Shown: one piece after another, positions 1-64,000 of the stretch
Position numbering within the stretch: the stretch's first letter is position 1
How the letters are laid out: every line of letters starts with the position of its first letter
Assembly (NCBI RefSeq): GCF_001642735.1
Contig: NZ_LWHM01000033.1
Coordinates: forward strand, 186,001-250,000
Direction: 5' to 3'
Length of the DNA stretch: 64,000 nt
Origin: Pseudohongiella nitratireducens
GTDB lineage: Bacteria; Pseudomonadota; Gammaproteobacteria; Pseudomonadales; Pseudohongiellaceae
Program-made: the position numbers and the translations under genes
The notes under the pieces: model-generated
The model's database searches: none
The model's input: only the letters and a program-made list of their open reading frames with translations
What the model was told of the DNA's origin: nothing

Positions 1-1227
1 GGTATCGTGCCCGGGATGCCGCATTTTGCATTTCTGGCGCTTGCCTTTGCTGCAGCCAGTGGTGCCGGGGCAATTTACTGGCAGCAACGAAAGAAGCTGG
101 AAGCCCCAGCTGAAGAGGCTGCCGAAAATGACAATAAAGCGCCTGCCGATGCAGAAGGTCAGGAAGCTGCAGAACTGGGTTGGAATGATGTCAGCCCGGT
201 CGATATTGTTGGGCTGGAAGTCGGCTATCGATTGATACCACTGGTGGATAAATCACAGGGCGGCCCGCTGCTTGCCAGAATCAAAGGGGTCAGGAAGAAG
301 TTATCGCAGGAGTTGGGATTTCTTGTTCCCTCGGTTCATATCAGAGACAACCTGGACCTTCAGCCCAACGCCTATCGAATCAATTTGATGGGTGTCAACA
401 TCGGTGGTGCTGAGATATACCCTGAACGTGAAATGGCCATTAATCCAGGTCAGGTATATGGCAAAGCCCAGGGTATTGAAGCAAAAGACCCGGCCTTCGG
501 CCTGGATGCAGTGTGGATAGAGCCAGAACAGCGGGAACAGGTACAGACCCTGGGTTATACGGTGGTTGATGCCAGCACAGTGGTAGCAACACATATGAAC
601 TCGGTGTTACAGCAGCATGCTCATGAATTGCTGGGCCATGATGAGGTTCACGAACTGCTGAACATGTTGAGCAAATCCTCAGAAAAACTGGCCGAAGAGT
701 TACCTTCCCTGATTAATCTCAATCAACTGCGGCGCGTGTTGCAGAACCTGCTTCAGGAAGGCATTCCCGTCAAAGATATGCGCACTATCGGTGAGTCGCT
801 GGCAGTGGCTGCCGGACGCACCTCTGACCCTGTGGCATTGACCTCGGCGGTCCGGGTTGCCTTGTCGCGTGTGATTGTTCAGGGAATATTTGGTGATAAC
901 ACGCAAATGCCGGTGATGACACTGGAATCATCCCTGGAACAAATATTGCTTAAAGCAGTGCAGCAGTCTGCTCAGCAAAACGACGGCATGATCGATGACA
1001 GCGTGGTTATTGAGCCAGGCATTGCTGAAAAGTTACAGCAATCTCTTGTTCAGGCAGCACAGCGGCAGGAACTTGCCGGAAATCCGGCAGTGTTGCTGGT
1101 TAGTGCCGCATTACGGCCGCTGCTGAGCCGTTTTGTGAGATATACCGTTTCGGGCGTCAAGGTTTTGTCATTCCAGGAAATCCCGGACAACAAACAGATT
1201 ACGATCGTGGCGACTATTGGCCAGTGA
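1..1227 (+). CDS. flhA: Flagellar export gate protein FlhA, C-terminal part (5' end outside window)
   Basis: FlhA is the inner-membrane export gate of the flagellar type III secretion apparatus; its cytoplasmic C-terminal domain forms a ring that receives chaperone-substrate complexes. The reading frame is open from base 1, so the first methionine seen is internal. It shows the end of a last membrane helix, a charged linker (QQRKK, then Glu/Ala-rich) and the complete cytoplasmic domain of about 350 residues. The family is about 700 residues, so roughly 40% is missing upstream. flhF follows after 41 bases, the usual polar-flagellate order. Identity is clear from domain content and neighbours. 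Confidence 0.95.
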   Translation, partial: GIVPGMPHFAFLALAFAAASGAGAIYWQQRKKLEAPAEEAAENDNKAPADAEGQEAAELGWNDVSPVDIVGLEVGYRLIPLVDKSQGGPLLARIKGVRKKLSQELGFLVPSVHIRDNLDLQPNAYRINLMGVNIGGAEIYPEREMAINPGQVYGKAQGIEAKDPAFGLDAVWIEPEQREQVQTLGYTVVDASTVVATHMNSVLQQHAHELLGHDEVHELLNMLSKSSEKLAEELPSLINLNQLRRVLQNLLQEGIPVKDMRTIGESLAVAAGRTSDPVALTSAVRVALSRVIVQGIFGDNTQMPVMTLESSLEQILLKAVQQSAQQNDGMIDDSVVIEPGIAEKLQQSLVQAAQRQELAGNPAVLLVSAALRPLLSRFVRYTVSGVKVLSFQEIPDNKQITIVATIGQ

Positions 1228-1268
1228 ATAGTGGCTGACTGAAAGATAATGAGGCGAATGAGGTGACT

Positions 1269-2426
1269 ATGCAGGTTAGGAAATTTACAGCACGCGACAT
1301 GAGGCAGGTGTTAAAGCTTGTCCGTGAAAGCCTGGGTGAAGATGCTGCCATCCTTTCCAGCCGAAGTCTGGCAGAGGGAGGCGTCGAGGTGGTTGCAACA
1401 CGCGCTGAAAAACCAACGCCGCCGTCAGGCCAGGGAAGCAGCAATCCATCCAATGTCAGTCAGGCTGAATTTGGCGCCATGCGTTCCGAGTTGAACAGTA
1501 TTCGCAGCCTGTTACAGCAACGTTTAAATGGTATGGCCTGGGAGCAGTTTGAGCGTCAGACACCGGCTCAGGCTACGGTCTGGGAGCGCTTTTCCACCAT
1601 GGGGCTGCCAGCTCCTGTTATTCGCCAGTTGATGTCACAGATCAAGGGCAGTGGCAGTGCTGAAAAAGTGTCGGATTTATGGCGCAAGGCACTGACCGCT
1701 ATGGTTAAAAGTTTACCGGCTCTGGGTTTTGATCCCATTGTTAATGGTGGTGTATACGCCTTCCTGGGCCCGACTGGCGCGGGTAAAACAACCACTATTG
1801 CCAAGCTTGCAACTCAGTATGTGCTGGCTCATGGGCCTGATGAAGTGGCACTGGTCACCACAGACAGCTTCCGTCTGGCATCCCATGAGCAATTACGTGC
1901 ACTGGCCCGGATTCTTGGCGTCACCGTCCGGATTGTTGATAATCACCATTCGTTGTCTGAAACCCTGGCTTCACTGGAACACAAATCGTTGGTGTTGATT
2001 GATACAGCAGGCCTGCCCGCGGCGCATGCTGAGCAGGCCCGGCAGATTGAAAGCCTTAGGTCCCAGCCCGGTGTTCGCAAGTGGCTGGTATTGCCCGCAA
2101 CAGCGCAAGGCCCGGTGCTGGAAGCCGCCTGGCGTAATTATGGCAGGGCAGATGTGGTTGCCTGTGTACTTTCGCATGTTGATGAGGCCTGCCTGTTGGG
2201 AGATGCGCTGGCTTTGAGTATCATGAAAGGATTGCCAGTGGTCTATGAGACCTTTGGCCAGTCAATTCCGGATGATATTGCCGTTGCCAAAGCACCGGCA
2301 CTGGTAAAAAAGGCAATTGACCTTGGCCGTGTGTTAGCATCTGAGCCCGTGGATAAAGACCGGTTGATGCAAGGGTTTGCCACTGAGAGCAATGCGGTAT
2401 TCAGAGCAGGCACATCTGCTATTTAA
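1269..2426 (+). CDS. flhF: Flagellar biosynthesis GTPase FlhF
   Basis: FlhF is an SRP-family GTPase that fixes the site of polar flagellum assembly. The N-terminus (MQVRKFTARDM) matches the usual family start, a poorly conserved linker follows, and the C-terminal NG domain contains the P-loop GPTGAGKTTT and a downstream switch DTAG (seen as LIDTAG). I chose the ATG at 1269 because GAGG lies 5 bases upstream and the protein then begins as in other FlhF. A GTG at 1263 would add two residues and also has a GAGG 8 bases upstream. Length of about 385 residues is normal. It is followed by fleN, its usual partner in flagellar number control. Confidence 0.95.
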   Translation: MQVRKFTARDMRQVLKLVRESLGEDAAILSSRSLAEGGVEVVATRAEKPTPPSGQGSSNPSNVSQAEFGAMRSELNSIRSLLQQRLNGMAWEQFERQTPAQATVWERFSTMGLPAPVIRQLMSQIKGSGSAEKVSDLWRKALTAMVKSLPALGFDPIVNGGVYAFLGPTGAGKTTTIAKLATQYVLAHGPDEVALVTTDSFRLASHEQLRALARILGVTVRIVDNHHSLSETLASLEHKSLVLIDTAGLPAAHAEQARQIESLRSQPGVRKWLVLPATAQGPVLEAAWRNYGRADVVACVLSHVDEACLLGDALALSIMKGLPVVYETFGQSIPDDIAVAKAPALVKKAIDLGRVLASEPVDKDRLMQGFATESNAVFRAGTSAI

Positions 2427-2463
2427 ACTGGCCTGATTTTAAAGGCTTATGCCTGGAGCATAG

Positions 2464-3276
2464 ATGAACAATCATTCGATACAGGTACTGGCGGTGACTG
2501 GCGGCAAAGGTGGCGTCGGTAAAACCAGCATTTCCGTTAACCTGGCCCTGGCTTTGGCCCAGACAGGGAAACGTGTTGTTTTGATGGATGCCGACCTGGG
2601 ACTTGCGAATGTCGACATTCTGCTGGATGTGAAGGCAGATCGCACCATTGCCGATGTGATCACTGGCAAGTGCTCGTTGCGTGATATTCTCATTGAAACT
2701 CATGGTATTCATCTGATCCCGGCCTCTTCTGGCGTACAGTCGCTGGTTGCTATGGGGCCAGCCGAACACGCGGGTATTATTCATGCTTTTAGTGACCTGG
2801 CTGATGAAATGGATGTGCTGGTGGTCGATACGGCCGCAGGCATTTCTGATGCTGTGGTCAGTTTTGTGCGGGCTGTGCAGGAAGTACTGGTCGTGCTTTG
2901 TGACGAGCCTTCTTCGATGACTGACGCCTATGCACTGATTAAGCTGCTTCACCGTGATAACCAGATCAATGATTTCCGGGTGTTGGCGAATATGACCCGG
3001 TCAGCTGACGAAGGTCACAAACTCTACCGGCGTTTCTCAACCGTGGCCAGCCGTTTCCTGGACGTTAATTTGCGGTATATTGGTGATATTCCCTTTGATG
3101 AGGTGGTTCGAAAGGCTGTTCAGCGTCAGCGCCCTGTCATCGAAGCGTATCCCGGCAGTCGTGCATCCCAGGCCTACCGGGAGCTGGCGAAGCAGGTAAA
3201 TCAATGGCCGGTTCGCACCGTGGCGAACGGGCAGTTGGAGTTCTTCGTTGAGCGGTTGGTCCATGGTGTCGCCTGA
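2464..3276 (+). CDS. fleN: Flagellar number regulator FleN/FlhG (MinD-like ATPase)
   Basis: This MinD/ParA-family ATPase restricts flagellar number; in Pseudomonas FleN antagonises the master activator FleQ. The deviant Walker A motif KGGVGKTS is near residue 15. DADLGLANVDILL and VVDTAAG follow in the expected places, and the C-terminal region is basic with a possible amphipathic membrane-targeting segment. At 270 residues it is a typical length. It sits 37 bases after flhF and 27 bases before fliA, so the three are probably cotranscribed. Whether FleQ exists in this genome cannot be seen here. Confidence 0.95.
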   Translation: MNNHSIQVLAVTGGKGGVGKTSISVNLALALAQTGKRVVLMDADLGLANVDILLDVKADRTIADVITGKCSLRDILIETHGIHLIPASSGVQSLVAMGPAEHAGIIHAFSDLADEMDVLVVDTAAGISDAVVSFVRAVQEVLVVLCDEPSSMTDAYALIKLLHRDNQINDFRVLANMTRSADEGHKLYRRFSTVASRFLDVNLRYIGDIPFDEVVRKAVQRQRPVIEAYPGSRASQAYRELAKQVNQWPVRTVANGQLEFFVERLVHGVA

Positions 3277-3303
3277 GCACGCTGGAGCGGGGAGGAGTAT
3301 GAG

Positions 3304-4041
3304 ATGACTATGACAAGTGGAGCTACACTCTACCAGAATGTTCAATCGGCTAATGCCGATGAACTGGTCACTCTGCATGCGCCTCTGGTAAAACGAATTG
3401 CCCATCATTTGCTGATGCGAATGCCATCCAGCGTGCAACTGGATGACCTGATCCAGTCGGGTATGATCGGGCTGATAGAAGCGGCGAGAAAGTATGATGT
3501 CTCCAAAGGCGCCAGCTTTGAGACATATGCCGGTATTCGTATACGCGGTGCAATGCTGGATGAAATTCGCCGTGGTGACTGGGCGCCACGCTCAGTACAC
3601 CGAAAGTTCCGGCAGGTAGCTGATGCGGTAAAAACAGTAGAAGCACGTACCGGTACTGACGCCCGTGATCAAGAAGTCGCTGACGAAATGGGCATTGACC
3701 TGGAAAGCTATTACGCTATTTTACAGGATGCTTCGGGCAGTCGTTTGTTCAGTTTTGATGACCTGACCGATACCGGCGCCGAAGAATCAATACCAGACGC
3801 CCTGAATGGCGAGGTATCCGGCCCCTCAGAGGCCTTGCAGGCGGATGCTTTTCGCGATCACCTGGCAGGCGCCATTGAATTGTTACCAGAACGGGAAAAA
3901 CTGGTGCTTTCCTTGTATTATGACGATGAGCTAAACCTGAAAGAGATTGGTAAGGTATTAGGTGTTAGTGAGTCACGTGTCAGCCAGATTCATAGTCAGG
4001 CGGCTGCTCGCCTGCGTTCCCGGTTGAAAGACTGGAGTTAG
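3304..4041 (+). CDS. fliA: Flagellar sigma factor FliA (sigma-28)
   Basis: FliA directs RNA polymerase to late flagellar and chemotaxis promoters. The 245-residue protein shows sigma-70 region 2 ([19 protein letters not shown]), region 3 and region 4 with the helix-turn-helix [24 protein letters not shown] lies about 6 bases before ATG 3304; an in-frame ATG at 3310 is a second possibility. A terminator-like hairpin begins 11 bases after the stop, and a sequence matching the FliA promoter consensus follows it. FliA may therefore drive the adjacent che genes directly. Confidence 0.96.
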
Positions 4042-4051
4042 TACCATCCTC

Positions 4052-4081
4052 ATTGCGATGGCCCTCATCGCAATTCTTTTT
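4052..4081 (+). terminator. Rho-independent terminator after fliA
   Basis: A perfect 9-bp stem, ATTGCGATG (4052-4060) and CATCGCAAT (4066-4074), closes a 5-base loop and is followed by TCTTTTT. The stem is only moderately GC-rich, so termination may be partial. It separates flhA-fliA from the chemotaxis genes. Confidence 0.7.
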
Positions 4082-4091
4082 CAAATACAGC

Positions 4092-4118
4092 TAAACATTT
4101 TGAGATTTCAAGCGATAA
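4092..4118 (+). promoter_or_regulatory. Sigma-28 (FliA)-type promoter upstream of cheY
   Basis: TAAACATT (4092-4099), 11 bases, then AGCGATAA (4111-4118). The FliA consensus is TAAAGTTT-N11-GCCGATAA; each half matches 6 of 8 and the spacing is exact. It lies between the fliA terminator and the cheY start. No transcript evidence is available, so activity is inferred. Confidence 0.7.
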
Positions 4119-4183
4119 CCTGCTTGGGAGATAGCGTATTGGCCTGCGCTTCCCATGACAGTACTTGCAAGCTGGAGGCGGTT

Positions 4184-4573
4184 TTGGACAAAAACATGAA
4201 AATTCTCATTGTTGATGATTTCTCAACAATGCGGCGAATTATCAAAAACCTGTTACGTGATTTGGGCTTTACCAATACCGCGGAAGCAGACGATGGCACA
4301 TCGGCGATGCCCATGCTGGAAAACGGGCAATTCGATTTCGTTATTACCGACTGGAATATGCCGGGAATGACAGGCATTGAGCTACTGAAAGCGATACGTG
4401 CCAATGACCGGCTGAAATCGTTGCCGATTCTGATGGTAACGGCAGAAGCCAAACGCGATCAAATCATTGCAGCAGCACAGGCTGGCGTAAATGGCTATGT
4501 GGTTAAGCCTTTCACAGCGGCTGCATTGCAGGAAAAGATTGAAAAGATTTTTGAGCGTATAGACGCGCAGTAA
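4184..4573 (+). CDS. cheY: Chemotaxis response regulator CheY
   Basis: CheY is a single receiver domain that, when phosphorylated by CheA, binds the flagellar switch. The acidic pair is D11-D12, the phospho-acceptor is D56 (VITDWNMPG), and the conserved Thr (MVTAEA) and Lys (VVKPFT) follow. I chose TTG 4184 (protein starts [12 protein letters not shown]) because GGAGG lies 5 bases upstream and close homologues in other gammaproteobacteria begin with [12 protein letters not shown]; the ATG at 4196 has no such site. The frame is open upstream to 4058 but that part overlaps the promoter and terminator and is not coding. 129 residues is normal. Confidence 0.93.
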
Positions 4574-4589
4574 CTGCCGGGAAACGTAG

Positions 4590-5372
4590 ATGGGCGAGAT
4601 TCAGAAAAATAATGATCATTCTCGGTATGCGGAGTCACTGCGGGCATCGTCGCCGGAATTAATTCAATGCCTTCAGGCAAATGATATGGATGGTGCAATA
4701 GCCATTCTGCAACACGTAAACCTGGTTCGCGAGCAGACGCTGTATCAGGAAGTCGGGCGCTTGACCCGTGCTTTGCATAATGCGCTCAAGGATTTTCATC
4801 TGGAAATCGGCCTGGACGGCCGGCTGGATGTCAGTAGTGAGTTGTCAGAAATGGTCGACGCACGAAGTCGGCTTAACTATGTGATTGAAATGACAGAAGA
4901 AGCAGCCAACACAACAATGGATAATGTTGATGCTGCCAGCCCGCGCGTTCAGCGACTCATTGAGCGATGTAATCAGGTACAGGATATCTGGGCCAAAGAG
5001 CGGGCTGATCATGGTGATGAAGAATACAGCGCGGTCAGTCGACTATTGAGCATGATTTCTTCAGAGAGCCAGCAGGTTCAACAGCACCTGCAAAACATAT
5101 TACTGGCTCAGGGCTTTCAGGACCTCAGTGGTCAGGTAATCAGGCGGGTCATTAACCTGGTCCGGGATGTCGAAGAAAGCCTGGTTCGACTGGTTAAACT
5201 GGCCAGTGAGGTGGAGCAGGTTGCTGGCATCCAGTCTGATGCTTTAACCGAAGTAAACCAGAAAGAAACCAATGTCAGCGAAGAGGGGCCTTACGTCAAA
5301 GGTGTGAGCCGTGGTGACGTAGTGAACGATCAGGACGAAGTTGACGAATTGCTGTCCAGCCTGGGATTTTAA
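4590..5372 (+). CDS. cheZ: CheY-P phosphatase CheZ
   Basis: CheZ dephosphorylates CheY-P. The protein is almost wholly helical, as in the family's long four-helix bundle dimer, and carries the catalytic segment QDLSGQVIRRV, in which the Gln attacks CheY-P. The acidic C-terminus DEVDELLSSLGF matches the CheY-tethering helix of CheZ. Length of 260 residues is slightly above the Escherichia coli protein. It lies 16 bases after cheY and 20 before cheA. Confidence 0.93.
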   Translation: MGEIQKNNDHSRYAESLRASSPELIQCLQANDMDGAIAILQHVNLVREQTLYQEVGRLTRALHNALKDFHLEIGLDGRLDVSSELSEMVDARSRLNYVIEMTEEAANTTMDNVDAASPRVQRLIERCNQVQDIWAKERADHGDEEYSAVSRLLSMISSESQQVQQHLQNILLAQGFQDLSGQVIRRVINLVRDVEESLVRLVKLASEVEQVAGIQSDALTEVNQKETNVSEEGPYVKGVSRGDVVNDQDEVDELLSSLGF

Positions 5373-5392
5373 ACCAGTCGGGGGAATGGTAA

Positions 5393-7552
5393 ATGAGTTT
5401 TATAGATGACGAAGAAATTCTGGAAGATTTCCTTCTGGAAGCTGGTGAAATACTAGAACAGTTATCAGAGCAACTGGTGCAACTGGAGCAACAGCCAGAC
5501 GATAAGAATCTGCTGAATGCTATTTTTCGTGGGTTTCATACTGTCAAAGGTGGCGCCGGGTTTTTGCAACTCAATAACCTGGTGGATTGTTGCCATGAAA
5601 CCGAAAACCTCTTTGATCAACTGAGAAATGGTCATTGCCAGGTATCTTCTGAGTTAATGGATGTGGTGCTGAAAGCACTGGATGCCATTAATGCCATGTT
5701 TGATCAGGTTAAAGAAAGGCAAAACCCCGATGCCGCAGATCCGGAGCTGCTTGCTTCACTGGCAGCACTGGCCAATGGTGAAGTGCCACCTGAGCAGTCT
5801 GCTTCGGGTATTAGTCAGGATGTCACCCAGGCCCGGCAGGACGAGGACCTGATGCAGCAGATCGAAGCCTCAACAGGCGCTGTCGAAGGCGCTGCTGAAG
5901 TTGAAGGTGATGCGACTGATGAAATGACAGACGAAGAATTTGAAGCGCTACTCGATCAGCTTCAGGGCAAAACCGCTGGTTCTGAACAGTCTGCTTCGCC
6001 GTCAGAAAATGCCAGCGAGCACGAGGAAAGACAGTCGAATGATGCTGGAGAAGGGGCGGCTGCCAGTCTGGGCAGTGCAGCGTCTGATGAAATCAGTGAT
6101 GATGAGTTCGAGGCTCTGCTGGATGCTCTGCACGGCGAAGGTCGGCACGCCGGACTGCCATCGACAGAGGCGAGTGAATCCTCTTCAGATTCCCAGCCCA
6201 AGCCTGCTGGTAACGTGACCCCTTTCCCGACATCAACCGATGCACCGCCTGCTTCTTCGCCGGCGGAACCGGCAAAAACTGAGGCCAGGCAGCAAGCTGG
6301 CGGGGCAGCGTCTGCAACGCCCCGCCCTGAAGATAAAGTGGCAGCTGCACCTGGTAAAAAAGAGAGCAGCTCTGCTGATACGACTGTCCGGGTTGATACT
6401 CGTCGACTGGACGAAATCATGAATATGGTTGGCGAACTGGTACTGGTCCGTAACCGTCTGGTCCGGTTAGGTTCGACCGCAGGCAATGAAGTGCTTTCCA
6501 AAGCCGTCGGTAATCTTGACCTGGTAACAGCCGATCTTCAGTCCTCGGTTATGAAAACCCGGATGCAGCCTATCAAGAAGGTGTTTGGTCGTTTTCCCAG
6601 GGTTGTGCGAGATCTGGCACGCAACCTCAAGAAAGAAGTTAACCTGGAATTACTGGGTGAAGAGACTGACCTCGATAAAAACCTGGTGGAAGCATTGGCT
6701 GACCCACTGGTGCACCTGGTACGCAATGCGGTTGATCACGGTATCGAACAGCCGGAAGAGCGTGAAGCGCAAGGCAAAGCCCGGCAGGGAACGATCCTGC
6801 TGGCTGCCGAGCAGGAAGGTGACCATATCCTGTTGACCATCAGTGATGATGGCCATGGTATGGATCCGGATGTATTGCGCCGTAAAGCAGTCGAAAAAGG
6901 ATTACTGGATAAAGACGCCGCTGATCGCTTAAGTGATGCTGAATGCTTTGATCTCATCTTTGCCCCGGGTTTCTCAACCAAGAGCCAGATTTCCGATGTA
7001 TCCGGTCGTGGTGTGGGTATGGATGTTGTGAAAACGAAAATCTCACAGCTCAATGGCACCATCGCTATTGAGTCCCGGCCAGGCAAGGGGTCGAGAATCG
7101 AGATCAAAGTTCCACTGACCCTGGCAATTATGCCAACACTGATGATCATGGTGCGAGATCAGACATTTGCGTTACCGCTGGCCAATGTGCATGAAATATT
7201 TAACCTGGACCTCAGAAGAACACATACGGTTGATGGTCAGCAGGTAGTGACAGTCAGAGACAAATCGTTGCCACTGTTTCATTTGGGGCAGTGGCTGGGC
7301 CACGGTGTTGCCAATGATTCGGGTGACAATGGCAAAGTGTCGGATGATGCCAATGTGGTTATCGTCAATGTGGGGGCTCAACGGGTTGGCTTTGTCGTTG
7401 ATACACTCATCGGGCAGGAAGAAGTTGTCATCAAGCCCCTGGGACGAATACTGCATGGAACCGCAGGTATGGCAGGCGCAACAATTACCGGGGATGGCCG
7501 CATTGCGGTCATCCTGGATGTACCTGGATTACTGAAGCGGTATGCCGCATAG
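5393..7552 (+). CDS. cheA: Chemotaxis histidine kinase CheA
   Basis: CheA phosphorylates CheY and CheB in response to receptor state. P1/Hpt is residues 1-130 with phospho-acceptor H49 in FRGFHTVKGG. From about 130 to 330 there is a long Ala/Glu/Ser-rich linker with no recognisable P2 domain, but with two near-identical repeats, DEMTDEEFEALLDQLQG (176-192) and DEISDDEFEALLDALHG (232-248). P3 dimerisation (VRVDTRRLDEIMNMVGEL), P4 kinase with N-box (VRNAVDHGIE) and G boxes (DDGHGMD, GRGVGMDVV), and the P5 CheW-like regulatory domain follow. 719 residues fits polar-flagellate CheA. The repeats may dock the ParP-like protein encoded downstream (inference). Confidence 0.96.
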   Translation: MSFIDDEEILEDFLLEAGEILEQLSEQLVQLEQQPDDKNLLNAIFRGFHTVKGGAGFLQLNNLVDCCHETENLFDQLRNGHCQVSSELMDVVLKALDAINAMFDQVKERQNPDAADPELLASLAALANGEVPPEQSASGISQDVTQARQDEDLMQQIEASTGAVEGAAEVEGDATDEMTDEEFEALLDQLQGKTAGSEQSASPSENASEHEERQSNDAGEGAAASLGSAASDEISDDEFEALLDALHGEGRHAGLPSTEASESSSDSQPKPAGNVTPFPTSTDAPPASSPAEPAKTEARQQAGGAASATPRPEDKVAAAPGKKESSSADTTVRVDTRRLDEIMNMVGELVLVRNRLVRLGSTAGNEVLSKAVGNLDLVTADLQSSVMKTRMQPIKKVFGRFPRVVRDLARNLKKEVNLELLGEETDLDKNLVEALADPLVHLVRNAVDHGIEQPEEREAQGKARQGTILLAAEQEGDHILLTISDDGHGMDPDVLRRKAVEKGLLDKDAADRLSDAECFDLIFAPGFSTKSQISDVSGRGVGMDVVKTKISQLNGTIAIESRPGKGSRIEIKVPLTLAIMPTLMIMVRDQTFALPLANVHEIFNLDLRRTHTVDGQQVVTVRDKSLPLFHLGQWLGHGVANDSGDNGKVSDDANVVIVNVGAQRVGFVVDTLIGQEEVVIKPLGRILHGTAGMAGATITGDGRIAVILDVPGLLKRYAA

Positions 7553-7570
7553 GTAGATAAGGAAACTGCA

Positions 7571-8662
7571 ATGACCACAAAAGTGCTAGTGGTAGATGAT
7601 TCTGGTTTTTTTCGGCGCCGACTGACAGACCTGATCAATAAAGATCACCGCATGGCGGTAGTTGGTACTGCAGAAAACGGGCAGGAAGCGCTGGCTGCAG
7701 TGGAGCGCCTGAAGCCGGATGTGGTTACCATGGACTATGAAATGCCGGTTATGGATGGCATAACAGCAGTCCGCGAGATCAGCAAGAAATTCGGAACTCC
7801 CGTGCTGATGTTTTCCTCTTTGACCTACGAAGGGGCCCGGGTGACACTTGATGCCCTGGAGGCTGGGGCGGTTGATTATCTGCCCAAGAATTTCGAAGAT
7901 ATTTCCCGCCATGCTGATGAGTTGCAGCGAATTCTTTGTGACCGGCTGCAAACCATTGCCCGGGCCAAGGTTGATGAACGGCTGCAGCGCTTGGTGCCTG
8001 GCCGGTCAGAGACGGCTGTAAAAACAGCCACGGGAAAAGCCGCTGAGGACAAACCGGCAGACATATCGCCGGCTCGTGGCGCCAGAACGAAAAGTGGTTG
8101 CAAGCTGCTGGTCATTGGTGCCTCGACCGGTGGCCCAATGGCCTTGCAGGAAGTGCTGACGCAATTGCCTGCGACTTTCCCGGTTCCTGTTTTATTGGTG
8201 CAACATATGCCTGAAGCATTTACCAAGGCCTTTGCTGAACGTTTGAACAGGATTTGTGCGCTGGAGATTAAAGAAGCCAGCGACGGTGATGTGTTGCGCC
8301 CGGGATGTGCTTATCTGGCACCGGGTGGTAAACAGATGCTGGTTGAAACCCGTCAGTCTCTGATTTTAAAAGTCGTTGCCGGTGATGAGCGACTGAATTA
8401 TAAACCTTCGCTGGATGTTACATTCGGCTCTGCGGCGCGAGAGTTGGGTAGTGCCGTTCTGGGTGTTGTATTGACAGGCATGGGGGCAGATGGGCGCGAA
8501 GGTGCACGAATGCTGAAAAGCAAAGGCAGCAGAATCTGGGCTCAGGATGAAGCAACGTCTGTTATTTATGGCATGCCCATGGCGGTGGCCAGAGCAGGGC
8601 TGACTGACCGGATTCTGGCGTTGCGAGATGTGCCTGTGAAGCTACGAGAGGAGCTGCAGTAA
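7571..8662 (+). CDS. cheB: Chemoreceptor methylesterase/glutamine deamidase CheB
   Basis: CheB removes methyl groups from chemoreceptors and deamidates glutamines, resetting sensitivity. The receiver domain holds D55 in VVTMDYEMPVMDG. A variable linker (about 140-175) leads to the CheB catalytic domain with the Ser in GASTGGP, the His in QHMPEAF and the Asp in GMGADGREGA. 363 residues is normal. The stop codon overlaps the start of the next gene by one base, implying translational coupling. No cheR is in this window; it is often elsewhere in polar flagellates. Confidence 0.95.
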   Translation: MTTKVLVVDDSGFFRRRLTDLINKDHRMAVVGTAENGQEALAAVERLKPDVVTMDYEMPVMDGITAVREISKKFGTPVLMFSSLTYEGARVTLDALEAGAVDYLPKNFEDISRHADELQRILCDRLQTIARAKVDERLQRLVPGRSETAVKTATGKAAEDKPADISPARGARTKSGCKLLVIGASTGGPMALQEVLTQLPATFPVPVLLVQHMPEAFTKAFAERLNRICALEIKEASDGDVLRPGCAYLAPGGKQMLVETRQSLILKVVAGDERLNYKPSLDVTFGSAARELGSAVLGVVLTGMGADGREGARMLKSKGSRIWAQDEATSVIYGMPMAVARAGLTDRILALRDVPVKLREELQ

Positions 8663-9483
8663 TGCGTGTCTGGACAATTGCAAACCAGAAAGGTGGCGTT
8701 GGCAAGACAACTACCACGGTAGCACTGGGAAGTTTACTGGCTTCCCAGGGGAAACGTGTCCTGATGCTGGACCTGGATCCGCAGGGGTCTCTGGGCAGTT
8801 ACTTCTCTCATCGCCCTGAGGATACCGGGCAAAGTAGTTATGACTGGTTCCTGCCTGCAGATCAGCTGTCTGACGAGCGTTTGATGCAGACGATTGTGGC
8901 AACCCAGGATAAAAATCTTTCTCTGGTGCCAGGCAGCACTGCACTGGCAACGTTGGAGCGCAGTGCCGTTTCACAGGAGGGGATGGGGTTGGCGATTTCC
9001 CGGGCGTTGTCCAGGCTCTGGGACAAGTTTGATTATGTGTTGATCGACAGCCCTCCGACTCTGGGGGTATTGCTGGTAAATGCATTAGCTGCATGCTCAC
9101 AGCTTATCGTGCCGGTACAGACAGAATTCCTGGCGATCAAAGGGGTGGAAAGAATGTTAAATACCCTGAATATGATCAATCGTTCCCGACGTCAGCCACT
9201 GTCGTTTTTGATGGTACCAACCTTGTTTGATCGCCGTACCCATGCCAGTGTCAGCAGTTTCCGGCATATGCGAAAAACTTGGGGAGATCAGGTCTGGCCT
9301 TCAGCCATTCCGGTAGATACCCGGTTGCGTGATGCCAGCGCACAGGGTGTCACCCCGACATCACTGGGTAAAGACAGCCGCGGCATGCAGTCCTATCACT
9401 TTTTGCTGAAAACCTTGTTGAAACGTGAAAAAGAGCAAGAGCAGTCTGTTCATCTGACAGAAGGGGATGCCGTTAATGCCTGA
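8662..9483 (+). CDS. ParA-family ATPase, ParC-like (chemosensory array positioning)
   Basis: A soluble ParA-type ATPase: Walker A KGGVGKTTT near residue 11, LDLDPQGSLG, and LIDSPPTLG as the Walker B region. Its position between cheB and a CheW-domain protein is the one held by parC in Vibrio and by the equivalent gene in Pseudomonas, where it recruits chemosensory arrays to the cell pole. It has no DNA-binding domain and no parB neighbour, which argues against plasmid or chromosome segregation. The family call is firm; the polar-array role is inferred from context. Confidence 0.85.
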   Translation: MRVWTIANQKGGVGKTTTTVALGSLLASQGKRVLMLDLDPQGSLGSYFSHRPEDTGQSSYDWFLPADQLSDERLMQTIVATQDKNLSLVPGSTALATLERSAVSQEGMGLAISRALSRLWDKFDYVLIDSPPTLGVLLVNALAACSQLIVPVQTEFLAIKGVERMLNTLNMINRSRRQPLSFLMVPTLFDRRTHASVSSFRHMRKTWGDQVWPSAIPVDTRLRDASAQGVTPTSLGKDSRGMQSYHFLLKTLLKREKEQEQSVHLTEGDAVNA

Positions 9484-10390
9484 TTCTGCAAACCTTGGCC
9501 ATGATGTGACAGTCAAGCATCAAAATCAGCTTGTGCAAAGTTACCTGGACAGCCTGTTGAGTGACATTACTGAGGTTGTGGCCGAAGAAAGTGTTACCAG
9601 TACCGAACAGGAACGGTCCCAACGTCAATCCATTGAAACGCCGCCTCAGGAAATCAACCCATCATCGACGAAGGCCGTAGAGGCCAGCGGTAATGTGGAT
9701 GGTGCTCAGAATCAGCAGACTGGCATGGCAACTACGGTTGACATGCCTGCTCTTCAAAATGCCGGGCCGGACCAGGTGTTATCCAGAGAGCTGCAAGACA
9801 ACGCTGATACCGCCATTGCGCAAGCGGCTTTGGCTGTTCCCACGCAGGACCGGCTGGCGAGTGAGTCTGAAGTTGCGTTGGAAAGTCGGCCGGGCTGGGC
9901 AGAAGAAACATTTGCCAGCTTGCTGTTTGAGGTCGCAGGTAATGACCTTGCGGCACCATTACATGAACTCGGCGGTATTTGTCCATTGACTGACAATCTC
10001 AAATTCCTCGCTGGCCAGGCAGACTGGTTTCTGGGGCTTCTCAACTGGAATGGCCGGCAACTGCGAGTTGTCGATACCGCTAAATTACTGATGTCTGAGA
10101 CGCACCTTGAGAATAGCCTGGAAGAAGACTATCAGTCCGTGATCATTCTGGGTAACAGCAACTGGGCATTGGCAGTCAACCGGGCAGACCAGTCTGTCCG
10201 GCTGGATCCTCAGGACGTTAAATGGCGCACGCACCGGGGTAATCGGCGCTGGCTGGCCGGGACCCTGCAAGTTCAGTTAAGCAGCTTGATTGATGTCTCT
10301 GCACTGCGTGAGCAACTGGACGGGATGGATGAGTCGCTGAAAAACGTATTGGCTGAAGAGGCTGGTATAGATCCTGCAAGTGACAGGTAG
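9476..10390 (+). CDS. CheW-domain protein, ParP-like
   Basis: Residues 1 to about 140 are low-complexity and rich in Gln, Ala, Glu and Ser; the C-terminal half is a divergent CheW-like fold (for example DWFLGLLNWNGRQLRVVDTAKLL). In Vibrio, ParP has this layout and links ParC to CheA and receptors. I chose ATG 9476 because AAGGGG lies 9 bases upstream; an ATG at 9467 has no room for a ribosome site. It overlaps the ParC-like gene by 8 bases. Function is inferred from domain order and neighbours; a second adaptor, CheW, follows. Confidence 0.8.
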   Translation: MPDSANLGHDVTVKHQNQLVQSYLDSLLSDITEVVAEESVTSTEQERSQRQSIETPPQEINPSSTKAVEASGNVDGAQNQQTGMATTVDMPALQNAGPDQVLSRELQDNADTAIAQAALAVPTQDRLASESEVALESRPGWAEETFASLLFEVAGNDLAAPLHELGGICPLTDNLKFLAGQADWFLGLLNWNGRQLRVVDTAKLLMSETHLENSLEEDYQSVIILGNSNWALAVNRADQSVRLDPQDVKWRTHRGNRRWLAGTLQVQLSSLIDVSALREQLDGMDESLKNVLAEEAGIDPASDR

Positions 10391-10516
10391 TTCTGTTGTT
10401 TGCGGTTGAAGAAATTCCGTAAAACCCGGTGTATTGCCGAAAAGTAGCGGATTCAAGGTAATAGAAGTGCTGGAATTTTGACGCAGTGTCAGATTTAAAG
10501 CGCAGGTGAGGTAACA

Positions 10517-10990
10517 ATGGCAGAAGTGGAACTGAAGCAGGACGATCCGGTGCTGCAGTGGGTCACCTTTCAACTGGAAGATGAGACCTATGGCGTCGAT
10601 GTCATGGTGGTACGTGAAGTACTGAAGTATCAGGATATTGCGCCTGTGCCGGGGGCACCCGATTATGTCATGGGAATCATAAATATTCGCGGTACGGTGA
10701 TTTCAGTCATAAATACCCGTCTGCGTTTTGGGTTGCCAGAGAAAGAGCCAGAAGAAAATACACGAATTGTGATCCTGGAAATCGGACAGCATATCGTTGG
10801 TATTGTCGTTGATAGTGTTGCGGAAGTTGTTTACATGAAGCGCTCAGAGATCGAATCAGCGCCGCAGGTGAACAAAGATGACAGCGCGCGGTTCATTCAG
10901 GGTGTATGCCATCGTGATGACAAGCTGATTATTCTGGTTGAACTGGACAAGTTGCTATCCGAGGAAGAGCTTCGGGAGCTGGATAACTGA
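10517..10990 (+). CDS. cheW: Chemotaxis adaptor CheW
   Basis: CheW couples chemoreceptors to CheA. The whole 157-residue protein is a CheW domain with the typical VMGIINIRGTVISVINTR segment and a C-terminal ELDKLLSEEEL. GAGG precedes the ATG by 6 bases. The 126 bases upstream hold no gene; a FliA-like element there has the wrong spacing. The DUF2802 gene starts 11 bases after the stop. Confidence 0.95.
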   Translation: MAEVELKQDDPVLQWVTFQLEDETYGVDVMVVREVLKYQDIAPVPGAPDYVMGIINIRGTVISVINTRLRFGLPEKEPEENTRIVILEIGQHIVGIVVDSVAEVVYMKRSEIESAPQVNKDDSARFIQGVCHRDDKLIILVELDKLLSEEELRELDN

Positions 10991-11001
10991 GGAAATAAGG
11001 C

Positions 11002-11394
11002 ATGAACAGTTGGTTGCTGATGCTAATCCCTGTCACCGTATTATTGTTGGCAATGGGCGTTACCACTGCCGTATTGCTCAAGCAATTCAGGCAAACTCGC
11101 CAGATGCTTGAGCAAAACAAAGAGCAGGAGAGGCATTGGCAGCAACAACTGATAAAAGTGCTGAGTCAGATGCAGCAGGACCAGTTTGATATGCGTCGAC
11201 AAGTCAATCAGGCCCTTAAGCGTGAGACAGTGGGTGAATCGCGTGAAGCGGGTACCATGACTTATGCCCAGGCCTCGCAATTGTTACGCATGGGCGCCGA
11301 CCCGGCCGAACTTGTTAAAAGTTGCGGTATGTCAGAGGCTGAAGCCCGGCTGTTGACCTTGATGGCCACGCGTCAAACCGGTCCTGCCTCCTGA
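11002..11394 (+). CDS. DUF2802-type membrane-anchored protein
   Basis: A 130-residue protein with one N-terminal membrane helix (about 3-25), a Gln/Arg-rich coiled coil (about 30-75) and a small C-terminal segment rich in Ala and Leu (MTYAQASQLLRMGADPAELV) that resembles a helix-turn-helix-like end. A protein of this kind follows cheW in Pseudomonas and relatives and is named only as DUF2802. Its function is unknown; the constant position suggests a link to chemotaxis or polar organisation. It is the last gene of the che group. Confidence 0.7.
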   Translation: MNSWLLMLIPVTVLLLAMGVTTAVLLKQFRQTRQMLEQNKEQERHWQQQLIKVLSQMQQDQFDMRRQVNQALKRETVGESREAGTMTYAQASQLLRMGADPAELVKSCGMSEAEARLLTLMATRQTGPAS

Positions 11395-11450
11395 ATCCGG
11401 TACAGCACCACCCCCTCCTGTAGCGACAAGCAATTCCTGCCAATTCAGGG

Positions 11451-11456
11451 TATACT
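11451..11456 (+). promoter_or_regulatory. Candidate -10 element for ccmA
   Basis: TATACT lies 40 bases upstream of the ccmA ATG, in the 101-base gap after the chemotaxis genes. No good -35 hexamer is visible 16-18 bases upstream, so an activator may be needed or the match may be chance. Confidence 0.3.
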
Positions 11457-11495
11457 CGCGACCTTTCAAAACGCAGAGTAAGCCAGAAAATTACC

Positions 11496-12155
11496 ATGAC
11501 TATTGGCAGTAACCCTGAAGCCCTGTTGGAGGGACGTAATCTTTACTGTGAACGAGATGAGCGAGTGTTGTTCGAGCAACTCAGTTTTTCGGTTCAGGGT
11601 GGTCAACTACTGCAGGTAAAAGGGAGTAATGGTAGTGGCAAGACGACTTTGCTGCGCATTCTTTGTGGCCTGAATGACAGTTTTGAGGGTGAGCTGTATT
11701 TCCAGGGGCAATTGATTGAAGAGCAGCGCGATCAATACCTGGCCTCCTTGCTTTATATCGGCCACCGTTCTGGTGTCAGCCGGATCCTTTCACCCAGGGA
11801 AAATTTACGTTGGAGCGGGGCGTTGCATTACCCGATTGCAGATGCCGACATTGACGATGCCCTTGCTGAAGTCGGTCTTCGAGGTTACGAAGATGTTCCC
11901 TGTCACAACCTTTCAGCAGGTCAGCAGCAGCGGGTTTCACTGGCGCGTCTGCTGATTGGCAGAGCTGTCCTGTGGATTCTGGATGAGCCTTTTACCACGC
12001 TGGATGTGCACGCAGTAGCACAGCTCGAAGTCCGGCTGGCTCATCATGTGAAAAACGGTGGCGCCGTGCTGGTCACCACCCACCATGATCTGAAAGTAGA
12101 TTGCCGTCATGATGTCCTTGACCTGGATGCCAGTCGAGTCAGGAGTTCTGTATGA
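11496..12155 (+). CDS. ccmA: Cytochrome c maturation ABC ATPase CcmA
   Basis: CcmA powers the CcmABCD complex that releases haem-loaded CcmE. The Walker A motif is GSNGSGKTTLLR, the signature is NLSAGQQQRVSLARLL, Walker B is WILDEPFTTLD, and the switch His is in TTHHDL. 219 residues is usual. Its stop overlaps the ccmB start by 4 bases (ATGA). It opens a complete System I set, ccmABCDEFGHI. Confidence 0.95.
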   Translation: MTIGSNPEALLEGRNLYCERDERVLFEQLSFSVQGGQLLQVKGSNGSGKTTLLRILCGLNDSFEGELYFQGQLIEEQRDQYLASLLYIGHRSGVSRILSPRENLRWSGALHYPIADADIDDALAEVGLRGYEDVPCHNLSAGQQQRVSLARLLIGRAVLWILDEPFTTLDVHAVAQLEVRLAHHVKNGGAVLVTTHHDLKVDCRHDVLDLDASRVRSSV

Positions 12156-12871
12156 CTGATAAATCACCAGTCTCTGTGGCAGACACACAAACGTTAACTT
12201 CACTCGGTAAGGCTTTTCGTTCAACACTGTCGCGTGATTTGTTGATTGCCTTCAAGCGTCGCAATGATATTTTAAACCCTGTGATGTTCTTCCTGATTGT
12301 CGTCAGCCTCTTTCCGTTGGGGGTCAGTCCTGATCCACAACAGTTGAGTGTTATTGCCGCTGGAGTGATCTGGGTTTCCGCGTTGCTGGCGTCAATGTTG
12401 TCACTGGATAATCTGTTCCGGGCTGATTATGAAGACGGTTCGCTTGAACAGTTACTGCTATCACCTCAACCGCTTTATTTTATGGTTCTGGCGAAAAACA
12501 TCAGCCACTGGCTGGTAAGCGGTTTGCCGGTTGTTTTGCTCTCGCCTGTACTGGCATACATGCTTTACCTTCCGTCCGAAGCCTACGGCACGTTGTTTAT
12601 TTCATTGCTGATCGGCACCCCGGTGCTGAGCCTGTTTGGTTCGATAGGCGTTGCCTTGACCGTAGGGTTGGGCAGTCGCGGGTTGATATTGGCCGTTATC
12701 GTACTGCCATTGACGACCCCGGTGCTGATTGTTGGTGCCAAAGCTGTAGCAGATGTCTCTTTCGGTCTACCGGTTGGTACTCACTTTGCCATCCTGGGGG
12801 CCATGCTGGCACTGGCGTTAACAATTGCGCCGCTTGCTTCAGCGGCCGCCTTGAAAATCAGTGTCAACTAA
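12152..12871 (+). CDS. ccmB: Cytochrome c maturation membrane protein CcmB
   Basis: CcmB is the six-helix membrane subunit of the CcmAB transporter. The 239-residue protein shows six hydrophobic segments and the typical LDNLFRADYEDGSLEQLLLS loop after helix 2. The ATG overlaps the ccmA stop. A 156-base gap separates it from ccmC, longer than the other gaps in this cluster, so a separate promoter is possible although none is clear. Confidence 0.95.
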   Translation: MTDKSPVSVADTQTLTSLGKAFRSTLSRDLLIAFKRRNDILNPVMFFLIVVSLFPLGVSPDPQQLSVIAAGVIWVSALLASMLSLDNLFRADYEDGSLEQLLLSPQPLYFMVLAKNISHWLVSGLPVVLLSPVLAYMLYLPSEAYGTLFISLLIGTPVLSLFGSIGVALTVGLGSRGLILAVIVLPLTTPVLIVGAKAVADVSFGLPVGTHFAILGAMLALALTIAPLASAAALKISVN

Positions 12872-13027
12872 ATGATTTGCCGTGCAGTTTGGTCCGCGAG
12901 TCCAAAAAGCCAGGGTTACAAAGCGTAACAGCCGAACTGTCCTCGTATATGCCTGTCGTGGTATAGTTCTCAGGTTAAGAGTCGGGAGTCGGCAGGATTA
13001 TGCCGAGGTTGAAAAGGTAAACAATAC

Positions 13028-13768
13028 ATGTGGTTGTGGTTCTCTAAACTGGGTTCGCCGCGGTGGTTCTATGAACTGTCAGGCAAGTGGTTGCCTTGGC
13101 TCTATGCCGCCATGGTCGTATTTATGGCTGTCGGTTTAACCTGGGCGCTGTTATTTGTTCCAGCTGATTACCAGCAGGGCGAAACGATCCGCATCATGTA
13201 TGTTCATGTCCCCGTTGCCAGCATTTCACTGGCTTGCTTCCCGTTAATGGCCGTTGCTGGGACAATTACCCTGGTATGGCGCATGAAACTGGCTGATATG
13301 GTTGCCAAGTGCGTGGCACCGATTGGTGCATGGTTCAGTGGTCTGGCATTGTTGTCAGGGGCGATTTGGGGGGAGCCGATCTGGGGCGTCTGGTGGACCT
13401 GGGATGCTCGTTTAACCTCCATGCTTATTCAGTTTTTCCTGTTTATCGGAGTGATCGCGTTGCGTTCCGCTATTGAAAGCCAGGATGCTGCTGCCAAAGC
13501 CTGCGCCATTCTTGCGATCGTTGGCGCTATCAATGTCCCGATCATCAAATACTCGGTTGAGTGGTGGAATACACTCCACCAGCCAGCCAGCCGCATTTCC
13601 ATGGATCCGATGGCGCCAAACCCGCCAGAAATATGGGTGCCATTACTGATTATGATTGCCGGCGTTTATCTGTTTTTTATCATTACACTGCTGTTGCGAA
13701 CCCGAAATGAAATCCTTGTCCGTGAACGGCGGTCAAAATGGGTGCAGGATCTGGTTCGTAAAGGGTAA
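13028..13768 (+). CDS. ccmC: Haem lyase/transfer protein CcmC
   Basis: CcmC loads haem onto CcmE in the periplasm. The tryptophan-rich haem-handling motif WGVWWTWDARLTS is present, flanked by two periplasmic histidines (YVHVP and NTLHQPAS), and there are six membrane helices. 246 residues is normal. The start has AAGG upstream. ccmD follows after 24 bases. Confidence 0.95.
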   Translation: MWLWFSKLGSPRWFYELSGKWLPWLYAAMVVFMAVGLTWALLFVPADYQQGETIRIMYVHVPVASISLACFPLMAVAGTITLVWRMKLADMVAKCVAPIGAWFSGLALLSGAIWGEPIWGVWWTWDARLTSMLIQFFLFIGVIALRSAIESQDAAAKACAILAIVGAINVPIIKYSVEWWNTLHQPASRISMDPMAPNPPEIWVPLLIMIAGVYLFFIITLLLRTRNEILVRERRSKWVQDLVRKG

Positions 13769-13792
13769 AAAGGGTAATAATAGGATCTAGCT

Positions 13793-14023
13793 ATGTCTGA
13801 GATACAGTTCAACAGTCTTGCCGAGTTTCTGCAAATGGGCGGTTATGCCGTTCATGTCTGGCTCGTTTATCTGTCATTCGCAGTTTTTATTGGCTACAAC
13901 CTGCTATCGCCAAGGTTCTCCAGACAACAGTTCATTCGCACACAAAAACGCCGTGCAGTCAGGGATGCTGAAGAGCGTCAGCGAATGGAAAAATCAGCAG
14001 ACACGACAGATGACAGGCAATGA
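13793..14023 (+). CDS. ccmD: Haem exporter subunit CcmD
   Basis: CcmD is a small single-helix membrane protein that stabilises the CcmABC-CcmE complex. The conserved pattern YAVHVWLVYLSFAVFI, with one membrane helix, is followed by a basic cytoplasmic tail (RTQKRRAVRDAEERQ). 76 residues is within the family range. It lies between ccmC and ccmE as usual. Confidence 0.88.
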   Translation: MSEIQFNSLAEFLQMGGYAVHVWLVYLSFAVFIGYNLLSPRFSRQQFIRTQKRRAVRDAEERQRMEKSADTTDDRQ

Positions 14024-14056
14024 TTGCCGATATCGGTTTCTTATTATGAGGTTGCC

Positions 14057-14515
14057 ATGAAAGCACATCGCAAAAAGAAATTAAGTATTATTCTTTTTAT
14101 CGCCGTGGGTTTGAGTATCGCTATTGGACTTTCCCTGTTTGCGCTAAGCAATAACATTGACCTGTTCTATACACCAACCCAGGTAGCTGCCGGAGAAGTG
14201 ACTCCAGGACAACGTATCCGGGTAGGAGGCATGGTCAAGGAAGGTACGGTTGAGCATAATCAGGATGAGCTGGAAGTGAGCTTTATTACCACCGACTATA
14301 GCCACGATGTGCAGGTGTTATACACCGGGATTTTGCCAGATCTGTTCCGTGAGGGGCAGGGCATTGTGGCCGAAGGCATGTTAACGTCGGCTGGTGTTTT
14401 CCAGGCTTCCCGTGTTTTGGCCAAGCATGATGAGAATTACATGTCGGCGGAAGTCCGTTCCGCTCTGGAATCTGCTGGTGTAGACAGTGACGGCATGTCA
14501 TCGGGAGCCTATTAA
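14057..14515 (+). CDS. ccmE: Periplasmic haem chaperone CcmE
   Basis: CcmE carries haem covalently before passing it to CcmF. An N-terminal anchor (KKKLSIILFIAVGLSIAIG) is followed by the OB-fold periplasmic domain. The covalent haem-binding His is H124 in LAKHDENY, with the conserved Tyr at 128. I chose ATG 14057 (TGAGG 5 bases upstream; protein begins MKAHRKKKL as in the family) over an upstream ATG at 14024 that directly abuts ccmD. 152 residues. The stop overlaps the ccmF start. Confidence 0.95.
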   Translation: MKAHRKKKLSIILFIAVGLSIAIGLSLFALSNNIDLFYTPTQVAAGEVTPGQRIRVGGMVKEGTVEHNQDELEVSFITTDYSHDVQVLYTGILPDLFREGQGIVAEGMLTSAGVFQASRVLAKHDENYMSAEVRSALESAGVDSDGMSSGAY

Positions 14516-16515
14516 TGATCCCTGAACTTGGCAACTTCTCACTGATTCTGGCGTTTGCACTGAGTATATTACTGGGTATATTCCCGATGGTTGGTGCAGC
14601 ACGTCAAAACCAGCTATGGATGGGGCTGGCTCGTCCACTGACCGCAGGCGTATTTGTCTTCCTGTCGATCAGCCTGGCGATACTGGCATACAGTTTTGTT
14701 ACCGATGACTTTTCAGTGCAGTTCGTGGCAAACCACTCCAATTCCATGTTGCCGTTGCGCTACAAGTTAACTGCCGTTTGGGGAGGTCACGAAGGGTCGT
14801 TCCTGTTCTGGACCTGGATGCTGGGTGGCTGGATGCTGGCTGTCGCGATATTCAGTAAATCCATGCCAACCGAGTTCGTCGCTCGCGTACTTTCCATTAT
14901 GGGTTTAATCAGTGTTGGTTACACGCTGTTTATGCTGGCTACATCCAACCCTTTTGATCGAGCGCTGCCTCTTTCTCCTGCTGATGGCGCAGACCTCAAT
15001 GCTGCCTTGCAGGATTTCGCCTTCATCATTCATCCGCCTTCCTTGTACATGGGGTATGTCGGCTTTTCGGTGGTGTTTGCCTTTGCGATTGCGGCGCTGA
15101 TCAGCGGCCGACTCGACTCAGCCTGGGCCAGGTGGTGTCGCCCCTGGGCAAATGCGGCCTGGGCAATTCTGACACTGGGGCTGTCACTGGGGTCCTGGTG
15201 GGCTTATTACGAACTGGGCTGGGGCGGCTGGTGGGCCTGGGATCCGGTTGAAAATCCGCCATTGATTACCTGGCTACTTGGTGCTGCGATGATTCACTCA
15301 TTGGCGGCGACAGAAAAACGTGGCGTATTCAAAAGCTGGACGGTGCTGCTGGCGATCATGGCTTTCGCCTCCAGTTTGCTGGGTACCTTTATCACCCGCT
15401 CAGGCCTGTTGACCTCGGTTCACGCCTTTGCCTCTGACCCGACCCGTGGTGTCTACATTCTGGGATTCCTGGGCTTGATCATTGGTGGCTCATTACTGCT
15501 GTATGCTATTCGTGCTCCCATCCTGAAAAGCGAGTTTGGTTTCGGTGGCTGGTCGCGTGAAGTCTTTCTGTTGGCCAATAACCTGATACTGGTGGTTGCC
15601 AGTGCTGCCATTTTGCTGGGCACTTTATACCCCATGGTCTATCAGGCGGTGACGGGGGGTGACCTGATTTCAGTTGGGCCTCCGTATTTTAATACCATCT
15701 TTTTACCGCTGGTTGGTATCCTGGTGTTGTTGTTAGGTGTCGGCCCGGTTGCCCGCTGGAAAAAAACGTCACGTGCATACCTGATAAAGCAGCTGAGTAA
15801 AGTTGCTATCGCGGCACTGGTTATTGGTGTTGCATTGCCGGTATTGCTGACTTTGGGGGTGCCGCTGACCACCATTATCGTCACTGTACTGGCTTGCTGG
15901 GTGATCTTCTCGTTGCTTCGTGATCTGCAAAGCAAGATCGCCAACAAACCGGATGTCTGGTCTGGATTAAAATCGTTGCCAGTCAGTTACTGGGGCATGC
16001 AACTGGCTCACTTTGGTTTTGTCATGACAATGGCGGGTGGTTGCCTGACCAGTATTTACAGTGTCGAAAAAAGTGTTTTGCTGGATCCTGGTGAGTCAGC
16101 CGAACTGGGGCGCTACACATTTGTCTTTGAAGGGATAGAACCGGTTCAAGGCCCCAACTTCATAGCTGACGAAGCCAGTATCGAAGTGCTGCGCGATGGT
16201 GTTTATTTTCGGCACCTTTACCCGCAAAAGCAGCTTTATACAGCGAGCAATACGCCTGCTACACACATGGGGATTGATGGACGCTTTTTCCGGGATTTGT
16301 TTGTTACGCTGGGCGATGCCCGCAATCAGGGTGCCTGGTCGATGACACTGTACATCAAACCTTTTGTACGCTGGGTCTGGATAGGCACAATTTTTATTGC
16401 TGCCGGTGGTATTCTGGCTGTAACAGATAAACGCTATCGCCGCTTTAAAGTTCGTCAGGTGCAAAGGGCAGCACCTGTCACGAATAAAGATTCGCAACCG
16501 GTAGTGGAGGGGTGA
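14515..16515 (+). CDS. ccmF: Cytochrome c haem lyase subunit CcmF
   Basis: CcmF attaches haem to apocytochrome c together with CcmH and CcmI. The protein is a 666-residue polytopic membrane protein with the WWD-type motif WGGWWAWDPVEN, and histidines in WGGHEGS and HPPSLYMGY that fit its haem and quinone sites. Start ATG overlaps the ccmE stop (TAATG). ccmG follows after 4 bases. Length and motifs are typical. Confidence 0.96.
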   Translation: MIPELGNFSLILAFALSILLGIFPMVGAARQNQLWMGLARPLTAGVFVFLSISLAILAYSFVTDDFSVQFVANHSNSMLPLRYKLTAVWGGHEGSFLFWTWMLGGWMLAVAIFSKSMPTEFVARVLSIMGLISVGYTLFMLATSNPFDRALPLSPADGADLNAALQDFAFIIHPPSLYMGYVGFSVVFAFAIAALISGRLDSAWARWCRPWANAAWAILTLGLSLGSWWAYYELGWGGWWAWDPVENPPLITWLLGAAMIHSLAATEKRGVFKSWTVLLAIMAFASSLLGTFITRSGLLTSVHAFASDPTRGVYILGFLGLIIGGSLLLYAIRAPILKSEFGFGGWSREVFLLANNLILVVASAAILLGTLYPMVYQAVTGGDLISVGPPYFNTIFLPLVGILVLLLGVGPVARWKKTSRAYLIKQLSKVAIAALVIGVALPVLLTLGVPLTTIIVTVLACWVIFSLLRDLQSKIANKPDVWSGLKSLPVSYWGMQLAHFGFVMTMAGGCLTSIYSVEKSVLLDPGESAELGRYTFVFEGIEPVQGPNFIADEASIEVLRDGVYFRHLYPQKQLYTASNTPATHMGIDGRFFRDLFVTLGDARNQGAWSMTLYIKPFVRWVWIGTIFIAAGGILAVTDKRYRRFKVRQVQRAAPVTNKDSQPVVEG

Positions 16516-16519
16516 TCAA

Positions 16520-17092
16520 ATGAAGAACCTGAAACTGTATATCCCTGTCTTTGCATTTTTGCTTCTGGCTGTATTTATGTGGCGCGGCTTGTATATGGAT
16601 TCGCGGACCTTGCCTTCAACGTTGATTGATCGTGAATTGCCTGAGTTTGAACTGCGCACTCTGGGCGAAGGTGATCAACTGGTCAGTAATACTGATCTGC
16701 CTGATGAGCCATTCATATTGAATATCTGGGGGAGCTACTGTTTGCCATGCCTGCAGGAGAATCCGATTTTCATGTCGGCTCGTGAGCAGGGACTGGTGCC
16801 GATAGTCGGGGTCAACTATAAAGATCGTGATAACCTTGCCAGAGACTGGCTGGATATTAATGGTAACCCGTTTACGATGAATATTGTCGATGATAGCGGC
16901 AGGTATGGTATTGACCTTGGTGTTTATGGTGCACCTGAAACTTTTATTGTCGATGCCGATGGCGTGATCCGGTATAAGCATATCGGTACGATTAATTATC
17001 AGGCTTGGGAAGATGAAATCATGCCTGTGGTTAGAGAATTACAATCAGCCCACGCCGCAAGCGCTAGTGCCTCGAGCGGACAGTCTTCATGA
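16520..17092 (+). CDS. ccmG: Thiol:disulfide oxidoreductase CcmG/DsbE
   Basis: CcmG keeps the CxxCH motif of apocytochromes reduced in the periplasm. A single N-terminal anchor (about residues 5-24) precedes a thioredoxin fold with active site WGSYCLPC and the cis-Pro motif GVYGAPETF. The usual dipeptide in the site is Pro-Thr or Pro-Pro; here it is Leu-Pro. The tail is Ala/Ser-rich. Its stop overlaps the ccmH start by 4 bases. Confidence 0.94.
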   Translation: MKNLKLYIPVFAFLLLAVFMWRGLYMDSRTLPSTLIDRELPEFELRTLGEGDQLVSNTDLPDEPFILNIWGSYCLPCLQENPIFMSAREQGLVPIVGVNYKDRDNLARDWLDINGNPFTMNIVDDSGRYGIDLGVYGAPETFIVDADGVIRYKHIGTINYQAWEDEIMPVVRELQSAHAASASASSGQSS

Positions 17093-17655
17093 GACTGTTT
17101 CCGGTACTGATGAAAAGCCTGTTACTCGTGTGCACGATGGCATTTGCCATGATGGCTGTCGCACAGGTAGACGTCTTCGATTTTGAAACGGCAGAGCAGG
17201 AAGAGCGTTTCCGCCAGTTGGCCAATGAGTTTCGTTGTCCCATGTGTCAGAACGCCAATCTGACGCATTCTACGGGTGGGGTCGCTGCTGATCTTCGCCG
17301 GGAAATCTATAATCAGATTATTGACGGTCGCACTGACGAAGAAATAGAACAGTTCATGCTGGATCGCTACGGTGATTTCATTCTGTATCGGCCCCGGCTA
17401 ACGGTTCAAACCATTTTGCTCTGGTTCGGCCCGGCATTATTCTTCATCATCGGTATCTGGGTTGTCTTTGGCATTATCAAACGCAGTGCGGCCAATAGCC
17501 GGGGTAATGAAGAAGATCAAGGTGCAGAAACCGCGGCAGCAGGGTCGGAAGACCTGACTGCAGATGAGCAGGCCAGACTGGACAGATTGCTTGCTGACAA
17601 GCTGGCTAATAACCCTTCGACAGACGATGATTCGTCTGATGATTCCCGACGTTAA
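17089..17655 (+). CDS. ccmH: Cytochrome c maturation protein CcmH
   Basis: CcmH is a membrane-anchored thiol protein that handles apocytochrome c. It has a signal peptide (about 1-26), the redox motif FRCPMCQNANL, one membrane helix (about 105-125) and an acidic cytoplasmic tail. This is the short, single-motif type; the TPR part is a separate gene, ccmI, 17 bases downstream. 188 residues. Confidence 0.94.
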   Translation: MRLFPVLMKSLLLVCTMAFAMMAVAQVDVFDFETAEQEERFRQLANEFRCPMCQNANLTHSTGGVAADLRREIYNQIIDGRTDEEIEQFMLDRYGDFILYRPRLTVQTILLWFGPALFFIIGIWVVFGIIKRSAANSRGNEEDQGAETAAAGSEDLTADEQARLDRLLADKLANNPSTDDDSSDDSRR

Positions 17656-17672
17656 TTGAGAGAGGTGGCCTT

Positions 17673-18935
17673 TTGTTTTGGGTGATCTGCATATTATTGC
17701 TCGTTCTGGCATTTGCCTTCATCGCTGTACCTGTGCTGCGCCAACGCGTTATTTCGCTGAATGACAGACAGCAGCGGGCGGCAGCCAACCTTGCTATTTA
17801 TCAGGAACGGCTGGAAGAGTTGCACACTGATTTGCGTGAGAACCTGATTGACCAGGCACAGTTCACAGCATTAAAAGCTGAGCTGTCACGCTCTTTGCTG
17901 ACAGACGTGGAAGATCAGGATCTGCGTGTTGATCCGGCTGTTGCTGAGCCAGACAAGAAAGCTCTCTTTTCAGCGGCAAGGCTGATGCCTTTACTAGCCA
18001 GTGTGTTTTTACTGGCTGCCAGCTTCGTGCTCTACGATCTATGGGGGGCACAGAATGATCTCAAGCTGGCCGGAATCGTCGAAAGAACGGCTGAAGCCAG
18101 GGATAACCCACAAGCCATTGCCGATTTGATTTATGAAATTGGTGATGTGGTTGAAGACGATAGAGAAAATGCCTGGGCCTGGTATTTGATGGCGAGAAAT
18201 CTGGTGATGCTCGGGCAGATGCCGGAAGCCGCCAGTGCATTTGATCGTGCCGCGCAGTTAATGGAGAACCCACAAGATAAGGCTGCTGTCCTGGGGCAGT
18301 ACGCCCAGGCTCAGTATGTTGCATCTGGCCAGGAACTGACCGAGGAAGTGATGGGCATCATTACCCAGGCGCAGCGACTGAATCCGCGTGAAATGACAGT
18401 GCTGCAACTACTTGGTGCTGATGCCTATGTGAACCAGGACTATCAGTCAGCGCTGACCTATTGGCAGCAAGTGTTGACCATGATGCCTACTGGGCCTGAT
18501 TCGCAATTCATTCAACAAATGATGGCTGACGCTGAATCCAGGCTGGAGTCGCAAGGTGGTGCCGGTAGCGATGCAGTTGCTCCGCAAGTTGCGGTCAACC
18601 TTTCTGTTTCACAGGATATTACCGTTTCTGCCAGAACCCGGGTTTTTGTTTCCGCACAGCAAGCTGATGGCACTGCCGGACCACCACTGGCTGTGAAAGT
18701 GTTGCAGTTCTCAGACTTACCAACAGTTGTCACCTTAAGTGATGCTGATGCGGTTGGACCCTTCGCCTTGTCCTCAGCAGAGTCAGTGTCTATAGTGGCT
18801 ACTATATCCCTGAGTGGATCAGCCGACGTGGCACGTGGTGATTATCAGGGACGGAGCGGCATTATTCGTTTGCCAGATGACAGTGAAGAGCCTGTTAGCG
18901 TATCGTTGCAGATATCAGATGTCGTTCGCGAATAA
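17673..18935 (+). CDS. ccmI: Cytochrome c maturation TPR protein CcmI
   Basis: CcmI chaperones apocytochrome c to the CcmFH lyase. Two membrane helices (about 2-20 and 104-124) flank a coiled-coil loop, followed by TPR repeats (about 150-280) and a C-terminal beta-rich domain (residues 300-420). The start is TTG 17673, with AGAGGTGG a few bases upstream; no ATG is suitable near the first helix. Last gene of the ccm set; moaA follows after 33 bases. Confidence 0.9.
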   Translation: MFWVICILLLVLAFAFIAVPVLRQRVISLNDRQQRAAANLAIYQERLEELHTDLRENLIDQAQFTALKAELSRSLLTDVEDQDLRVDPAVAEPDKKALFSAARLMPLLASVFLLAASFVLYDLWGAQNDLKLAGIVERTAEARDNPQAIADLIYEIGDVVEDDRENAWAWYLMARNLVMLGQMPEAASAFDRAAQLMENPQDKAAVLGQYAQAQYVASGQELTEEVMGIITQAQRLNPREMTVLQLLGADAYVNQDYQSALTYWQQVLTMMPTGPDSQFIQQMMADAESRLESQGGAGSDAVAPQVAVNLSVSQDITVSARTRVFVSAQQADGTAGPPLAVKVLQFSDLPTVVTLSDADAVGPFALSSAESVSIVATISLSGSADVARGDYQGRSGIIRLPDDSEEPVSVSLQISDVVRE

Positions 18936-18968
18936 CCCATTTTGCAGGAAATATCAGGTTGTAACAGC

Positions 18969-20045
18969 ATGGTAGAGACAGCAGTATCAGACAAAGTCAA
19001 AAATAAACTGATCGACCGTTTTGGTCGTACGGTTGACTATGTCCGTCTCTCGGTGACTGACAGATGCGATTTTCGCTGTGTGTATTGCATGACGGAAGAT
19101 ATGGAGTTTTTGCCGCGTCGCCAGGTATTAACCCTGGAGGAGATCTATCGTGTAGCCCGTGCCTTTACCCGGTTGGGAGTGAAGAAATTGCGACTAACCG
19201 GTGGCGAACCCATGGTGCGAAGCAATGTTATGTCGCTCATTACAGCGTTAGGGAAGCTGCCTGGCCTGGAAGAGCTGTTGCTGACTACCAACGGTGCGCG
19301 TCTGGATAAACTCGCCGGCCCGTTGCGCGATGCAGGGGTTAACCGGATGAATATCTCCATCGATAGTCTTCAGGAAGACCGGTTTAAACGTATTACCCGT
19401 GTCGGCAACCTGCATAAAGTGTTGGCTGGCATCGATGAGGCACGTCGCTACGATTTTGATCGTATTCGTCTGAATACCGTTATTATGAAAGGGTATAACG
19501 ATGATGAAGTATTACCGCTGGCTGATTATGCGCTTAGCCGGGGTATCGATATTGCCTTTATTGAGGAAATGCCACTGGGGCAGGCCTCGGATCATGACCG
19601 GAACGAAACCGTATGCAGTAATGACTGGGTCAGGGAGAAACTGGAGGCGGAGTATACACTAACGCCATCAGTTTCACGTACCGCAGGGCCTTCAAAGTAT
19701 TATTCAGTTGCAGGCAGCCAAGGGCGGCTCGGTTTTATTTCACCTATGTCCCATAACTTCTGTGCTGACTGTAACCGTGTCAGGGTCACAGTGGAAGGCC
19801 GTTTGTTGCTCTGTCTGGGTAATGAGCACTCGATGGACTTACGGGAAGTGATACGTGATGGAAACGCCGAGCCAAGTCGTGATTTCGAAGGGCTTGAGAA
19901 TTGGGGTGATATTCCGGAAACCGAAGTGGACGAACGCTTGCGAGAGCACATTATTTCGGCAATGGACCTGAAACCAGAGCGCCATCACTTTTATGAACAG
20001 GATTATGAACAACCCGTTCGCTTGATGAACATGACAGGGGGTTAG
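18969..20045 (+). CDS. moaA: GTP 3',8-cyclase MoaA (molybdenum cofactor)
   Basis: MoaA is a radical-SAM enzyme of the first step of molybdopterin synthesis. The N-terminal cluster is C33-C37-C40 in DRCDFRCVYCM, the C-terminal cluster lies around NFCADCNRVRV and LLLCLGNE, and the protein ends in Gly-Gly, the C-terminal pair needed by MoaA. I chose ATG 18969; a TTG at 18942 lacks a ribosome site. 358 residues, normal. moaB follows after 7 bases, but moaC, moaD and moaE are not in this window. Confidence 0.95.
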   Translation: MVETAVSDKVKNKLIDRFGRTVDYVRLSVTDRCDFRCVYCMTEDMEFLPRRQVLTLEEIYRVARAFTRLGVKKLRLTGGEPMVRSNVMSLITALGKLPGLEELLLTTNGARLDKLAGPLRDAGVNRMNISIDSLQEDRFKRITRVGNLHKVLAGIDEARRYDFDRIRLNTVIMKGYNDDEVLPLADYALSRGIDIAFIEEMPLGQASDHDRNETVCSNDWVREKLEAEYTLTPSVSRTAGPSKYYSVAGSQGRLGFISPMSHNFCADCNRVRVTVEGRLLLCLGNEHSMDLREVIRDGNAEPSRDFEGLENWGDIPETEVDERLREHIISAMDLKPERHHFYEQDYEQPVRLMNMTGG

Positions 20046-20052
20046 ACGAGAC

Positions 20053-20547
20053 ATGCAGTCGTCTCTGAGTATTGCCGTAATAACCGTTTCTGATACCCGA
20101 ACTGAAGAAACTGATACCTCAGGAAAATATTTGCAGGAGCAGGTAACGCTTGCCGGACACAAACTCGTTTCCAGGCAAATTGTTAAAGACGATACCTACT
20201 TGTTGCGAGCGATAGTTGCCACACTGGTTGCTGATGAGTCGGTCAATGCCGTGTTGCTGACTGGTGGTACAGGGTTTACCAAGCGCGATAATACAGTAAA
20301 AGCGATTCAGCCCTTGTTTGATACACCAATCGAAGGGTTTGGCGAGCTGTTTCGCATGCTTTCCCATGCGGAAATAGGCAGCTCTTCCATGCAGTCCAGA
20401 GCGATTGCCGGCCTAAGTAACAATACCATTATTTTCTGCATGCCAGGTTCTACTGGCGCTTGTCGTACAGCGTGGGAAGGATTGATTGCTGAGCAGCTGA
20501 ATGCGGCTCATAAGCCATGTAATTTTGTGGAAAAGCTGGTTAGCTAG
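20053..20547 (+). CDS. moaB: Molybdenum cofactor protein MoaB
   Basis: MoaB/MogA-fold protein, thought to adenylate molybdopterin. Motifs seen are VSDTR near the start, LLTGGTGFTKRD, the acidic segment IEGFGELFRMLS and MPGSTGACR. 164 residues, typical of MoaB rather than the longer MoeA. Reads as an operon with moaA. The 500 bases after it have no plus-strand gene. Confidence 0.92.
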   Translation: MQSSLSIAVITVSDTRTEETDTSGKYLQEQVTLAGHKLVSRQIVKDDTYLLRAIVATLVADESVNAVLLTGGTGFTKRDNTVKAIQPLFDTPIEGFGELFRMLSHAEIGSSSMQSRAIAGLSNNTIIFCMPGSTGACRTAWEGLIAEQLNAAHKPCNFVEKLVS

Positions 20548-20571
20548 CCAGTGCTCTCTTCACTTTTTGCA

Positions 20572-20618
20572 GGACAAAAAGAAACCGGTCGTGGCAGGTG
20601 AGTCGCCATCGACCGGTT
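20572..20618 (-). terminator. Rho-independent terminator of the minus-strand small-gene unit
   Basis: A 9-bp stem (AACCGGTCG 20583-20591 with CGACCGGTT 20610-20618), extended by 4 more pairs after a bulged base. On the minus strand it is followed by TTTCTTTTT (complement of 20576-20584). On the plus strand no T-run follows, so it terminates minus-strand transcription only. This supports a real minus-strand transcript starting near 20941. Confidence 0.75.
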
Positions 20619-20653
20619 ATAAGTACCATCCAGCGGGTGTAAAACTTAAAGCT

Positions 20654-20686
20654 GCACGAATTAAGCGTATATCTGTTAATTCGTGC
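20654..20686 (-). repeat. Perfect 11-bp inverted repeat (hairpin) in the small-gene 3' region
   Basis: GCACGAATTAA (20654-20664) and TTAATTCGTGC (20676-20686) flank an 11-base loop; a G-T and a C-G pair can extend the stem to 13. Two further short hairpins lie between it and the small gene, at 20730-20741 (GCCAGTGCTGGC) and 20748-20760 (CCGGC/GCCGG). The minus-strand transcript would be highly structured after the small open reading frame. Confidence 0.65.
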
Positions 20687-20761
20687 GGGAATTAGTTACG
20701 CCAATTTCTGCACGTTTCCGAGAGTAACCGCCAGTGCTGGCAATAACCCGGCTGGGCCGGA

Positions 20762-20863
20762 TTAATTAGTTGCCAGTACTGTCAGCACAGGCACTGCGAT
20801 AGACGCAGTAACGATGGCTGCGGTTACAAGTGCGGCTCGTGCGCTGATAATCAGTTCGCTCAT
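20762..20863 (-). CDS. Small hydrophobic protein, 33 residues, function unknown
   Basis: ATG at 20863 with a strong ribosome site, AAGGAG, 8 bases upstream (20873-20878). The protein begins MSELIISARAALVTAA and ends VLTVLATN; residues about 10-31 are hydrophobic and could cross the membrane. It does not match a family I recognise. A -10-like TATACT lies 85 bases upstream of the start, and a minus-strand terminator lies about 150 bases downstream, so gene, promoter and terminator form a coherent unit of about 370 bases. It may be a small membrane protein, a toxin-like peptide, or the coding part of a dual-function RNA; the sequence does not decide. Confidence 0.55.
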   Translation of the reverse strand: MSELIISARAALVTAAIVTASIAVPVLTVLATN

Positions 20864-20947
20864 GAAAAACTCTCCTTAAAGGGCAAAAATCGATGTTGGT
20901 GTTACGATCCGTCGTTGCATTTAGCGTTGTGCGCCTAAGCAACGGTG

Positions 20948-20953
20948 AGTATA
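20948..20953 (-). promoter_or_regulatory. Candidate -10 element of the small-gene unit
   Basis: Minus strand TATACT (complement of 20948-20953). No good -35 hexamer is present; instead a GTAACAC heptamer occupies the spacer (20954-20960) and a second one the -35 region (20975-20981). This fits a promoter controlled by a bound regulator. Confidence 0.4.
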
Positions 20954-21046
20954 GTAACACAACTGCGAAATAAAGTAACACCTTTTGGTAAAAAAAGTGT
21001 AAATAACGATGATCGGTAACAAAATAGCGTTGAGTTGAGGTAACAC
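20954..21046. repeat. Repeated GTAACAC motifs between the small gene and xthA
   Basis: GTAACAC occurs at 20954-20960, 20975-20981 and 21040-21046, with GTAACAA at 21016-21022 and an inverted copy, GTGTTAC, at 20899-20905. Starts are 21, 41 and 24 bases apart, close to whole helical turns for the first two intervals. The last copy ends one base before the xthA start codon. They could be binding sites for one regulator of both divergent genes. Confidence 0.45.
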
Positions 21047-21047
21047 A

Positions 21048-21854
21048 TTGTCGGTAAGGATAATTACATTTAACTGTAATGGAGTGAGATCTTCGGCGAA
21101 AAAAGGCCTTTATGATTGGATAAGTCAGCAAAATGCAGACTTTGTTTGCCTTCAGGAGATAAAAGCACAACCCGAGCAATTACTGGACTCGGTGTACCAT
21201 CCAGACGGTTTTGAGTGTTACCTGCATGCTGGAGAGCGAAAAGGTTACTCTGGTACCGCCATTTACAGCCGGGTAACGGCGGATAACTGCCAAAAAGGTT
21301 ACGACGAGGAGGTGTCATATTCAGAGGGACGCTATTTGCGGCTGGATATTGCTAACTTGACCATCATTTGTTTGTATCTGCCCTCAGGTCGTAGCAGCGA
21401 GGACAGACAAGCGATCAAGATGTCCAGTTTGCAGAGCCTGTACGGTGAATTGCAGGCGCTGAAGCAAACAGGGCGCCAACTGGTTGTTTGTGGTGACTGG
21501 AATATGTGTCACCGACGGGATGACCTGAAAAACTGGCAGGCCAACCAACGTAAACCTGGATTTCTTGAGGAGGAGCGGGCCTGGCTGGACCGTTTGACTG
21601 CTGAGTTGGGGATGGTGGATGCCTTCAGGGACCTGACTCAGGGGGCGGGGCATTATACCTGGTGGTCACAGCGCAGCCGGGCAAAAGAGACAAATGCCGG
21701 ATGGCGGCTTGATTACCACATGATCAATCCGGGATTACGCCATCGCATCAAACGCGTTACCATTTACCGTGAGTTGAATTTTTCTGACCATGTGCCGGTT
21801 CTGCTTGAGCTGGATGGGGATTTGGATGAACTCAGCCATCAGTCGGGATGGTAG
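21048..21854 (+). CDS. xthA: Exodeoxyribonuclease III family AP endonuclease
   Basis: Base-excision repair nuclease of the ExoIII/APE type. Residues seen: FNCNGVRS near the start, the metal-binding Glu in VCLQEIKA (E37), SGTAIYSR, the catalytic GDWNM, DYHMINP and the C-terminal SDHVPV with the active-site Asp-His pair. 268 residues is normal. The start is TTG 21048, with TGAGG 7 bases upstream; there is no ATG before the first conserved strand. The promoter region carries the GTAACAC repeats. Confidence 0.93.
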   Translation: MSVRIITFNCNGVRSSAKKGLYDWISQQNADFVCLQEIKAQPEQLLDSVYHPDGFECYLHAGERKGYSGTAIYSRVTADNCQKGYDEEVSYSEGRYLRLDIANLTIICLYLPSGRSSEDRQAIKMSSLQSLYGELQALKQTGRQLVVCGDWNMCHRRDDLKNWQANQRKPGFLEEERAWLDRLTAELGMVDAFRDLTQGAGHYTWWSQRSRAKETNAGWRLDYHMINPGLRHRIKRVTIYRELNFSDHVPVLLELDGDLDELSHQSGW

Positions 21855-21938
21855 TCTGGGTGATGTTTACGTGAATAACACAGTGTCCTTACTAACGCAG
21901 TGTGTTAACAAGGTTCAGATAGTCGGGAGTAATAATTG

Positions 21939-22541
21939 ATGAGTAAACGTTTGTTGTGCTGGTGTACGGGGTTACTGGCAGCATTGTTGTTTGGTTTTTC
22001 GAGTGTGGCCCAGGCACAGCTTTCGGCTGTTATTGCAACCAATAAGGGTGATATAGAACTTCGGCTTCGGCCTGATGCAGCACCCACCTCGGTGGCGAAT
22101 TTTGTGAACCTGGCTGAGCGGGGGTTTTATGATGGTTTGTTGTTTCATCGAGTCGAGCCGCGTTTTATGATTCAGGGGGGGGACCCGGAGGGAACAGGCC
22201 GGGGTGGTCCGGGTTATCGGTTCGCCGGTGAAAACAACCTGCGTCATAACCGGCCGGGGATTTTATCAATGGCAAATGCCGGACCGGGAACAGAAGGCAG
22301 TCAGTTTTTCATTACACACGTGCCTACACCTCACCTGGATGGTTTGCATTCCGTTTTTGGTGTAGTAACCCGTGGTATGGATGTTGTCAATGCAATACGC
22401 AGAGGTGACCAGATTGAATCGATTGAGATTCGAGGAGATTACTCGGGCGTCTTGCAACAAAAAGCAGATATTCTGGCGGAATGGAATGGTATTCTGGATG
22501 AACAGTTTCCTGCATTGAAACCAGCACCGACCTGGGATTAA
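21939..22541 (+). CDS. Periplasmic peptidyl-prolyl cis-trans isomerase (cyclophilin)
   Basis: Cyclophilins speed proline isomerisation during folding. A signal peptide (residues 1-26, likely cut after AQA) directs it to the periplasm. The catalytic core [19 protein letters not shown] and the downstream [13 protein letters not shown] are intact, so the enzyme should be active. 200 residues, PpiA-like. I chose ATG 21939 (GGGAG 9 bases upstream). A second cyclophilin gene lies at 45793-46368. Confidence 0.92.
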
Positions 22542-22559
22542 GATCAGCTCCTGCGCAGT

Positions 22560-22590
22560 ACCGGGTTCGCTCGCAATGATTGAACCCGGT
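22560..22590. terminator. Hairpin between convergent cyclophilin and yciI genes
   Basis: ACCGGGTTC (22560-22568) and GAACCCGGT (22582-22590) form a perfect 9-bp stem with a 13-base loop. Neither strand has a clear T-run after it. Its position between two convergent genes suggests a role in ending or stabilising both transcripts. Confidence 0.45.
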
Positions 22591-22606
22591 TGCCGACTCT
22601 GGTCTG

Positions 22607-22906
22607 TTACGGTAACACTTTTTTAAAAGGCTTAACGGTGACTGAAGCATAGACGCCAGCGCTCTGGTAAGGATCTCCGGCTGCCCAGGCTTCTGCTTCG
22701 CTCAATGAATCAAATTCAGCGATGATCAAACTGCCTGTGAATCCCGCATCACCCGGGTCTTCACTGTCCTGTGCAGGGTGGGGGCCGGCAATGACCAGGC
22801 GGCCTGCATCAGCCAGTGCCTGTACACGCTTCAAGTGATCGGGTCGCACCGGTAGTCGTAAAGGCAGGCTGTTTGGAACATCTTCGCTAATAATGGCGTA
22901 AAGCAT
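22607..22906 (-). CDS. yciI: YciI family protein
   Basis: A 99-residue ferredoxin-like alpha-beta barrel protein. The family pattern is present: [13 protein letters not shown] at the start, [11 protein letters not shown], a His in IAGPHPA, and [22 protein letters not shown]. Function of the family is uncertain. It is divergent from yciO (135 bases between starts), which may share regulation. Confidence 0.88.
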
Positions 22907-23041
22907 AGTGTTTTCCGTTTTTGATTGTGTTTTAGTTTAATGTTTTTGAAAGCCGCTTGAGTGCAGGCAAGCATATATATTGGCAGTTTTAATCAGGCAC
23001 GAACAGGCCTGGCAGTTTCACGCATAACAGGATTTTGGTAT

Positions 23042-23677
23042 ATGGCAAAACGCTCCGCCCAAATATTAAAGATACATCCGGTAGACCCGGAGCCGCGATT
23101 GATTCGCCAGGCCGCTCAGCAACTAATGGCTGGTGATGTCATTGTTTATCCGACTGATTCAACGTATGCATTGGCCTGTCATATTGGTGACAAGGCTGCT
23201 CTGGAGAAAATCCGCCGGATTCGCCAACTGGCTGACAAGCATAATTTTACCCTGATGTGCCGTGATTTGTCGGAATTGGCGACCTATGCCCGGGTGAGTA
23301 ATACAGCGTACCGATTGCTGAAAGCTTTTACGCCGGGACCCTATACCTTTTTACTGTCAGCAACTGCTGAGGTGCCGCGCCGGTTAATGCACCCCAAGCG
23401 AAAGACCATTGGTCTGCGTGTACCGGATCATCCAGTCACACAGGCTTTACTGGAAGCTGTTGGCGAACCTTTTATGAGTACCAGTTTGATACTTCCCGGG
23501 GATGATTTGCCATTATCAGAGGTTTTTGAAATTGAAGAGCAACTTGGTAATCAGGTTGATCTCATCATCGAAAGTGGTGCCTGCGGTGTAGAGCCGACCA
23601 CGGTTGTTGACCTGGTGGATGGCGTACCAGATATCGTCAGGGTCGGTTTAGGTGACCCGAGTCCCTTTGAGGCCTGA
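23042..23677 (+). CDS. yciO: YciO, Sua5/YrdC-related protein
   Basis: Sua5/YciO/YrdC proteins make threonylcarbamoyl-adenylate for tRNA t6A; the YciO branch is related but its role is less certain. Motifs: VYPTDSTYALACHIGDK, the substrate-loop segment HNFTLMCRDL, KAFTPGPYTFLL and the Arg/Lys set PKRKTIGLRVPDH. I chose ATG 23042 (MAKRSAQILK) because the open frame upstream to 22961 is not family-like. 211 residues. Confidence 0.88.
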   Translation: MAKRSAQILKIHPVDPEPRLIRQAAQQLMAGDVIVYPTDSTYALACHIGDKAALEKIRRIRQLADKHNFTLMCRDLSELATYARVSNTAYRLLKAFTPGPYTFLLSATAEVPRRLMHPKRKTIGLRVPDHPVTQALLEAVGEPFMSTSLILPGDDLPLSEVFEIEEQLGNQVDLIIESGACGVEPTTVVDLVDGVPDIVRVGLGDPSPFEA

Positions 23678-23823
23678 GCGTCGTAAAGCCCGGCGCGAAT
23701 GAGCGTGAATTGAGCGGTGCGGTAGTCGCAAAAATCGTGCGATAATGGTTTTTTAAATAACAGTTAACGCGCAATCGCTGGTTTGCGCTATAGCGTTATC
23801 GTTTCACAGGACAGGAGTTCACT

Positions 23824-25038
23824 TTGTCAACCTCGGAGTCACAGAAACGTGTACTGTCAGGCATGAGGCCAACAGGACGTTTGCATTTAGGCCATTACCA
23901 TGGCGTATTGAAGAACTGGGTAAAACTGCAACATGAATACGAATGCTTTTTCTTTGTTGCTGACTGGCATGCCCTGACCACAGATTATGCGTCTCCAGGC
24001 CAACTGGAAGACAATGTCATCAATATGGTGATTGATTGGCTGGCTGCCGGTGTTAACCCCGGTTCTGCTGCCATGTTTGTGCAGTCGCGGGTACCTGAAC
24101 ATGCTGAGCTGCATTTGTTGCTCTCAATGATGACACCGCTGGGCTGGTTGGAGCGCGTACCTACGTATAAAGATCAGCAGGAAAAACTCAAAGACAGAGA
24201 CCTTGAGACTTATGGTTTTCTGGGCTATCCGTTGCTGCAAAGTGCCGATATTCTGATTTATCGGGCCGGTCATGTCCCTGTTGGCGCGGATCAGGTTGCC
24301 CACGTTGAGCTGACCCGGGAAGTGGCCCGTCGTTTTAATCACCTTTACGGTAAAGAGCCTGGTTTTGAAGAAAATGCAGAAGCGGCTGCCAAGAAAATGG
24401 GCAAGAAGGCGGCGCGACTGTACAACAACCTTCGCAATGCCTATCAGGAAAAGGGTGATGCAGATGCGCTGGAGCGTGCACAGGCGTTGATCATGGAGCA
24501 GCAGAATATCTCCCTGGGTGACCGGGAAAGGCTGTTAGGTTACCTGGAAGGCGGCGGTAAAATGATCCTGTCAGAACCACAGGCGCTGTTAACGCCAGCT
24601 TCACGTATGCCCGGGCTGGACGGCCAGAAAATGTCCAAGTCTTACGGTAATACCATCCCGTTGCGCGAAGACCTGGATCAGGTTGCCAAAAAGATCAATA
24701 CCATGCCCACTGATCCGGCTCGAGTCAGGTTAAGTGACCCGGGTGATCCGGACAAATGTCCCGTCTGGCAGCTTCATGAAGTGTATTCGGATGAAGATAC
24801 CAGAAGCTGGGTGCAACAAGGTTGTCGCAATGCCAGTATTGGCTGTCTGGCCTGTAAAAAGCCGGTTATTGATGCTGTCATTGCTGAACTCGAGCCTATT
24901 CAGGAGAGAGCGGCCCAGTATGAGAAGGAGCCTGATGTGGTTCGTGCTATTCTGGCCGAAGGTGCTGAACAGGCGCGGGAGACAGCACGTGATACCTTGC
25001 GTGATGTCAGGGAAGCCATGGGTTTGGGATATCGATAA
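23824..25038 (+). CDS. trpS: Tryptophan-tRNA ligase
   Basis: Class I synthetase charging tRNA-Trp. HIGH-type motif HLGHYHG and KMSKS motif QKMSKSYGN are present. At 404 residues it is longer than the 334-residue Escherichia coli enzyme: an insertion lies between the Rossmann half and the KMSKS loop (about 165-240), and there is a C-terminal GCLACKK motif, as in the longer Pseudomonas type. Start TTG 23824 with GGACAGGAG upstream. Its stop overlaps the scpA start by one base. Confidence 0.95.
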   Translation: MSTSESQKRVLSGMRPTGRLHLGHYHGVLKNWVKLQHEYECFFFVADWHALTTDYASPGQLEDNVINMVIDWLAAGVNPGSAAMFVQSRVPEHAELHLLLSMMTPLGWLERVPTYKDQQEKLKDRDLETYGFLGYPLLQSADILIYRAGHVPVGADQVAHVELTREVARRFNHLYGKEPGFEENAEAAAKKMGKKAARLYNNLRNAYQEKGDADALERAQALIMEQQNISLGDRERLLGYLEGGGKMILSEPQALLTPASRMPGLDGQKMSKSYGNTIPLREDLDQVAKKINTMPTDPARVRLSDPGDPDKCPVWQLHEVYSDEDTRSWVQQGCRNASIGCLACKKPVIDAVIAELEPIQERAAQYEKEPDVVRAILAEGAEQARETARDTLRDVREAMGLGYR

Positions 25039-25862
25039 TGCAGGTGCAAGATCCGCAGGGTACAGAACAGAGCGAAGAGCATTCTCAGCATGAAATGCCG
25101 TTTGCTTATGTTGCGGGTCAGGCTGTCACTCAACTTCCCAATGACCTTTATATACCACCGGATGCGCTGGAAGTGTTTCTGGAGGCATTTGAAGGACCGC
25201 TGGATCTGCTGTTATATCTGATCAAGCGTCAGAATATAGATATTCTGGATATTGATGTCTCCATGATTACTGAGCAGTACATGGCATACGTTGAGTTGAT
25301 GGAAGCACATCAGTTTGAACTGGCGGCGGAGTATCTGGTAATGGCAGCCATGCTGGCAGAGATCAAGTCAAGAATGTTGCTGCCGCGCACCAAAGACGAA
25401 GAAGAAGACGAAGAGGATCCGCGAGCCAAGCTGATTCGTCGTTTGCAGGAATACGAGCGTTACAAGAAAGCAGCAGAAGATCTTGATGAGCTGCCTCGTG
25501 TTGAGCGCGACATTCATATAGCAGGTATCCAGCAACCACAATTTGATCGTCAGACACCAGATCCGGTTGTGGAATTACAGGAAATACTGGCGGCCCTGGC
25601 TGGAGCATTGCGTCGGGCAGACATGTTTGAAAGCCATCAGGTGCAAAGAGAAACATTGTCAACGCGAGAAAAGATGGGTGAAATACTGGTGCGCTTATCG
25701 AGTGAGCGCTTTGTGCCACTGGTTTCACTATTGATGAAAGAGGAGGGGCGACTCGGCGTGGTTGTGACCTTCCTGGCCGTGATGGAGTTGATCAAGGACT
25801 CATTGGTTGAGATTGTCCAACATGAGCCATTTGCCCCTATCCACATCAAAGCCAAGAGTTAG
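25038..25862 (+). CDS. scpA: Segregation and condensation protein ScpA
   Basis: ScpA is the kleisin subunit of the SMC-ScpAB condensin. Motifs: FEGPLDLLLYLIKRQNIDI in the SMC head-binding part, LAAEYLVMAAMLAEIKSRMLLP, and a winged-helix C-terminus (VTFLAVMELIKDSLVEIVQ). 274 residues. ATG overlaps the trpS stop. scpB follows 14 bases later. A matching smc gene is not in the window. Confidence 0.94.
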   Translation: MQVQDPQGTEQSEEHSQHEMPFAYVAGQAVTQLPNDLYIPPDALEVFLEAFEGPLDLLLYLIKRQNIDILDIDVSMITEQYMAYVELMEAHQFELAAEYLVMAAMLAEIKSRMLLPRTKDEEEDEEDPRAKLIRRLQEYERYKKAAEDLDELPRVERDIHIAGIQQPQFDRQTPDPVVELQEILAALAGALRRADMFESHQVQRETLSTREKMGEILVRLSSERFVPLVSLLMKEEGRLGVVVTFLAVMELIKDSLVEIVQHEPFAPIHIKAKS

Positions 25863-25876
25863 AGTCAGGAAACATA

Positions 25877-26725
25877 ATGAACGAAACTGAAGATCAACTT
25901 GACGAAATCCAAGACAGTGACGTGGAGAGTGAGGTTGCAACGCCAGAGGTTGAGGAAGCGCTGGAAACAATTGATCAGCCCCCTCAGGAGATTGACCCTG
26001 AAACATTGGTGCAAATACTGGAGGCGGTCTTGATTTCATCGGGCCGGCCAATGTCCGTGAATTCACTGGCGGCGATCTTTCTGGAAGAAGAACGCCCGGA
26101 GAATGAACAGATTCGCGAAGCGCTGGTAACCATTGCTGAGCGCTGTGAAAACAGGGGGTTTGAGCTAAAGGAAGTGGCATCAGGGTTCCGTTATCAGGTC
26201 AGGCAGACACTTAGCCCATGGGTGGCCCGACTGTCTGAAGAGCGACCACAACGTTATACCCGTGCCTTATTGGAGACACTGGGCTTGATCGCCTATCGTC
26301 AGCCTATTACCCGTGGTGACATTGAAGAGATCAGGGGGGTGGCCGTTAGCTCAACTATTATCCGGACGTTGCTGGACCGGGAGTGGATTCGCGTGGTTGG
26401 GCATCGGGATGTCCCGGGACGTCCTGCCATGTTTGCAACGACCAGACAATTTCTTGATTACTTTAATTTGAAAAGCCTGCAAGAATTGCCGCCCTTATCT
26501 GAAATAAGAGACCTGGATCAACTCAATCCGGAGCTGGATCTGGGTGAAGACACAGGTGGCAGGGTGCTGGACTTGCCCGAGGAAACAGCACCCGAAGGTG
26601 CAGAAGAAACAGAACCGGTTGATGAGCAGTCATTGCTGGATGAAGATGAAGCAATGGCGCTGGCCAAGCGACCACTGGATGACATACTAGGTTACGGCCG
26701 CAAGCAGGAAGAAGAGAATGAGTGA
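25877..26725 (+). CDS. scpB: Segregation and condensation protein ScpB
   Basis: ScpB dimers bind ScpA within the condensin complex. Two winged-helix domains (about 35-115 and 125-200) include the conserved RYTRALLETLGLIAYRQPI and ITRGDIEEIRGV. N- and C-terminal extensions are acidic and low-complexity; 282 residues is long for the family because of them. Its end overlaps rluB by 8 bases. Confidence 0.94.
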   Translation: MNETEDQLDEIQDSDVESEVATPEVEEALETIDQPPQEIDPETLVQILEAVLISSGRPMSVNSLAAIFLEEERPENEQIREALVTIAERCENRGFELKEVASGFRYQVRQTLSPWVARLSEERPQRYTRALLETLGLIAYRQPITRGDIEEIRGVAVSSTIIRTLLDREWIRVVGHRDVPGRPAMFATTRQFLDYFNLKSLQELPPLSEIRDLDQLNPELDLGEDTGGRVLDLPEETAPEGAEETEPVDEQSLLDEDEAMALAKRPLDDILGYGRKQEEENE

Positions 26726-27527
26726 CGTCGTTAATGACGAGAAATTACAGAAAGTCCTTGCCCGTGCCGGGTTCGGATCCCGTCGTGAAATGGAAGGCTG
26801 GATCGGCGAAGGGCGTGTCATTGTCAATGGTAAAACAGCGACACTGGGCGATCGTGTCAGTGCTGATGATGCCATTACGGTTGACGGCAAGAAAGTTGCC
26901 AATACAGCCGCGAATCAGGAGATGACCCGGGTTTTACTTTATAACAAACCCGAGCAGGAAATTTGTTCGCGCAATGACCCTGAAGGTCGTATCTCGGTTT
27001 TCGATCATTTGCCTCCTATTAAGCATGGTCGCTGGGTCGCGGTAGGGCGGCTTGATTTCAATACCAGTGGGCTTTTGCTTTTTACCACTGACGGGGAATT
27101 GGCTAATCGTTTGATGCACCCGTCTTCAGGTATCGACCGGGAGTATGCGGTACGGATCAATGGCGAAGTCAGTGATGAAATGATTGAAACTGTCAAACGT
27201 GGTGTTGATCTTGATGGTGACGGACATCTGTGTCGCTTTACTGATGTGCAGTATTACGCCGGAGAGGGGCGCAATCGCTGGTATCACGTTGTGATTATGG
27301 AAGGGCGGAACCGTGAAGTCCGACGCTTATGGGAATCTCAGGGCGTCAGGGTGAGCAGACTGAAACGGGTACGATATGGACCGGTGTTTATCCCGAGCCG
27401 GGTGAAACAGGGACAGTTCTATGAAATGAAAGTGCCTGAGGTGATCGGCTTGTATGAGACTGTTGAGTTAGCACCGCCATCAGGAACGACGCGCCGGCCT
27501 GCCCGACAACGCAAACACAGGCGCTAG
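26718..27527 (+). CDS. rluB: 23S rRNA pseudouridine synthase RluB
   Basis: RluB makes pseudouridine 2605 in 23S rRNA. An N-terminal S4 domain (KVLARAGFGSRREMEGWI) is followed by the synthase domain with the catalytic Asp in GRLDFNTSGLLLFT and the NREVRRLWE motif. The C-terminus is short and basic (RRPARQRKHRR). 269 residues. Last gene of the trpS-scpA-scpB-rluB group, facing the minus-strand signalling genes. Confidence 0.93.
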   Translation: MSDVVNDEKLQKVLARAGFGSRREMEGWIGEGRVIVNGKTATLGDRVSADDAITVDGKKVANTAANQEMTRVLLYNKPEQEICSRNDPEGRISVFDHLPPIKHGRWVAVGRLDFNTSGLLLFTTDGELANRLMHPSSGIDREYAVRINGEVSDEMIETVKRGVDLDGDGHLCRFTDVQYYAGEGRNRWYHVVIMEGRNREVRRLWESQGVRVSRLKRVRYGPVFIPSRVKQGQFYEMKVPEVIGLYETVELAPPSGTTRRPARQRKHRR

Positions 27528-27555
27528 TCGGGTCAATACATCATACAAGACAGTA

Positions 27556-27915
27556 TCAGTTACCGGGCTCCAGGCTGCTTTTTAGCTGCTCAACTAATTT
27601 AGGTATTAATGCCTCGATTAACTGGAGCTCCTGTTCAGTGAAGCGCTGGTCACGGGTAAAACTGATCTCTCCCAGGTAAGTATCCGTCATCAGCAGCCGG
27701 TATTCGCAAGTGTGTCGGGCTGACTTGCCCAGGCGAATATCAACGTCAAGGTCGGCATTATGATAATGCAGCCCGTCCATGCCAATGCCTTTGGTCAGGC
27801 GGTTGAGCAATCGACGTTGCAGCGCCGCAAGGGCGTGGCTTTTGTCAAGAAGGTTCCCGTCTGTAAGCGTTTGTGAATCAGTGCTCAGCGGTGATGCGCT
27901 CGTTCCTGCTTGCAT
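27556..27915 (-). CDS. Small protein resembling the sensor half of the adjacent diguanylate cyclase
   Basis: A 119-residue soluble protein. Its central part (GLHYHNADLDVDIRLG, CEYRLLMTDTYLGEISFTR, FTEQELQLIEALIPKL) lines up with residues 66-130 of the neighbouring diguanylate cyclase (GISYAAYPQADLLLIG, AAYRLRARDDDFGELTLFR, LLPEELADLELLLGTL). It therefore looks like a stand-alone copy of that GAF-like sensor domain. No catalytic domain is present. I chose ATG 27915 (GGGAG 7 bases upstream); GTG 27921 overlaps the upstream stop. A partner or competitor role is inference. Confidence 0.7.
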   Translation of the reverse strand: MQAGTSASPLSTDSQTLTDGNLLDKSHALAALQRRLLNRLTKGIGMDGLHYHNADLDVDIRLGKSARHTCEYRLLMTDTYLGEISFTRDQRFTEQELQLIEALIPKLVEQLKSSLEPGN

Positions 27916-27917
27916 GA

Positions 27918-28859
27918 TCACTCTCCCGTTGAGTGGATTAGATGGGTATTTTCTGCACAGCAGAAATCATTTCCACCGCGATTTTTAATCTTGTACATGG
28001 CCATGTCGGCACGCCTGATCATAGAATCCGTGCTGTCGCCCGACTGGTATGCTGCCAGGCCGATACTGGCAGTAATCTGAAAGTCTGCCTGATTGGCAGT
28101 GATGGTCTGACTGGCTATTGCATTGCGGATTCTTTCTGCTGCAACCATGGCGCCTTTTGCTTCGGTGTCGCGAAGAATGATGACAAACTCTTCGCCACCA
28201 AAGCGGTAACTCTGATCCGATTGTCGGTTCAGCCTGCCCAGCAAGTCACTGAATTGTCTCAGTACCTGGTCTCCAACCTGATGTCCGTGTGTATCATTAA
28301 CGGATTTGAATTTATCAATATCAAGCAACATCAAAGACAGAGGTCTTTGGTGACGATTGGCAATGGCGATTTCCTGTTCGAGCTGCTCAGTCATTGCCAT
28401 GCGGTTGCCCAGCCCCGTCAAAGGGTCCTTGCGTGATGCTTTAATGGCATTCTGGTATTGGCGGGCGTTTCGTAAGGGGGATATTAATGTGCCGAGCAGT
28501 AGTTCCAGGTCGGCAAGCTCCTCAGGCAGGAGGCGCTTGTGACGGAAGAGGGTGAGTTCTCCAAAGTCGTCATCACGGGCGCGCAGCCGGTAGGCAGCCT
28601 GGTGAGGCTGTTGTTCACCGATCAATAAAAGATCTGCCTGCGGGTAGGCTGCATAGCTGATACCGTCAATGGCAAAATGTTCAGCAACACGTTCGTGGAA
28701 AGTCGCCAGAATCTGCTGATTATGCAGGGAGGCCTGAAGCTGGCTAAGAAGTCGCCAATACAGGGCGGACAGGTTTTTATCGCCTGCTTTTTTGTCAGCA
28801 GAAGCTGAATGACTGCGTTGTTGGTCCTGGCTGTCTAGTGTTGCTTTTGCCAATTCCAT
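27918..28859 (-). CDS. Diguanylate cyclase (GGDEF) with N-terminal GAF-like domain
   Basis: Makes cyclic di-GMP from two GTP. The C-terminal GGDEF domain (about 140-305) has the active site GGEEF at 221-225, the segment LLDIDKFKSVND that binds metal and substrate, and an intact inhibitory site RQSD at 212-215, five residues before GGEEF, so product inhibition is expected. Residues 30-135 are a GAF-like sensor. No membrane segment, so cytoplasmic. 313 residues. GGGAG precedes the ATG. Its stop nearly abuts the small sensor-like gene downstream. Confidence 0.92.
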   Translation of the reverse strand: MELAKATLDSQDQQRSHSASADKKAGDKNLSALYWRLLSQLQASLHNQQILATFHERVAEHFAIDGISYAAYPQADLLLIGEQQPHQAAYRLRARDDDFGELTLFRHKRLLPEELADLELLLGTLISPLRNARQYQNAIKASRKDPLTGLGNRMAMTEQLEQEIAIANRHQRPLSLMLLDIDKFKSVNDTHGHQVGDQVLRQFSDLLGRLNRQSDQSYRFGGEEFVIILRDTEAKGAMVAAERIRNAIASQTITANQADFQITASIGLAAYQSGDSTDSMIRRADMAMYKIKNRGGNDFCCAENTHLIHSTGE

Positions 28860-28969
28860 AGCTTTCTCCCTGGAATATGTTCTGGCAAAAGCTAAGCGAG
28901 AAACGTGCCAACAAGAGAATAGCTAATAATATCAGATGGATAGGTTTGCTGTATGTTCTGTTAAGGCGT

Positions 28970-28995
28970 GGGAGTGGCAATAAATTGCCGCTCCC
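28970..28995. terminator. Hairpin 18 bases after the yciK stop
   Basis: GGGAGTGGCAA (28970-28980) and TTGCCGCTCCC (28985-28995) form an 11-bp stem with one G-T pair on the plus strand (one A-C mismatch on the minus) and a 4-base loop. It lies just beyond the end of the mtaD-ubiG-mupP-yciK operon. There is no T-run, so it may act as a 3' stabiliser or with Rho. Confidence 0.45.
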
Positions 28996-29012
28996 GGCAA
29001 AGTGACGTTCAA

Positions 29013-29798
29013 TTAATTGGCGGAGGCAACATCATTATTGATTCTTGCCAGTAACTCTCTGATTTCGATCGCTTCGCCGTGCAGGTGCTGACTTTGCGGC
29101 GCCATCAGGTAGAGGTAGGCAGGCATCAGGGATTCCGGCGTAGGCAGTGTGGCCGGATCCTCGGCAGGATAGGCGGCGCGTCGCATGGATGTTCTGGTGG
29201 CACCGGGGTTTATGGTGTTCACCCTCACGTTAGACGTGTTGCCCAGTTCATCGGCCAGTACCTGCATGAATCCTTCGGTGGCAAATTTTGAGACGGCATA
29301 GGCTCCCCAATAAGCTCGACCTTGTCGACCGACACTGGAGGAGGTCAGCAATATGCGGGCATCTTCTGCGGCCTGTAATGCGGCGAGGGTGGCTCTGGTG
29401 AGCTTGAATACTGCGTTAACATTGACCTGAATAACCTTGTCCCAGTTTTCCGCCGGGTAATATTGAATCGGGCTGGTTCCTCCCAGAATAGAGGCGTTGT
29501 GCAGTAACCCGTCAAGCTTGCCGAATTGTGATGTGATCGCTTCACCCAGGGCGTTGTAGTCATCCTGGATGGCGGTAGCCAGATCCAGCGGGTGGATAAT
29601 GGGTTCCGGGAGCCCTTCCGCCATTATTGCGTCGTAGACTGCTTCCAGCTTTTCCTGAGTGCGACCCAGTAATATGACTTGTGCCTGCTGGCGGGCATAG
29701 GCCATAGCAGCGGCTTTGCCAATACCGTCACCAGCGCCTGTTACCAGGATGGTTTTATTCGTTAAGTCAGGTGACGTCATTGTATAAGTGCTAGTCAT
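29013..29798 (-). CDS. yciK: YciK-type short-chain dehydrogenase/reductase
   Basis: NAD(P)-dependent SDR-fold oxidoreductase of unknown substrate. Motifs: ILVTGAGDGIGKAAA (cofactor loop TGxxxGIG), HNASILGG, catalytic Ser in LLTSSSVGRQG and the Tyr-x-x-x-Lys pair in YAVSKFATEG. 261 residues. ATG 29798 has CAAGG upstream; ATG 29780 (MTSPDL) is an alternative. Last gene of the operon, 5 bases after mupP, the same order as in Pseudomonas. Confidence 0.88.
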   Translation of the reverse strand: MTSTYTMTSPDLTNKTILVTGAGDGIGKAAAMAYARQQAQVILLGRTQEKLEAVYDAIMAEGLPEPIIHPLDLATAIQDDYNALGEAITSQFGKLDGLLHNASILGGTSPIQYYPAENWDKVIQVNVNAVFKLTRATLAALQAAEDARILLTSSSVGRQGRAYWGAYAVSKFATEGFMQVLADELGNTSNVRVNTINPGATRTSMRRAAYPAEDPATLPTPESLMPAYLYLMAPQSQHLHGEAIEIRELLARINNDVASAN

Positions 29799-29803
29799 GC
29801 GAG

Positions 29804-30514
29804 TTACCTTGCAAGTAAACGTAGTAAAAGGGAGTGAAGTTCAGCAACATTGTCCACGATATAGTCAGCATTCCAGTCCTGGATCCCGAGTTCGTCATCG
29901 TTATTGGGCAAGGGCAAGTAACCATATCCCGCGGCGACTGTTTTCATGTCAGCGGCATGACCTGCCTGTATATCGCGCTGGTGGTCACCTACATAAATAC
30001 ATTGCTGCGGCTGCAGGCCAAGCTGCCGGGCAGCAAGCAATAAAGGTTCTGGCGATGGCTTGCGTGTCTTAACATGGTCAGGGCATATCAGCGTCGCGCA
30101 TGTGCGGTGGATGCCGAGTGATTGCAGAATGGGTTTGCTGAACCGAACCGGTTTGTTGGTGACAATGCCCCAGGGAATCCGGTGATTTTCAAGTGACTCA
30201 AGCAAAGCCGGAATGCCGGGGTAAAGGTCTGCGACTGGCTCGCGAATTTGTTGCTCGTAACGGTCAAGAAATTCTTCCAGCAGTTTGCCAAATTCAGGTG
30301 CCGAATCCGGGATTCCGGATGCCAGTGTCAGCATGGCTCGGGCGCCGGCTGACACTTTTTGGTGTAATGCCTGCTGCGATGGTTCCTGCCAACCATATTC
30401 CTGGCAAAAGTCAGCAATGACGGCTGCAAAATCGGCGGCACTGTCTAACAGTGTGCCATCGAGATCAAACAACACCGCATCTGCTGTTCCTTGGCTGGAA
30501 ACAGTCTGCGTCAT
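29804..30514 (-). CDS. mupP: HAD phosphatase, MupP (MurNAc-6-phosphate) type
   Basis: HAD hydrolase with motif I VLFDLDGTLLDS, motif II Thr in WGIVTNKP, and motif III/IV VKTRKPSPEP and YVGDHQRDIQAG. In Pseudomonas the gene between ubiG and yciK is MupP, which recycles peptidoglycan MurNAc-6-phosphate; the closely related Gph acts on phosphoglycolate. Motifs alone do not separate the two, so the name rests on position. It overlaps ubiG by 4 bases. 236 residues. Confidence 0.83.
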   Translation of the reverse strand: MTQTVSSQGTADAVLFDLDGTLLDSAADFAAVIADFCQEYGWQEPSQQALHQKVSAGARAMLTLASGIPDSAPEFGKLLEEFLDRYEQQIREPVADLYPGIPALLESLENHRIPWGIVTNKPVRFSKPILQSLGIHRTCATLICPDHVKTRKPSPEPLLLAARQLGLQPQQCIYVGDHQRDIQAGHAADMKTVAAGYGYLPLPNNDDELGIQDWNADYIVDNVAELHSLLLRLLAR

Positions 30515-31260
30515 ACCGCTTTTTCCTCGTCGGGCTTAGTATAATGGACGAGGTAATTAACAGAGACGTCATTTTCCAGGCGATATTTTTTGGTCAGCGG
30601 ATTGTAAGTCATGCCTGTCAGCTCACCTTGCTGCAAGCCGGCCTGGCGGCACCAGAATGCAAGCTCGGATGGTTTGATAAAGTGCGCGTAATCATGTGTG
30701 CCCCGGGGCAGCAGATTTAGTACATATTCGGCGCCCACAATGGCAAACAGCCAGGCTTTCGGATTGCGATTAATCGTGGACAGGAAAATATGACCGCCAG
30801 GCCTGACCAGCTTGGCGCAGGCTGACACTATCGCAGCCGGATCGGGTACGTGTTCGAGCATTTCCAGGCAGGTGACAATGTCATACTGTCCTGCCTCACG
30901 GTCAGCCATGGCCTCGGCAGCAATATTTTCATAGCGAATATCGAGCCCGCTCTCCAGTTGATGAAGGCGGGCAACCGCCAGTGAGGCTTCAGCCAGGTCG
31001 ATTGCCGTTACATCAGCACCCTGATGTGCCAGCGCTTCACTAAGGATGCCGCCACCGCAGCCAATATCGATACAGCGCTGGCCAGCAGGATTGACCTTGC
31101 GATTGATAAAGCCCATGCGCAAAGGGTTAATCTCGTGCAGGGGTTTGAATTCGCTGTTCGGATCCCACCAACGAGACGCCAGCGCCTCAAATTTACGGAT
31201 TTCAGCATCATCACGATTCTGGTTAGAGGCTGTTTGCTCTTTTTGCTGTGCTGTTGTCAT
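30511..31260 (-). CDS. ubiG: Ubiquinone biosynthesis O-methyltransferase UbiG
   Basis: SAM-dependent methyltransferase of both O-methylation steps of ubiquinone synthesis. Motif I is CIDIGCGGGILSEAL, and the family N-terminus FEALASRWWDPNSEFKPLH and the HDYAHFIKPSEL segment are present. 249 residues. It overlaps mtaD and mupP by 4 bases each, so the four genes are probably translated in series. Confidence 0.95.
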   Translation of the reverse strand: MTTAQQKEQTASNQNRDDAEIRKFEALASRWWDPNSEFKPLHEINPLRMGFINRKVNPAGQRCIDIGCGGGILSEALAHQGADVTAIDLAEASLAVARLHQLESGLDIRYENIAAEAMADREAGQYDIVTCLEMLEHVPDPAAIVSACAKLVRPGGHIFLSTINRNPKAWLFAIVGAEYVLNLLPRGTHDYAHFIKPSELAFWCRQAGLQQGELTGMTYNPLTKKYRLENDVSVNYLVHYTKPDEEKAV

Positions 31261-32606
31261 GGCGTGTTACCCAGGCGAGATTGCCAGTTCTTGGTTTGAT
31301 CGGTGATTTTACTGATATTCAGCGAAGTGAATTTGCCATCGTTAATAAGCTGACGGCCTCCAACCCAGACATGCGATACCTGGTCGCTGCGCGTACTGTA
31401 CACCAGTTGCGAGACGGGATTGTACAGTGGCAGGCTGTTCAGTTCATCCATGCGCACGGCTACGATATCAGCCAGCTTGCCTGCTTCCAGTGAGCCGATT
31501 TCCTGATCCATTCCCATCGCGCGTGCACCATTGATGGTGGCCATGCGCAACGCCTCCGTGGCGGGCAGGGCGGCGGCATCTTTAGCTACGGCTTTAGCCA
31601 GCATGGCGGCGGTGGAAAGCTCGCCAAACATATCAAGATCGTTATTGCTGGCCGCCCCATCAGTACCGAGTGCAACATTGATACCCTGTTGCTGCAATGT
31701 GTGTACCGGGCAAAAGCCACTGGCCAGCTTCAGGTTGGATTCCGGGCAGTGCACGACTGAACTGCCTGACTGCTGAAGTCGTTCGATATCGTCGTCATTT
31801 AATGCTGTGCCGTGCACACAGAGCAGGCGAGGGCTTAATAAACCCAGCTTGTCTAGACGCTCAATAGGTCGCATCCCGGTTGCAGCAATAGCGTCATCGA
31901 CCTCCTGCTGTGTTTCATGGATATGCATGTGAATAGGTACATCCAGTTCCTCAGCCAGGGTGATGATACGTTTTATCGGCTCATCGGAAACGGTATACGG
32001 CGCATGTGGACCAAAAGCGACGCTGACCAGGGTGCTGTTGCGCCAGTTGTCGTGCAGTGTTGTTGTCTTGTGTATGGCCTCATCAGTGGTGTTGGCCCAG
32101 GGTGTGGGAAAGTCAATGATTGGCGTTGCCAGCTGTACTCGTATGCCTGCATCTGAAGCGGCCTGCGCAGAGCTTTCCGGAAAGAAATACATGTCGGCAA
32201 AACAGGTTGTGCCGCCCCTGAGCATTTCGGCGATGGCCAACTGAGTTCCCTGATAAACAAAATCTTCACTGATCCACTGGCCTTCGAGTGGCCAGATATG
32301 CGACTCCAGCCAGGTTTGTAACGGTAGATCGTCAGCAATGCCGCGGAACAAGGACATCGCGGCATGTCCATGCGCATTAACCAGGCCGGGAATAAGTACA
32401 TGATCGTTTAGGCGGATCTGTTGGCTGGCTTTGTAGCGACTAAGTGCCTGGTCTTGTGGCAGGCAGTCCAGGATGCGTCCGCCATCAACCACGGCCGTGT
32501 GGTGTTCCAGTAAGCGGTTATCCGCATCCACGGGAATGATCCAGCGGGCATGAATCATCAGCTCAACGGACTTCACTGGCTCTGACCTCGATTCTGTCTC
32601 TGTCAT
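31257..32606 (-). CDS. mtaD: 5'-methylthioadenosine/S-adenosylhomocysteine deaminase
   Basis: Amidohydrolase that removes ammonia from methylthioadenosine or S-adenosylhomocysteine. Metal-binding His pair in VNAHGHAAMSLFRG, further ligands in HMHIHET, SNLKLASG and the Asp in ALGTDGAASNND. 449 residues, typical. In Pseudomonas the gene next to ubiG and gyrA has this activity. Divergent from gyrA with 212 bases between starts. Confidence 0.9.
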   Translation of the reverse strand: MTETESRSEPVKSVELMIHARWIIPVDADNRLLEHHTAVVDGGRILDCLPQDQALSRYKASQQIRLNDHVLIPGLVNAHGHAAMSLFRGIADDLPLQTWLESHIWPLEGQWISEDFVYQGTQLAIAEMLRGGTTCFADMYFFPESSAQAASDAGIRVQLATPIIDFPTPWANTTDEAIHKTTTLHDNWRNSTLVSVAFGPHAPYTVSDEPIKRIITLAEELDVPIHMHIHETQQEVDDAIAATGMRPIERLDKLGLLSPRLLCVHGTALNDDDIERLQQSGSSVVHCPESNLKLASGFCPVHTLQQQGINVALGTDGAASNNDLDMFGELSTAAMLAKAVAKDAAALPATEALRMATINGARAMGMDQEIGSLEAGKLADIVAVRMDELNSLPLYNPVSQLVYSTRSDQVSHVWVGGRQLINDGKFTSLNISKITDQTKNWQSRLGNTP

Positions 32607-32634
32607 AAGGTGTTCCCGGATAAATTTGGCGTGA

Positions 32635-32640
32635 ATTATA
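32635..32640 (-). promoter_or_regulatory. Candidate -10 element for the mtaD operon
   Basis: Minus strand TATAAT (complement of 32635-32640), a perfect -10, lies 29 bases upstream of the mtaD ATG. No clear -35 is seen 16-18 bases further up. The rest of the 212-base mtaD-gyrA gap shows no other strong feature; a TAGAAT near 32712 could serve gyrA. Confidence 0.4.
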
Positions 32641-32818
32641 CCTGAATCTGGCAGATGGATCGCTGTTGCGCCTCTAATTCCATAGTTATGTGCGAATAGC
32701 GGCCTTTATGATAGAATTAGGCGGTTAATTAATGCCTTGCCATATTGCCGAACAATTCGGATTTTTCACCAGCCGGTGCGGATGGTCAGGCTGATTCTGG
32801 CCAAAAAATGGAAAACGT

Positions 32819-35404
32819 ATGACGGAATCTACCAACCAGGTTTTACCCGTTTCGCTAGAAAGCGAAATGCGGGAATCTTACCTAGCTTACGCAATGAGTG
32901 TCATTGTCGGGCGAGCACTGCCCGATGTCAGAGATGGATTGAAGCCCGTACACCGTCGTGTTCTCTATGCGATGAACGTGCTCAATAATGACTGGAACAA
33001 ACCCTACAAAAAATCTGCCCGTGTCGTCGGTGATGTGATCGGTAAATACCATCCGCATGGTGATTCTGCTGTGTACGATACTATCGTGCGAATGGCCCAG
33101 GATTTCTCATTGCGATATCCCCTGGTAGATGGTCAGGGTAACTTTGGCTCTATCGACGGTGATGCGGCTGCCGCCATGCGTTATACCGAGATTCGCATGA
33201 TGCGTATCGCCCATGATTTGATGGCTGATCTTGACAAGGAAACCGTCAACTTTTCCGATAACTATGACGGCACAGATATTATCCCGGATGTTTTTCCGAC
33301 CCAGATTCCGAACCTGCTGGTTAACGGTTCTTCTGGTATCGCCGTTGGTATGGCAACCAATATTCCTCCCCATAATCTGGGTGAAGTGATCGATGCCAGT
33401 CTGGCTTTGCTGGACAATGAAGACATCAGCATTGATGAGTTGATGGAGTTTGTCACTGGGCCTGATTTCCCAACGGCCGCGATCATCAATGGTAAAGCCG
33501 GCATTATCGAAGCTTACAAAACCGGTCGCGGCCGCATTTATATGCGCGCTCGTGCCGAGATTGTTGAAGACCCCAAGAATGGTCGTCAAACCATTATCGT
33601 TACCGAGATTCCTTATCAGCTCAATAAGGCCCGTCTGATTGAAAAGATCGCCGAGCTGGTTAAAGACAAAAAAATAGAAGGCATCAGTGAGCTGCGTGAT
33701 GAGTCCGACAAAGATGGTTTGCGGATTGTCATCGAGCTTCGCCGTGGTGAGGTGGGTGAGGTTGTCCTGAATAACCTGTATGCCCAGACTCAGATGCAGG
33801 CCGTGTTTGGTATTAACATGGTTGCGCTGGTCGATGGCGAGCCCCGTCTGCTGAACCTGAAAGAAATCCTGCAGGCCTTCCTGCGTCATCGCCGTGAAGT
33901 CGTCACCAGGCGCACGATTTACCTGTTGCGCAAAGCGCGTGAAAAAGGCCATATCCTGGAAGGTTTGGCAGTGGCGCTGGCAAATATCGATGATGTGATT
34001 CAGCTGATCAAGGAGTCCCCTAGCTCGGCTGAGGCGAAAGAAAAGTTGCTGTCTCGTTCCTGGCAGTCTTCCAGTGTGCTGGCCATGCTGGAAGCCAGCG
34101 GTGCCGATACCTGCCGCCCGGAAGAACTGCCGGAAGAGTTTGGCTTGAAAGGGGAGGAATATTACCTTTCACCCGCTCAGGCACAGGCAATCCTCGACTT
34201 GAGATTGCACCGTCTGACAGGTCTTGAACATGAAAAGCTTATCAATGATTACAAAGAGTTATTAAAACAAATTGCAGACTTTCTTGAGATCCTGGGCAGC
34301 GAGTCACGCCTGTTTGAAGTGCTGCGTGAAGAGATGAACCATGTTAGGGACAGTTATGCTGACGAACGACGTACTGAGATCGTTGGTTCGCAGCTGGACC
34401 TGACCATGGAAGACCTGATTACCCAGGAAGACCGCGTTGTTACCATCTCCCGAAGCGGGTATGCCAAGTCGCAACCGCTGACAGACTATCAGGCTCAGCG
34501 TCGGGGTGGCATGGGCAAGGCGGCAGCCTCAGTAAAAGATGAAGACGTGGTCGAGCACCTGCTGATTGCCAACAGCCACGATACGTTATTGTGTTTCTCC
34601 AGCTTTGGTAAAGTTTACTGGATCCGTGTGTTTAATATTCCAATAGCCAGCCGCACATCCCGCGGTCGGCCTTTGGTTAATATTCTGCCGCTGGAAGAAG
34701 GTGAGCAGATTACCAGCATGTTGCCGGTAAATGATTATGAAGCGGGTCACTTTATCGTGATGGCGACACTTCGCGGCACCATCAAGAAGACGCCGCTGGA
34801 AAACTTCTCACGTCCTCGCAGTGTGGGGCTGCGTGCGATCGAGCTTGATGAGGGCGATCGCCTGATTGGCACCGCATTGACTAACGGGGAGCGGGAAATC
34901 ATGCTGCTGAGCAGCAGCGGCAAGGCGATACGCTTTAAAGAAAGTGATGTCCGTGCCATGGGCCGGACAGCTCGCGGTGTGCGCGGTATCAAAATGGCTG
35001 AAGGTCATGAAATGATCTCTCTGATCATTGCCGATGATGAAAAGCAGGTGCTCACCGTGAGTGAGTATGGCTACGGCAAACGGACTTCTACCGAAGAATT
35101 TCCAGTCTACGGTCGTGGCGGCCAGGGTGTCATAGCCATGCAAACCAGTGAACGAAATGGTTCTTTGGTTGGTGCTGTTCAGGTCGAAGAGGGTGATCAG
35201 ATTATGCTGATCTCCAATAAAGGGACGCTGGTGCGCACTCGTGTGGATGAAGTTTCAGTCCTCAGCCGAAACACCCAGGGTGTCAGACTGATCAAGCTCA
35301 AAAAAGACGAAACCCTGGTTGGTATTGAGCAGGTGGCCGATGCTGAAACTGCTGAGCTGATCGATGGCGCTGACGAACCGGAATCTGGCGACAGCGATGA
35401 GTGA
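32819..35404 (+). CDS. gyrA: DNA gyrase subunit A
   Basis: Cleaves and rejoins DNA in gyrase. The catalytic Tyr is Y122 (RYTEIRM). Quinolone-determining positions S83 and D87 (HGDSAVYD) are of the sensitive type. The C-terminal pinwheel domain carries the GyrA box QRRGGMGK needed for DNA wrapping. 861 residues, with an acidic tail. The last bases overlap the pheA start (ATGAGTGA). Confidence 0.97.
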
Positions 35405-36248
35405 TTCTGTTTCAGAGGCAGCGGCGAACCTCGCTGTTGCCTTTCTGGGACCGACCGGGACCTTCTCGCACGAAGCAGCCAGCCGCTGTGCAGGCGAGAC
35501 AATGTCTCTGCAGCCCGTAGCCAGTATTGATGATGTGTTTCTGGCGGTTGAGGCCGGTAATGCTGAGCTGGGTGTCGTTCCTGTAGAGAACTCGACTGAA
35601 GGTGCGGTCAATACAACACAGGACTGTCTGGTAGAAACTTCGTTGCGCACGATAGCTGAGCTATACCTGCCTATTCAGCATAATTTTCTGGTTAACCCGG
35701 TTGCAGAGCCGGGCCAGATTCGCCGGATCGTGTCACACAAGCAATCCCTGGGGCAGTGCCGGTTGTGGTTGCGCGAGCATTTTCCTGCCATTGAATGCCA
35801 GGATGTGGCCAGTAATGCGGAAGCTGCCAGAATGGCCGCCTCAGACCCTGACACCGCAGCGATAGCCGGCGAGTTGGCGGCAAGTACCTATCAGTTGAAA
35901 ATTCTGCATGCGGGCATTCAGGATAGAAAGAACAACACCACACGTTTTCTGGTGCTGTCTCGTGACGGCAAGACATCGAGCACGGGTTGCGACAAGACAT
36001 CCATTCTGGTCTATGCCGAGAATAAGCCCGGTGCCTTGTTCAGAATACTGGCTCCTTTTGACAAATATCAGGTCAGCCTGACCCGAATCGAGACACGGCC
36101 AGCAAGAGATGGCGTCTGGTCATACGTTTTTTTCATCGATTTCGAAGGCCATATGGATGATCCGGCAGTGCGCCAGGTATTTTCTGAGCTGACGCAGTGT
36201 ACGGTAAAAATCAAGAATCTGGGGTCTTATCCGCGTGCCATCGGTTGA
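35397..36248 (+). CDS. pheA: Prephenate dehydratase with ACT domain, no chorismate mutase domain
   Basis: Converts prephenate to phenylpyruvate for phenylalanine. The dehydratase domain starts almost at once ([15 protein letters not shown]) and has the NTTRF active-site motif. A C-terminal ACT domain carries GALF and ETRP, the phenylalanine-binding motifs. In gammaproteobacteria this enzyme is usually fused to an N-terminal AroQ chorismate mutase (about 360 residues in all); here it is 283 residues and the mutase is absent, as is the serC gene that sits between gyrA and pheA in Pseudomonas. ATG 35397 overlaps the gyrA end by 8 bases. Confidence 0.92.
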
Positions 36249-38145
36249 TCATCAAACGGTATTAATTGTTGGCCTGGGGTTAATAGGCGGCTCTATTGCC
36301 CGCGCCCTGGCTGATAAGTCGTCATACCGTGTGCTGGCTTGCGGCAGGGATGACAGGCCGCTACGTCAGGCTCAGGCCGATGGCGTGATTGATCAGTGGT
36401 CACATGAGATGACTGAGCTGGCCCCTCAAGCTGATATCGTGGTGGTGGCTACGCCGACCCGATCTGTGGCAAGGATATTCAGTATCCTGGCAGGTTGTGT
36501 CAGCCGAAATACCATTATCACTGATGCGGCCAGTGTAAAAGGCAGTGTAGTTGCTGATGCTCAGTGTTACTTTGCCGCTTCAATGGATCGGGTCGTGCCC
36601 GCTCATCCGATAGCTGGTTCAGAACAAACCGGTTATGCTGCGTCCAGAGGTGATCTTTATACTGGGCGTAATGTTATTATTACGCCTGACAGAAACACAA
36701 ACGTATCGGCTCTCAGGCGTGTTGTCATGCTGTGGCAGCATCAAGGCGCTGAAGTCCATTTAATGAGCGCGCAACGGCATGATGAAATACTGGCCGGTAC
36801 CAGTCATTTGCCTCATCTGCTGGCCTTTGATCTGGTCAATACCTTGATTGAGTCGGTTAGTGAACCGGACCGGCCCTGGCAGGTTTTTGATTTTGCGGCG
36901 GGCGGTTTTGCCGATTTTAGTCGTATTGCTTCAAGCGATGCCACCATGTGGCGGGACATATTCCTCAGTAACAGCAAGGCGACAGCCGAATTACTGGATC
37001 GTTATATTGAGCGGCTGCAAAGCACACGTGACAGCATGCTTGCCCAGGATGGTGAAACTTTGCATGGTGCGTTTACCAGGGCGAAGACAGCGCGCGACGA
37101 CTTTATGGCTTCATTTAATGCCCGGCGCCAGAAAGCGAAGCAGGGTTTTCATGCGGGCGAGAATGAAAATCAGCAAAAAGACGTCGATTCACAGAAGCCG
37201 CCTGCTGCCAGCGTACTTTGTTTTCAAAAAAGCGAGCAGATAAAAGGCGAATGCCAGCTCTCGGCCAGTAATCGGGTCGTTTTTGAAGCTATCAGTGATG
37301 CCGCCAGGCAAAACCAGGTGACAGCCCTGCATGGCTGCCCGGATAACCGGGAAATTCGCGATTTTATTCGATGTCAGATTGAAAACGGCGCTTTGATAGC
37401 AGGTCCGGATAATGGCTGCATTACCGTTTATTCAGGCGGCAGTTATGCGGGTGATAACGCTCCGGTGATTGACAAGTACCTGTCTGCAGATGGTCTCATG
37501 ATTGCATTACTCGCGGTACTGGTGGGTAGTGGTCTGGCTATTTCAAAGGGCTGTAACCAGGTCTGTGTAAGATCCGGGTGGCGCGATGATCTGGCAATGA
37601 GCCAGCCTCTGAGACTCTTGCAGAGCCATGGCCTGATAGCCTTGCAACAGCAGCAAGACGGCGACCTGCTCCTGACATCGGCGCTGGATAAAGCAGAGGT
37701 TCACGATTTACCACTAGCCATTACAGAGAGTCTTGATGATGAGGAACTGCTGCTGGCAGTGCTTGCTGTTGTGTTTTTTAACAGAGTCAATGAGCCATTG
37801 CAGATAGTGTTGACGCAAGCCCGTGGTCAGGAGCTGCGGTATCGCCTCAAACCTTTGCAGGCTGTTGGTATCGAGCTATCTGAGCTGTCGCCAGCAGGTG
37901 GGGACGAAGACATTGTGCAATTCACGCTTCGCCGGGAAAGTGACCTGCCATCGAACTTGTTATTTGATGCACATCATGATGAATGGCTTGCCTTATGTGT
38001 CATGGCCCTGACAGCCTCGTCAGTGACATCCGGCAACATCAGTCAGGCCGGCAACATCAGACAGTTTTATCCAGGCCTGATCGCATTACTGAACGACCTG
38101 GGTATGGTTGTCAGTGATCAGCAACAACATCCCAGGAGTGAATAG
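36235..38145 (+). CDS. tyrA: Prephenate/arogenate dehydrogenase TyrA fused to a degenerate EPSP-synthase-like domain
   Basis: Residues 1-300 are a complete TyrA: cofactor loop VGLGLIGGS, HPIAGSEQTGY, GTSHLPHLLAF and the C-terminal helical dimer region. A linker (303-325) leads to about 310 residues that follow the EPSP synthase (AroA) order: IKGECQLSASN at the domain start, YLSADGLMIALLAVL where AroA has GNSGTxxRxLxxLL, an ELLLAVLAVVFF / LQAVGIE stretch, and HDEWLALCVMALTASS with RQFYPGLIALLNDLG at the end. The S3P- and PEP-binding residues (KS..R, Arg of GTxxR, RRPM, DHR) are replaced, and the part with the catalytic Asp and Lys (ELRxKESDR) is missing. Pseudomonas has a TyrA-AroA fusion in this same slot. 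GTG start; overlaps pheA by 14 bases. Confidence 0.85.
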   Translation: MPSVDHQTVLIVGLGLIGGSIARALADKSSYRVLACGRDDRPLRQAQADGVIDQWSHEMTELAPQADIVVVATPTRSVARIFSILAGCVSRNTIITDAASVKGSVVADAQCYFAASMDRVVPAHPIAGSEQTGYAASRGDLYTGRNVIITPDRNTNVSALRRVVMLWQHQGAEVHLMSAQRHDEILAGTSHLPHLLAFDLVNTLIESVSEPDRPWQVFDFAAGGFADFSRIASSDATMWRDIFLSNSKATAELLDRYIERLQSTRDSMLAQDGETLHGAFTRAKTARDDFMASFNARRQKAKQGFHAGENENQQKDVDSQKPPAASVLCFQKSEQIKGECQLSASNRVVFEAISDAARQNQVTALHGCPDNREIRDFIRCQIENGALIAGPDNGCITVYSGGSYAGDNAPVIDKYLSADGLMIALLAVLVGSGLAISKGCNQVCVRSGWRDDLAMSQPLRLLQSHGLIALQQQQDGDLLLTSALDKAEVHDLPLAITESLDDEELLLAVLAVVFFNRVNEPLQIVLTQARGQELRYRLKPLQAVGIELSELSPAGGDEDIVQFTLRRESDLPSNLLFDAHHDEWLALCVMALTASSVTSGNISQAGNIRQFYPGLIALLNDLGMVVSDQQQHPRSE

Positions 38146-38813
38146 TGTCGGATAACAGACCTCCCGTACTGACAATTGATGGCCCGGGTGGGGCAGGGAA
38201 AGGAACAATCAGTCGTCTGGCCGCCGAAAGGCTGGGGTGGCATTACCTGGATAGTGGTGCTTTGTACCGTCTGCTGGGGTTGAGTGCCGTCGAGCAGAAC
38301 ATTCCGGTTGATGATGAAGCTGCTCTTTGCGATCTGGCTCTTGCGCTACAGATTCGCTTTGGAGCCGGGCATGATGAAAGCGTCTATCTGGAAGAACGGG
38401 AAGTCAGTCGTTTGATTCGTAGTGAGCAGGCTGGCACGATGGCATCAAAAGTTGCTGCCCTACCTGGTGTCAGAGCTGCATTGCTGGATCGGCAGCGGCG
38501 CTTTCGTCAAGAGCCGGGTCTGGTAGCGGATGGTCGCGACATGGGAACCGTGGTTTTTAATGATGCTGCCCACAAAATTTTTCTGACAGCCAGTGCTGAA
38601 GAGCGGGCTGAGCGCCGGTATAAGCAGTTGATTGCAAAGGGTATTGATGCTAAAATCGGCGACCTTTTGGCAGATATACAAGCCAGAGATGAGCGCGACA
38701 GCCAACGAGCTGTGGCGCCATTAAGGCCTGCTGATGATGCGGTGGTGATTGATACAACTGCCTTGTCCATCGAGCAAGTAATTGAAAAGGTTATGGATAT
38801 TTGCAAAGTCTGA
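38145..38813 (+). CDS. cmk: Cytidylate kinase
   Basis: Phosphorylates CMP and dCMP. P-loop GPGGAGKGTIS near the start, LDSGALYR, and DGRDMGTVVF with the CMP-binding residues. 222 residues. GTG start with AGGAG 7 bases upstream, overlapping the tyrA stop by one base. Followed by a 229-base leader region and rpsA, the order common to gammaproteobacteria. Confidence 0.95.
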   Translation: MSDNRPPVLTIDGPGGAGKGTISRLAAERLGWHYLDSGALYRLLGLSAVEQNIPVDDEAALCDLALALQIRFGAGHDESVYLEEREVSRLIRSEQAGTMASKVAALPGVRAALLDRQRRFRQEPGLVADGRDMGTVVFNDAAHKIFLTASAEERAERRYKQLIAKGIDAKIGDLLADIQARDERDSQRAVAPLRPADDAVVIDTTALSIEQVIEKVMDICKV

Positions 38814-38880
38814 GTGCCTGGGCAGGACGGTTTGCCTGGCAGGTATTAAGGTAAAACAAGTTTTAAAGTCGTCTGATCGC

Positions 38881-38911
38881 GAAGCCAGCAATGTTCGCTT
38901 TCAGGCTTTTT
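38881..38911 (+). terminator. Weak terminator candidate between cmk and rpsA
   Basis: AAGCC (38882-38886) can pair with GGCTT (38904-38908), with a G-T pair outside and a small inner AGC/GCT stem, followed by a T-run (38907-38911). The stem is short, so confidence is low. The rest of the 229-base gap also holds a TCCTGC/GCAGGA hairpin (38978-38983 with 38990-38995) in what would be the rpsA leader, which in other gammaproteobacteria mediates S1 autoregulation. Confidence 0.35.
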
Positions 38912-39042
38912 GTCATTGGCCCGTATATGCTGGTATGCGGTTGAAAAAAACTGTTTACTGATTGTTTAGGAAGCGCATCCTGCCAGCAAGCAGGACGACC
39001 AGATGATCGGGAACAGCGAGTTTATTTATTACAGGGTTAAAC

Positions 39043-40719
39043 ATGAGTGAAAGTTTCGCTGATTTATTTGAGCAGAGTCTGCAAGACGTCGATATGACGC
39101 CTGGTGCCATTGTTATTGGCACGGTAATCGACATCGATTCAGACTGGGTTACAGTTTATGCCGGACTGAAGTCAGAAGGCATTATTCCCAAGAATCAGTT
39201 TCTGGACGAAGACGGTGCTTTCTCACTGAATGTTGGTGATGAAGTTAAGGTCGCTCTGGAAACAGTAGAAGACGGTTTCGGTGAAACCCGTCTGTCACGG
39301 GAAAAAGCCAAGCGTGCAGAGTCCTGGATGGAACTGGAAGCGGCTTTCGAAAAGAACGAAGTGGTCAAGGGTGTTATCAATGGTAAGGTCAAAGGCGGCT
39401 TTACAGTTGATCTGAACAACATTCGTGCCTTCCTGCCAGGCTCTCTGGTAGATGTTCGTCCTATTCGTGACACCACGCACCTGGAAGGCCAGTTGCTGGA
39501 GTTCAAACTGATCAAACTGGACCAGAAACGCAACAACGTTGTTGTTTCTCGTCGTGCCGTACTGGAAGCGGTCAGCTCGGAAGAGCGTGATGAACTGCTG
39601 GCCAGCCTGCAGGAAGGTCTGGTCATTAAAGGCGTAGTCAAGAACCTGACTGACTACGGTGCATTCGTTGATCTGGGCGGTGTAGATGGTCTGTTGCACA
39701 TCACTGACATGTCCTGGAAGCGTATCAAGCACCCAAGTGAAATCGTTAACGTTGGCGACGAAATCAAGGTTAAAGTACTGAAGTACGACCGTGAGCGTAA
39801 CCGCGTATCGCTGGGTCTGAAGCAACTGGGTGAAGATCCATGGGTCGAAATCAAGTCACGTTACCCAGAAAACACCAAAGTTAAGGCGCGCGTTACCAAC
39901 CTGACGGATTACGGTTGTTTCGCTGAGCTGGAAGAAGGTGTTGAAGGTCTGGTTCACGTGTCTGAAATGGACTGGACTAACAAGAACGTACATCCTTCTA
40001 AAATCGTGCAACTGGGCGATGAGATTGATGTGATGATTCTGGATATCGACGAAGAGCGTCGTCGTATTTCTCTGGGTATCAAGCAATGCTTCCAAAATCC
40101 TTGGGATCGTTTTGCTGAAACTTACAAGAAAGGCGACAAGATTTCCGGTAGCATCAAGTCAATCACTGACTTCGGTATCTTTATCGGCCTGGAAGGCAAC
40201 ATTGACGGCCTGGTTCACCTGTCTGACATCTCATGGGATGAAAGCGGTGAAGAAGCTGTCCGTGAGTACAAGAAGGGTGACGAGATCGAAACAGTTATTC
40301 TGTCAATCGATCCTGAGCGTGAGCGCATCTCCCTGGGTATCAAGCAACTGTCTGATGATCCTTTCGCCAACTATGTTGGTGAGTTCGAGAAGGGCAGTGT
40401 AGTCAAAGGTACTGTGGGTGAGGTTGAAGCCAAGTCTGCCACAATAGATCTGGGCAATAACATTGAAGGTGTACTGCGTGCATCTGAAATCAGTCGTGAT
40501 AAAGTGGAAGATGCTCGTAACGTGCTTAACTCTGGTGACGAAGTGACTGTTAAAGTCGTCAGCATTGACCGCAAGAACCGTGTATTGGGTCTGTCTATCA
40601 AAGCTATCGAAATTGATGACGAGAAAGCAGCGATCCAGGAACACAAAAATCAGGACGCACCGGCTTCTGGCCCGACCACAATCGGTGATCTGATTAAAGC
40701 GGAAATGGAAAAGAAGTAA
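39043..40719 (+). CDS. rpsA: 30S ribosomal protein S1
   Basis: Binds mRNA at the ribosome start site. Six S1 OB-fold repeats span nearly the whole 558 residues; the third to sixth are clearest (for example [20 protein letters not shown] and [20 protein letters not shown]). Codon usage shifts to that of highly expressed genes. The tail is short ([12 protein letters not shown]). ihfB follows after 60 bases. Confidence 0.97.
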
Positions 40720-40779
40720 GACATTAGTCGCATCCTCTTTTCAGGTGAATAGAGGTCAGTACTTAAGGAGCATAACGTC

Positions 40780-41070
40780 ATGACAAAATCGGAACTGATC
40801 GAGCGCATAGCAGCGAAACAGACGCAGCTGGGGGCTAAAGACTGCGAATTTGCAGTCAAGGCCGTACTCGAGTATATGTCCGAGGCGTTGTCAGACGGAG
40901 GTCGCATCGAGATACGTGGTTTTGGCAGTTTTTCACTGCACTATCGCGTACCTCGAGTCGGTCGAAATCCTAAGACAGGTACGCCGGTCAGTCTGGCAGG
41001 CAAATATGTACCACACTTCAAGCCTGGAAAGGAGTTACGGGACAGGGTGAATGATTCCATGTTCCAGTAA
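40780..41070 (+). CDS. ihfB: Integration host factor subunit beta
   Basis: DNA-bending HU/IHF-family protein that works as a heterodimer with Ihf[14 protein letters not shown] start, [16 protein letters not shown], and the DNA-intercalating arm with Pro in [12 protein letters not shown]. 96 residues. AAGGAG precedes the ATG. A terminator lies 30 bases after the stop. The partner gene ihfA is also in this window, about 15 kb away. Confidence 0.97.
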
Positions 41071-41100
41071 ATGGTGCAAAAACGTAGCATGTCTCACACA

Positions 41101-41136
41101 AAACGGCGAATGCATTGCAATTCGCCGTTTTTGTTT
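41101..41136 (+). terminator. Rho-independent terminator after ihfB
   Basis: AAACGGCGAAT (41101-41111) and ATTCGCCGTTT (41120-41130), an 11-bp perfect stem with an 8-base loop, followed by TTGTTT (the T-run begins within the stem). It ends the rpsA-ihfB transcript. lapA begins only 21 bases later, so lapA must depend on readthrough or a promoter inside this element. Confidence 0.85.
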
Positions 41137-41156
41137 CAGATGATACAGGGGGGAGC

Positions 41157-41471
41157 ATGGAGCGTTTTAAGTACTGGTTGTTTATCGTATTGCTGCTATT
41201 GATTATTTTGATCAGTGCAGGATTCAGTTTATGGAATACGCAGGCTGTACCGCTTTCTTTTGGTATTGTTTCACTTGACCCTAAGCCGGTTTCTTTTTGG
41301 GTGGTTGCTTCTTTCGCCACCGGTGGCGTTTGTGGTTTGTTGCTGGGTGCTGGTTTTATAAGAGATTACAAACTGAAAAAGCGTATCCGGAAACTGGAAA
41401 AGGAATTGGCAAATATTCGCCTGGGGAAAGTCAGCAGAGCAGATGACAAAGAGTCAGCAAAGGAGTCATAA
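41157..41471 (+). CDS. lapA: LapA-type (DUF1049) inner-membrane protein
   Basis: A 104-residue protein with two membrane helices (about 5-25 and 45-68) and a basic coiled-coil tail ([13 protein letters not shown]). In Escherichia coli LapA works with LapB in lipopolysaccharide assembly control. No lapB follows here; pyrF does. I chose ATG 41157 because GGGGGGAG lies just upstream; the frame upstream overlaps the ihfB terminator. Confidence 0.82.
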
Positions 41472-41473
41472 GG

Positions 41474-42175
41474 TTGGAGCATAACAAGCGTATTATTGTT
41501 GCATTGGATTACGACAATGCAGATAAAGCCATTGCCATGGTCCACCAGCTCGATCCTGCCCGTTGCCGGGTAAAAATAGGCAAAGAGCTGTTCACCTACG
41601 CCGGCCCTGACCTGGTTCGTCAGGTGCAGGATAAAGGTTTTGAAGTGTTCCTGGACCTGAAGTTTCATGATATTCCGAACACTGTTCGAAAAGCTTGTGC
41701 CGCAGCAGCAGATCTTGGTGTCTGGATGTTAACGGTGCATGCCAGTGGCGGTGAGGAAATGATGTTGGCAGCGCGTGAAGGAGTCGCGGGTGCTGAACAT
41801 GCACCTAAATTAGTAGCAGTGACTGTGCTGACGAGCATGCAGGAAAGTGATTTATCACAACTGGGCATCTCGCGCTCACTTGAAGAGCAGGTGATGCGAC
41901 TGGCATCGCTGTCACAACAATCAAAGATGGACGGTGTGGTTTGCTCGGCAAAGGAAGTTGTTGAGTTGAGAAAGCTGTTGAGTGAGAACTTTGCCCTGGT
42001 GACGCCTGGTATTCGTCCTTCCGGTTCAGCTTCTGGCGACCAGAAGCGAGTCATGACGCCGCGCGAAGCGATACAGTCAGGCAGTAATTACCTGGTCGTA
42101 GGTCGCCCAATTACTCAGGCCAGAAACCCAGAGGCGGCGTTAAATGCCATTTTTGACGAAATAAACGCGGCCTGA
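41474..42175 (+). CDS. pyrF: Orotidine 5'-phosphate decarboxylase
   Basis: Last step of UMP synthesis. TIM-barrel motifs: [12 protein letters not shown], the catalytic Asp-Lys-Asp set in [12 protein letters not shown] and the phosphate-binding TPGIRP with VGRPIT. 233 residues. Start is TTG 41474, with AAAGGAGT about 12 bases upstream and AGG directly before it; no ATG is available. It begins 2 bases after lapA. Confidence 0.94.
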
Positions 42176-42190
42176 CCCCAAATGTTGTGC

Positions 42191-42248
42191 TAGAACACAT
42201 ACGAAAGGGGAAGCATAGTTGTGTTCAACACTACCTCCCCGTGTTCTA
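42191..42248. repeat. Nested inverted repeats between pyrF and the comEA-like gene
   Basis: TAGAACAC (42191-42198) pairs with GTGTTCTA (42241-42248). Inside it GGGG (42207-42210) pairs with CCCC (42237-42240), and an inner GTGTT/AACAC element is also present. There is no T-run after it. It could fold into a long leader structure ahead of the comEA-like gene (ATG 42283). Confidence 0.45.
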
Positions 42249-42282
42249 CTTTCATTGGTTAAATCGAGAAAAGGAGTTTCTC

Positions 42283-42669
42283 ATGCGTTTTTCAAAATCA
42301 CAGTCACGGTCCGCGAAATCACAACTGCCTGGTTATTTATCGGCGATGATCGGACTGGTAATGGCCATATCTTTCCTGCAGCCTGTCAATGCAGTGCAGG
42401 AGTCTGTCAGCACGATGCCAGATTCGCAAGAGACCGTGAATCAGTCCGCCGCCGTTAACATGGATACCGTTAATATCAATACCGCTGATGCCGAGACTCT
42501 GGCCCTGGCACTCGATGGCGTTGGCCTGACCCGGGCACTGGACATCATTGCCTACCGCGAAGAGTATGGCGCTTTTAAGGACGTCGAACAGATTCAGCAG
42601 GTAAGGGGGATTGGTATTGCGACATTTGCCCGTAACCGAACACGTATGCGAGTGTCTGACGCTGACTAG
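42283..42669 (+). CDS. ComEA-like helix-hairpin-helix secreted protein
   Basis: A 128-residue protein with a signal peptide or anchor (about 20-42) and one C-terminal domain of two helix-hairpin-helix motifs: VNINTADAETLALALDGVGLTR and a second in VEQIQQVRGIGIATF (split here for length). This resembles ComEA, a periplasmic DNA-binding protein used in DNA uptake, though such small proteins also occur without competence genes. ATG 42283 has AAGGAG 6 bases upstream. In Pseudomonas a similar gene lies near wbpM and uvrB. Confidence 0.82.
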   Translation: MRFSKSQSRSAKSQLPGYLSAMIGLVMAISFLQPVNAVQESVSTMPDSQETVNQSAAVNMDTVNINTADAETLALALDGVGLTRALDIIAYREEYGAFKDVEQIQQVRGIGIATFARNRTRMRVSDAD

Positions 42670-42713
42670 TTTTACCCGTGGCATCGAAAGGCTGGTATCA
42701 AAAAGATATAATA

Positions 42714-42731
42714 GGGGGCTTTGGAGCCCCC
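42714..42731. terminator. Hairpin between the comEA-like gene and wbpL-like gene
   Basis: GGGGGCT (42714-42720) and AGCCCCC (42725-42731), a very GC-rich 7-bp stem with a TTGG loop. TGTTAGG follows, which is not a proper T-run. It may pause or end transcription from the comEA-like gene. Confidence 0.45.
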
Positions 42732-42761
42732 TGTTAGGTCAGGGCCGGGTAAGAGGCCCTT

Positions 42762-43802
42762 ATGGAAAAGCATGTGATAGTAAGTGATCAGCTGACGCCG
42801 ATGGTAATAATCTGGATGATTGCAGCGATGGTTATTACCTGGGTTGGCTGTGTATTGCTGGTCACTCGCTGGCGGCAACGCGTTATTGACTTGCCGAATG
42901 CAAGAAGTGCACATTCCCTGGCTACACCAAGGGGAGGTGGGATGGCTATTGCGCTGGCAATGGCATTTTATACCTGCACACTTTATTGGACAGGGGCTCT
43001 GACCCTGGCTCAGACTGTCGTCCTGCTCTCGGCTTTGCCGGTGGCGGTGGTTGGTTTTCTTGATGACATCAGTTCATTGCCGGTTCGCTACCGGCTACCC
43101 GTTCATATTCTGATCGCCAGCCTGTCGCTCTGGGTGCTGGGGCCAGTTCCCGAAGCTTTTTTCAGTGGCTGGTTAATGCTGCCTGCCATCATTCAGGGCG
43201 CCATTCTGGTGGTTGCCCTGGTCTGGTTGCTGAATCTCTATAATTTTATGGATGGCATTGATGGGCTGGCTGCAATGCAATGCCTGTTTGTCAGTCTTTC
43301 CGGTGCATTTTTTCTTAAAGATACCATGCCCGGTCTGATGTCGATCTGCCTTGGGCTTGCTGCCTGCCAGCTGTGTTTTTTGTACTGGAACTGGACACCT
43401 GCACGGTTGTTCATGGGAGATGCAGGGAGTACCTTCTGTGGTTATTTCCTGGGTGTGATAGGCCTGCTCAGCCATTACGCAATGGGCTTGTCGGTGTGGG
43501 TCTGGGTACTGCTAATGGGAAGTTTTATAGCGGATACGACTTTTACGCTGGTTCGTCGTTTATTGGCAGGGCACAGTATTACTGAAGGGCATGCAACCCA
43601 TGCTTATCAGCAGCTAAGCCGAAAGTCTGACAGCCACATAAAAGTGGCTTTGCTGGTTATGGCTGTCAACATCATATGGCTGTTTCCCATTGCATGGCTG
43701 GCTGTGATACAACCCGAAAATGGGGTGTTCCTGGCATTCTCTGGTATAGTACCGTTAATGATATTGGCAGCCTGGCTGGGTGCCGGACGAACTAATAACT
43801 GA
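42762..43802 (+). CDS. Polyprenyl-phosphate sugar-1-phosphate transferase, WbpL/WecA type
   Basis: Integral membrane enzyme of the MraY/WecA family that starts surface polysaccharide synthesis by moving a HexNAc-1-phosphate to undecaprenyl phosphate. About 10-11 membrane helices; motifs SLATPRGGGMAI, VVGFLDDISSLP, the catalytic NLYNFMDGIDGLA and RLFMGDAGSTFCGYFLG, and a His-rich loop (EGHATHAYQQL). 346 residues. The next gene is wbpM-like, as in the Pseudomonas O-antigen locus. Donor sugar cannot be told from sequence. Confidence 0.9.
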   Translation: MEKHVIVSDQLTPMVIIWMIAAMVITWVGCVLLVTRWRQRVIDLPNARSAHSLATPRGGGMAIALAMAFYTCTLYWTGALTLAQTVVLLSALPVAVVGFLDDISSLPVRYRLPVHILIASLSLWVLGPVPEAFFSGWLMLPAIIQGAILVVALVWLLNLYNFMDGIDGLAAMQCLFVSLSGAFFLKDTMPGLMSICLGLAACQLCFLYWNWTPARLFMGDAGSTFCGYFLGVIGLLSHYAMGLSVWVWVLLMGSFIADTTFTLVRRLLAGHSITEGHATHAYQQLSRKSDSHIKVALLVMAVNIIWLFPIAWLAVIQPENGVFLAFSGIVPLMILAAWLGAGRTNN

Positions 43803-43816
43803 CAACGGAACTGCTA

Positions 43817-45796
43817 GTGAATCTATATACCGTACCGCTTTCGCGAACAACCAAACAAGTTCTGCTGATGCTGGCGGACAGTATTATGTTGGCGCTGGCT
43901 GCCTGGCTCAGCTTTAATATTCTTGGTATCACCCCCGCGCCGCAGTCTGATGCAGTCCTGTTGTACAGTGTTGGCGTTATTGTCTTAAGCGTTGCCGGTT
44001 TTTTCCGTATCGGCCTGTATCGAGCTCTTTTGCTTTATATGGGAGCCCAGTCAGGCTTCATTGTTATTCAGGGGGTCACCGTTGCGGCCGGATTGTTTGG
44101 TGCAGTGTATTACTTCGTACTGGCTCCTGAGACACCCAATAATGCGCTGGTACCCGTTTTCTGGATGGTGTCACTGGTTTTTATTGGCGGTAGCCGCTTT
44201 GTTGCCAGGCTGGCGTTGCAGAGCCTGATTCAGAATTTCCGTCCTAAAGAGCCTGTGATTATTTACGGTGCCGGTAGTTCGGGCATGCAACTGCTGGCGG
44301 CACTGCAAAGTGGTAACCAGTATTTGCCGGTGGCCTTCGTGGATGACAGCCGGGAAGTGCTGGGAAGTATTGTCAATGGCGTACGCGTATACAGCCCTGG
44401 GGCACTGAGTGAGTTAATCAGCAACTATTCTGTACGTCAGATTCTGTTGGCAATTCCTTCTGCAACCCATGCAGAGCGCAAGGGTATTCTGAATCGTCTT
44501 GAGCATCTGCCGGTGCATGTTAAAACTGTTCCTGAACTTTTCGATATGCGTTCAGGAAAGTTACATGTTGATGAAGTGCGGGATGTGGATATTGAAGATC
44601 TGCTGGGGCGTGATATTGTGCCACCGGATAGGGCGTTGATGGGCGCCTGCATCGAAAACAAGGCAGTGCTGGTCACTGGCGCAGCCGGCTCGATTGGCTC
44701 AGAGCTTTGTCGCCAGATCATTTCCTTTAAACCAGCCAAGCTGATTCTGCTCGACAGTTTTGAGTTCGGTTTATATGAGCTGGAGCATGAACTGCAGCGT
44801 GACAAGGCCGATGAGACAGAACTGGTAGCCGTGCTGGGTAATGTCTGTAACCAGGCCTTGATGCGGGCGGTGATGCAGCGATTCGGAATTGAGACGGTCT
44901 ACCATGTTGCTGCTTACAAGCAGGTGCCGATGGTTGAAAAGAATGTGGTGGAAGGCGTCTACAATAATATCTTTGGCACGACAGAGGCGGCCCTGGCTGC
45001 GGTGGCTTGTGATGTCCGTGATTTTGTTCTGATCTCAACCGATAAAGCGGTGCGTCCGACCAATGTGATGGGGGCGACCAAACGCTTTGCTGAACAGGTA
45101 TTGCAGGCCCTGGCAGCCGGGAAACCGAAAACCTGCTTCAGCATGGTTCGGTTCGGGAATGTGCTGGGCTCGTCTGGTTCGGTTGTACCTTTGTTTCGAC
45201 GTCAGATCAGCCAGGGAGGGCCTGTTACCGTTACTCACCCTGAGGTGACGCGCTATTTCATGACCGTGGAAGAGGCAGCGCAACTGGTGATCCAGGCCGG
45301 ATCCATGGCGAGTGGCGGGGATGTGTTTGTGCTGGATATGAGCGAACCTATTCGTATTGTTGACCTGGCCCGTAAAATGATTCATTTGATGGGCTATGAT
45401 GTAAAAGACGAGAATGCTTACCGGGGTGATATCGCCATTGAGTACACTGGTTTGCGGCCTGGTGAAAAGCTGTTTGAAGAATTGCTGATCGGCGAGTCGG
45501 TGACCGGAACTGAGCATCCGAAAATCATGCGGGCAGAAGAAGATTTTCTGCCATGGAAGCAGCTGGAAAACATGCTGAGTTCATTACGTACCGCCTGCGC
45601 GGAATTACGTCTCGAAGATATCAGGCAACTGTTAATGGTGGCGGTGGTAGGTTTTGAGCCTGAGGGTCTGCTTGATGATCCGTTATGGATGGACAGAGAA
45701 CGGGATGTAAAGCCGGAAGAGGCAAAGGTCACGGTTGAAGGTGCAGGTGCAGCAAAGCCAGCACCTGCAAAAGTGACGCCGCTTAGAAAACGCTAA
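43817..45796 (+). CDS. UDP-GlcNAc 4,6-dehydratase, WbpM/CapD type
   Basis: Membrane-bound nucleotide-sugar dehydratase used in O-antigen or capsule sugar synthesis. Four N-terminal membrane helices (about 10-125), a Rossmann-like middle domain (VIIYGAGSSGMQLL) and the SDR catalytic domain with VTGAAGSIGSELCRQI, ISTDKAVRPTN and the Met-x-x-x-Lys variant VMGATKRFAEQ typical of WbpM. 659 residues. GTG start at 43817, 14 bases after the wbpL-like gene. The stop overlaps the converging cyclophilin gene by 4 bases. Confidence 0.92.
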   Translation: MNLYTVPLSRTTKQVLLMLADSIMLALAAWLSFNILGITPAPQSDAVLLYSVGVIVLSVAGFFRIGLYRALLLYMGAQSGFIVIQGVTVAAGLFGAVYYFVLAPETPNNALVPVFWMVSLVFIGGSRFVARLALQSLIQNFRPKEPVIIYGAGSSGMQLLAALQSGNQYLPVAFVDDSREVLGSIVNGVRVYSPGALSELISNYSVRQILLAIPSATHAERKGILNRLEHLPVHVKTVPELFDMRSGKLHVDEVRDVDIEDLLGRDIVPPDRALMGACIENKAVLVTGAAGSIGSELCRQIISFKPAKLILLDSFEFGLYELEHELQRDKADETELVAVLGNVCNQALMRAVMQRFGIETVYHVAAYKQVPMVEKNVVEGVYNNIFGTTEAALAAVACDVRDFVLISTDKAVRPTNVMGATKRFAEQVLQALAAGKPKTCFSMVRFGNVLGSSGSVVPLFRRQISQGGPVTVTHPEVTRYFMTVEEAAQLVIQAGSMASGGDVFVLDMSEPIRIVDLARKMIHLMGYDVKDENAYRGDIAIEYTGLRPGEKLFEELLIGESVTGTEHPKIMRAEEDFLPWKQLENMLSSLRTACAELRLEDIRQLLMVAVVGFEPEGLLDDPLWMDRERDVKPEEAKVTVEGAGAAKPAPAKVTPLRKR

Positions 45797-46368
45797 TCAG
45801 CCTGACTTTCTATTCGACGAATTGATTCAATGACCACAGGTTCCATCGGAACGTCCTGGTGTCCGCGACGCGTTACGGTAGGTACCGTAGCGATCTCGTC
45901 AATCACCTCCATTCCTTCAATGACTTCTGCAAACACAGCGTATCCGAAATCGCGTGGCGATGTACCTCGCTGATTCAGGTAGTCGTTGTTAACCAAGTTA
46001 ATAAAGAACTGACTGGTTGCGCTGTCGACAACACCCGTTCGTGCCATGGCCAGTGTGCCACGGTCATTCTTGAGGGTCGGTTTGGCTTCATTCTTGATGG
46101 CATCAAAGGTAGAGATTTCTACCATGTCCTGGTCAAATCCGCCGCCCTGGACCATAAACCCTGGAATGACACGGTGAAAAATCAAGCCATCATAAAGTTC
46201 TCCGTCAACATAGCGGAGAAAGTTTTCCACTGTGACAGGGGCTTGCTCTGCCCATAACTCTATAACGACTCTGCCTTTGCTGGTCTGCATTTCCACTACG
46301 GGGTTTTCGGCAGCACTGGCAAAGTGCGCGGCCAAGACAAATGTGGCTATTACGAATGCTCGCAACAT
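45793..46368 (-). CDS. ppiA: Periplasmic peptidyl-prolyl cis-trans isomerase (second cyclophilin)
   Basis: Signal peptide (about 1-19, likely cut after ASA), then a cyclophilin domain with IFHRVIPGFMVQGGGFDQD and FFINLVNNDYLN. The motif is of the PpiA type and looks active. 191 residues. AGGAG lies 8 bases before the ATG. It differs clearly in sequence from the cyclophilin at 21939, so the two are old paralogues. Upstream is a -10 element with a palindrome. Confidence 0.93.
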   Translation of the reverse strand: MLRAFVIATFVLAAHFASAAENPVVEMQTSKGRVVIELWAEQAPVTVENFLRYVDGELYDGLIFHRVIPGFMVQGGGFDQDMVEISTFDAIKNEAKPTLKNDRGTLAMARTGVVDSATSQFFINLVNNDYLNQRGTSPRDFGYAVFAEVIEGMEVIDEIATVPTVTRRGHQDVPMEPVVIESIRRIESQAD

Positions 46369-46399
46369 GGTGATGACTCCTGATTATCAACTGAGGCTA

Positions 46400-46422
46400 A
46401 TACATTTAATGTATCAAGTATA
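46400..46422 (-). promoter_or_regulatory. -10 element with overlapping palindrome upstream of ppiA
   Basis: Minus-strand TATACT (complement of 46417-46422) is followed at the expected start site by the perfect palindrome ATACATT-T-AATGTAT (46400-46414). No good -35 is seen. The placement is that of a repressor operator. Confidence 0.4.
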
Positions 46423-46570
46423 ATGAAAGGCGACAGTTTAACCTATCCTTAACAGCGTTCCTGGCGGAATACTTCAAAGGGCGGGGCTGGCATAAAACAC
46501 GGGTCAGATAAAGTCCGGGGGATGCCTTGGGAATCAGGGTGCTGAGAAAATAGGGAGAGAACTAAGAAGT

Positions 46571-46645
46571 TGGCTGCCCAACCTGGACTCGAACCAGGAA
46601 CCAAGTGATTAACAGTCACCTACTCTACCATTGAGCTATTGGGCA
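46571..46645 (-). tRNA. tRNA-Asn (GTT)
   Basis: On the minus strand: acceptor TGCCCAA pairs with TTGGGCA, discriminator G and encoded CCA (TGG at 46571-46573). The anticodon loop CTGTTAA gives GTT. T-arm is CCTGGTTCGAGTCCAGG. 75 bases with CCA. Between ppiA and uvrB, with its own promoter. Confidence 0.95.
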
Positions 46646-46684
46646 GCTATGCTGTTCGGCCTGTGTGGCCTCAACAGGACGCGT

Positions 46685-46713
46685 ATACTAATGGCATTTT
46701 TTCAGACGGTCAA
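46685..46713 (-). promoter_or_regulatory. Promoter of tRNA-Asn
   Basis: Minus-strand TTGACC (complement of 46708-46713), 17-base spacer, TAGTAT (complement of 46685-46690). It lies about 40 bases upstream of the mature tRNA 5' end. Apart from this promoter, the tRNA and the ppiA promoter, I see nothing in 46369-46818. Confidence 0.6.
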
Positions 46714-46818
46714 CCGCCAATTACAATTTTTTTACAGCTTAGTTGCTCTCAATCTGTTTTCCACGGACCCTGGGTCAGGGGATGCGAATTCTGTTAATGA
46801 CTGTGTATACTTACAGGG

Positions 46819-48852
46819 ATGAGTATACCATTCGACATGCATTCCAAATTCCAGCCGGCGGGTGACCAGCCCGCAGCCATTGAGACCCTGGTAGAAGGGT
46901 TGAATGATGGCCTTCATGCGCAAACCCTGCTGGGCGTAACCGGTTCCGGTAAGACCTTCACCATGGCCAATGTCATTGCCCGGACTCAGCGTCCTGCTCT
47001 GGTCATGGCACACAACAAGACACTGGCAGCGCAACTCTATGGTGAGTTCCTGGAGTTTTTCCCCGAAAATGCAGTTGAGTACTTTGTTTCTTACTACGAC
47101 TACTATCAGCCAGAGGCCTATGTGCCGTCGTCAGATCTTTATATTGAAAAAGACTCGTCGATTAATGAGCATATTGAGCAGATGCGCCTGTCTGCTACCA
47201 AGGCGTTACTGGAGCGCCGTGATGTTATCGTGGTAGCAACGGTTTCTGCGATCTATGGTTTGGGTGACCCAGGGTCATACCTGCAGATGGTGCTTCATCT
47301 GGATCGTGGTGATCGCGTCGATCAGCGCTACATACTGCGTCGCCTGGCTGACATGCAGTACACTCGTAATGATATGGATTTACAGCGGGCGACATATCGT
47401 GTCCGCGGTGACGTTATCGATATTTATCCGGCTGATTCGGATCAGCATGCGATTCGTATCGAACTGTTTGATGATGAGATAGAAGAGCTCAGCTACTTTG
47501 ATCCGCTGACGGGTGAAGTACTGCGGAGAGTGCCGAGACTCACTGTATTCCCCAAATCACATTATGTGACGCCGAGAGAGAAGGTGATGGATGCACTTGA
47601 GTCCATCAAAGTGGAGCTGAATGAGCGTGTCAACAACCTGGAAAAGAACCATCAACTGGTTGAGGCGCAGCGTTTGGCGCAGCGAACAAAATTCGACCTG
47701 GAAATGATGAGTGAGCTTGGTTATTGCACAGGCATCGAAAACTATTCTCGTTACCTCTCCGGCAGAAATCCCGGCGAGCCACCTCCGACTTTATTTGATT
47801 ACCTGCCGCCTGATGCGCTGGTGATCGTTGATGAGTCGCATGTCACCATTCCCCAGATAGGTGCAATGTACAAGGGTGATCGATCCCGGAAAGAAACACT
47901 GGTGCAGTATGGTTTCAGGTTACCTTCGGCAATGGATAACAGGCCGCTGCGCTTTGAAGAGTGGGAGGCTCATACCCGGCAGCTGATTTTTGTCTCTGCA
48001 ACACCTGGCAAGTACGAGAATGAGCGCTCAGCCCAGGTTGTTGAACAGGTGGTGCGGCCGACCGGGCTGATTGATCCGCAGCTGGAAGTGCGTCCTGCAG
48101 GAGCTCAGGTCGATGATCTGTTATCGGAAATTCGTCAGATTGTGGTCCGGCAGGAGAGGGTGCTGGTGACTGTGCTGACCAAGCGAATGGCTGAGGACCT
48201 GACAGATTACCTGATGGATCATGATGTTCGGGTGCGCTACCTGCATTCTGACATTGATACCGTGGAACGATCAGAGATTATCCGGGATCTGCGCCTGGGG
48301 AAATTTGACGTGCTGGTGGGCATCAACCTGTTGAGGGAAGGGTTGGATATACCGGAGGTATCTCTGGTTGCCATTCTTGATGCGGATAAGGAAGGCTTTC
48401 TCCGATCAGATCGCTCGTTGATTCAGACCATTGGCCGTGCCGCCCGTAATCTGAACGGTCGGGCAATTCTGTATGCGGATCGCATCACTGGCTCGATGCA
48501 GCGTGCCATGGATGAGTCAGAGCGGCGTCGCCAGACCCAACTGGCATTCAATGAGGCGAATAATGTCATTCCTATTGGTGTTAGCAAATCTGTGGTTGAT
48601 GTGATGGAGGGAGCGCATGCTGCGGTTGGCAAACGTCGTGGTGAAAAGCAGAAGAGAGTTGCCGAAGATGCGGCTGGCTATCAGTCTGCCAATACGGCGG
48701 CCATTTCGACAGATGACCCGAAAAAAATTGCTCATGAGATCGACAGAATAGAGGTAAAAATGCTTGAGCATGCCAAAAACCTGGAGTTTGAGCAGGCTGC
48801 GGCATTGAGGGATCAGGTTGCCGAGCTGAAGAAGGCGTTAATTGGTGTTTAG
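46819..48852 (+). CDS. uvrB: Excinuclease ABC subunit B
   Basis: Damage-recognition helicase of nucleotide excision repair. Walker A is GVTGSGKT near residue 40. The beta-hairpin region [12 protein letters not shown], the DEAD-like VDESH, helicase motif [12 protein letters not shown] and the C-terminal UVR domain ([18 protein letters not shown]) that binds UvrC are present. 677 residues, full length. ATG 46819 has ACAGGG upstream. Confidence 0.97.
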
Positions 48853-48865
48853 CGCGGCTTTCCTG

Positions 48866-48894
48866 TTGTAGTTTTGTCAAACACCCCCTATAAT
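48866..48894 (+). promoter_or_regulatory. Promoter of tRNA-Val
   Basis: TTGTAG (48866-48871), 17-base spacer, perfect TATAAT (48889-48894), just after the uvrB stop. The tRNA starts about 100 bases downstream, so a long 5' leader must be processed. A second TTGACA near 48940 has no good -10. Confidence 0.55.
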
Positions 48895-49001
48895 CGCACT
48901 CCTTTGAAAGCGGCACCCCGCGGCGGGTTTGAATGGTATTTGACATTCATGCTCAGAGAGGCGACAAACAGGTCTAGAGGGATGTTTGTGCCGTTGTTTG
49001 C

Positions 49002-49078
<77 letters not shown>

Positions 49079-49096
49079 CTTCTTCCTGCCGGGGCA

Positions 49097-49113
49097 GCTG
49101 TCGAAGGGACAGC
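49097..49113 (+). promoter_or_regulatory. Hairpin in the thrS leader
   Basis: GCTGTC (49097-49102) and GACAGC (49108-49113) with a 5-base loop. It is 41 bases before the thrS ATG and 19 after tRNA-Val. There is no T-run. In Escherichia coli thrS translation is autoregulated through leader hairpins; whether this one plays that part is unknown. Confidence 0.35.
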
Positions 49114-49153
49114 GCGGTGCAATATCGTAAACCCGGACTCAGACCCTAATCCT

Positions 49154-51085
49154 ATGCCAGTAATCACTCTTCCGGACGGCAGTCAGCGTAGTTTTGACGA
49201 AGCTGTCACTGTATTGCAAGTTGCAGAATCCATCGGCAGCGGGCTCGCCCGAGCGTCTCTTGCCGGCCGTGTTAATGGCACCCTGGTCGATACCTCGCAC
49301 CTGATCACAGACGATTCTGAACTGGCAATCATCACCGATCGTGATGATGACGGTCTGGAAGTGATTCGTCACTCTTGTGCCCATTTGATGGCGCAGGCAG
49401 TTCAGCGTCTGTTCCCGGAAGCCCAGGTTACGATCGGCCCGGTGATTGAAGATGGCTTTTATTACGATTTTGCCTATGAGCGCGCATTTACGCCTGATGA
49501 TCTGAGCAAGATCGAAGCGGAAATGAAAAAGATAGTGAAAGAAGACCTTCCTGTCAGCCGTAGCGTGATGACGCGCGATGAGGCAGTCGCCATGTTCAAA
49601 GACATGGGCGAAGCGTACAAGGTCGATATTATTCAGAGTATTCCCGGTGACGAGGCGCTGTCCTTCTACAAGCAGGGCGAGTTTATTGACCTGTGTCGCG
49701 GACCGCATGTGCCAAGCACTGGCAAGTTCAAGGCATTCAAGCTGACTTCGGTTGCAGGTGCCTATTGGCGTGGTGACTCCAATAACGCCATGTTGCAGCG
49801 TATTTACGGCACAGCATGGCCTGATAAAAAGTCGCTGGCTGATTATCTGTTCCGTCTGGAAGAGCAGCAGAAACGTGATCACCGTAAAATTGGTAAAAAG
49901 CTTGGTCTCTTCCACTTTCAGGAAGAAGCGCCGGGCATGGTGTTCTGGCACCCGAAAGGCTGGTCCATTTATCAGACTATCCAGCATTACATGCAGAAAG
50001 TGCAAAACGATGCCGGTTACCAGGAAATCCGTACACCGCAGCTGGTCGACTACTCATTGTGGGAGCGTTCAGGCCACGCTGACAAGTTCTCTGACGAGAT
50101 GTTCAGTGTAGAGTCTGAGAGCCGCATGTATGCCATCAAACCGATGAACTGCCCCTGTCACGTACAGGTGTTTAATCAGGGTTTGAAGAGCTACCGTGAT
50201 TTGCCGTTGCGTCTGGCTGAGTTTGGTTCCTGCCACCGTTTTGAGCCGTCCGGGTCCATGCATGGCCTGATGCGAGTCAGAAGCTTTACCCAGGACGATG
50301 CACATATTTTCTGTGCAGAGGACGCAATTCAGAACGAAGTGGCTGATTTTATGGAGCTGCTGTTCGGTGTGTACCGCGACTTTGGTTTTGATGAGATTAT
50401 TTTGCGACTTTCCACGCGCCCAGAGAAGCGCGTGGGTAGTGATGAGATCTGGGATCGCTCAGAAGAAGCATTGCGACAGGCGCTGGACAACAGTGGCCTG
50501 CCATGGGAATTGTTGCCCGGCGAAGGTGCTTTCTACGGGCCGAAAATCGAATTTTCATTGAAAGACTGCATGGGCCGTATACAGCAATGCGGCACGATTC
50601 AGGTCGATTTCTCCATGCCTGACCGTCTTGGCGCCCAGTATGTGGCAGAAGACGGCAGTCGTCAGGTGCCGGTTATGTTGCATCGCGCGATCCTGGGTTC
50701 GTTTGAACGATTTATCGGTGTTTTGATCGAGCATTATGCCGGTGCGCTGCCAACCTGGCTGGCTCCGGAACAGGCTGTGATCCTCAATATTACCGATAAA
50801 CAGGGTGAATATTGCGAAAAAGTACGTAAAATACTGGCAGAAAAGGGTTTTCGTGCCAGTGCGGACTTGAGAAATGAGAAGATCGGCTTTAAAATCCGCG
50901 AGCACACTATGCAGAAGGTACCTTATTTGCTGGTGGCAGGAGACCGCGAGATGGAAAATGGCCAGATTTCGGTCCGAACGCAAGATGGACGTGACTTGGG
51001 TGTCATGAGTATTGAAGACTTTGTTGCACATATTTCAACGGATGTTGCGCAACTTGGTCGAACAAAGGAATCCCAGGATCACTAA
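49154..51085 (+). CDS. thrS: Threonine-tRNA ligase
   Basis: Class II synthetase. N-terminal TGS domain, editing domain with [11 protein letters not shown], and catalytic domain with zinc ligand Cys in [10 protein letters not shown], motif 2 and motif 3 ([16 protein letters not shown]), then an anticodon-binding domain. 643 residues, full length. It opens the translation operon thrS-infC-rpmI-rplT-pheS-pheT-ihfA. Confidence 0.97.
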
Positions 51086-51111
51086 ACTATTTTTAAACAG
51101 GAGAGAAGACG

Positions 51112-51651
51112 CTGTCTAATATGAAGAGCAGTTCCAAAAAACCGATCATCAACGAGAACATTGACGCAACTGAAGTTCGGCTAGTGCTGGCTGATGGTGA
51201 GCAAAAAGGAATCGTGACGATCGATGAAGCGCGTGAAGCTGCGGCTGAAGCCAAGTTGGACCTCGTATTGATAGCGCCAGATGCTCAGCCCCCAGTCTGC
51301 AAGATTATGGACTACGGCAAGCATATCTTCGACCTGAAGAAGCAGAAAGCTGCTAACAAGAAAAAGCAGCGTAAGACACAGCTGAAAGAAATAAAGTTTC
51401 GGCCAGGGACGGAAGAGGGAGATTATCAGGTAAAACTACGCAACCTGACACGTTTCCTGACTGATGGGGACAAAGCCAAGGTATCACTGCGATTCCGTGG
51501 CCGGGAAATGGCCCATCAGCATCTTGGACTTGAGCTCATGAATCGTATTCGCACCGATCTGGAAGAATACGGCACAGTAGAGCAAATGCCCAAGATGGAA
51601 GGTCGCCAGATCATAATGGTCTTGGCACCGACGAAAAAGAAGAAGACCTGA
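51112..51651 (+). CDS. infC: Translation initiation factor IF-3, probable CTG start
   Basis: IF-3 checks start-codon pairing on the 30S subunit. N-domain ([23 protein letters not shown]), a lysine-rich linker ([13 protein letters not shown]) and C-domain ([12 protein letters not shown]) are all present. The only good ribosome site, CAGGAGAG (51099-51106), fits a CTG at 51112; the ATG at 51121 would be 17 bases from GGAG. infC genes often use rare starts (AUU in Escherichia coli) that let IF-3 repress itself, so a CTG start is plausible. With ATG 51121 the protein is 176 residues, with CTG 179. Confidence 0.88.
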
Positions 51652-51686
51652 GACTCGTTTCAGGCTTCATTTAACATTACTCAAAG

Positions 51687-51700
51687 CGCCAGTGATGGCG
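51687..51700 (+). promoter_or_regulatory. Hairpin in the rpmI leader
   Basis: CGCCA (51687-51691), GTGA loop, TGGCG (51696-51700): a short stem capped by a GNRA-type tetraloop, 22 bases before the rpmI ATG. L20 represses rpmI-rplT through leader RNA in other bacteria; a role here is only a guess. Confidence 0.3.
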
Positions 51701-51722
51701 GAAAATGCGGAGTTGCAGTCAA

Positions 51723-51917
51723 ATGAGCAAGATGAAAACCCATAGCGGCGCTGCCAAGCGCTTCAAAAAAACAGCCACTGGCTGGAAGCGAAAAAGCGCT
51801 AACAAAAGCCATATCCTGACCAAAATGACCACCAAGCGTAAGCGTCATCTGCGTGGCACATCACTGGTAGCTGCCAGCGATAAACCGTTGATCGATCGCA
51901 TGTTGCGTAAAGTCTGA
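51723..51917 (+). CDS. rpmI: 50S ribosomal protein L35
   Basis: 64-residue, very basic protein starting [17 protein letters not shown], the usual L35 pattern, ending [13 protein letters not shown] chose ATG 51723 over the open frame upstream (51705), which is not family-like. Between infC and rplT as in most bacteria. Confidence 0.96.
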
Positions 51918-51955
51918 TTGAGTGCGTCATAGTTAAAGTATTTTAGGAGAAAGAT

Positions 51956-52315
51956 ATGGCTCGAGTTAAAAGAGGCGTTGTTGCACGTCGTCGCCACAAG
52001 AAAATTTTAAAGCAGGCTAAAGGGTATTACGGTGCCCGTAGTCGCGTATATCGCGTAGCCTTCCAGGCGGTCATTAAAGCAGGACAGTATGCTTACCGTG
52101 ACCGTCGCACGAAAAAGCGTATGTTCCGCTCTTTGTGGATCACTCGTATTAACGCCCAGTCACGTGCTAACGGCATGACTTACAGCCAGCTGATCGCCGG
52201 CCTGAAGAAAGCCAATATTGCACTGGATCGTCGTGTTATGGCTGATCTGGCTGTGCATGACAAGGCAGCATTTGCTGCCCTGGTAGAAAAGGCTAAAGCC
52301 AGCCTGGCACAGTAA
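51956..52315 (+). CDS. rplT: 50S ribosomal protein L20
   Basis: 119 residues. Begins [16 protein letters not shown], with the RNA-binding basic N-terminus and the globular C-terminal domain ([17 protein letters not shown]). TAGGAG lies 8 bases before the ATG. L20 is an early 50S assembly protein. A stem-loop follows before pheS. Confidence 0.97.
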
Positions 52316-52330
52316 GCTGGAGCTGATTCG

Positions 52331-52370
52331 ACAGAGCCGGTTCGGGACCTAGTGCCCGTGCCGGCTTTGT
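52331..52370 (+). terminator. Stem-loop between rplT and pheS (partial terminator or attenuator)
   Basis: ACAGAGCCGG (52331-52340) pairs fully with CCGGCTTTGT (52361-52370), allowing one G-U, with an inner CGGG/CCCG stem. The following bases (GCATTC) are not T-rich; the T residues lie inside the stem. It is in the place of the pheST attenuator of enteric bacteria, but no phenylalanine-rich leader peptide is visible. Confidence 0.45.
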
Positions 52371-52394
52371 GCATTCATGGTGAGGCGGAATTGA

Positions 52395-53414
<1,020 letters not shown>

Positions 53415-53453
53415 TTAGAATTTAATCCGGACAAGCTGGCAGAGCAAGACATC

Positions 53454-55850
53454 ATGAGATTTACCAAGCAATGGATGACAGAGTGGCTGGGACAGCCGTT
53501 CGAAACTGAAACACTGATCCGCCAACTCACCATGGCCGGCCTGGAGGTCGATGAGGTTGGTGGTGTCGCCTTTGATTTCAGCGGCGTTGTCGTCGCGGAA
53601 GTGACTGAGGTGGTACAGCACCCGGATGCGGATAAATTGCGCGTCTGCCAGGTGAATGATGGTGAGAGTGTTTACCAGGTGGTTTGCGGTGCGCCCAATG
53701 TCAGGTCAGGGCTGAAAGTTCCCTTTGCCCGAATTAATGCTGAGTTGGGCAATGATAAAGATGAAAAACCTTTCCGTATTAAAAAGGCGAAACTGCGGGG
53801 CGTTGAGTCCTTCGGCATGCTGTGTTCAGCAGAAGAGTTAGGGCTGGCAGAAAGCGCTGATGGCTTGATGGAGCTTGCCAGTGATGCGCCGGTTGGTGAA
53901 GATTTTCGCCAGTACTTAAATCTTGATGATCAGTATCTGGAGCTTGACCTGACACCGAACCGTGGCGACTGTCTCAGTATTCGTGGCCTGGCACGAGAAG
54001 TGGCAGTGTTGAATCAATTGCCCTATAGCGATTTTGAGCAGGCACCCGTGATTCACTCGGTAGCAGATACTTTTCCGGTTCAGATTGATGCTGCTGATGC
54101 CTGTCACCGTTACCTGGGACGCATTATTAAAGGTATTAACATAAAAGCAGAGTCATCACTGTGGATGCAGGAAAAGTTGCGTCGTTGTGGTTTGCGCAGC
54201 ATCGATCCGGTGGTTGATGTCACCAATTATGTATTACTGGAACTGGGGCAGCCGATGCATGCGTTTGACCTGGCTGAACTGCAGACAGGCATCTATGTTC
54301 GCTATGCCACGGGTGACGAATCACTAACTCTGCTGGATGGCAAAGTAGTAACACCGGAGTCTGACACCTTATTGATTGCTGATGCAGAAGGGCCTCTGGC
54401 TCTGGCTGGCGTGATGGGCGGGGAGTCCAGTGCCGTCAGCCAGGGAACACAGGATGTTTTCCTGGAATGCGCCTGCTTCAATCCCTTGTCGATTGCCGGT
54501 AAAGCGCGCAAATACGGTCTGCACACGGATTCTTCGCATCGATATGAGCGCGGTGTTGATCCGGCGTTGCAGACGCTGGCAATAGAGCGTGCTACTGCAT
54601 TGTTGCTGGATATTGTAGGTGGTGAGCCAGGCCCTGTCATCGAAGTTACCGGTGACGAAGTGCCTGAGAAGACCGTGACTCTGCGGGCTGACAATGTTGA
54701 GCGTTTACTGGGTAAAGCATTCTCGGAAGATGAGATTATTCAGGTATTGGCAGGTCTGGGTGTGGCGCTGCTGGACCGCTCTGGGGATGATCTGGTGTTC
54801 ACAATACCCAGCTATCGCTACGATCTGGCGATTGAGGCTGACCTGATTGAGGAACTGGCCCGAATCTATGGGTATGAAAATATGCCGGTTCGTCGCCCTT
54901 CAGCGCCGATGCGGCTGCAGCCTCAACCTGAAGCGCTTTTGCCGCTACAGCGTTTGCGCTCTCGTTTGGTGGATCTTGGTTATCAGCAAGTGATTACCTA
55001 CAGCTTTGTTTCGCCCGAGCTGCAAAAGAGTATTCAGCCGCAACCGACACCCGTAGCATTGCAGAATCCGATTTCCTCAGATATGTCAGTGATGCGTACA
55101 TCATTACTCCCCGGGTTGTTGTCAACCTTGCAATATAATGTCAATCGCCAACAAACACGGGTGCGTATCTTTGAGAATGGTCAGGTGTTCCTGAAAGAAG
55201 ATGAGAGCAGCGATGAGATCAAGCAACCGGATCGCCTGGCCGGTCTGCTGTATGGTCCACGCACAGAAAAACACTGGTCGGGAACAATAGATAAATCCGA
55301 TTTTTATGACCTCAAAGGTGATGTGGAAAGTTTGCTCGATTTTGTCTCAGTCAAGGATGAAGTGACGTTTGTGGCTGGTGAACATCCCGCTCTGCATGCC
55401 GGTCAGTGTGCTGACGTGCTAATAAATGGTCAGTGTATAGGTCAACTTGGCAAGTTAAATCCACGTCTGCAACGTGAGCTTGATATTTCTGGAGCGGTGT
55501 ATGTATTTGAGTTGACACTCAGCCCATTGCTGAACACACACATACCTTCGTTTAAACCGATCTCCCGTTTTCCTGAAAGCAGTCGGGACTTGGCCTGTGT
55601 AGTAGATAGTAAAGTTCAGGTGGGGGATATGGTGAAAACCCTGGCGGAACTTGCTGGAGAAGATGTCACAGATATTCGGGTTCTGGATGTATTTGAGAGT
55701 GATAAATTAGGGCAAGGCAAAAAAAGTGTAGCACTGGGCTTGACCTGGCAGCATCCTTCGCGCACTCTAGGTGACGATGAGATAAATGCGATAATTGATC
55801 GCTGTGTCAAAGGCCTGGAAGAGTCTTTTAATGCAGAATTAAGGAACTGA
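53454..55850 (+). CDS. pheT: Phenylalanine-tRNA ligase beta subunit
   Basis: 798 residues. EMAP-like tRNA-binding domain at 39-150 ([15 protein letters not shown]), B3/B4 editing domain, B5 domain, a catalytic-like core without activity, and the C-terminal ferredoxin-like anticodon-binding domain ([13 protein letters not shown]). Full length. It ends 2 bases before ihfA, a coupling found in Pseudomonas and Escherichia coli. Confidence 0.97.
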
Positions 55851-55852
55851 AC

Positions 55853-56158
55853 ATGGCAAGAGGCGCATTGACTAAAGCGGAAATGGCAGAACGCCTGTTT
55901 GATGAACTTGGTGTTAACAAACGGGAAGCCAAGGAGCTGGTTGAACAGTTTTTCGAAGAGATCCGCATTGCTCTGGAAAGTAATGAGCAGGTGAAACTCT
56001 CAGGTTTTGGTAATTTCGACTTGCGTGACAAGAAACAACGCCCCGGCCGGAACCCCAAAACTGGTGAAGAGATTCCCATTAAAGCGCGTCGTGTCGTGAC
56101 ATTCCGTCCTGGCCAGAAGCTAAAGGCAAGGGTCGAGAAATATGCAGGAAGCGAGTGA
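55853..56158 (+). CDS. ihfA: Integration host factor subunit alpha
   Basis: 101 residues, HU/IHF fold. [16 protein letters not shown] start, [16 protein letters not shown], and the arm [12 protein letters not shown] with the intercalating Pro. GGAAC precedes the ATG. It overlaps the MerR-type gene by 17 bases. Partner of IhfB encoded at 40780. Confidence 0.97.
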
Positions 56159-56498
56159 AGCCCAAGAGCTTCCGCCAATCCCCTCTAAACGCTACTTTAC
56201 CATTGGTGAAGTGGGGGAGTTATGTGCGGTAAAACCGCACGTACTCCGGTATTGGGAACAGGAATTCCCTCAGCTCAAACCAGTCAAACGCCGTGGTAAC
56301 CGCCGTTACTACCAGCGCGATGATGTGCTGCTTATCCGTCAAATCAAGTCACTTCTCTATAATCAGGGCTTTACGATCGGTGGAGCGCGTCAGCGCCTGA
56401 ATGGCCAGACTGTTGAGGAGAAGGTGTGCTCGGCGGTTGAAAAAACTGAGCTGAAACAGATGATTCGCGAGTTGGAAAGCGCAATTGCCCTGCTTTAA
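56142..56498 (+). CDS. MerR-family transcriptional regulator
   Basis: 118 residues: a MerR winged helix-turn-helix ([22 protein letters not shown], here split for length: [13 protein letters not shown] then [12 protein letters not shown]) and a short coiled coil. No effector domain and no metal-binding cysteines. A gene of this type follows ihfA in most gammaproteobacteria; its targets are unknown. An inverted repeat GCGCAATT/AATTGCGC (56479-56486, 56497-56504) spans the stop codon without a T-run. Confidence 0.88.
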
Positions 56499-56590
56499 TT
56501 GCGCAACCTGCGATTGCTAAAGGTTCGTAACGATTTGCGTTTAAAAGATGGTTCTGAGCAACAAAACCGTCACAGATTGTGAATTTTCCC

Positions 56591-56618
56591 TTTACAGAAT
56601 TTGTCCTGATGATATATT
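56591..56618 (+). promoter_or_regulatory. Promoter candidate for the TonB-dependent receptor gene
   Basis: TTTACA (56591-56596), 16-base spacer, TATATT (56613-56618). It leaves a leader of about 240 bases before the ATG at 56865. I see no convincing small gene in 56499-56864; a 38-codon frame at 56547 lacks a ribosome site. Confidence 0.5.
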
Positions 56619-56737
56619 CCTTCCTGCGCCATCAGTCTGGATGCGTGTCATCCGATACTGGTAGCTGCTTAGCAGTTAGCTAAAAATAAGAAGTATAGTC
56701 ACTGCTCGAGGTAGGTAGTTCTACGGTATCTGGATAC

Positions 56738-56751
56738 TGGCACGTGTGCCA
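56738..56751. promoter_or_regulatory. Palindrome in the receptor-gene leader
   Basis: TGGCAC-GT-GTGCCA, a perfect 14-base palindrome 114 bases before the receptor ATG. Another possible hairpin (CTGC/GCAG with flanks, near 56661-56681) lies upstream. Either a protein-binding site or an RNA element; not decided by sequence. Confidence 0.3.
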
Positions 56752-56864
56752 ATGGTTTGCTATTTCATCACTATAGACGTGATGTGCTCGCCTCTGTTTA
56801 CCATTTATACCCCCTCGACTCCGACGACCTGGAAAAATCAAAAGAATTATCAAGGGGTCAGAAA

Positions 56865-59774
56865 ATGAAGTCGAAGTTCCAATTCGAAAATACGCGATTA
56901 AATCTGTTATATGCTGCAATTTCAGCATCCATGATGCTGCCCGCTGCGCAACTAAATGCGCAGGAAAGTACACCTGAAGTCGAAGAAGTGGTTGTTACCG
57001 GTTCTTTCATTCGCCGTACTGAGGGGTTCCAGGCAGCTTCTCCAATCCTTCAGGTTGATGCTGAAGATATCGCCAGTCAAGGCACGCCAAATATGGGTGA
57101 TGTGATCAGTAACCTGAGTTTTAACCAGGGCTCATCAATCACGCAAAACTCTTTAACCGGTGCGTCCAGCACGGCAACATCGATTAACCTGCGCGGCCTT
57201 GGGGCCGGTGCCACACTGAACCTGGTTGATGGCATGCGAGTTATCGGTACTAACGTCAACACCTTCCTGCCACAAATCGCTATCGGCCGTATGGACATCG
57301 TTACTGATGGTGCAGCGGCGCTGTACGGTTCGCAGGCGGTAGCGGGTGTAGTTAACTTTGTGCCTCGCAAGTCTTATGACGGTGTGAAGGTTGAGGTTTA
57401 CCGTCAGGGTGATGATCGTGGTGATTACACAGATGACCAGGTCAGCATGCTGGCTGGTACTGAATGGAATGGCCTGGATATTGTTATTGCCGGTGAATAC
57501 AGGACAAATGGCACGCTGAAAATGATCGATCGCCCTGATCAGATGAATGCGGGTTTGACCTCGTCAAGCACACCAAACCCGGGTCGCTACCTGGTACCTG
57601 TTCGTGATGAGAACGGTAACCTGACAGGCCAAAACCGCACAATTTCAGATCCAAACTGTGGCGGAGTGCGAGAAGATCCAAGCCAAGTGGGTAATAACCC
57701 GAATGGCTTTACCTTCGGTGGTCAGTGCTGGTATGACTTTGGTGAGTTCTGGGACTACCGTGCGGCACAGGACGCCGGCCAGGCATTTGCTCACCTGACG
57801 TATGACTTCAGTTCAGATCTGACCATTTCCGGACAGTGGAGCTATTTCAAGCGCCGTTCATTTAACCGTGGTTCACCTTCAAACCCAGGTGGCCGGGTTG
57901 GTGAGTTACCAACCATTCGCGGTGAATTGCCCGGCAACCCGTTCCCTGCCGTGGATGCCAACGGTAACCAGTTGTACGCCATGGATAGCAATGGCGACGG
58001 TGTGCCGGATCGTGACAGCAGTGGACAGGTTGTTCCTGCTTCAGGTGCAGCAACAGGCATTGCATTTAACGAAGACGTGAGATTTGCAGCATGGCGTCCA
58101 TGGGGTAAACATGGCACGCTTCCTTCACAACTGGGCGCAGATGGTGCAACCGTTGGTAGTGGTTTGATATCTGGCTGGCGTTCAGCCCTGCGTGCTGACT
58201 TTACTGTACCTTTCATTGAGGGTTGGGAAGGTTCGGCAACGTATCTCTACAGTGAGCAGACAGATAACAGTCGTGCTAATAACTTCAGTCTGAGCGCACT
58301 GACTCAAGGACTGAACTGTGATGTCGCGAATGATCGTGATGCCTGCTTTAATCCTTTTGTGTCGCCTGACGGTAGTAACCTGAATTCACAGGCTGTTGCG
58401 GACTCCACCTATGTACAAAATCGTGTAAACGATGTGGAATCACTGCAAACCTTTGATCTGGTACTAAACGGTGTTATTGCTCCCGGTGGTTTCTCTCTGC
58501 CTGGCGGTGATATCGGTGCAGCAATTGGCTACCAGCGTCGCGAAGATCGCTTTGACAACATGCCAAGCCTGCACAGTCTGACTGGTGATGTATTCATTGG
58601 TACGCAACTGTTCCCAAACAGTGATGGTCGAACTGTCGATGCCTACTTTGCTGAGTTTGCATTACCGCTGCACGACACCCTGGAAGCACAGGTTGCCGTC
58701 CGTAATGAGAAATACAGCACAGGGCAGTCATCCACTGATCCGAAATACGGCCTGGTCTATATCCCGACTAACTGGCTGACACTGCGTGCCACTCAGGGTA
58801 CTTCCTTCATTGCACCTTCACTGGATCAGTTGAATGCGCCTGAGTCTTGTGGTCTGACTAACGTTTCCGATCCACTGACTAGCTTTGCTGCGTTCACTGC
58901 GAACTGTTCTCGTGGTAACCCGGACCTGGTCCCTGAGTCTGCCGAAACAATGAGCCTGGGTGTCACTATTGAGCCAATGGATGGTCTGACTGTGGCCCTG
59001 GATTACAGCGAGACAGATTTTGAAGACCGTATTATCAGCTCAACAACGGCTGATATCCTGGCTCGAGATTACTTCAACTTCCAGCAGGCGACTGGCTATA
59101 ACGGTGCTGATAAACCACCAATGGACCTGGTTGCTGCCTGGGTAGCGAACCCCTTGTCTGATGATCGTATCCAGCGTGATCCGAACAATCTGGCACAGAT
59201 TGATCGTATTATCACCAGTGACACCAATGCTTCCAAAATGTCTGTTAAAGCATTCGATCTGAAAGTGGCCTACATGTTTGGAACACGTGATTTTGGTACC
59301 TTCAACCTGGGCCTGGATGGTACTTATGTTGATAGCTACTCCTATCAATTGTCAGAGGACCGTCCTGAAGTCGAAGCTGTTGGCAATCAGAACGCACTCA
59401 CAGGTGCCGTACCGCCGATGCCGGAATTCAAGGCTAACGCGAGCCTGGGTTGGTCTATGGATAACCATTCTGCCAACATCATCGTTCGCTATATCGATGA
59501 GATCACGTTTGACGCAGACAAGTTCTCGTTCCAGCGTTTGCTGCCATTCAGCAACTATCGTGACGTAAGCGTACTGCGTGCTTCTACCATCACAGACGCC
59601 AGCTACACGTATTCTGGTCTGGAAGGTCTGGGTGGCGAGTTTGCATTCACCGTGGGTGCCCGCAACCTGTTTGACCGTCTGCCGCAGAAAGTCCCTATGC
59701 TGGGCGGCATGGAGTCCGTGTTGTACGATCCAACAGGCCGCATGGTCTACGGTCGTGTAACATTCGACCTGTAA
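56865..59774 (+). CDS. TonB-dependent outer-membrane receptor
   Basis: 969 residues. Signal peptide (about 1-36, likely cut after LNA), TonB-box-like EEVVVTG, plug domain (about 45-170; SINLRGLGAGATLNLVDG, ALYGSQAVAGVVNF) and a 22-strand barrel. It is of the SusC-like/oligosaccharide or peptide receptor type with no iron signature. A loop carries DSNGDGVPDRD, like a thrombospondin-type calcium site. The end is VTFDL; most such proteins end in Phe. No transporter or enzyme genes adjoin it, so the substrate is unknown. I chose ATG 56865 (AAGGGG upstream, signal peptide follows) over the open frame to 56757. Confidence 0.9.
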   Translation: MKSKFQFENTRLNLLYAAISASMMLPAAQLNAQESTPEVEEVVVTGSFIRRTEGFQAASPILQVDAEDIASQGTPNMGDVISNLSFNQGSSITQNSLTGASSTATSINLRGLGAGATLNLVDGMRVIGTNVNTFLPQIAIGRMDIVTDGAAALYGSQAVAGVVNFVPRKSYDGVKVEVYRQGDDRGDYTDDQVSMLAGTEWNGLDIVIAGEYRTNGTLKMIDRPDQMNAGLTSSSTPNPGRYLVPVRDENGNLTGQNRTISDPNCGGVREDPSQVGNNPNGFTFGGQCWYDFGEFWDYRAAQDAGQAFAHLTYDFSSDLTISGQWSYFKRRSFNRGSPSNPGGRVGELPTIRGELPGNPFPAVDANGNQLYAMDSNGDGVPDRDSSGQVVPASGAATGIAFNEDVRFAAWRPWGKHGTLPSQLGADGATVGSGLISGWRSALRADFTVPFIEGWEGSATYLYSEQTDNSRANNFSLSALTQGLNCDVANDRDACFNPFVSPDGSNLNSQAVADSTYVQNRVNDVESLQTFDLVLNGVIAPGGFSLPGGDIGAAIGYQRREDRFDNMPSLHSLTGDVFIGTQLFPNSDGRTVDAYFAEFALPLHDTLEAQVAVRNEKYSTGQSSTDPKYGLVYIPTNWLTLRATQGTSFIAPSLDQLNAPESCGLTNVSDPLTSFAAFTANCSRGNPDLVPESAETMSLGVTIEPMDGLTVALDYSETDFEDRIISSTTADILARDYFNFQQATGYNGADKPPMDLVAAWVANPLSDDRIQRDPNNLAQIDRIITSDTNASKMSVKAFDLKVAYMFGTRDFGTFNLGLDGTYVDSYSYQLSEDRPEVEAVGNQNALTGAVPPMPEFKANASLGWSMDNHSANIIVRYIDEITFDADKFSFQRLLPFSNYRDVSVLRASTITDASYTYSGLEGLGGEFAFTVGARNLFDRLPQKVPMLGGMESVLYDPTGRMVYGRVTFDL

Positions 59775-59795
59775 GTACTTAGCTAGCAGTTATAG

Positions 59796-59830
59796 AAAAG
59801 GCCGTTCACTTGCGTGAGCGGCCTTTTTTT
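59796..59830 (+). terminator. Rho-independent terminator after the receptor gene
   Basis: A 14-bp stem from AAAAGGCCGTTCAC (59796-59809) and GTGAGCGGCCTTTT (59814-59827), with one T-G pair and a TTGC loop, runs into TTTTTTT. A strong, classical terminator. Confidence 0.93.
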
Positions 59831-59893
59831 ATGTAAGCAACAGAATCTATATTCATGAGTAGCAGTGTGTAAAAACTGCGTCTCCAGAATGCA

Positions 59894-59917
59894 AAACAGC
59901 GGCATTAGCCGCTGTTT
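59894..59917 (-). terminator. Rho-independent terminator of tRNA-Pro
   Basis: AAACAGCGGC (59894-59903), ATTA loop, GCCGCTGTTT (59908-59917): a perfect 10-bp stem. On the minus strand TTTT follows. It lies 11 bases beyond the tRNA-Pro CCA end. Confidence 0.75.
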
Positions 59918-59927
59918 CACTACAATT

Positions 59928-60004
59928 TGGTCGGGACGGCAGGATTTGAACCTACGACCACCACACCCCCAGTGTGGTGCGCTACCAGACTGCGCTACGC
60001 CCCG
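59928..60004 (-). tRNA. tRNA-Pro (GGG)
   Basis: Minus strand: acceptor CGGGGCG pairs with CGTCCCG (one G-T pair), discriminator A, encoded CCA. Anticodon stem CCACA/TGTGG with loop CTGGGGG gives anticodon GGG. T-arm GTAGG-TTCAAAT-CCTGC is consistent with a mismatch tolerated at its end. 77 bases. Confidence 0.95.
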
Positions 60005-60018
60005 AATTGAGATCGGGC

Positions 60019-60046
60019 ATTATACTGCGCTGGCCATATCTTGCAA
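60019..60046 (-). promoter_or_regulatory. Promoter of tRNA-Pro
   Basis: Minus-strand TTGCAA (complement of 60041-60046), 16-base spacer, perfect TATAAT (complement of 60019-60024), then a GC-rich discriminator (GCCCGATC) as in stringently controlled stable-RNA promoters. The 226 bases from 60047 to the next gene start show no other clear feature. Confidence 0.75.
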
Positions 60047-60272
60047 GAGTAATGCGATTGAATTCACTCAGTCACTGTGCAGAATAAGCTTCATCTTTAG
60101 CCAGTTTGTATCTCATTGGCCTCTGGCACAGGAATTCCTCCTGGAATTGCAATAAAGTCGCCGTTCAGATCACAATTCCATGCATCTCTGCTTGGATCGA
60201 ACACTGGCTCGTCGTACACTCTCATCTTACTTCCTTGATTCCTTAACCGGACCGCGAAAGGTTCCTTTAATT

Positions 60273-61526
60273 ATGATCCCGCCATTCTCTGATTACACTG
60301 TATCGTCCGAGCTGGAAAGCCTGGATGATTCACAGATAGAGAAGTTCTTTCGTGCTGGCAGCACCATCCTTTCGCAAGGAGAGTCTGGCAATTGTGCTTA
60401 TTTTATTTTAAGCGGTCGTGTATCAATCAGTGTGCGACGCTCAGACAATACCGTTGTAGAAGTTGGTACCCGAAGTGCAGGTAACCTGATAGGGGAAATG
60501 GCCATTGTTGATGACGGTACTCGAAGTGCAACGGTTATCGCTATGGATGATTGTCGGTTACTGGAAATTTCCAAGAGCGATTTCTCCAAAGCATTAGCCA
60601 ATGCCAGTCCTTTGGTCGCGTTAGTGACGCGGCTGATTCTGTTGCGCTATCGCGATGTGTTGCTTCGCACCGAAGACCTCAAAGGTCTTGCCAACCATAG
60701 CGATATGCTGGAACAGACGGAAAAGAGCAGTACGGAGCTTAGCCAGGTCCTGGCTTCTGTGAAAGTGGCAAAAGAATTCAGGTTAGCCATCGCCAATGAT
60801 CAGTTACTGCTGGAATACCAACCCCTGGTTTCTCTGGATAACAGGAAGATTTTGGGAATAGAGGCCTTAATGCGTTGGCAGCATCCGGTTCATGGCCGAA
60901 TGGCGCCGGATAGTTTCATACCCATGGCCGAAGATACCGGGCTAATTGTAGATGCTACCTGGTGGGTGTTTGAGCATGCCTTGGCTGCACTGCGACGTAT
61001 CCAGGACCAGACGGGTAACAGAGAGATTTTTGTCAGCGTTAATGTGTCTGCCCAAGATTTCAATGATCCGGCCATGCTGGATCGTTTGTTGCTGATTCTT
61101 GAGAAGCATGAGCTGGAAGCACGACACCTGCATCTGGAAATAACGGAGCGTTTGTTACTGCGACAATCTGATCAGGTGAGGGGGCTCCTTAACCGATGTC
61201 GGCAAAGTGGCATGTCTATTGCCATTGATGATTTTGGTACGGGTTATTCTGCCCTGAGCTACCTGCATACTTATCCTGTTTCGACATTGAAAATTGATAA
61301 GAGTTTTGTTGGTCAGATGCTGGATGACAAACAGGCATTAGGACTGGTTCGTTCCATATTGTCCCTGGGAGACAATATGTCACTGAACGTCTTTGCAGAA
61401 GGTGTTGAAACAGAGGAGCAAGCCAAGACCTTGCAGTCGCTGGACTGTAAAATTGCGCAAGGGTTTTATTTCGCGCGCCCCATGCCTGAGAATCAGTTAC
61501 TCACTACCATAATGGAACAGCACTGA
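60273..61526 (+). CDS. Cyclic-nucleotide-binding domain fused to EAL phosphodiesterase
   Basis: 417 residues. Residues 15-125 form a CNB domain with the phosphate-binding cassette IGEMAIVDDGTRSATV (conserved Gly-Glu and Arg). A short helical linker (140-165) leads to an EAL domain with every catalytic motif: IEALMRW (E198), LEITERLL, IDDFGTGYSAL, LKIDKSF and FAEGVE. It should hydrolyse cyclic di-GMP, probably under control of a cyclic nucleotide. No membrane segment. I chose ATG 60273 (MIPPFSDY); the frame is open to 60180 but that part lacks similarity. The next gene starts right at the stop. Confidence 0.88.
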   Translation: MIPPFSDYTVSSELESLDDSQIEKFFRAGSTILSQGESGNCAYFILSGRVSISVRRSDNTVVEVGTRSAGNLIGEMAIVDDGTRSATVIAMDDCRLLEISKSDFSKALANASPLVALVTRLILLRYRDVLLRTEDLKGLANHSDMLEQTEKSSTELSQVLASVKVAKEFRLAIANDQLLLEYQPLVSLDNRKILGIEALMRWQHPVHGRMAPDSFIPMAEDTGLIVDATWWVFEHALAALRRIQDQTGNREIFVSVNVSAQDFNDPAMLDRLLLILEKHELEARHLHLEITERLLLRQSDQVRGLLNRCRQSGMSIAIDDFGTGYSALSYLHTYPVSTLKIDKSFVGQMLDDKQALGLVRSILSLGDNMSLNVFAEGVETEEQAKTLQSLDCKIAQGFYFARPMPENQLLTTIMEQH

Positions 61527-62030
61527 GTGTTTTCATGGCTTGCAGACTGGGTTTCTTCAACCAGCCTGACCGAGGCCAGTAGAGCTTTTCTGGGTAGTGC
61601 CAGTGTTGTACCGCCGCTGGTTCAAACCATTCATTTAAGTGGTGTGGTTCTGTTGACTGCCTGCGTCATTTTTCCTTCCATAGGCATATTCACCGCTTCT
61701 CCGGTGTTATTTAAATATCACCAGTTTCGGGCCTATGGATTTCGGTGTTTCTGGGTGGCTATCGGAATGATGTTAAGCTCAGGGCTGCCTTTTTTCCTGG
61801 CCAGACCTTATCGCTACGCGTCCAACCCGGTGTTCAGTATCAAAGCTGGATTATTGCTGGTGGGTTTGCCTTTGGCGATTGCGGTGTTGCTTATTTATCG
61901 TCGACAACTGGAATCGCGTTGGTATCTGAAATTGCTGGCAGTCATAACGATTATGGTATGGGTAGCACTGATACTGGCAGGGCGCTGGATTGCCTATTCT
62001 GAGTACCTGTTCTGGCCAGGGGACTTCTAA
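61527..62030 (+). CDS. Four-helix membrane protein (DUF6644-like), paralogue 1
   Basis: 167 residues, four membrane helices (about 30-50, 68-88, 100-118, 130-150). Conserved points shared with the next gene: a His in helix 1 (TIHLSG, H36), a Trp before SSG, NPVFSIKAGLLL, and AGRWIAY at the end. It resembles uncharacterised small membrane families such as DUF6644; the name is tentative. The His and Arg/Trp pattern could suit a haem or quinone site, but this is inference. GTG start directly after the EAL gene stop, so translation is coupled. Confidence 0.65.
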   Translation: MFSWLADWVSSTSLTEASRAFLGSASVVPPLVQTIHLSGVVLLTACVIFPSIGIFTASPVLFKYHQFRAYGFRCFWVAIGMMLSSGLPFFLARPYRYASNPVFSIKAGLLLVGLPLAIAVLLIYRRQLESRWYLKLLAVITIMVWVALILAGRWIAYSEYLFWPGDF

Positions 62031-62506
62031 TGCTGGACAGTGAGTTCTGGTTACAACTGGAGTATACCTCGCTCGCTGGTGCGATTGGTGCGACCTGGCT
62101 GTTTCCGCTTTTTAATTCACTTCATGTACTTGCCTTTGCCTTCATGCTGGCAGCCTTGTTCTGGCTGGATCTGGGGTTGATGATGGGCCGCTGGCAGCAG
62201 GTTCCGGTAAAAGAGACGATGCGCAGCTGGTTGCCCTGGATCTGGGTCAGCTTTAGTGCGTCGGTCGTAACGGGAGGCGCGTTGTTTATTACCCGTGCCA
62301 GCGCACATGTGCTGAACCCGGCATTTCAGTGGAAAATGCTGCTCATGCTGGCTGCGGGTTTAAATATGTTGCTTCTGCATCTTAGTCTGCGCAAACTGGC
62401 GAGTACAGACGCCCCCGGAACGTTAGCAGCCTGGCAGGCTGGCCTGTCACTGTTGCTGTGGTCAGGTGTTGTACTGTCGGGGCGCTGGATAGGGCATATT
62501 GTTTAA
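62030..62506 (+). CDS. Four-helix membrane protein (DUF6644-like), paralogue 2
   Basis: 158 residues, four membrane helices. It shares with the preceding protein the helix-1 His (SLHVLA, H32), TGG before FITRA, NPAFQWKMLLML and SGRWIGH near the C-terminus. The start ATG overlaps the preceding stop by one base, so the two are made together and may form a heterodimer. No function is known to me for the family. Confidence 0.65.
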   Translation: MLDSEFWLQLEYTSLAGAIGATWLFPLFNSLHVLAFAFMLAALFWLDLGLMMGRWQQVPVKETMRSWLPWIWVSFSASVVTGGALFITRASAHVLNPAFQWKMLLMLAAGLNMLLLHLSLRKLASTDAPGTLAAWQAGLSLLLWSGVVLSGRWIGHIV

Positions 62507-62533
62507 TATATTGCGCGGTGATAGGTGATCAGC

Positions 62534-63745
62534 ATGAGTGAAAGCTATTCTCAAGCCTACATTGTAGATGGTGTCCGGACCGCATCCGGACGCCGTAACG
62601 GTTCTCTAAGCCAGGTACATCCTGTCGATCTGGGAGCAGCCGTTGTTGATGAATTGCTGGACCGTATTCGGATTCCCGGCGATGTCATTGATGACGTCAT
62701 TTTTGGCTGTGTCAGTCAAATGGGAGCGCAAGCCAACAATATTGCCCGCAATGTGGTGCTGGCTTCCCGGTTGCCTCTGGAGGTTCCCGGCGTCACGGTA
62801 GATCGCCAGTGCGGCTCATCCTTGCAGGCAATCCAGTTTGGTGCCCAGGCTGTCATGTCAGGCACGCAGGATTTAATCATTTGCGGTGGCGTTGAAGTGA
62901 TGAGTCTTCTGCCGTTGGGCAGTACAGTGAGTGACGTGCAATCCCTGGGGAGAGGGGCGCCCAGAGGAGAACGCATAGACGAGCGTTACCCGGGTGTCGA
63001 GTTCAGTCAGTTTATTGGCGCTGAATTGCTGGCTAAAAAATACCATTTAAGTCGTCTGGAAATGGAAAAGTTTGCGGTACTGAGTCATCAGCGGGCAGCA
63101 AAAGCCATACAAAACGGGTTTTTCGATCAGGAAATCGTTCCTGTTGAGGTTCTCTCTGGTGCAGTTGGCGATGAAGGCAGCCGGGTTTTTAACGTTGATG
63201 AAGGGGTTCGCTTTGATGCCAGCCTCAGTGCCATGCAAAGTCTCTCTCCGCTACAGGAAGGGGGCTTGATTACTGCAGCAACGGCCAGCCAGATAAGTGA
63301 TGGAGCAGCTGCCGTTCTCATCGCCAATCAGCGTGCCGTTGCCCGCTATGATTTGCCCGTCAGGGCGCGAATTCATACCATGACAGTGACGGGCTCCGAC
63401 CCTGAACTGATGCTGGAGGGACCTATCCCGGCAACTGAGCGCCTGCTGGACAGAGCAGGCATCACACTGGATGATATTGATCTCTACGAAGTCAATGAAG
63501 CCTTCGCTTCCGTCCCATTAGCCTGGGTTAAAGCCATGGATGCCGATATCAGGCGACTGAATGTCAATGGTGGTGCCATCGCACTGGGGCATCCGCTGGG
63601 GGCGACTGGCGCAAAGTTAATGACAACTTTACTGTCAACACTCGAGAGGCGGGAATTGCGCCTGGGACTACTGGTAATTTGTGAGGGCGGAGGCACAGCC
63701 AATGCCTGTTTAATAGAACGTTTGGAACTACCACTGGATTTATGA
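62534..63745 (+). CDS. Acetyl-CoA acetyltransferase (thiolase)
   Basis: 403 residues, thiolase fold. The acyl-accepting Cys is in DRQCGSSLQAI, the His in GHPLGATGAKL and the second Cys in ICEGGGTANA. Start of the enzyme is VDGVRTASGRR. It could act in fatty acid breakdown (beta-ketothiolase) or acetoacetyl-CoA formation; substrate length is not decidable. ATG 62534 has AGG 8 bases upstream; GTG 62525 is an alternative. The stop overlaps the next gene (ATGA). Confidence 0.92.
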   Translation: MSESYSQAYIVDGVRTASGRRNGSLSQVHPVDLGAAVVDELLDRIRIPGDVIDDVIFGCVSQMGAQANNIARNVVLASRLPLEVPGVTVDRQCGSSLQAIQFGAQAVMSGTQDLIICGGVEVMSLLPLGSTVSDVQSLGRGAPRGERIDERYPGVEFSQFIGAELLAKKYHLSRLEMEKFAVLSHQRAAKAIQNGFFDQEIVPVEVLSGAVGDEGSRVFNVDEGVRFDASLSAMQSLSPLQEGGLITAATASQISDGAAAVLIANQRAVARYDLPVRARIHTMTVTGSDPELMLEGPIPATERLLDRAGITLDDIDLYEVNEAFASVPLAWVKAMDADIRRLNVNGGAIALGHPLGATGAKLMTTLLSTLERRELRLGLLVICEGGGTANACLIERLELPLDL

Positions 63746-64000
63746 GTTTAACACCTTCGAAATATACCGCCTTTTTACCGGGCCAACAGACAATTGACCA
63801 TTCAGCGAGGCAAACACCTGGCGTTTGCTGGTCGGCTACCCAGCCAACCGTTGTGAGCCAACCCACCTTGATTCATTGGAATACGGAACTGGCTGACGAA
63901 ATAGGTTTGCCGACAGCCTGGCAAGATCCGGAAAATCGCCTGCAATGGCTGAGTGGCAATGCTTTACCGCCTGGCAGTCAGCCTTATGCGATGTGCTATG
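63742..64000 (+). CDS. selO: Protein adenylyltransferase SelO (YdiU), N-terminal part, runs off the window
   Basis: The ATG overlaps the thiolase stop by 4 bases and the frame stays open to the window end (86 codons seen). The N-terminus of SelO is recognisable: HWNTELADEIGLP, then a segment ending WLSGNALPPGSQPYAMCY, which in the family leads into YGGHQFG just beyond the window. SelO is a pseudokinase-fold enzyme that transfers AMP to proteins and responds to redox stress. Only about one sixth of the protein is visible. Confidence 0.85.
   Translation, partial: MSLTPSKYTAFLPGQQTIDHSARQTPGVCWSATQPTVVSQPTLIHWNTELADEIGLPTAWQDPENRLQWLSGNALPPGSQPYAMCY

Follow-up and report, generated by a model that had tools for sequence, protein, structure and literature searches.

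Two adjoining genes, A and B, of the window (the whole stretch of 64,000 nucleotides of Pseudohongiella nitratireducens DNA that was analysed) encode paralogous four-helix membrane proteins akin to the family DUF6644 (PF20349). It is well supported that the pair is a real unit, an ancient heteropair in which A and B are two halves of one membrane protein; as the leading, still tentative explanation, A-B would be an eight-helix heterodimer that most likely holds b-type haem and passes electrons to or from the quinone pool. Pfam assigns DUF6644 no function, and a literature search for "DUF6644" or "PF20349" returned no paper.

The features of the locus are collected in Table 1. The layout given in the initial annotation was confirmed: genes A and B adjoin with an overlap of one base at 62030, and A starts directly at the stop of the CNB-EAL gene, the TGA (61524–61526) of that frame abutting the GTG (61527) of A. 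No alternative in-frame start for gene A was present in the frame listing. The CNB-EAL gene may really start at 60273, with an in-frame ATG; the EAL catalytic motifs of its protein were presumably intact, as judged on reading. A tRNA-Pro (59928–60004, minus strand) lies between the TonB receptor gene and the EAL gene; a tRNA-Gly reported by ARAGORN within the TonB receptor gene (57968–58058) is probably a false positive.

Table 1. Coordinates of the A-B unit, its conserved residues and motifs, and the adjoining genes (window positions).
Feature	Position	Strand	Description
CNB-EAL gene	60180..61526	+	neighbour outside the core unit; Pfam cNMP_binding E 4.2e-22, EAL E 5.5e-70
Gene A	61527..62030	+	GTG start, 167 aa; first subunit, DUF6644-like four-helix membrane protein
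A His36	61632..61634	+	helix-1 His, candidate haem/metal ligand; His in 24/24 A orthologues
A Gly53	61683..61685	+	replaces near-invariant Arg at the end of helix 1
A NPVFSIK motif (residues 100–106)	61824..61844	+	Lys column 216/219 in the DUF6644 set
A GRWI motif (residues 152–155)	61980..61991	+	Gly 215/217, Arg 214/217 in the DUF6644 set
Gene B	62030..62506	+	ATG start, 158 aa; second subunit, DUF6644-like four-helix membrane protein
B His32	62123..62125	+	helix-1 His, candidate haem/metal ligand; His in 22/22 B orthologues
B Gly49	62174..62176	+	replaces near-invariant Arg at the end of helix 1
B His93	62306..62308	+	between helices 2 and 3; candidate second ligand
B NPAFQWK motif (residues 96–102)	62315..62335	+	conserved in the DUF6644 set
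B GRWI motif (residues 151–154)	62480..62491	+	conserved in the DUF6644 set
B His156	62495..62497	+	end of helix 4; candidate second ligand
Thiolase gene	62525..63745	+	downstream neighbour outside the unit; recognised by reading; adjoins B in the window's genus

Comparison of A with B by BLASTP gave 20% identity over 131 aa (E 1e-4), and the profile-profile alignment a probability of 99.8% (E 3.3e-28, 133 columns); judged by sequence, the two are clearly paralogues. Four long helices were predicted per protein, window B being modelled directly and A via a fused relative. On reading of the sequences, both proteins contain a helix-1 His (A H36, B H32), a helix-2 Trp, NPxFxxK and GRWI; these common motifs of the initial annotation stand, and its longer form NPxFxxKxxLL is exact in A only, the B version being NPxFxxKxxLM. 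Nearly full-length matches to PF20349 were obtained for A (22.3 bits, E 1.6e-4) and B (21.1 bits, E 3.8e-4), both below the curated gathering cut-off of 27 bits, and the two are therefore termed divergent DUF6644-like relatives, not formal members; a natural A-B fusion orthologue (L026) scored 87.7 bits. Like DUF6644 proteins, A and B have the invariant helix-1 His, the Lys of NPxFxxK, the C-terminal GR motif and the tandem pairing; unlike them, both have Gly in place of the Arg at the end of helix 1.

Conservation was read from 219 distinct DUF6644 domains collected by similarity, identical frames being counted once and one bacterial family dominating the set. The helix-1 His was found in 217/217 domains covering the column; the lack of a conserved His in wider alignments, named initially as grounds for giving up the proposal, was thus not observed. 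The helix-3 Lys and the C-terminal Gly and Arg are nearly invariant (counts in Table 1). In B orthologues His93, His117 and His156 were each conserved in 21/22 and Met113 in 20/22; all of these (the B-type His 93, 117 and 156 and Met113) are retained in the 17 fusions of A1. The A orthologues have Tyr97 and Tyr157 (24/24 each) at the equivalents of B His93 and His156, and since B has His and A has Tyr at two equivalent positions, the two subunits probably hold different sites. Across the 219 domains the same two columns contain Tyr in 110 and 116 and His in 68 and 68 cases, respectively. A second conserved His was found neither in the A orthologues nor across the whole DUF6644 set, and no column of the family reached 60% Met or Cys. 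His32, His93 and His156 of B lie on one face of the model, as judged by position along the helices. The Arg at the end of helix 1 was present in 215/217 DUF6644 domains, A and B of the window being the sole exceptions; within one genome, the two partners have lost the Arg in parallel, to Gly.

B matched in 35 of 56 genomes, a figure that counts the window's own genome and paralogues, and a fused A-B relative in 117 of 137 genomes of the family (E <= 1e-15, paralogues counted); of 299 genomes sampled from the phylum, 12 (among them the window's own) contained DUF6644 at E 1e-6. No match was obtained in a plasmid search with B. Among 11 proteobacterial DUF6644 loci outside the family, seven were tandem pairs and four were single copy within flanks of ~1.5 kb. 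Within the collected set, 208 of the 219 domains stand in groups of at least two, 194 of them in exact pairs; 11 are solitary, at least three of these at contig ends. A and B form one stop-free open frame in 20/137 family genomes, all of the genus g4 (L083–L102); further A-B fusions may be present in G079, in which the A and B matches fall on one frame of 373 aa, and in L107, which is truncated at a contig end. Two other candidates (L077 and L078) were rejected as fusions, a single DUF6644 domain being situated behind an unrelated-looking N-terminal stretch.

In the FastTree phylogeny one branch parts the first from the second members of the pairs in 180/194 cases (93%); 200 label shuffles, a crude null that ignores kinship, averaged 55% and never exceeded 61%. 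Support for the separating branch was only 0.48; a clade of 74 domains, all of them second members, had 0.94. Separation of first and second members is expected of an old, obligate heterodimer. Together with the natural fusions, the conserved tandem order and the confident eight-helix model of the fusion (below), this gives good support to the heterodimer proposed initially. Occurrence of the genes apart in relatives, which was to count against that proposal, was encountered for the EAL gene and not for A and B.

AlphaFold2 modelling of a natural A-B fusion (alignment of 60 rows: fusions, A and B proteins) gave two consecutive four-helix bundles, pLDDT 88.7, pTM 0.85. VIA-align of this model: CydA-type subunits at the top, Z 17–20 (7ose_A: Z 20.1, rmsd 3.8, 274 aligned); alternative complex III, Z 14–17, overlapping the lower end of CydA (8k9e_C: Z 17.2, rmsd 4.1, 275 aligned); polysulfide reductase PsrC (2vpw_C: Z 13.3, rmsd 4.3, 223 aligned); next unrelated row, Z 9.9. 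Foldseek of the same model: best E 4e-3, none under 0.001. Window B modelled alone (pLDDT 86.8) was aligned with the second bundle of CydA 7d5i (Z 9.1, rmsd 3.6, 137 aligned), where it ties with unrelated helical bundles; CydA was absent from the 34 Foldseek matches of this model. According to these models, the natural A-B fusion resembles the eight-helix core of CydA (PF01654), a likeness of tandem four-helix bundles that is predicted on the fused relative and not on the window pair. Unlike CydA, A-B has no Q-loop, no ninth helix and no family-wide Met ligand, and no CydB-like gene was noted beside the pair.

The register of the helix-1 His residues on CydA was read from the first and last aligned residues only and presumes that there is no gap between the first aligned pair and the His. 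His39 of the fusion was found opposite residue 19 in 6rko_A and 6rx4_A (E. coli bd-I) and residue 18 in 7d5i_A (M. smegmatis); His32 of B, in the B-alone model, was opposite residue 185 of 7d5i_A. According to the structural literature, the haem d ligand is His18 in M. smegmatis and His19 in E. coli CydA, and a haem b558 ligand is His185 and His186, respectively (PMC8324918). With respect to the CydA ligands His19, His186, Met393 and Glu445, the His residues of A and B fall on the first two in some rows only: in 5doq_A His39 is placed on residue 25, whereas the ligand is His21; the register in 7oy2_C is four residues off that in 7ose_A, and B alone is placed on residue 21 of the first bundle of 7oy2_C (ligand numbers were not read for rows 9r2g, 8b4o, 7nkz and 9fka). 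The modelled register of the A and B His residues on the haem d and b558 ligands of CydA is no more than suggestive. The positive-inside signal is modest: Lys and Arg are in excess in loops 1-2 and 3-4, which points weakly to termini that both lie outside, but loop 2-3 is basic as well. In that orientation the helix-1 His, the Lys, the GR motif, His93 and His156 would be at the periplasmic side, where the cytochrome bd haems are located (PMC8324918, PMC9846854).

Sequence kinship was examined by hhalign with the 219-domain profile: three small CopD-family proteins, E 1.3e-5, probability 80%, all four helices aligned, His on His; HemJ, E 4.9e-4, probability 32%, His on His with the helix-3 Lys also aligned; full CopD, E 0.0086; CydA, E 0.0029 in a different register, with a second alignment (0.052) His on His; reversed-sequence and RND controls, E 0.036–0.28. 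The profiles A1, A3 and A4 gave against CydA E 0.081, 0.0016 and 0.021 with a probability of 0.7–16%, the helix-1 His being beyond the aligned part; at the level of sequence, no significant similarity of A-B to CydA was found. Against HemJ, the profile of B alone (E 0.16) and that of A alone (E 0.028) gave no significant match. Searches of PDB with the A1 profile (E <= 10) and with the HemJ profile (E <= 1) gave 0 matches each, and neither A nor B matched PF05425 (CopD) at E <= 1 (most matches above 0.1 being filtered out), PF03653 (HemJ) or PF01654 (CydA). Below the family cut-offs, a DUF6644 protein of the same genome matched UPF0093 (HemJ; E 7.4e-4), and L058:3903-4403 matched DUF2214 (E 6.6e-5).

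The gene neighbourhood was compared among the relatives. In the window's genus (g1) the EAL gene is directly upstream of A in 12/14 loci and touches or overlaps A wherever the starts were assignable; in two loci of this genus (L010, L011) it is not present. A TonB receptor gene was found upstream in seven of the eight g1 loci with long flanks (the window, L035–L040, L057). The EAL gene adjoins A also in the one g7 locus and in 2/10 g5 loci; in the other eight g5 loci three genes are located between EAL and A-B. Those of L180 (1634-5620) encode three subunits of the xanthine-dehydrogenase type: one for 2Fe-2S, which bears a twin-Arg signal, one for molybdopterin and one for FAD; the insert of the other seven g5 loci was matched to it by gene size alone. 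Outside g1, g5, g7 and g8, ilvD was upstream of A in 22/22 loci examined that had upstream sequence. A GGDEF gene is directly downstream of B in L050, L053, L054 (6516-7610) and L056 and upstream of ilvD in L051 and L052; a second kind of c-di-GMP enzyme thus stands beside the pair in some relatives.

For other pairs the scan covered 84 of 120 near neighbours, and its family counts are given without a background rate; 24 genes already studied (L060, L180, L182, L054, L192, L051) were dropped, as were eight genes of L076 and L078 and one frame each of L066, L070, L075 and L079. Among 25 of 64 families listed for these 84 neighbours, PQQ was counted once, NHL six times and DUF6152 three times. 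Redox enzymes occur as individual examples, namely the Mo hydroxylase in g5 and cytochrome c with a PQQ enzyme downstream in several loci; ten DUF6644 neighbours that were scanned included a PQQ enzyme at L116 and L123 and a GMC oxidoreductase at L120. With PQQ in one of 84 neighbours, no general link to redox enzymes is claimed; the suggestion that the pairs generally stand beside redox enzymes was rejected, no consistent redox partner being found among the 84. In L065 a DUF6152 gene (4960-5463) is situated directly upstream of a DUF6644 pair.

The initial annotation had joined the EAL gene to A and B as a possible three-gene system, in which the CNB-EAL phosphodiesterase would work with A-B as a redox or haem sensor. 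This is improbable. The adjacency of EAL and A in 12/14 g1 loci and in the g7 locus speaks for it, as do the GGDEF genes after B or before ilvD in the six loci named above; against it, the EAL gene is adjacent only in some genera, is missing from L010 and L011 and gives way to ilvD upstream of A in the 22 loci examined outside g1, g5, g7 and g8, so that co-occurrence of the three genes, proposed initially as a check, was not borne out. In six genomes searched for EAL and GGDEF at E <= 1e-10, no match was found in G024 and G028 (99% complete), of which the former carries a natural A-B fusion and the latter an A-B pair; the pair thus seems to work there without c-di-GMP signalling. The three g1 genomes searched contained 16–21 EAL and 29–38 GGDEF matches each, so that such a neighbour is not very surprising. 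At most, the EAL protein is a lineage-specific regulator or a hitch-hiking neighbour, and the link is local. More weight, within the range of the unlikely, is given to a haem-free quinone subunit of the NrfD/PsrC kind, in which the helix-1 His, Lys and Arg would line a quinol site at the periplasmic side and a soluble dehydrogenase would feed in electrons. The NrfD-like subunits of alternative complex III and PsrC follow next after CydA in the fold comparison (Z 13–17), which predicts a like tandem four-helix-bundle architecture, and three genes, in L180 those of Mo hydroxylase subunits, separate EAL from A-B in most g5 loci; however, CydA outranks NrfD, sequence kinship favours CopD and HemJ, redox enzymes are not general neighbours, and no iron-sulfur partner gene stands directly beside the window pair.

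Also doubtful is a role in the handling of copper or another metal, A-B working as a two-chain counterpart of the eight-helix CopD and B providing a metal site in His32, His93 and His156. Such a role would account for the best sequence kinship, that to the small CopD-family proteins (three sequences), for the length of the fused A-B, which resembles that of CopD, and for the three conserved His residues on one face of the B model; A-B and CopD have in common the helix-1 His, the four-helix unit and, once A and B are joined, eight helices, and DUF6152, of unknown function, is among the neighbours. A-B nevertheless consists of two chains without a PF05425 match, A has Tyr at two of the three B His positions, a family column rich in Met or Cys was not found, and no copper gene occurs among the neighbour families listed (25 of 64 for the set of 84). 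HemJ (UPF0093) consists of one protein and is not known as a tandem heteropair, and a HemJ-like protoporphyrinogen oxidase activity of A-B is regarded as very improbable: the profile alignment, with the helix-1 His and helix-3 Lys in register, and the sub-cut-off UPF0093 match of the DUF6644 protein point to it, but most HemJ invariants, bar this His and Lys, are absent from A and B on reading, the same genome has a true HemJ elsewhere (E 3.5e-48), and PF03653 was matched in 19/20 family genomes searched. By the title of a 2018 paper, HemJ is reportedly a b-type haem protein. Whether HemJ possesses a specific cofactor at all is, according to a 2020 review, not known (PMC7242693).

The preferred reading, the haem-holding heterodimer, may be put as follows. 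A and B would form an obligate heterodimer, a single eight-helix protein of the inner membrane in which each half is a DUF6644-type four-helix bundle, distantly kin to CopD and HemJ and with the fold of the CydA/NrfD tandem bundles. Up to one b-type haem per subunit would be held near the periplasmic face with the helix-1 His as axial ligand; in B, His93 or His156, where A has Tyr, could serve as second ligand, and the haem propionates would be anchored by the conserved Lys (helix 3 start) and Arg (helix 4 end). The complex would link a redox partner to the quinone pool by electron transfer. That A-B binds haem or metal and is a candidate electron carrier is plausible from the invariant His, the extra His residues of B, the CydA-like model and the CopD/HemJ kinship. 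A b-type haem on the helix-1 His is suggested by the predicted fold and the kinship, and exchange of electrons with the quinone pool by what is known of CydA, HemJ and NrfD; the topology and the direction of electron flow are those that we infer.

A wider proposal, considered unlikely at present, is that the DUF6644 heteropairs form an undescribed class of membrane b-type cytochromes, a minimal bd-like core of two separate CopD/HemJ-type subunits whose haem sites, at the positions of haem d and b558 of CydA, are unequal (His/Tyr in A, multi-His in B), and serve as a quinone-linked module. If it holds, the pairs would be widespread in Proteobacteria, sometimes fused, and act as a general electron module for different dehydrogenases, and would show how CydA-type eight-helix haem proteins could arise by pairing of four-helix units; confirmation of haem would make them a new membrane cytochrome class, plausible as an evolutionary step on the way to tandem four-helix-bundle enzymes. 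Heteropairing, fusions, the invariant His and the CydA-like predicted fold lead in any case to a concrete hypothesis for the function-less DUF6644 that can be checked by a single absorbance spectrum.

A second tandem DUF6644 pair was found in the same genome (C16:8256-9291), its members scoring 285.6 and 30.7 bits; NHL-propeller proteins flank this pair (L059:8151-9294) on both sides. Four DUF6644 genes in a row were observed in an Acidobacteriia MAG (L058:3426-5483) and likewise in L069.
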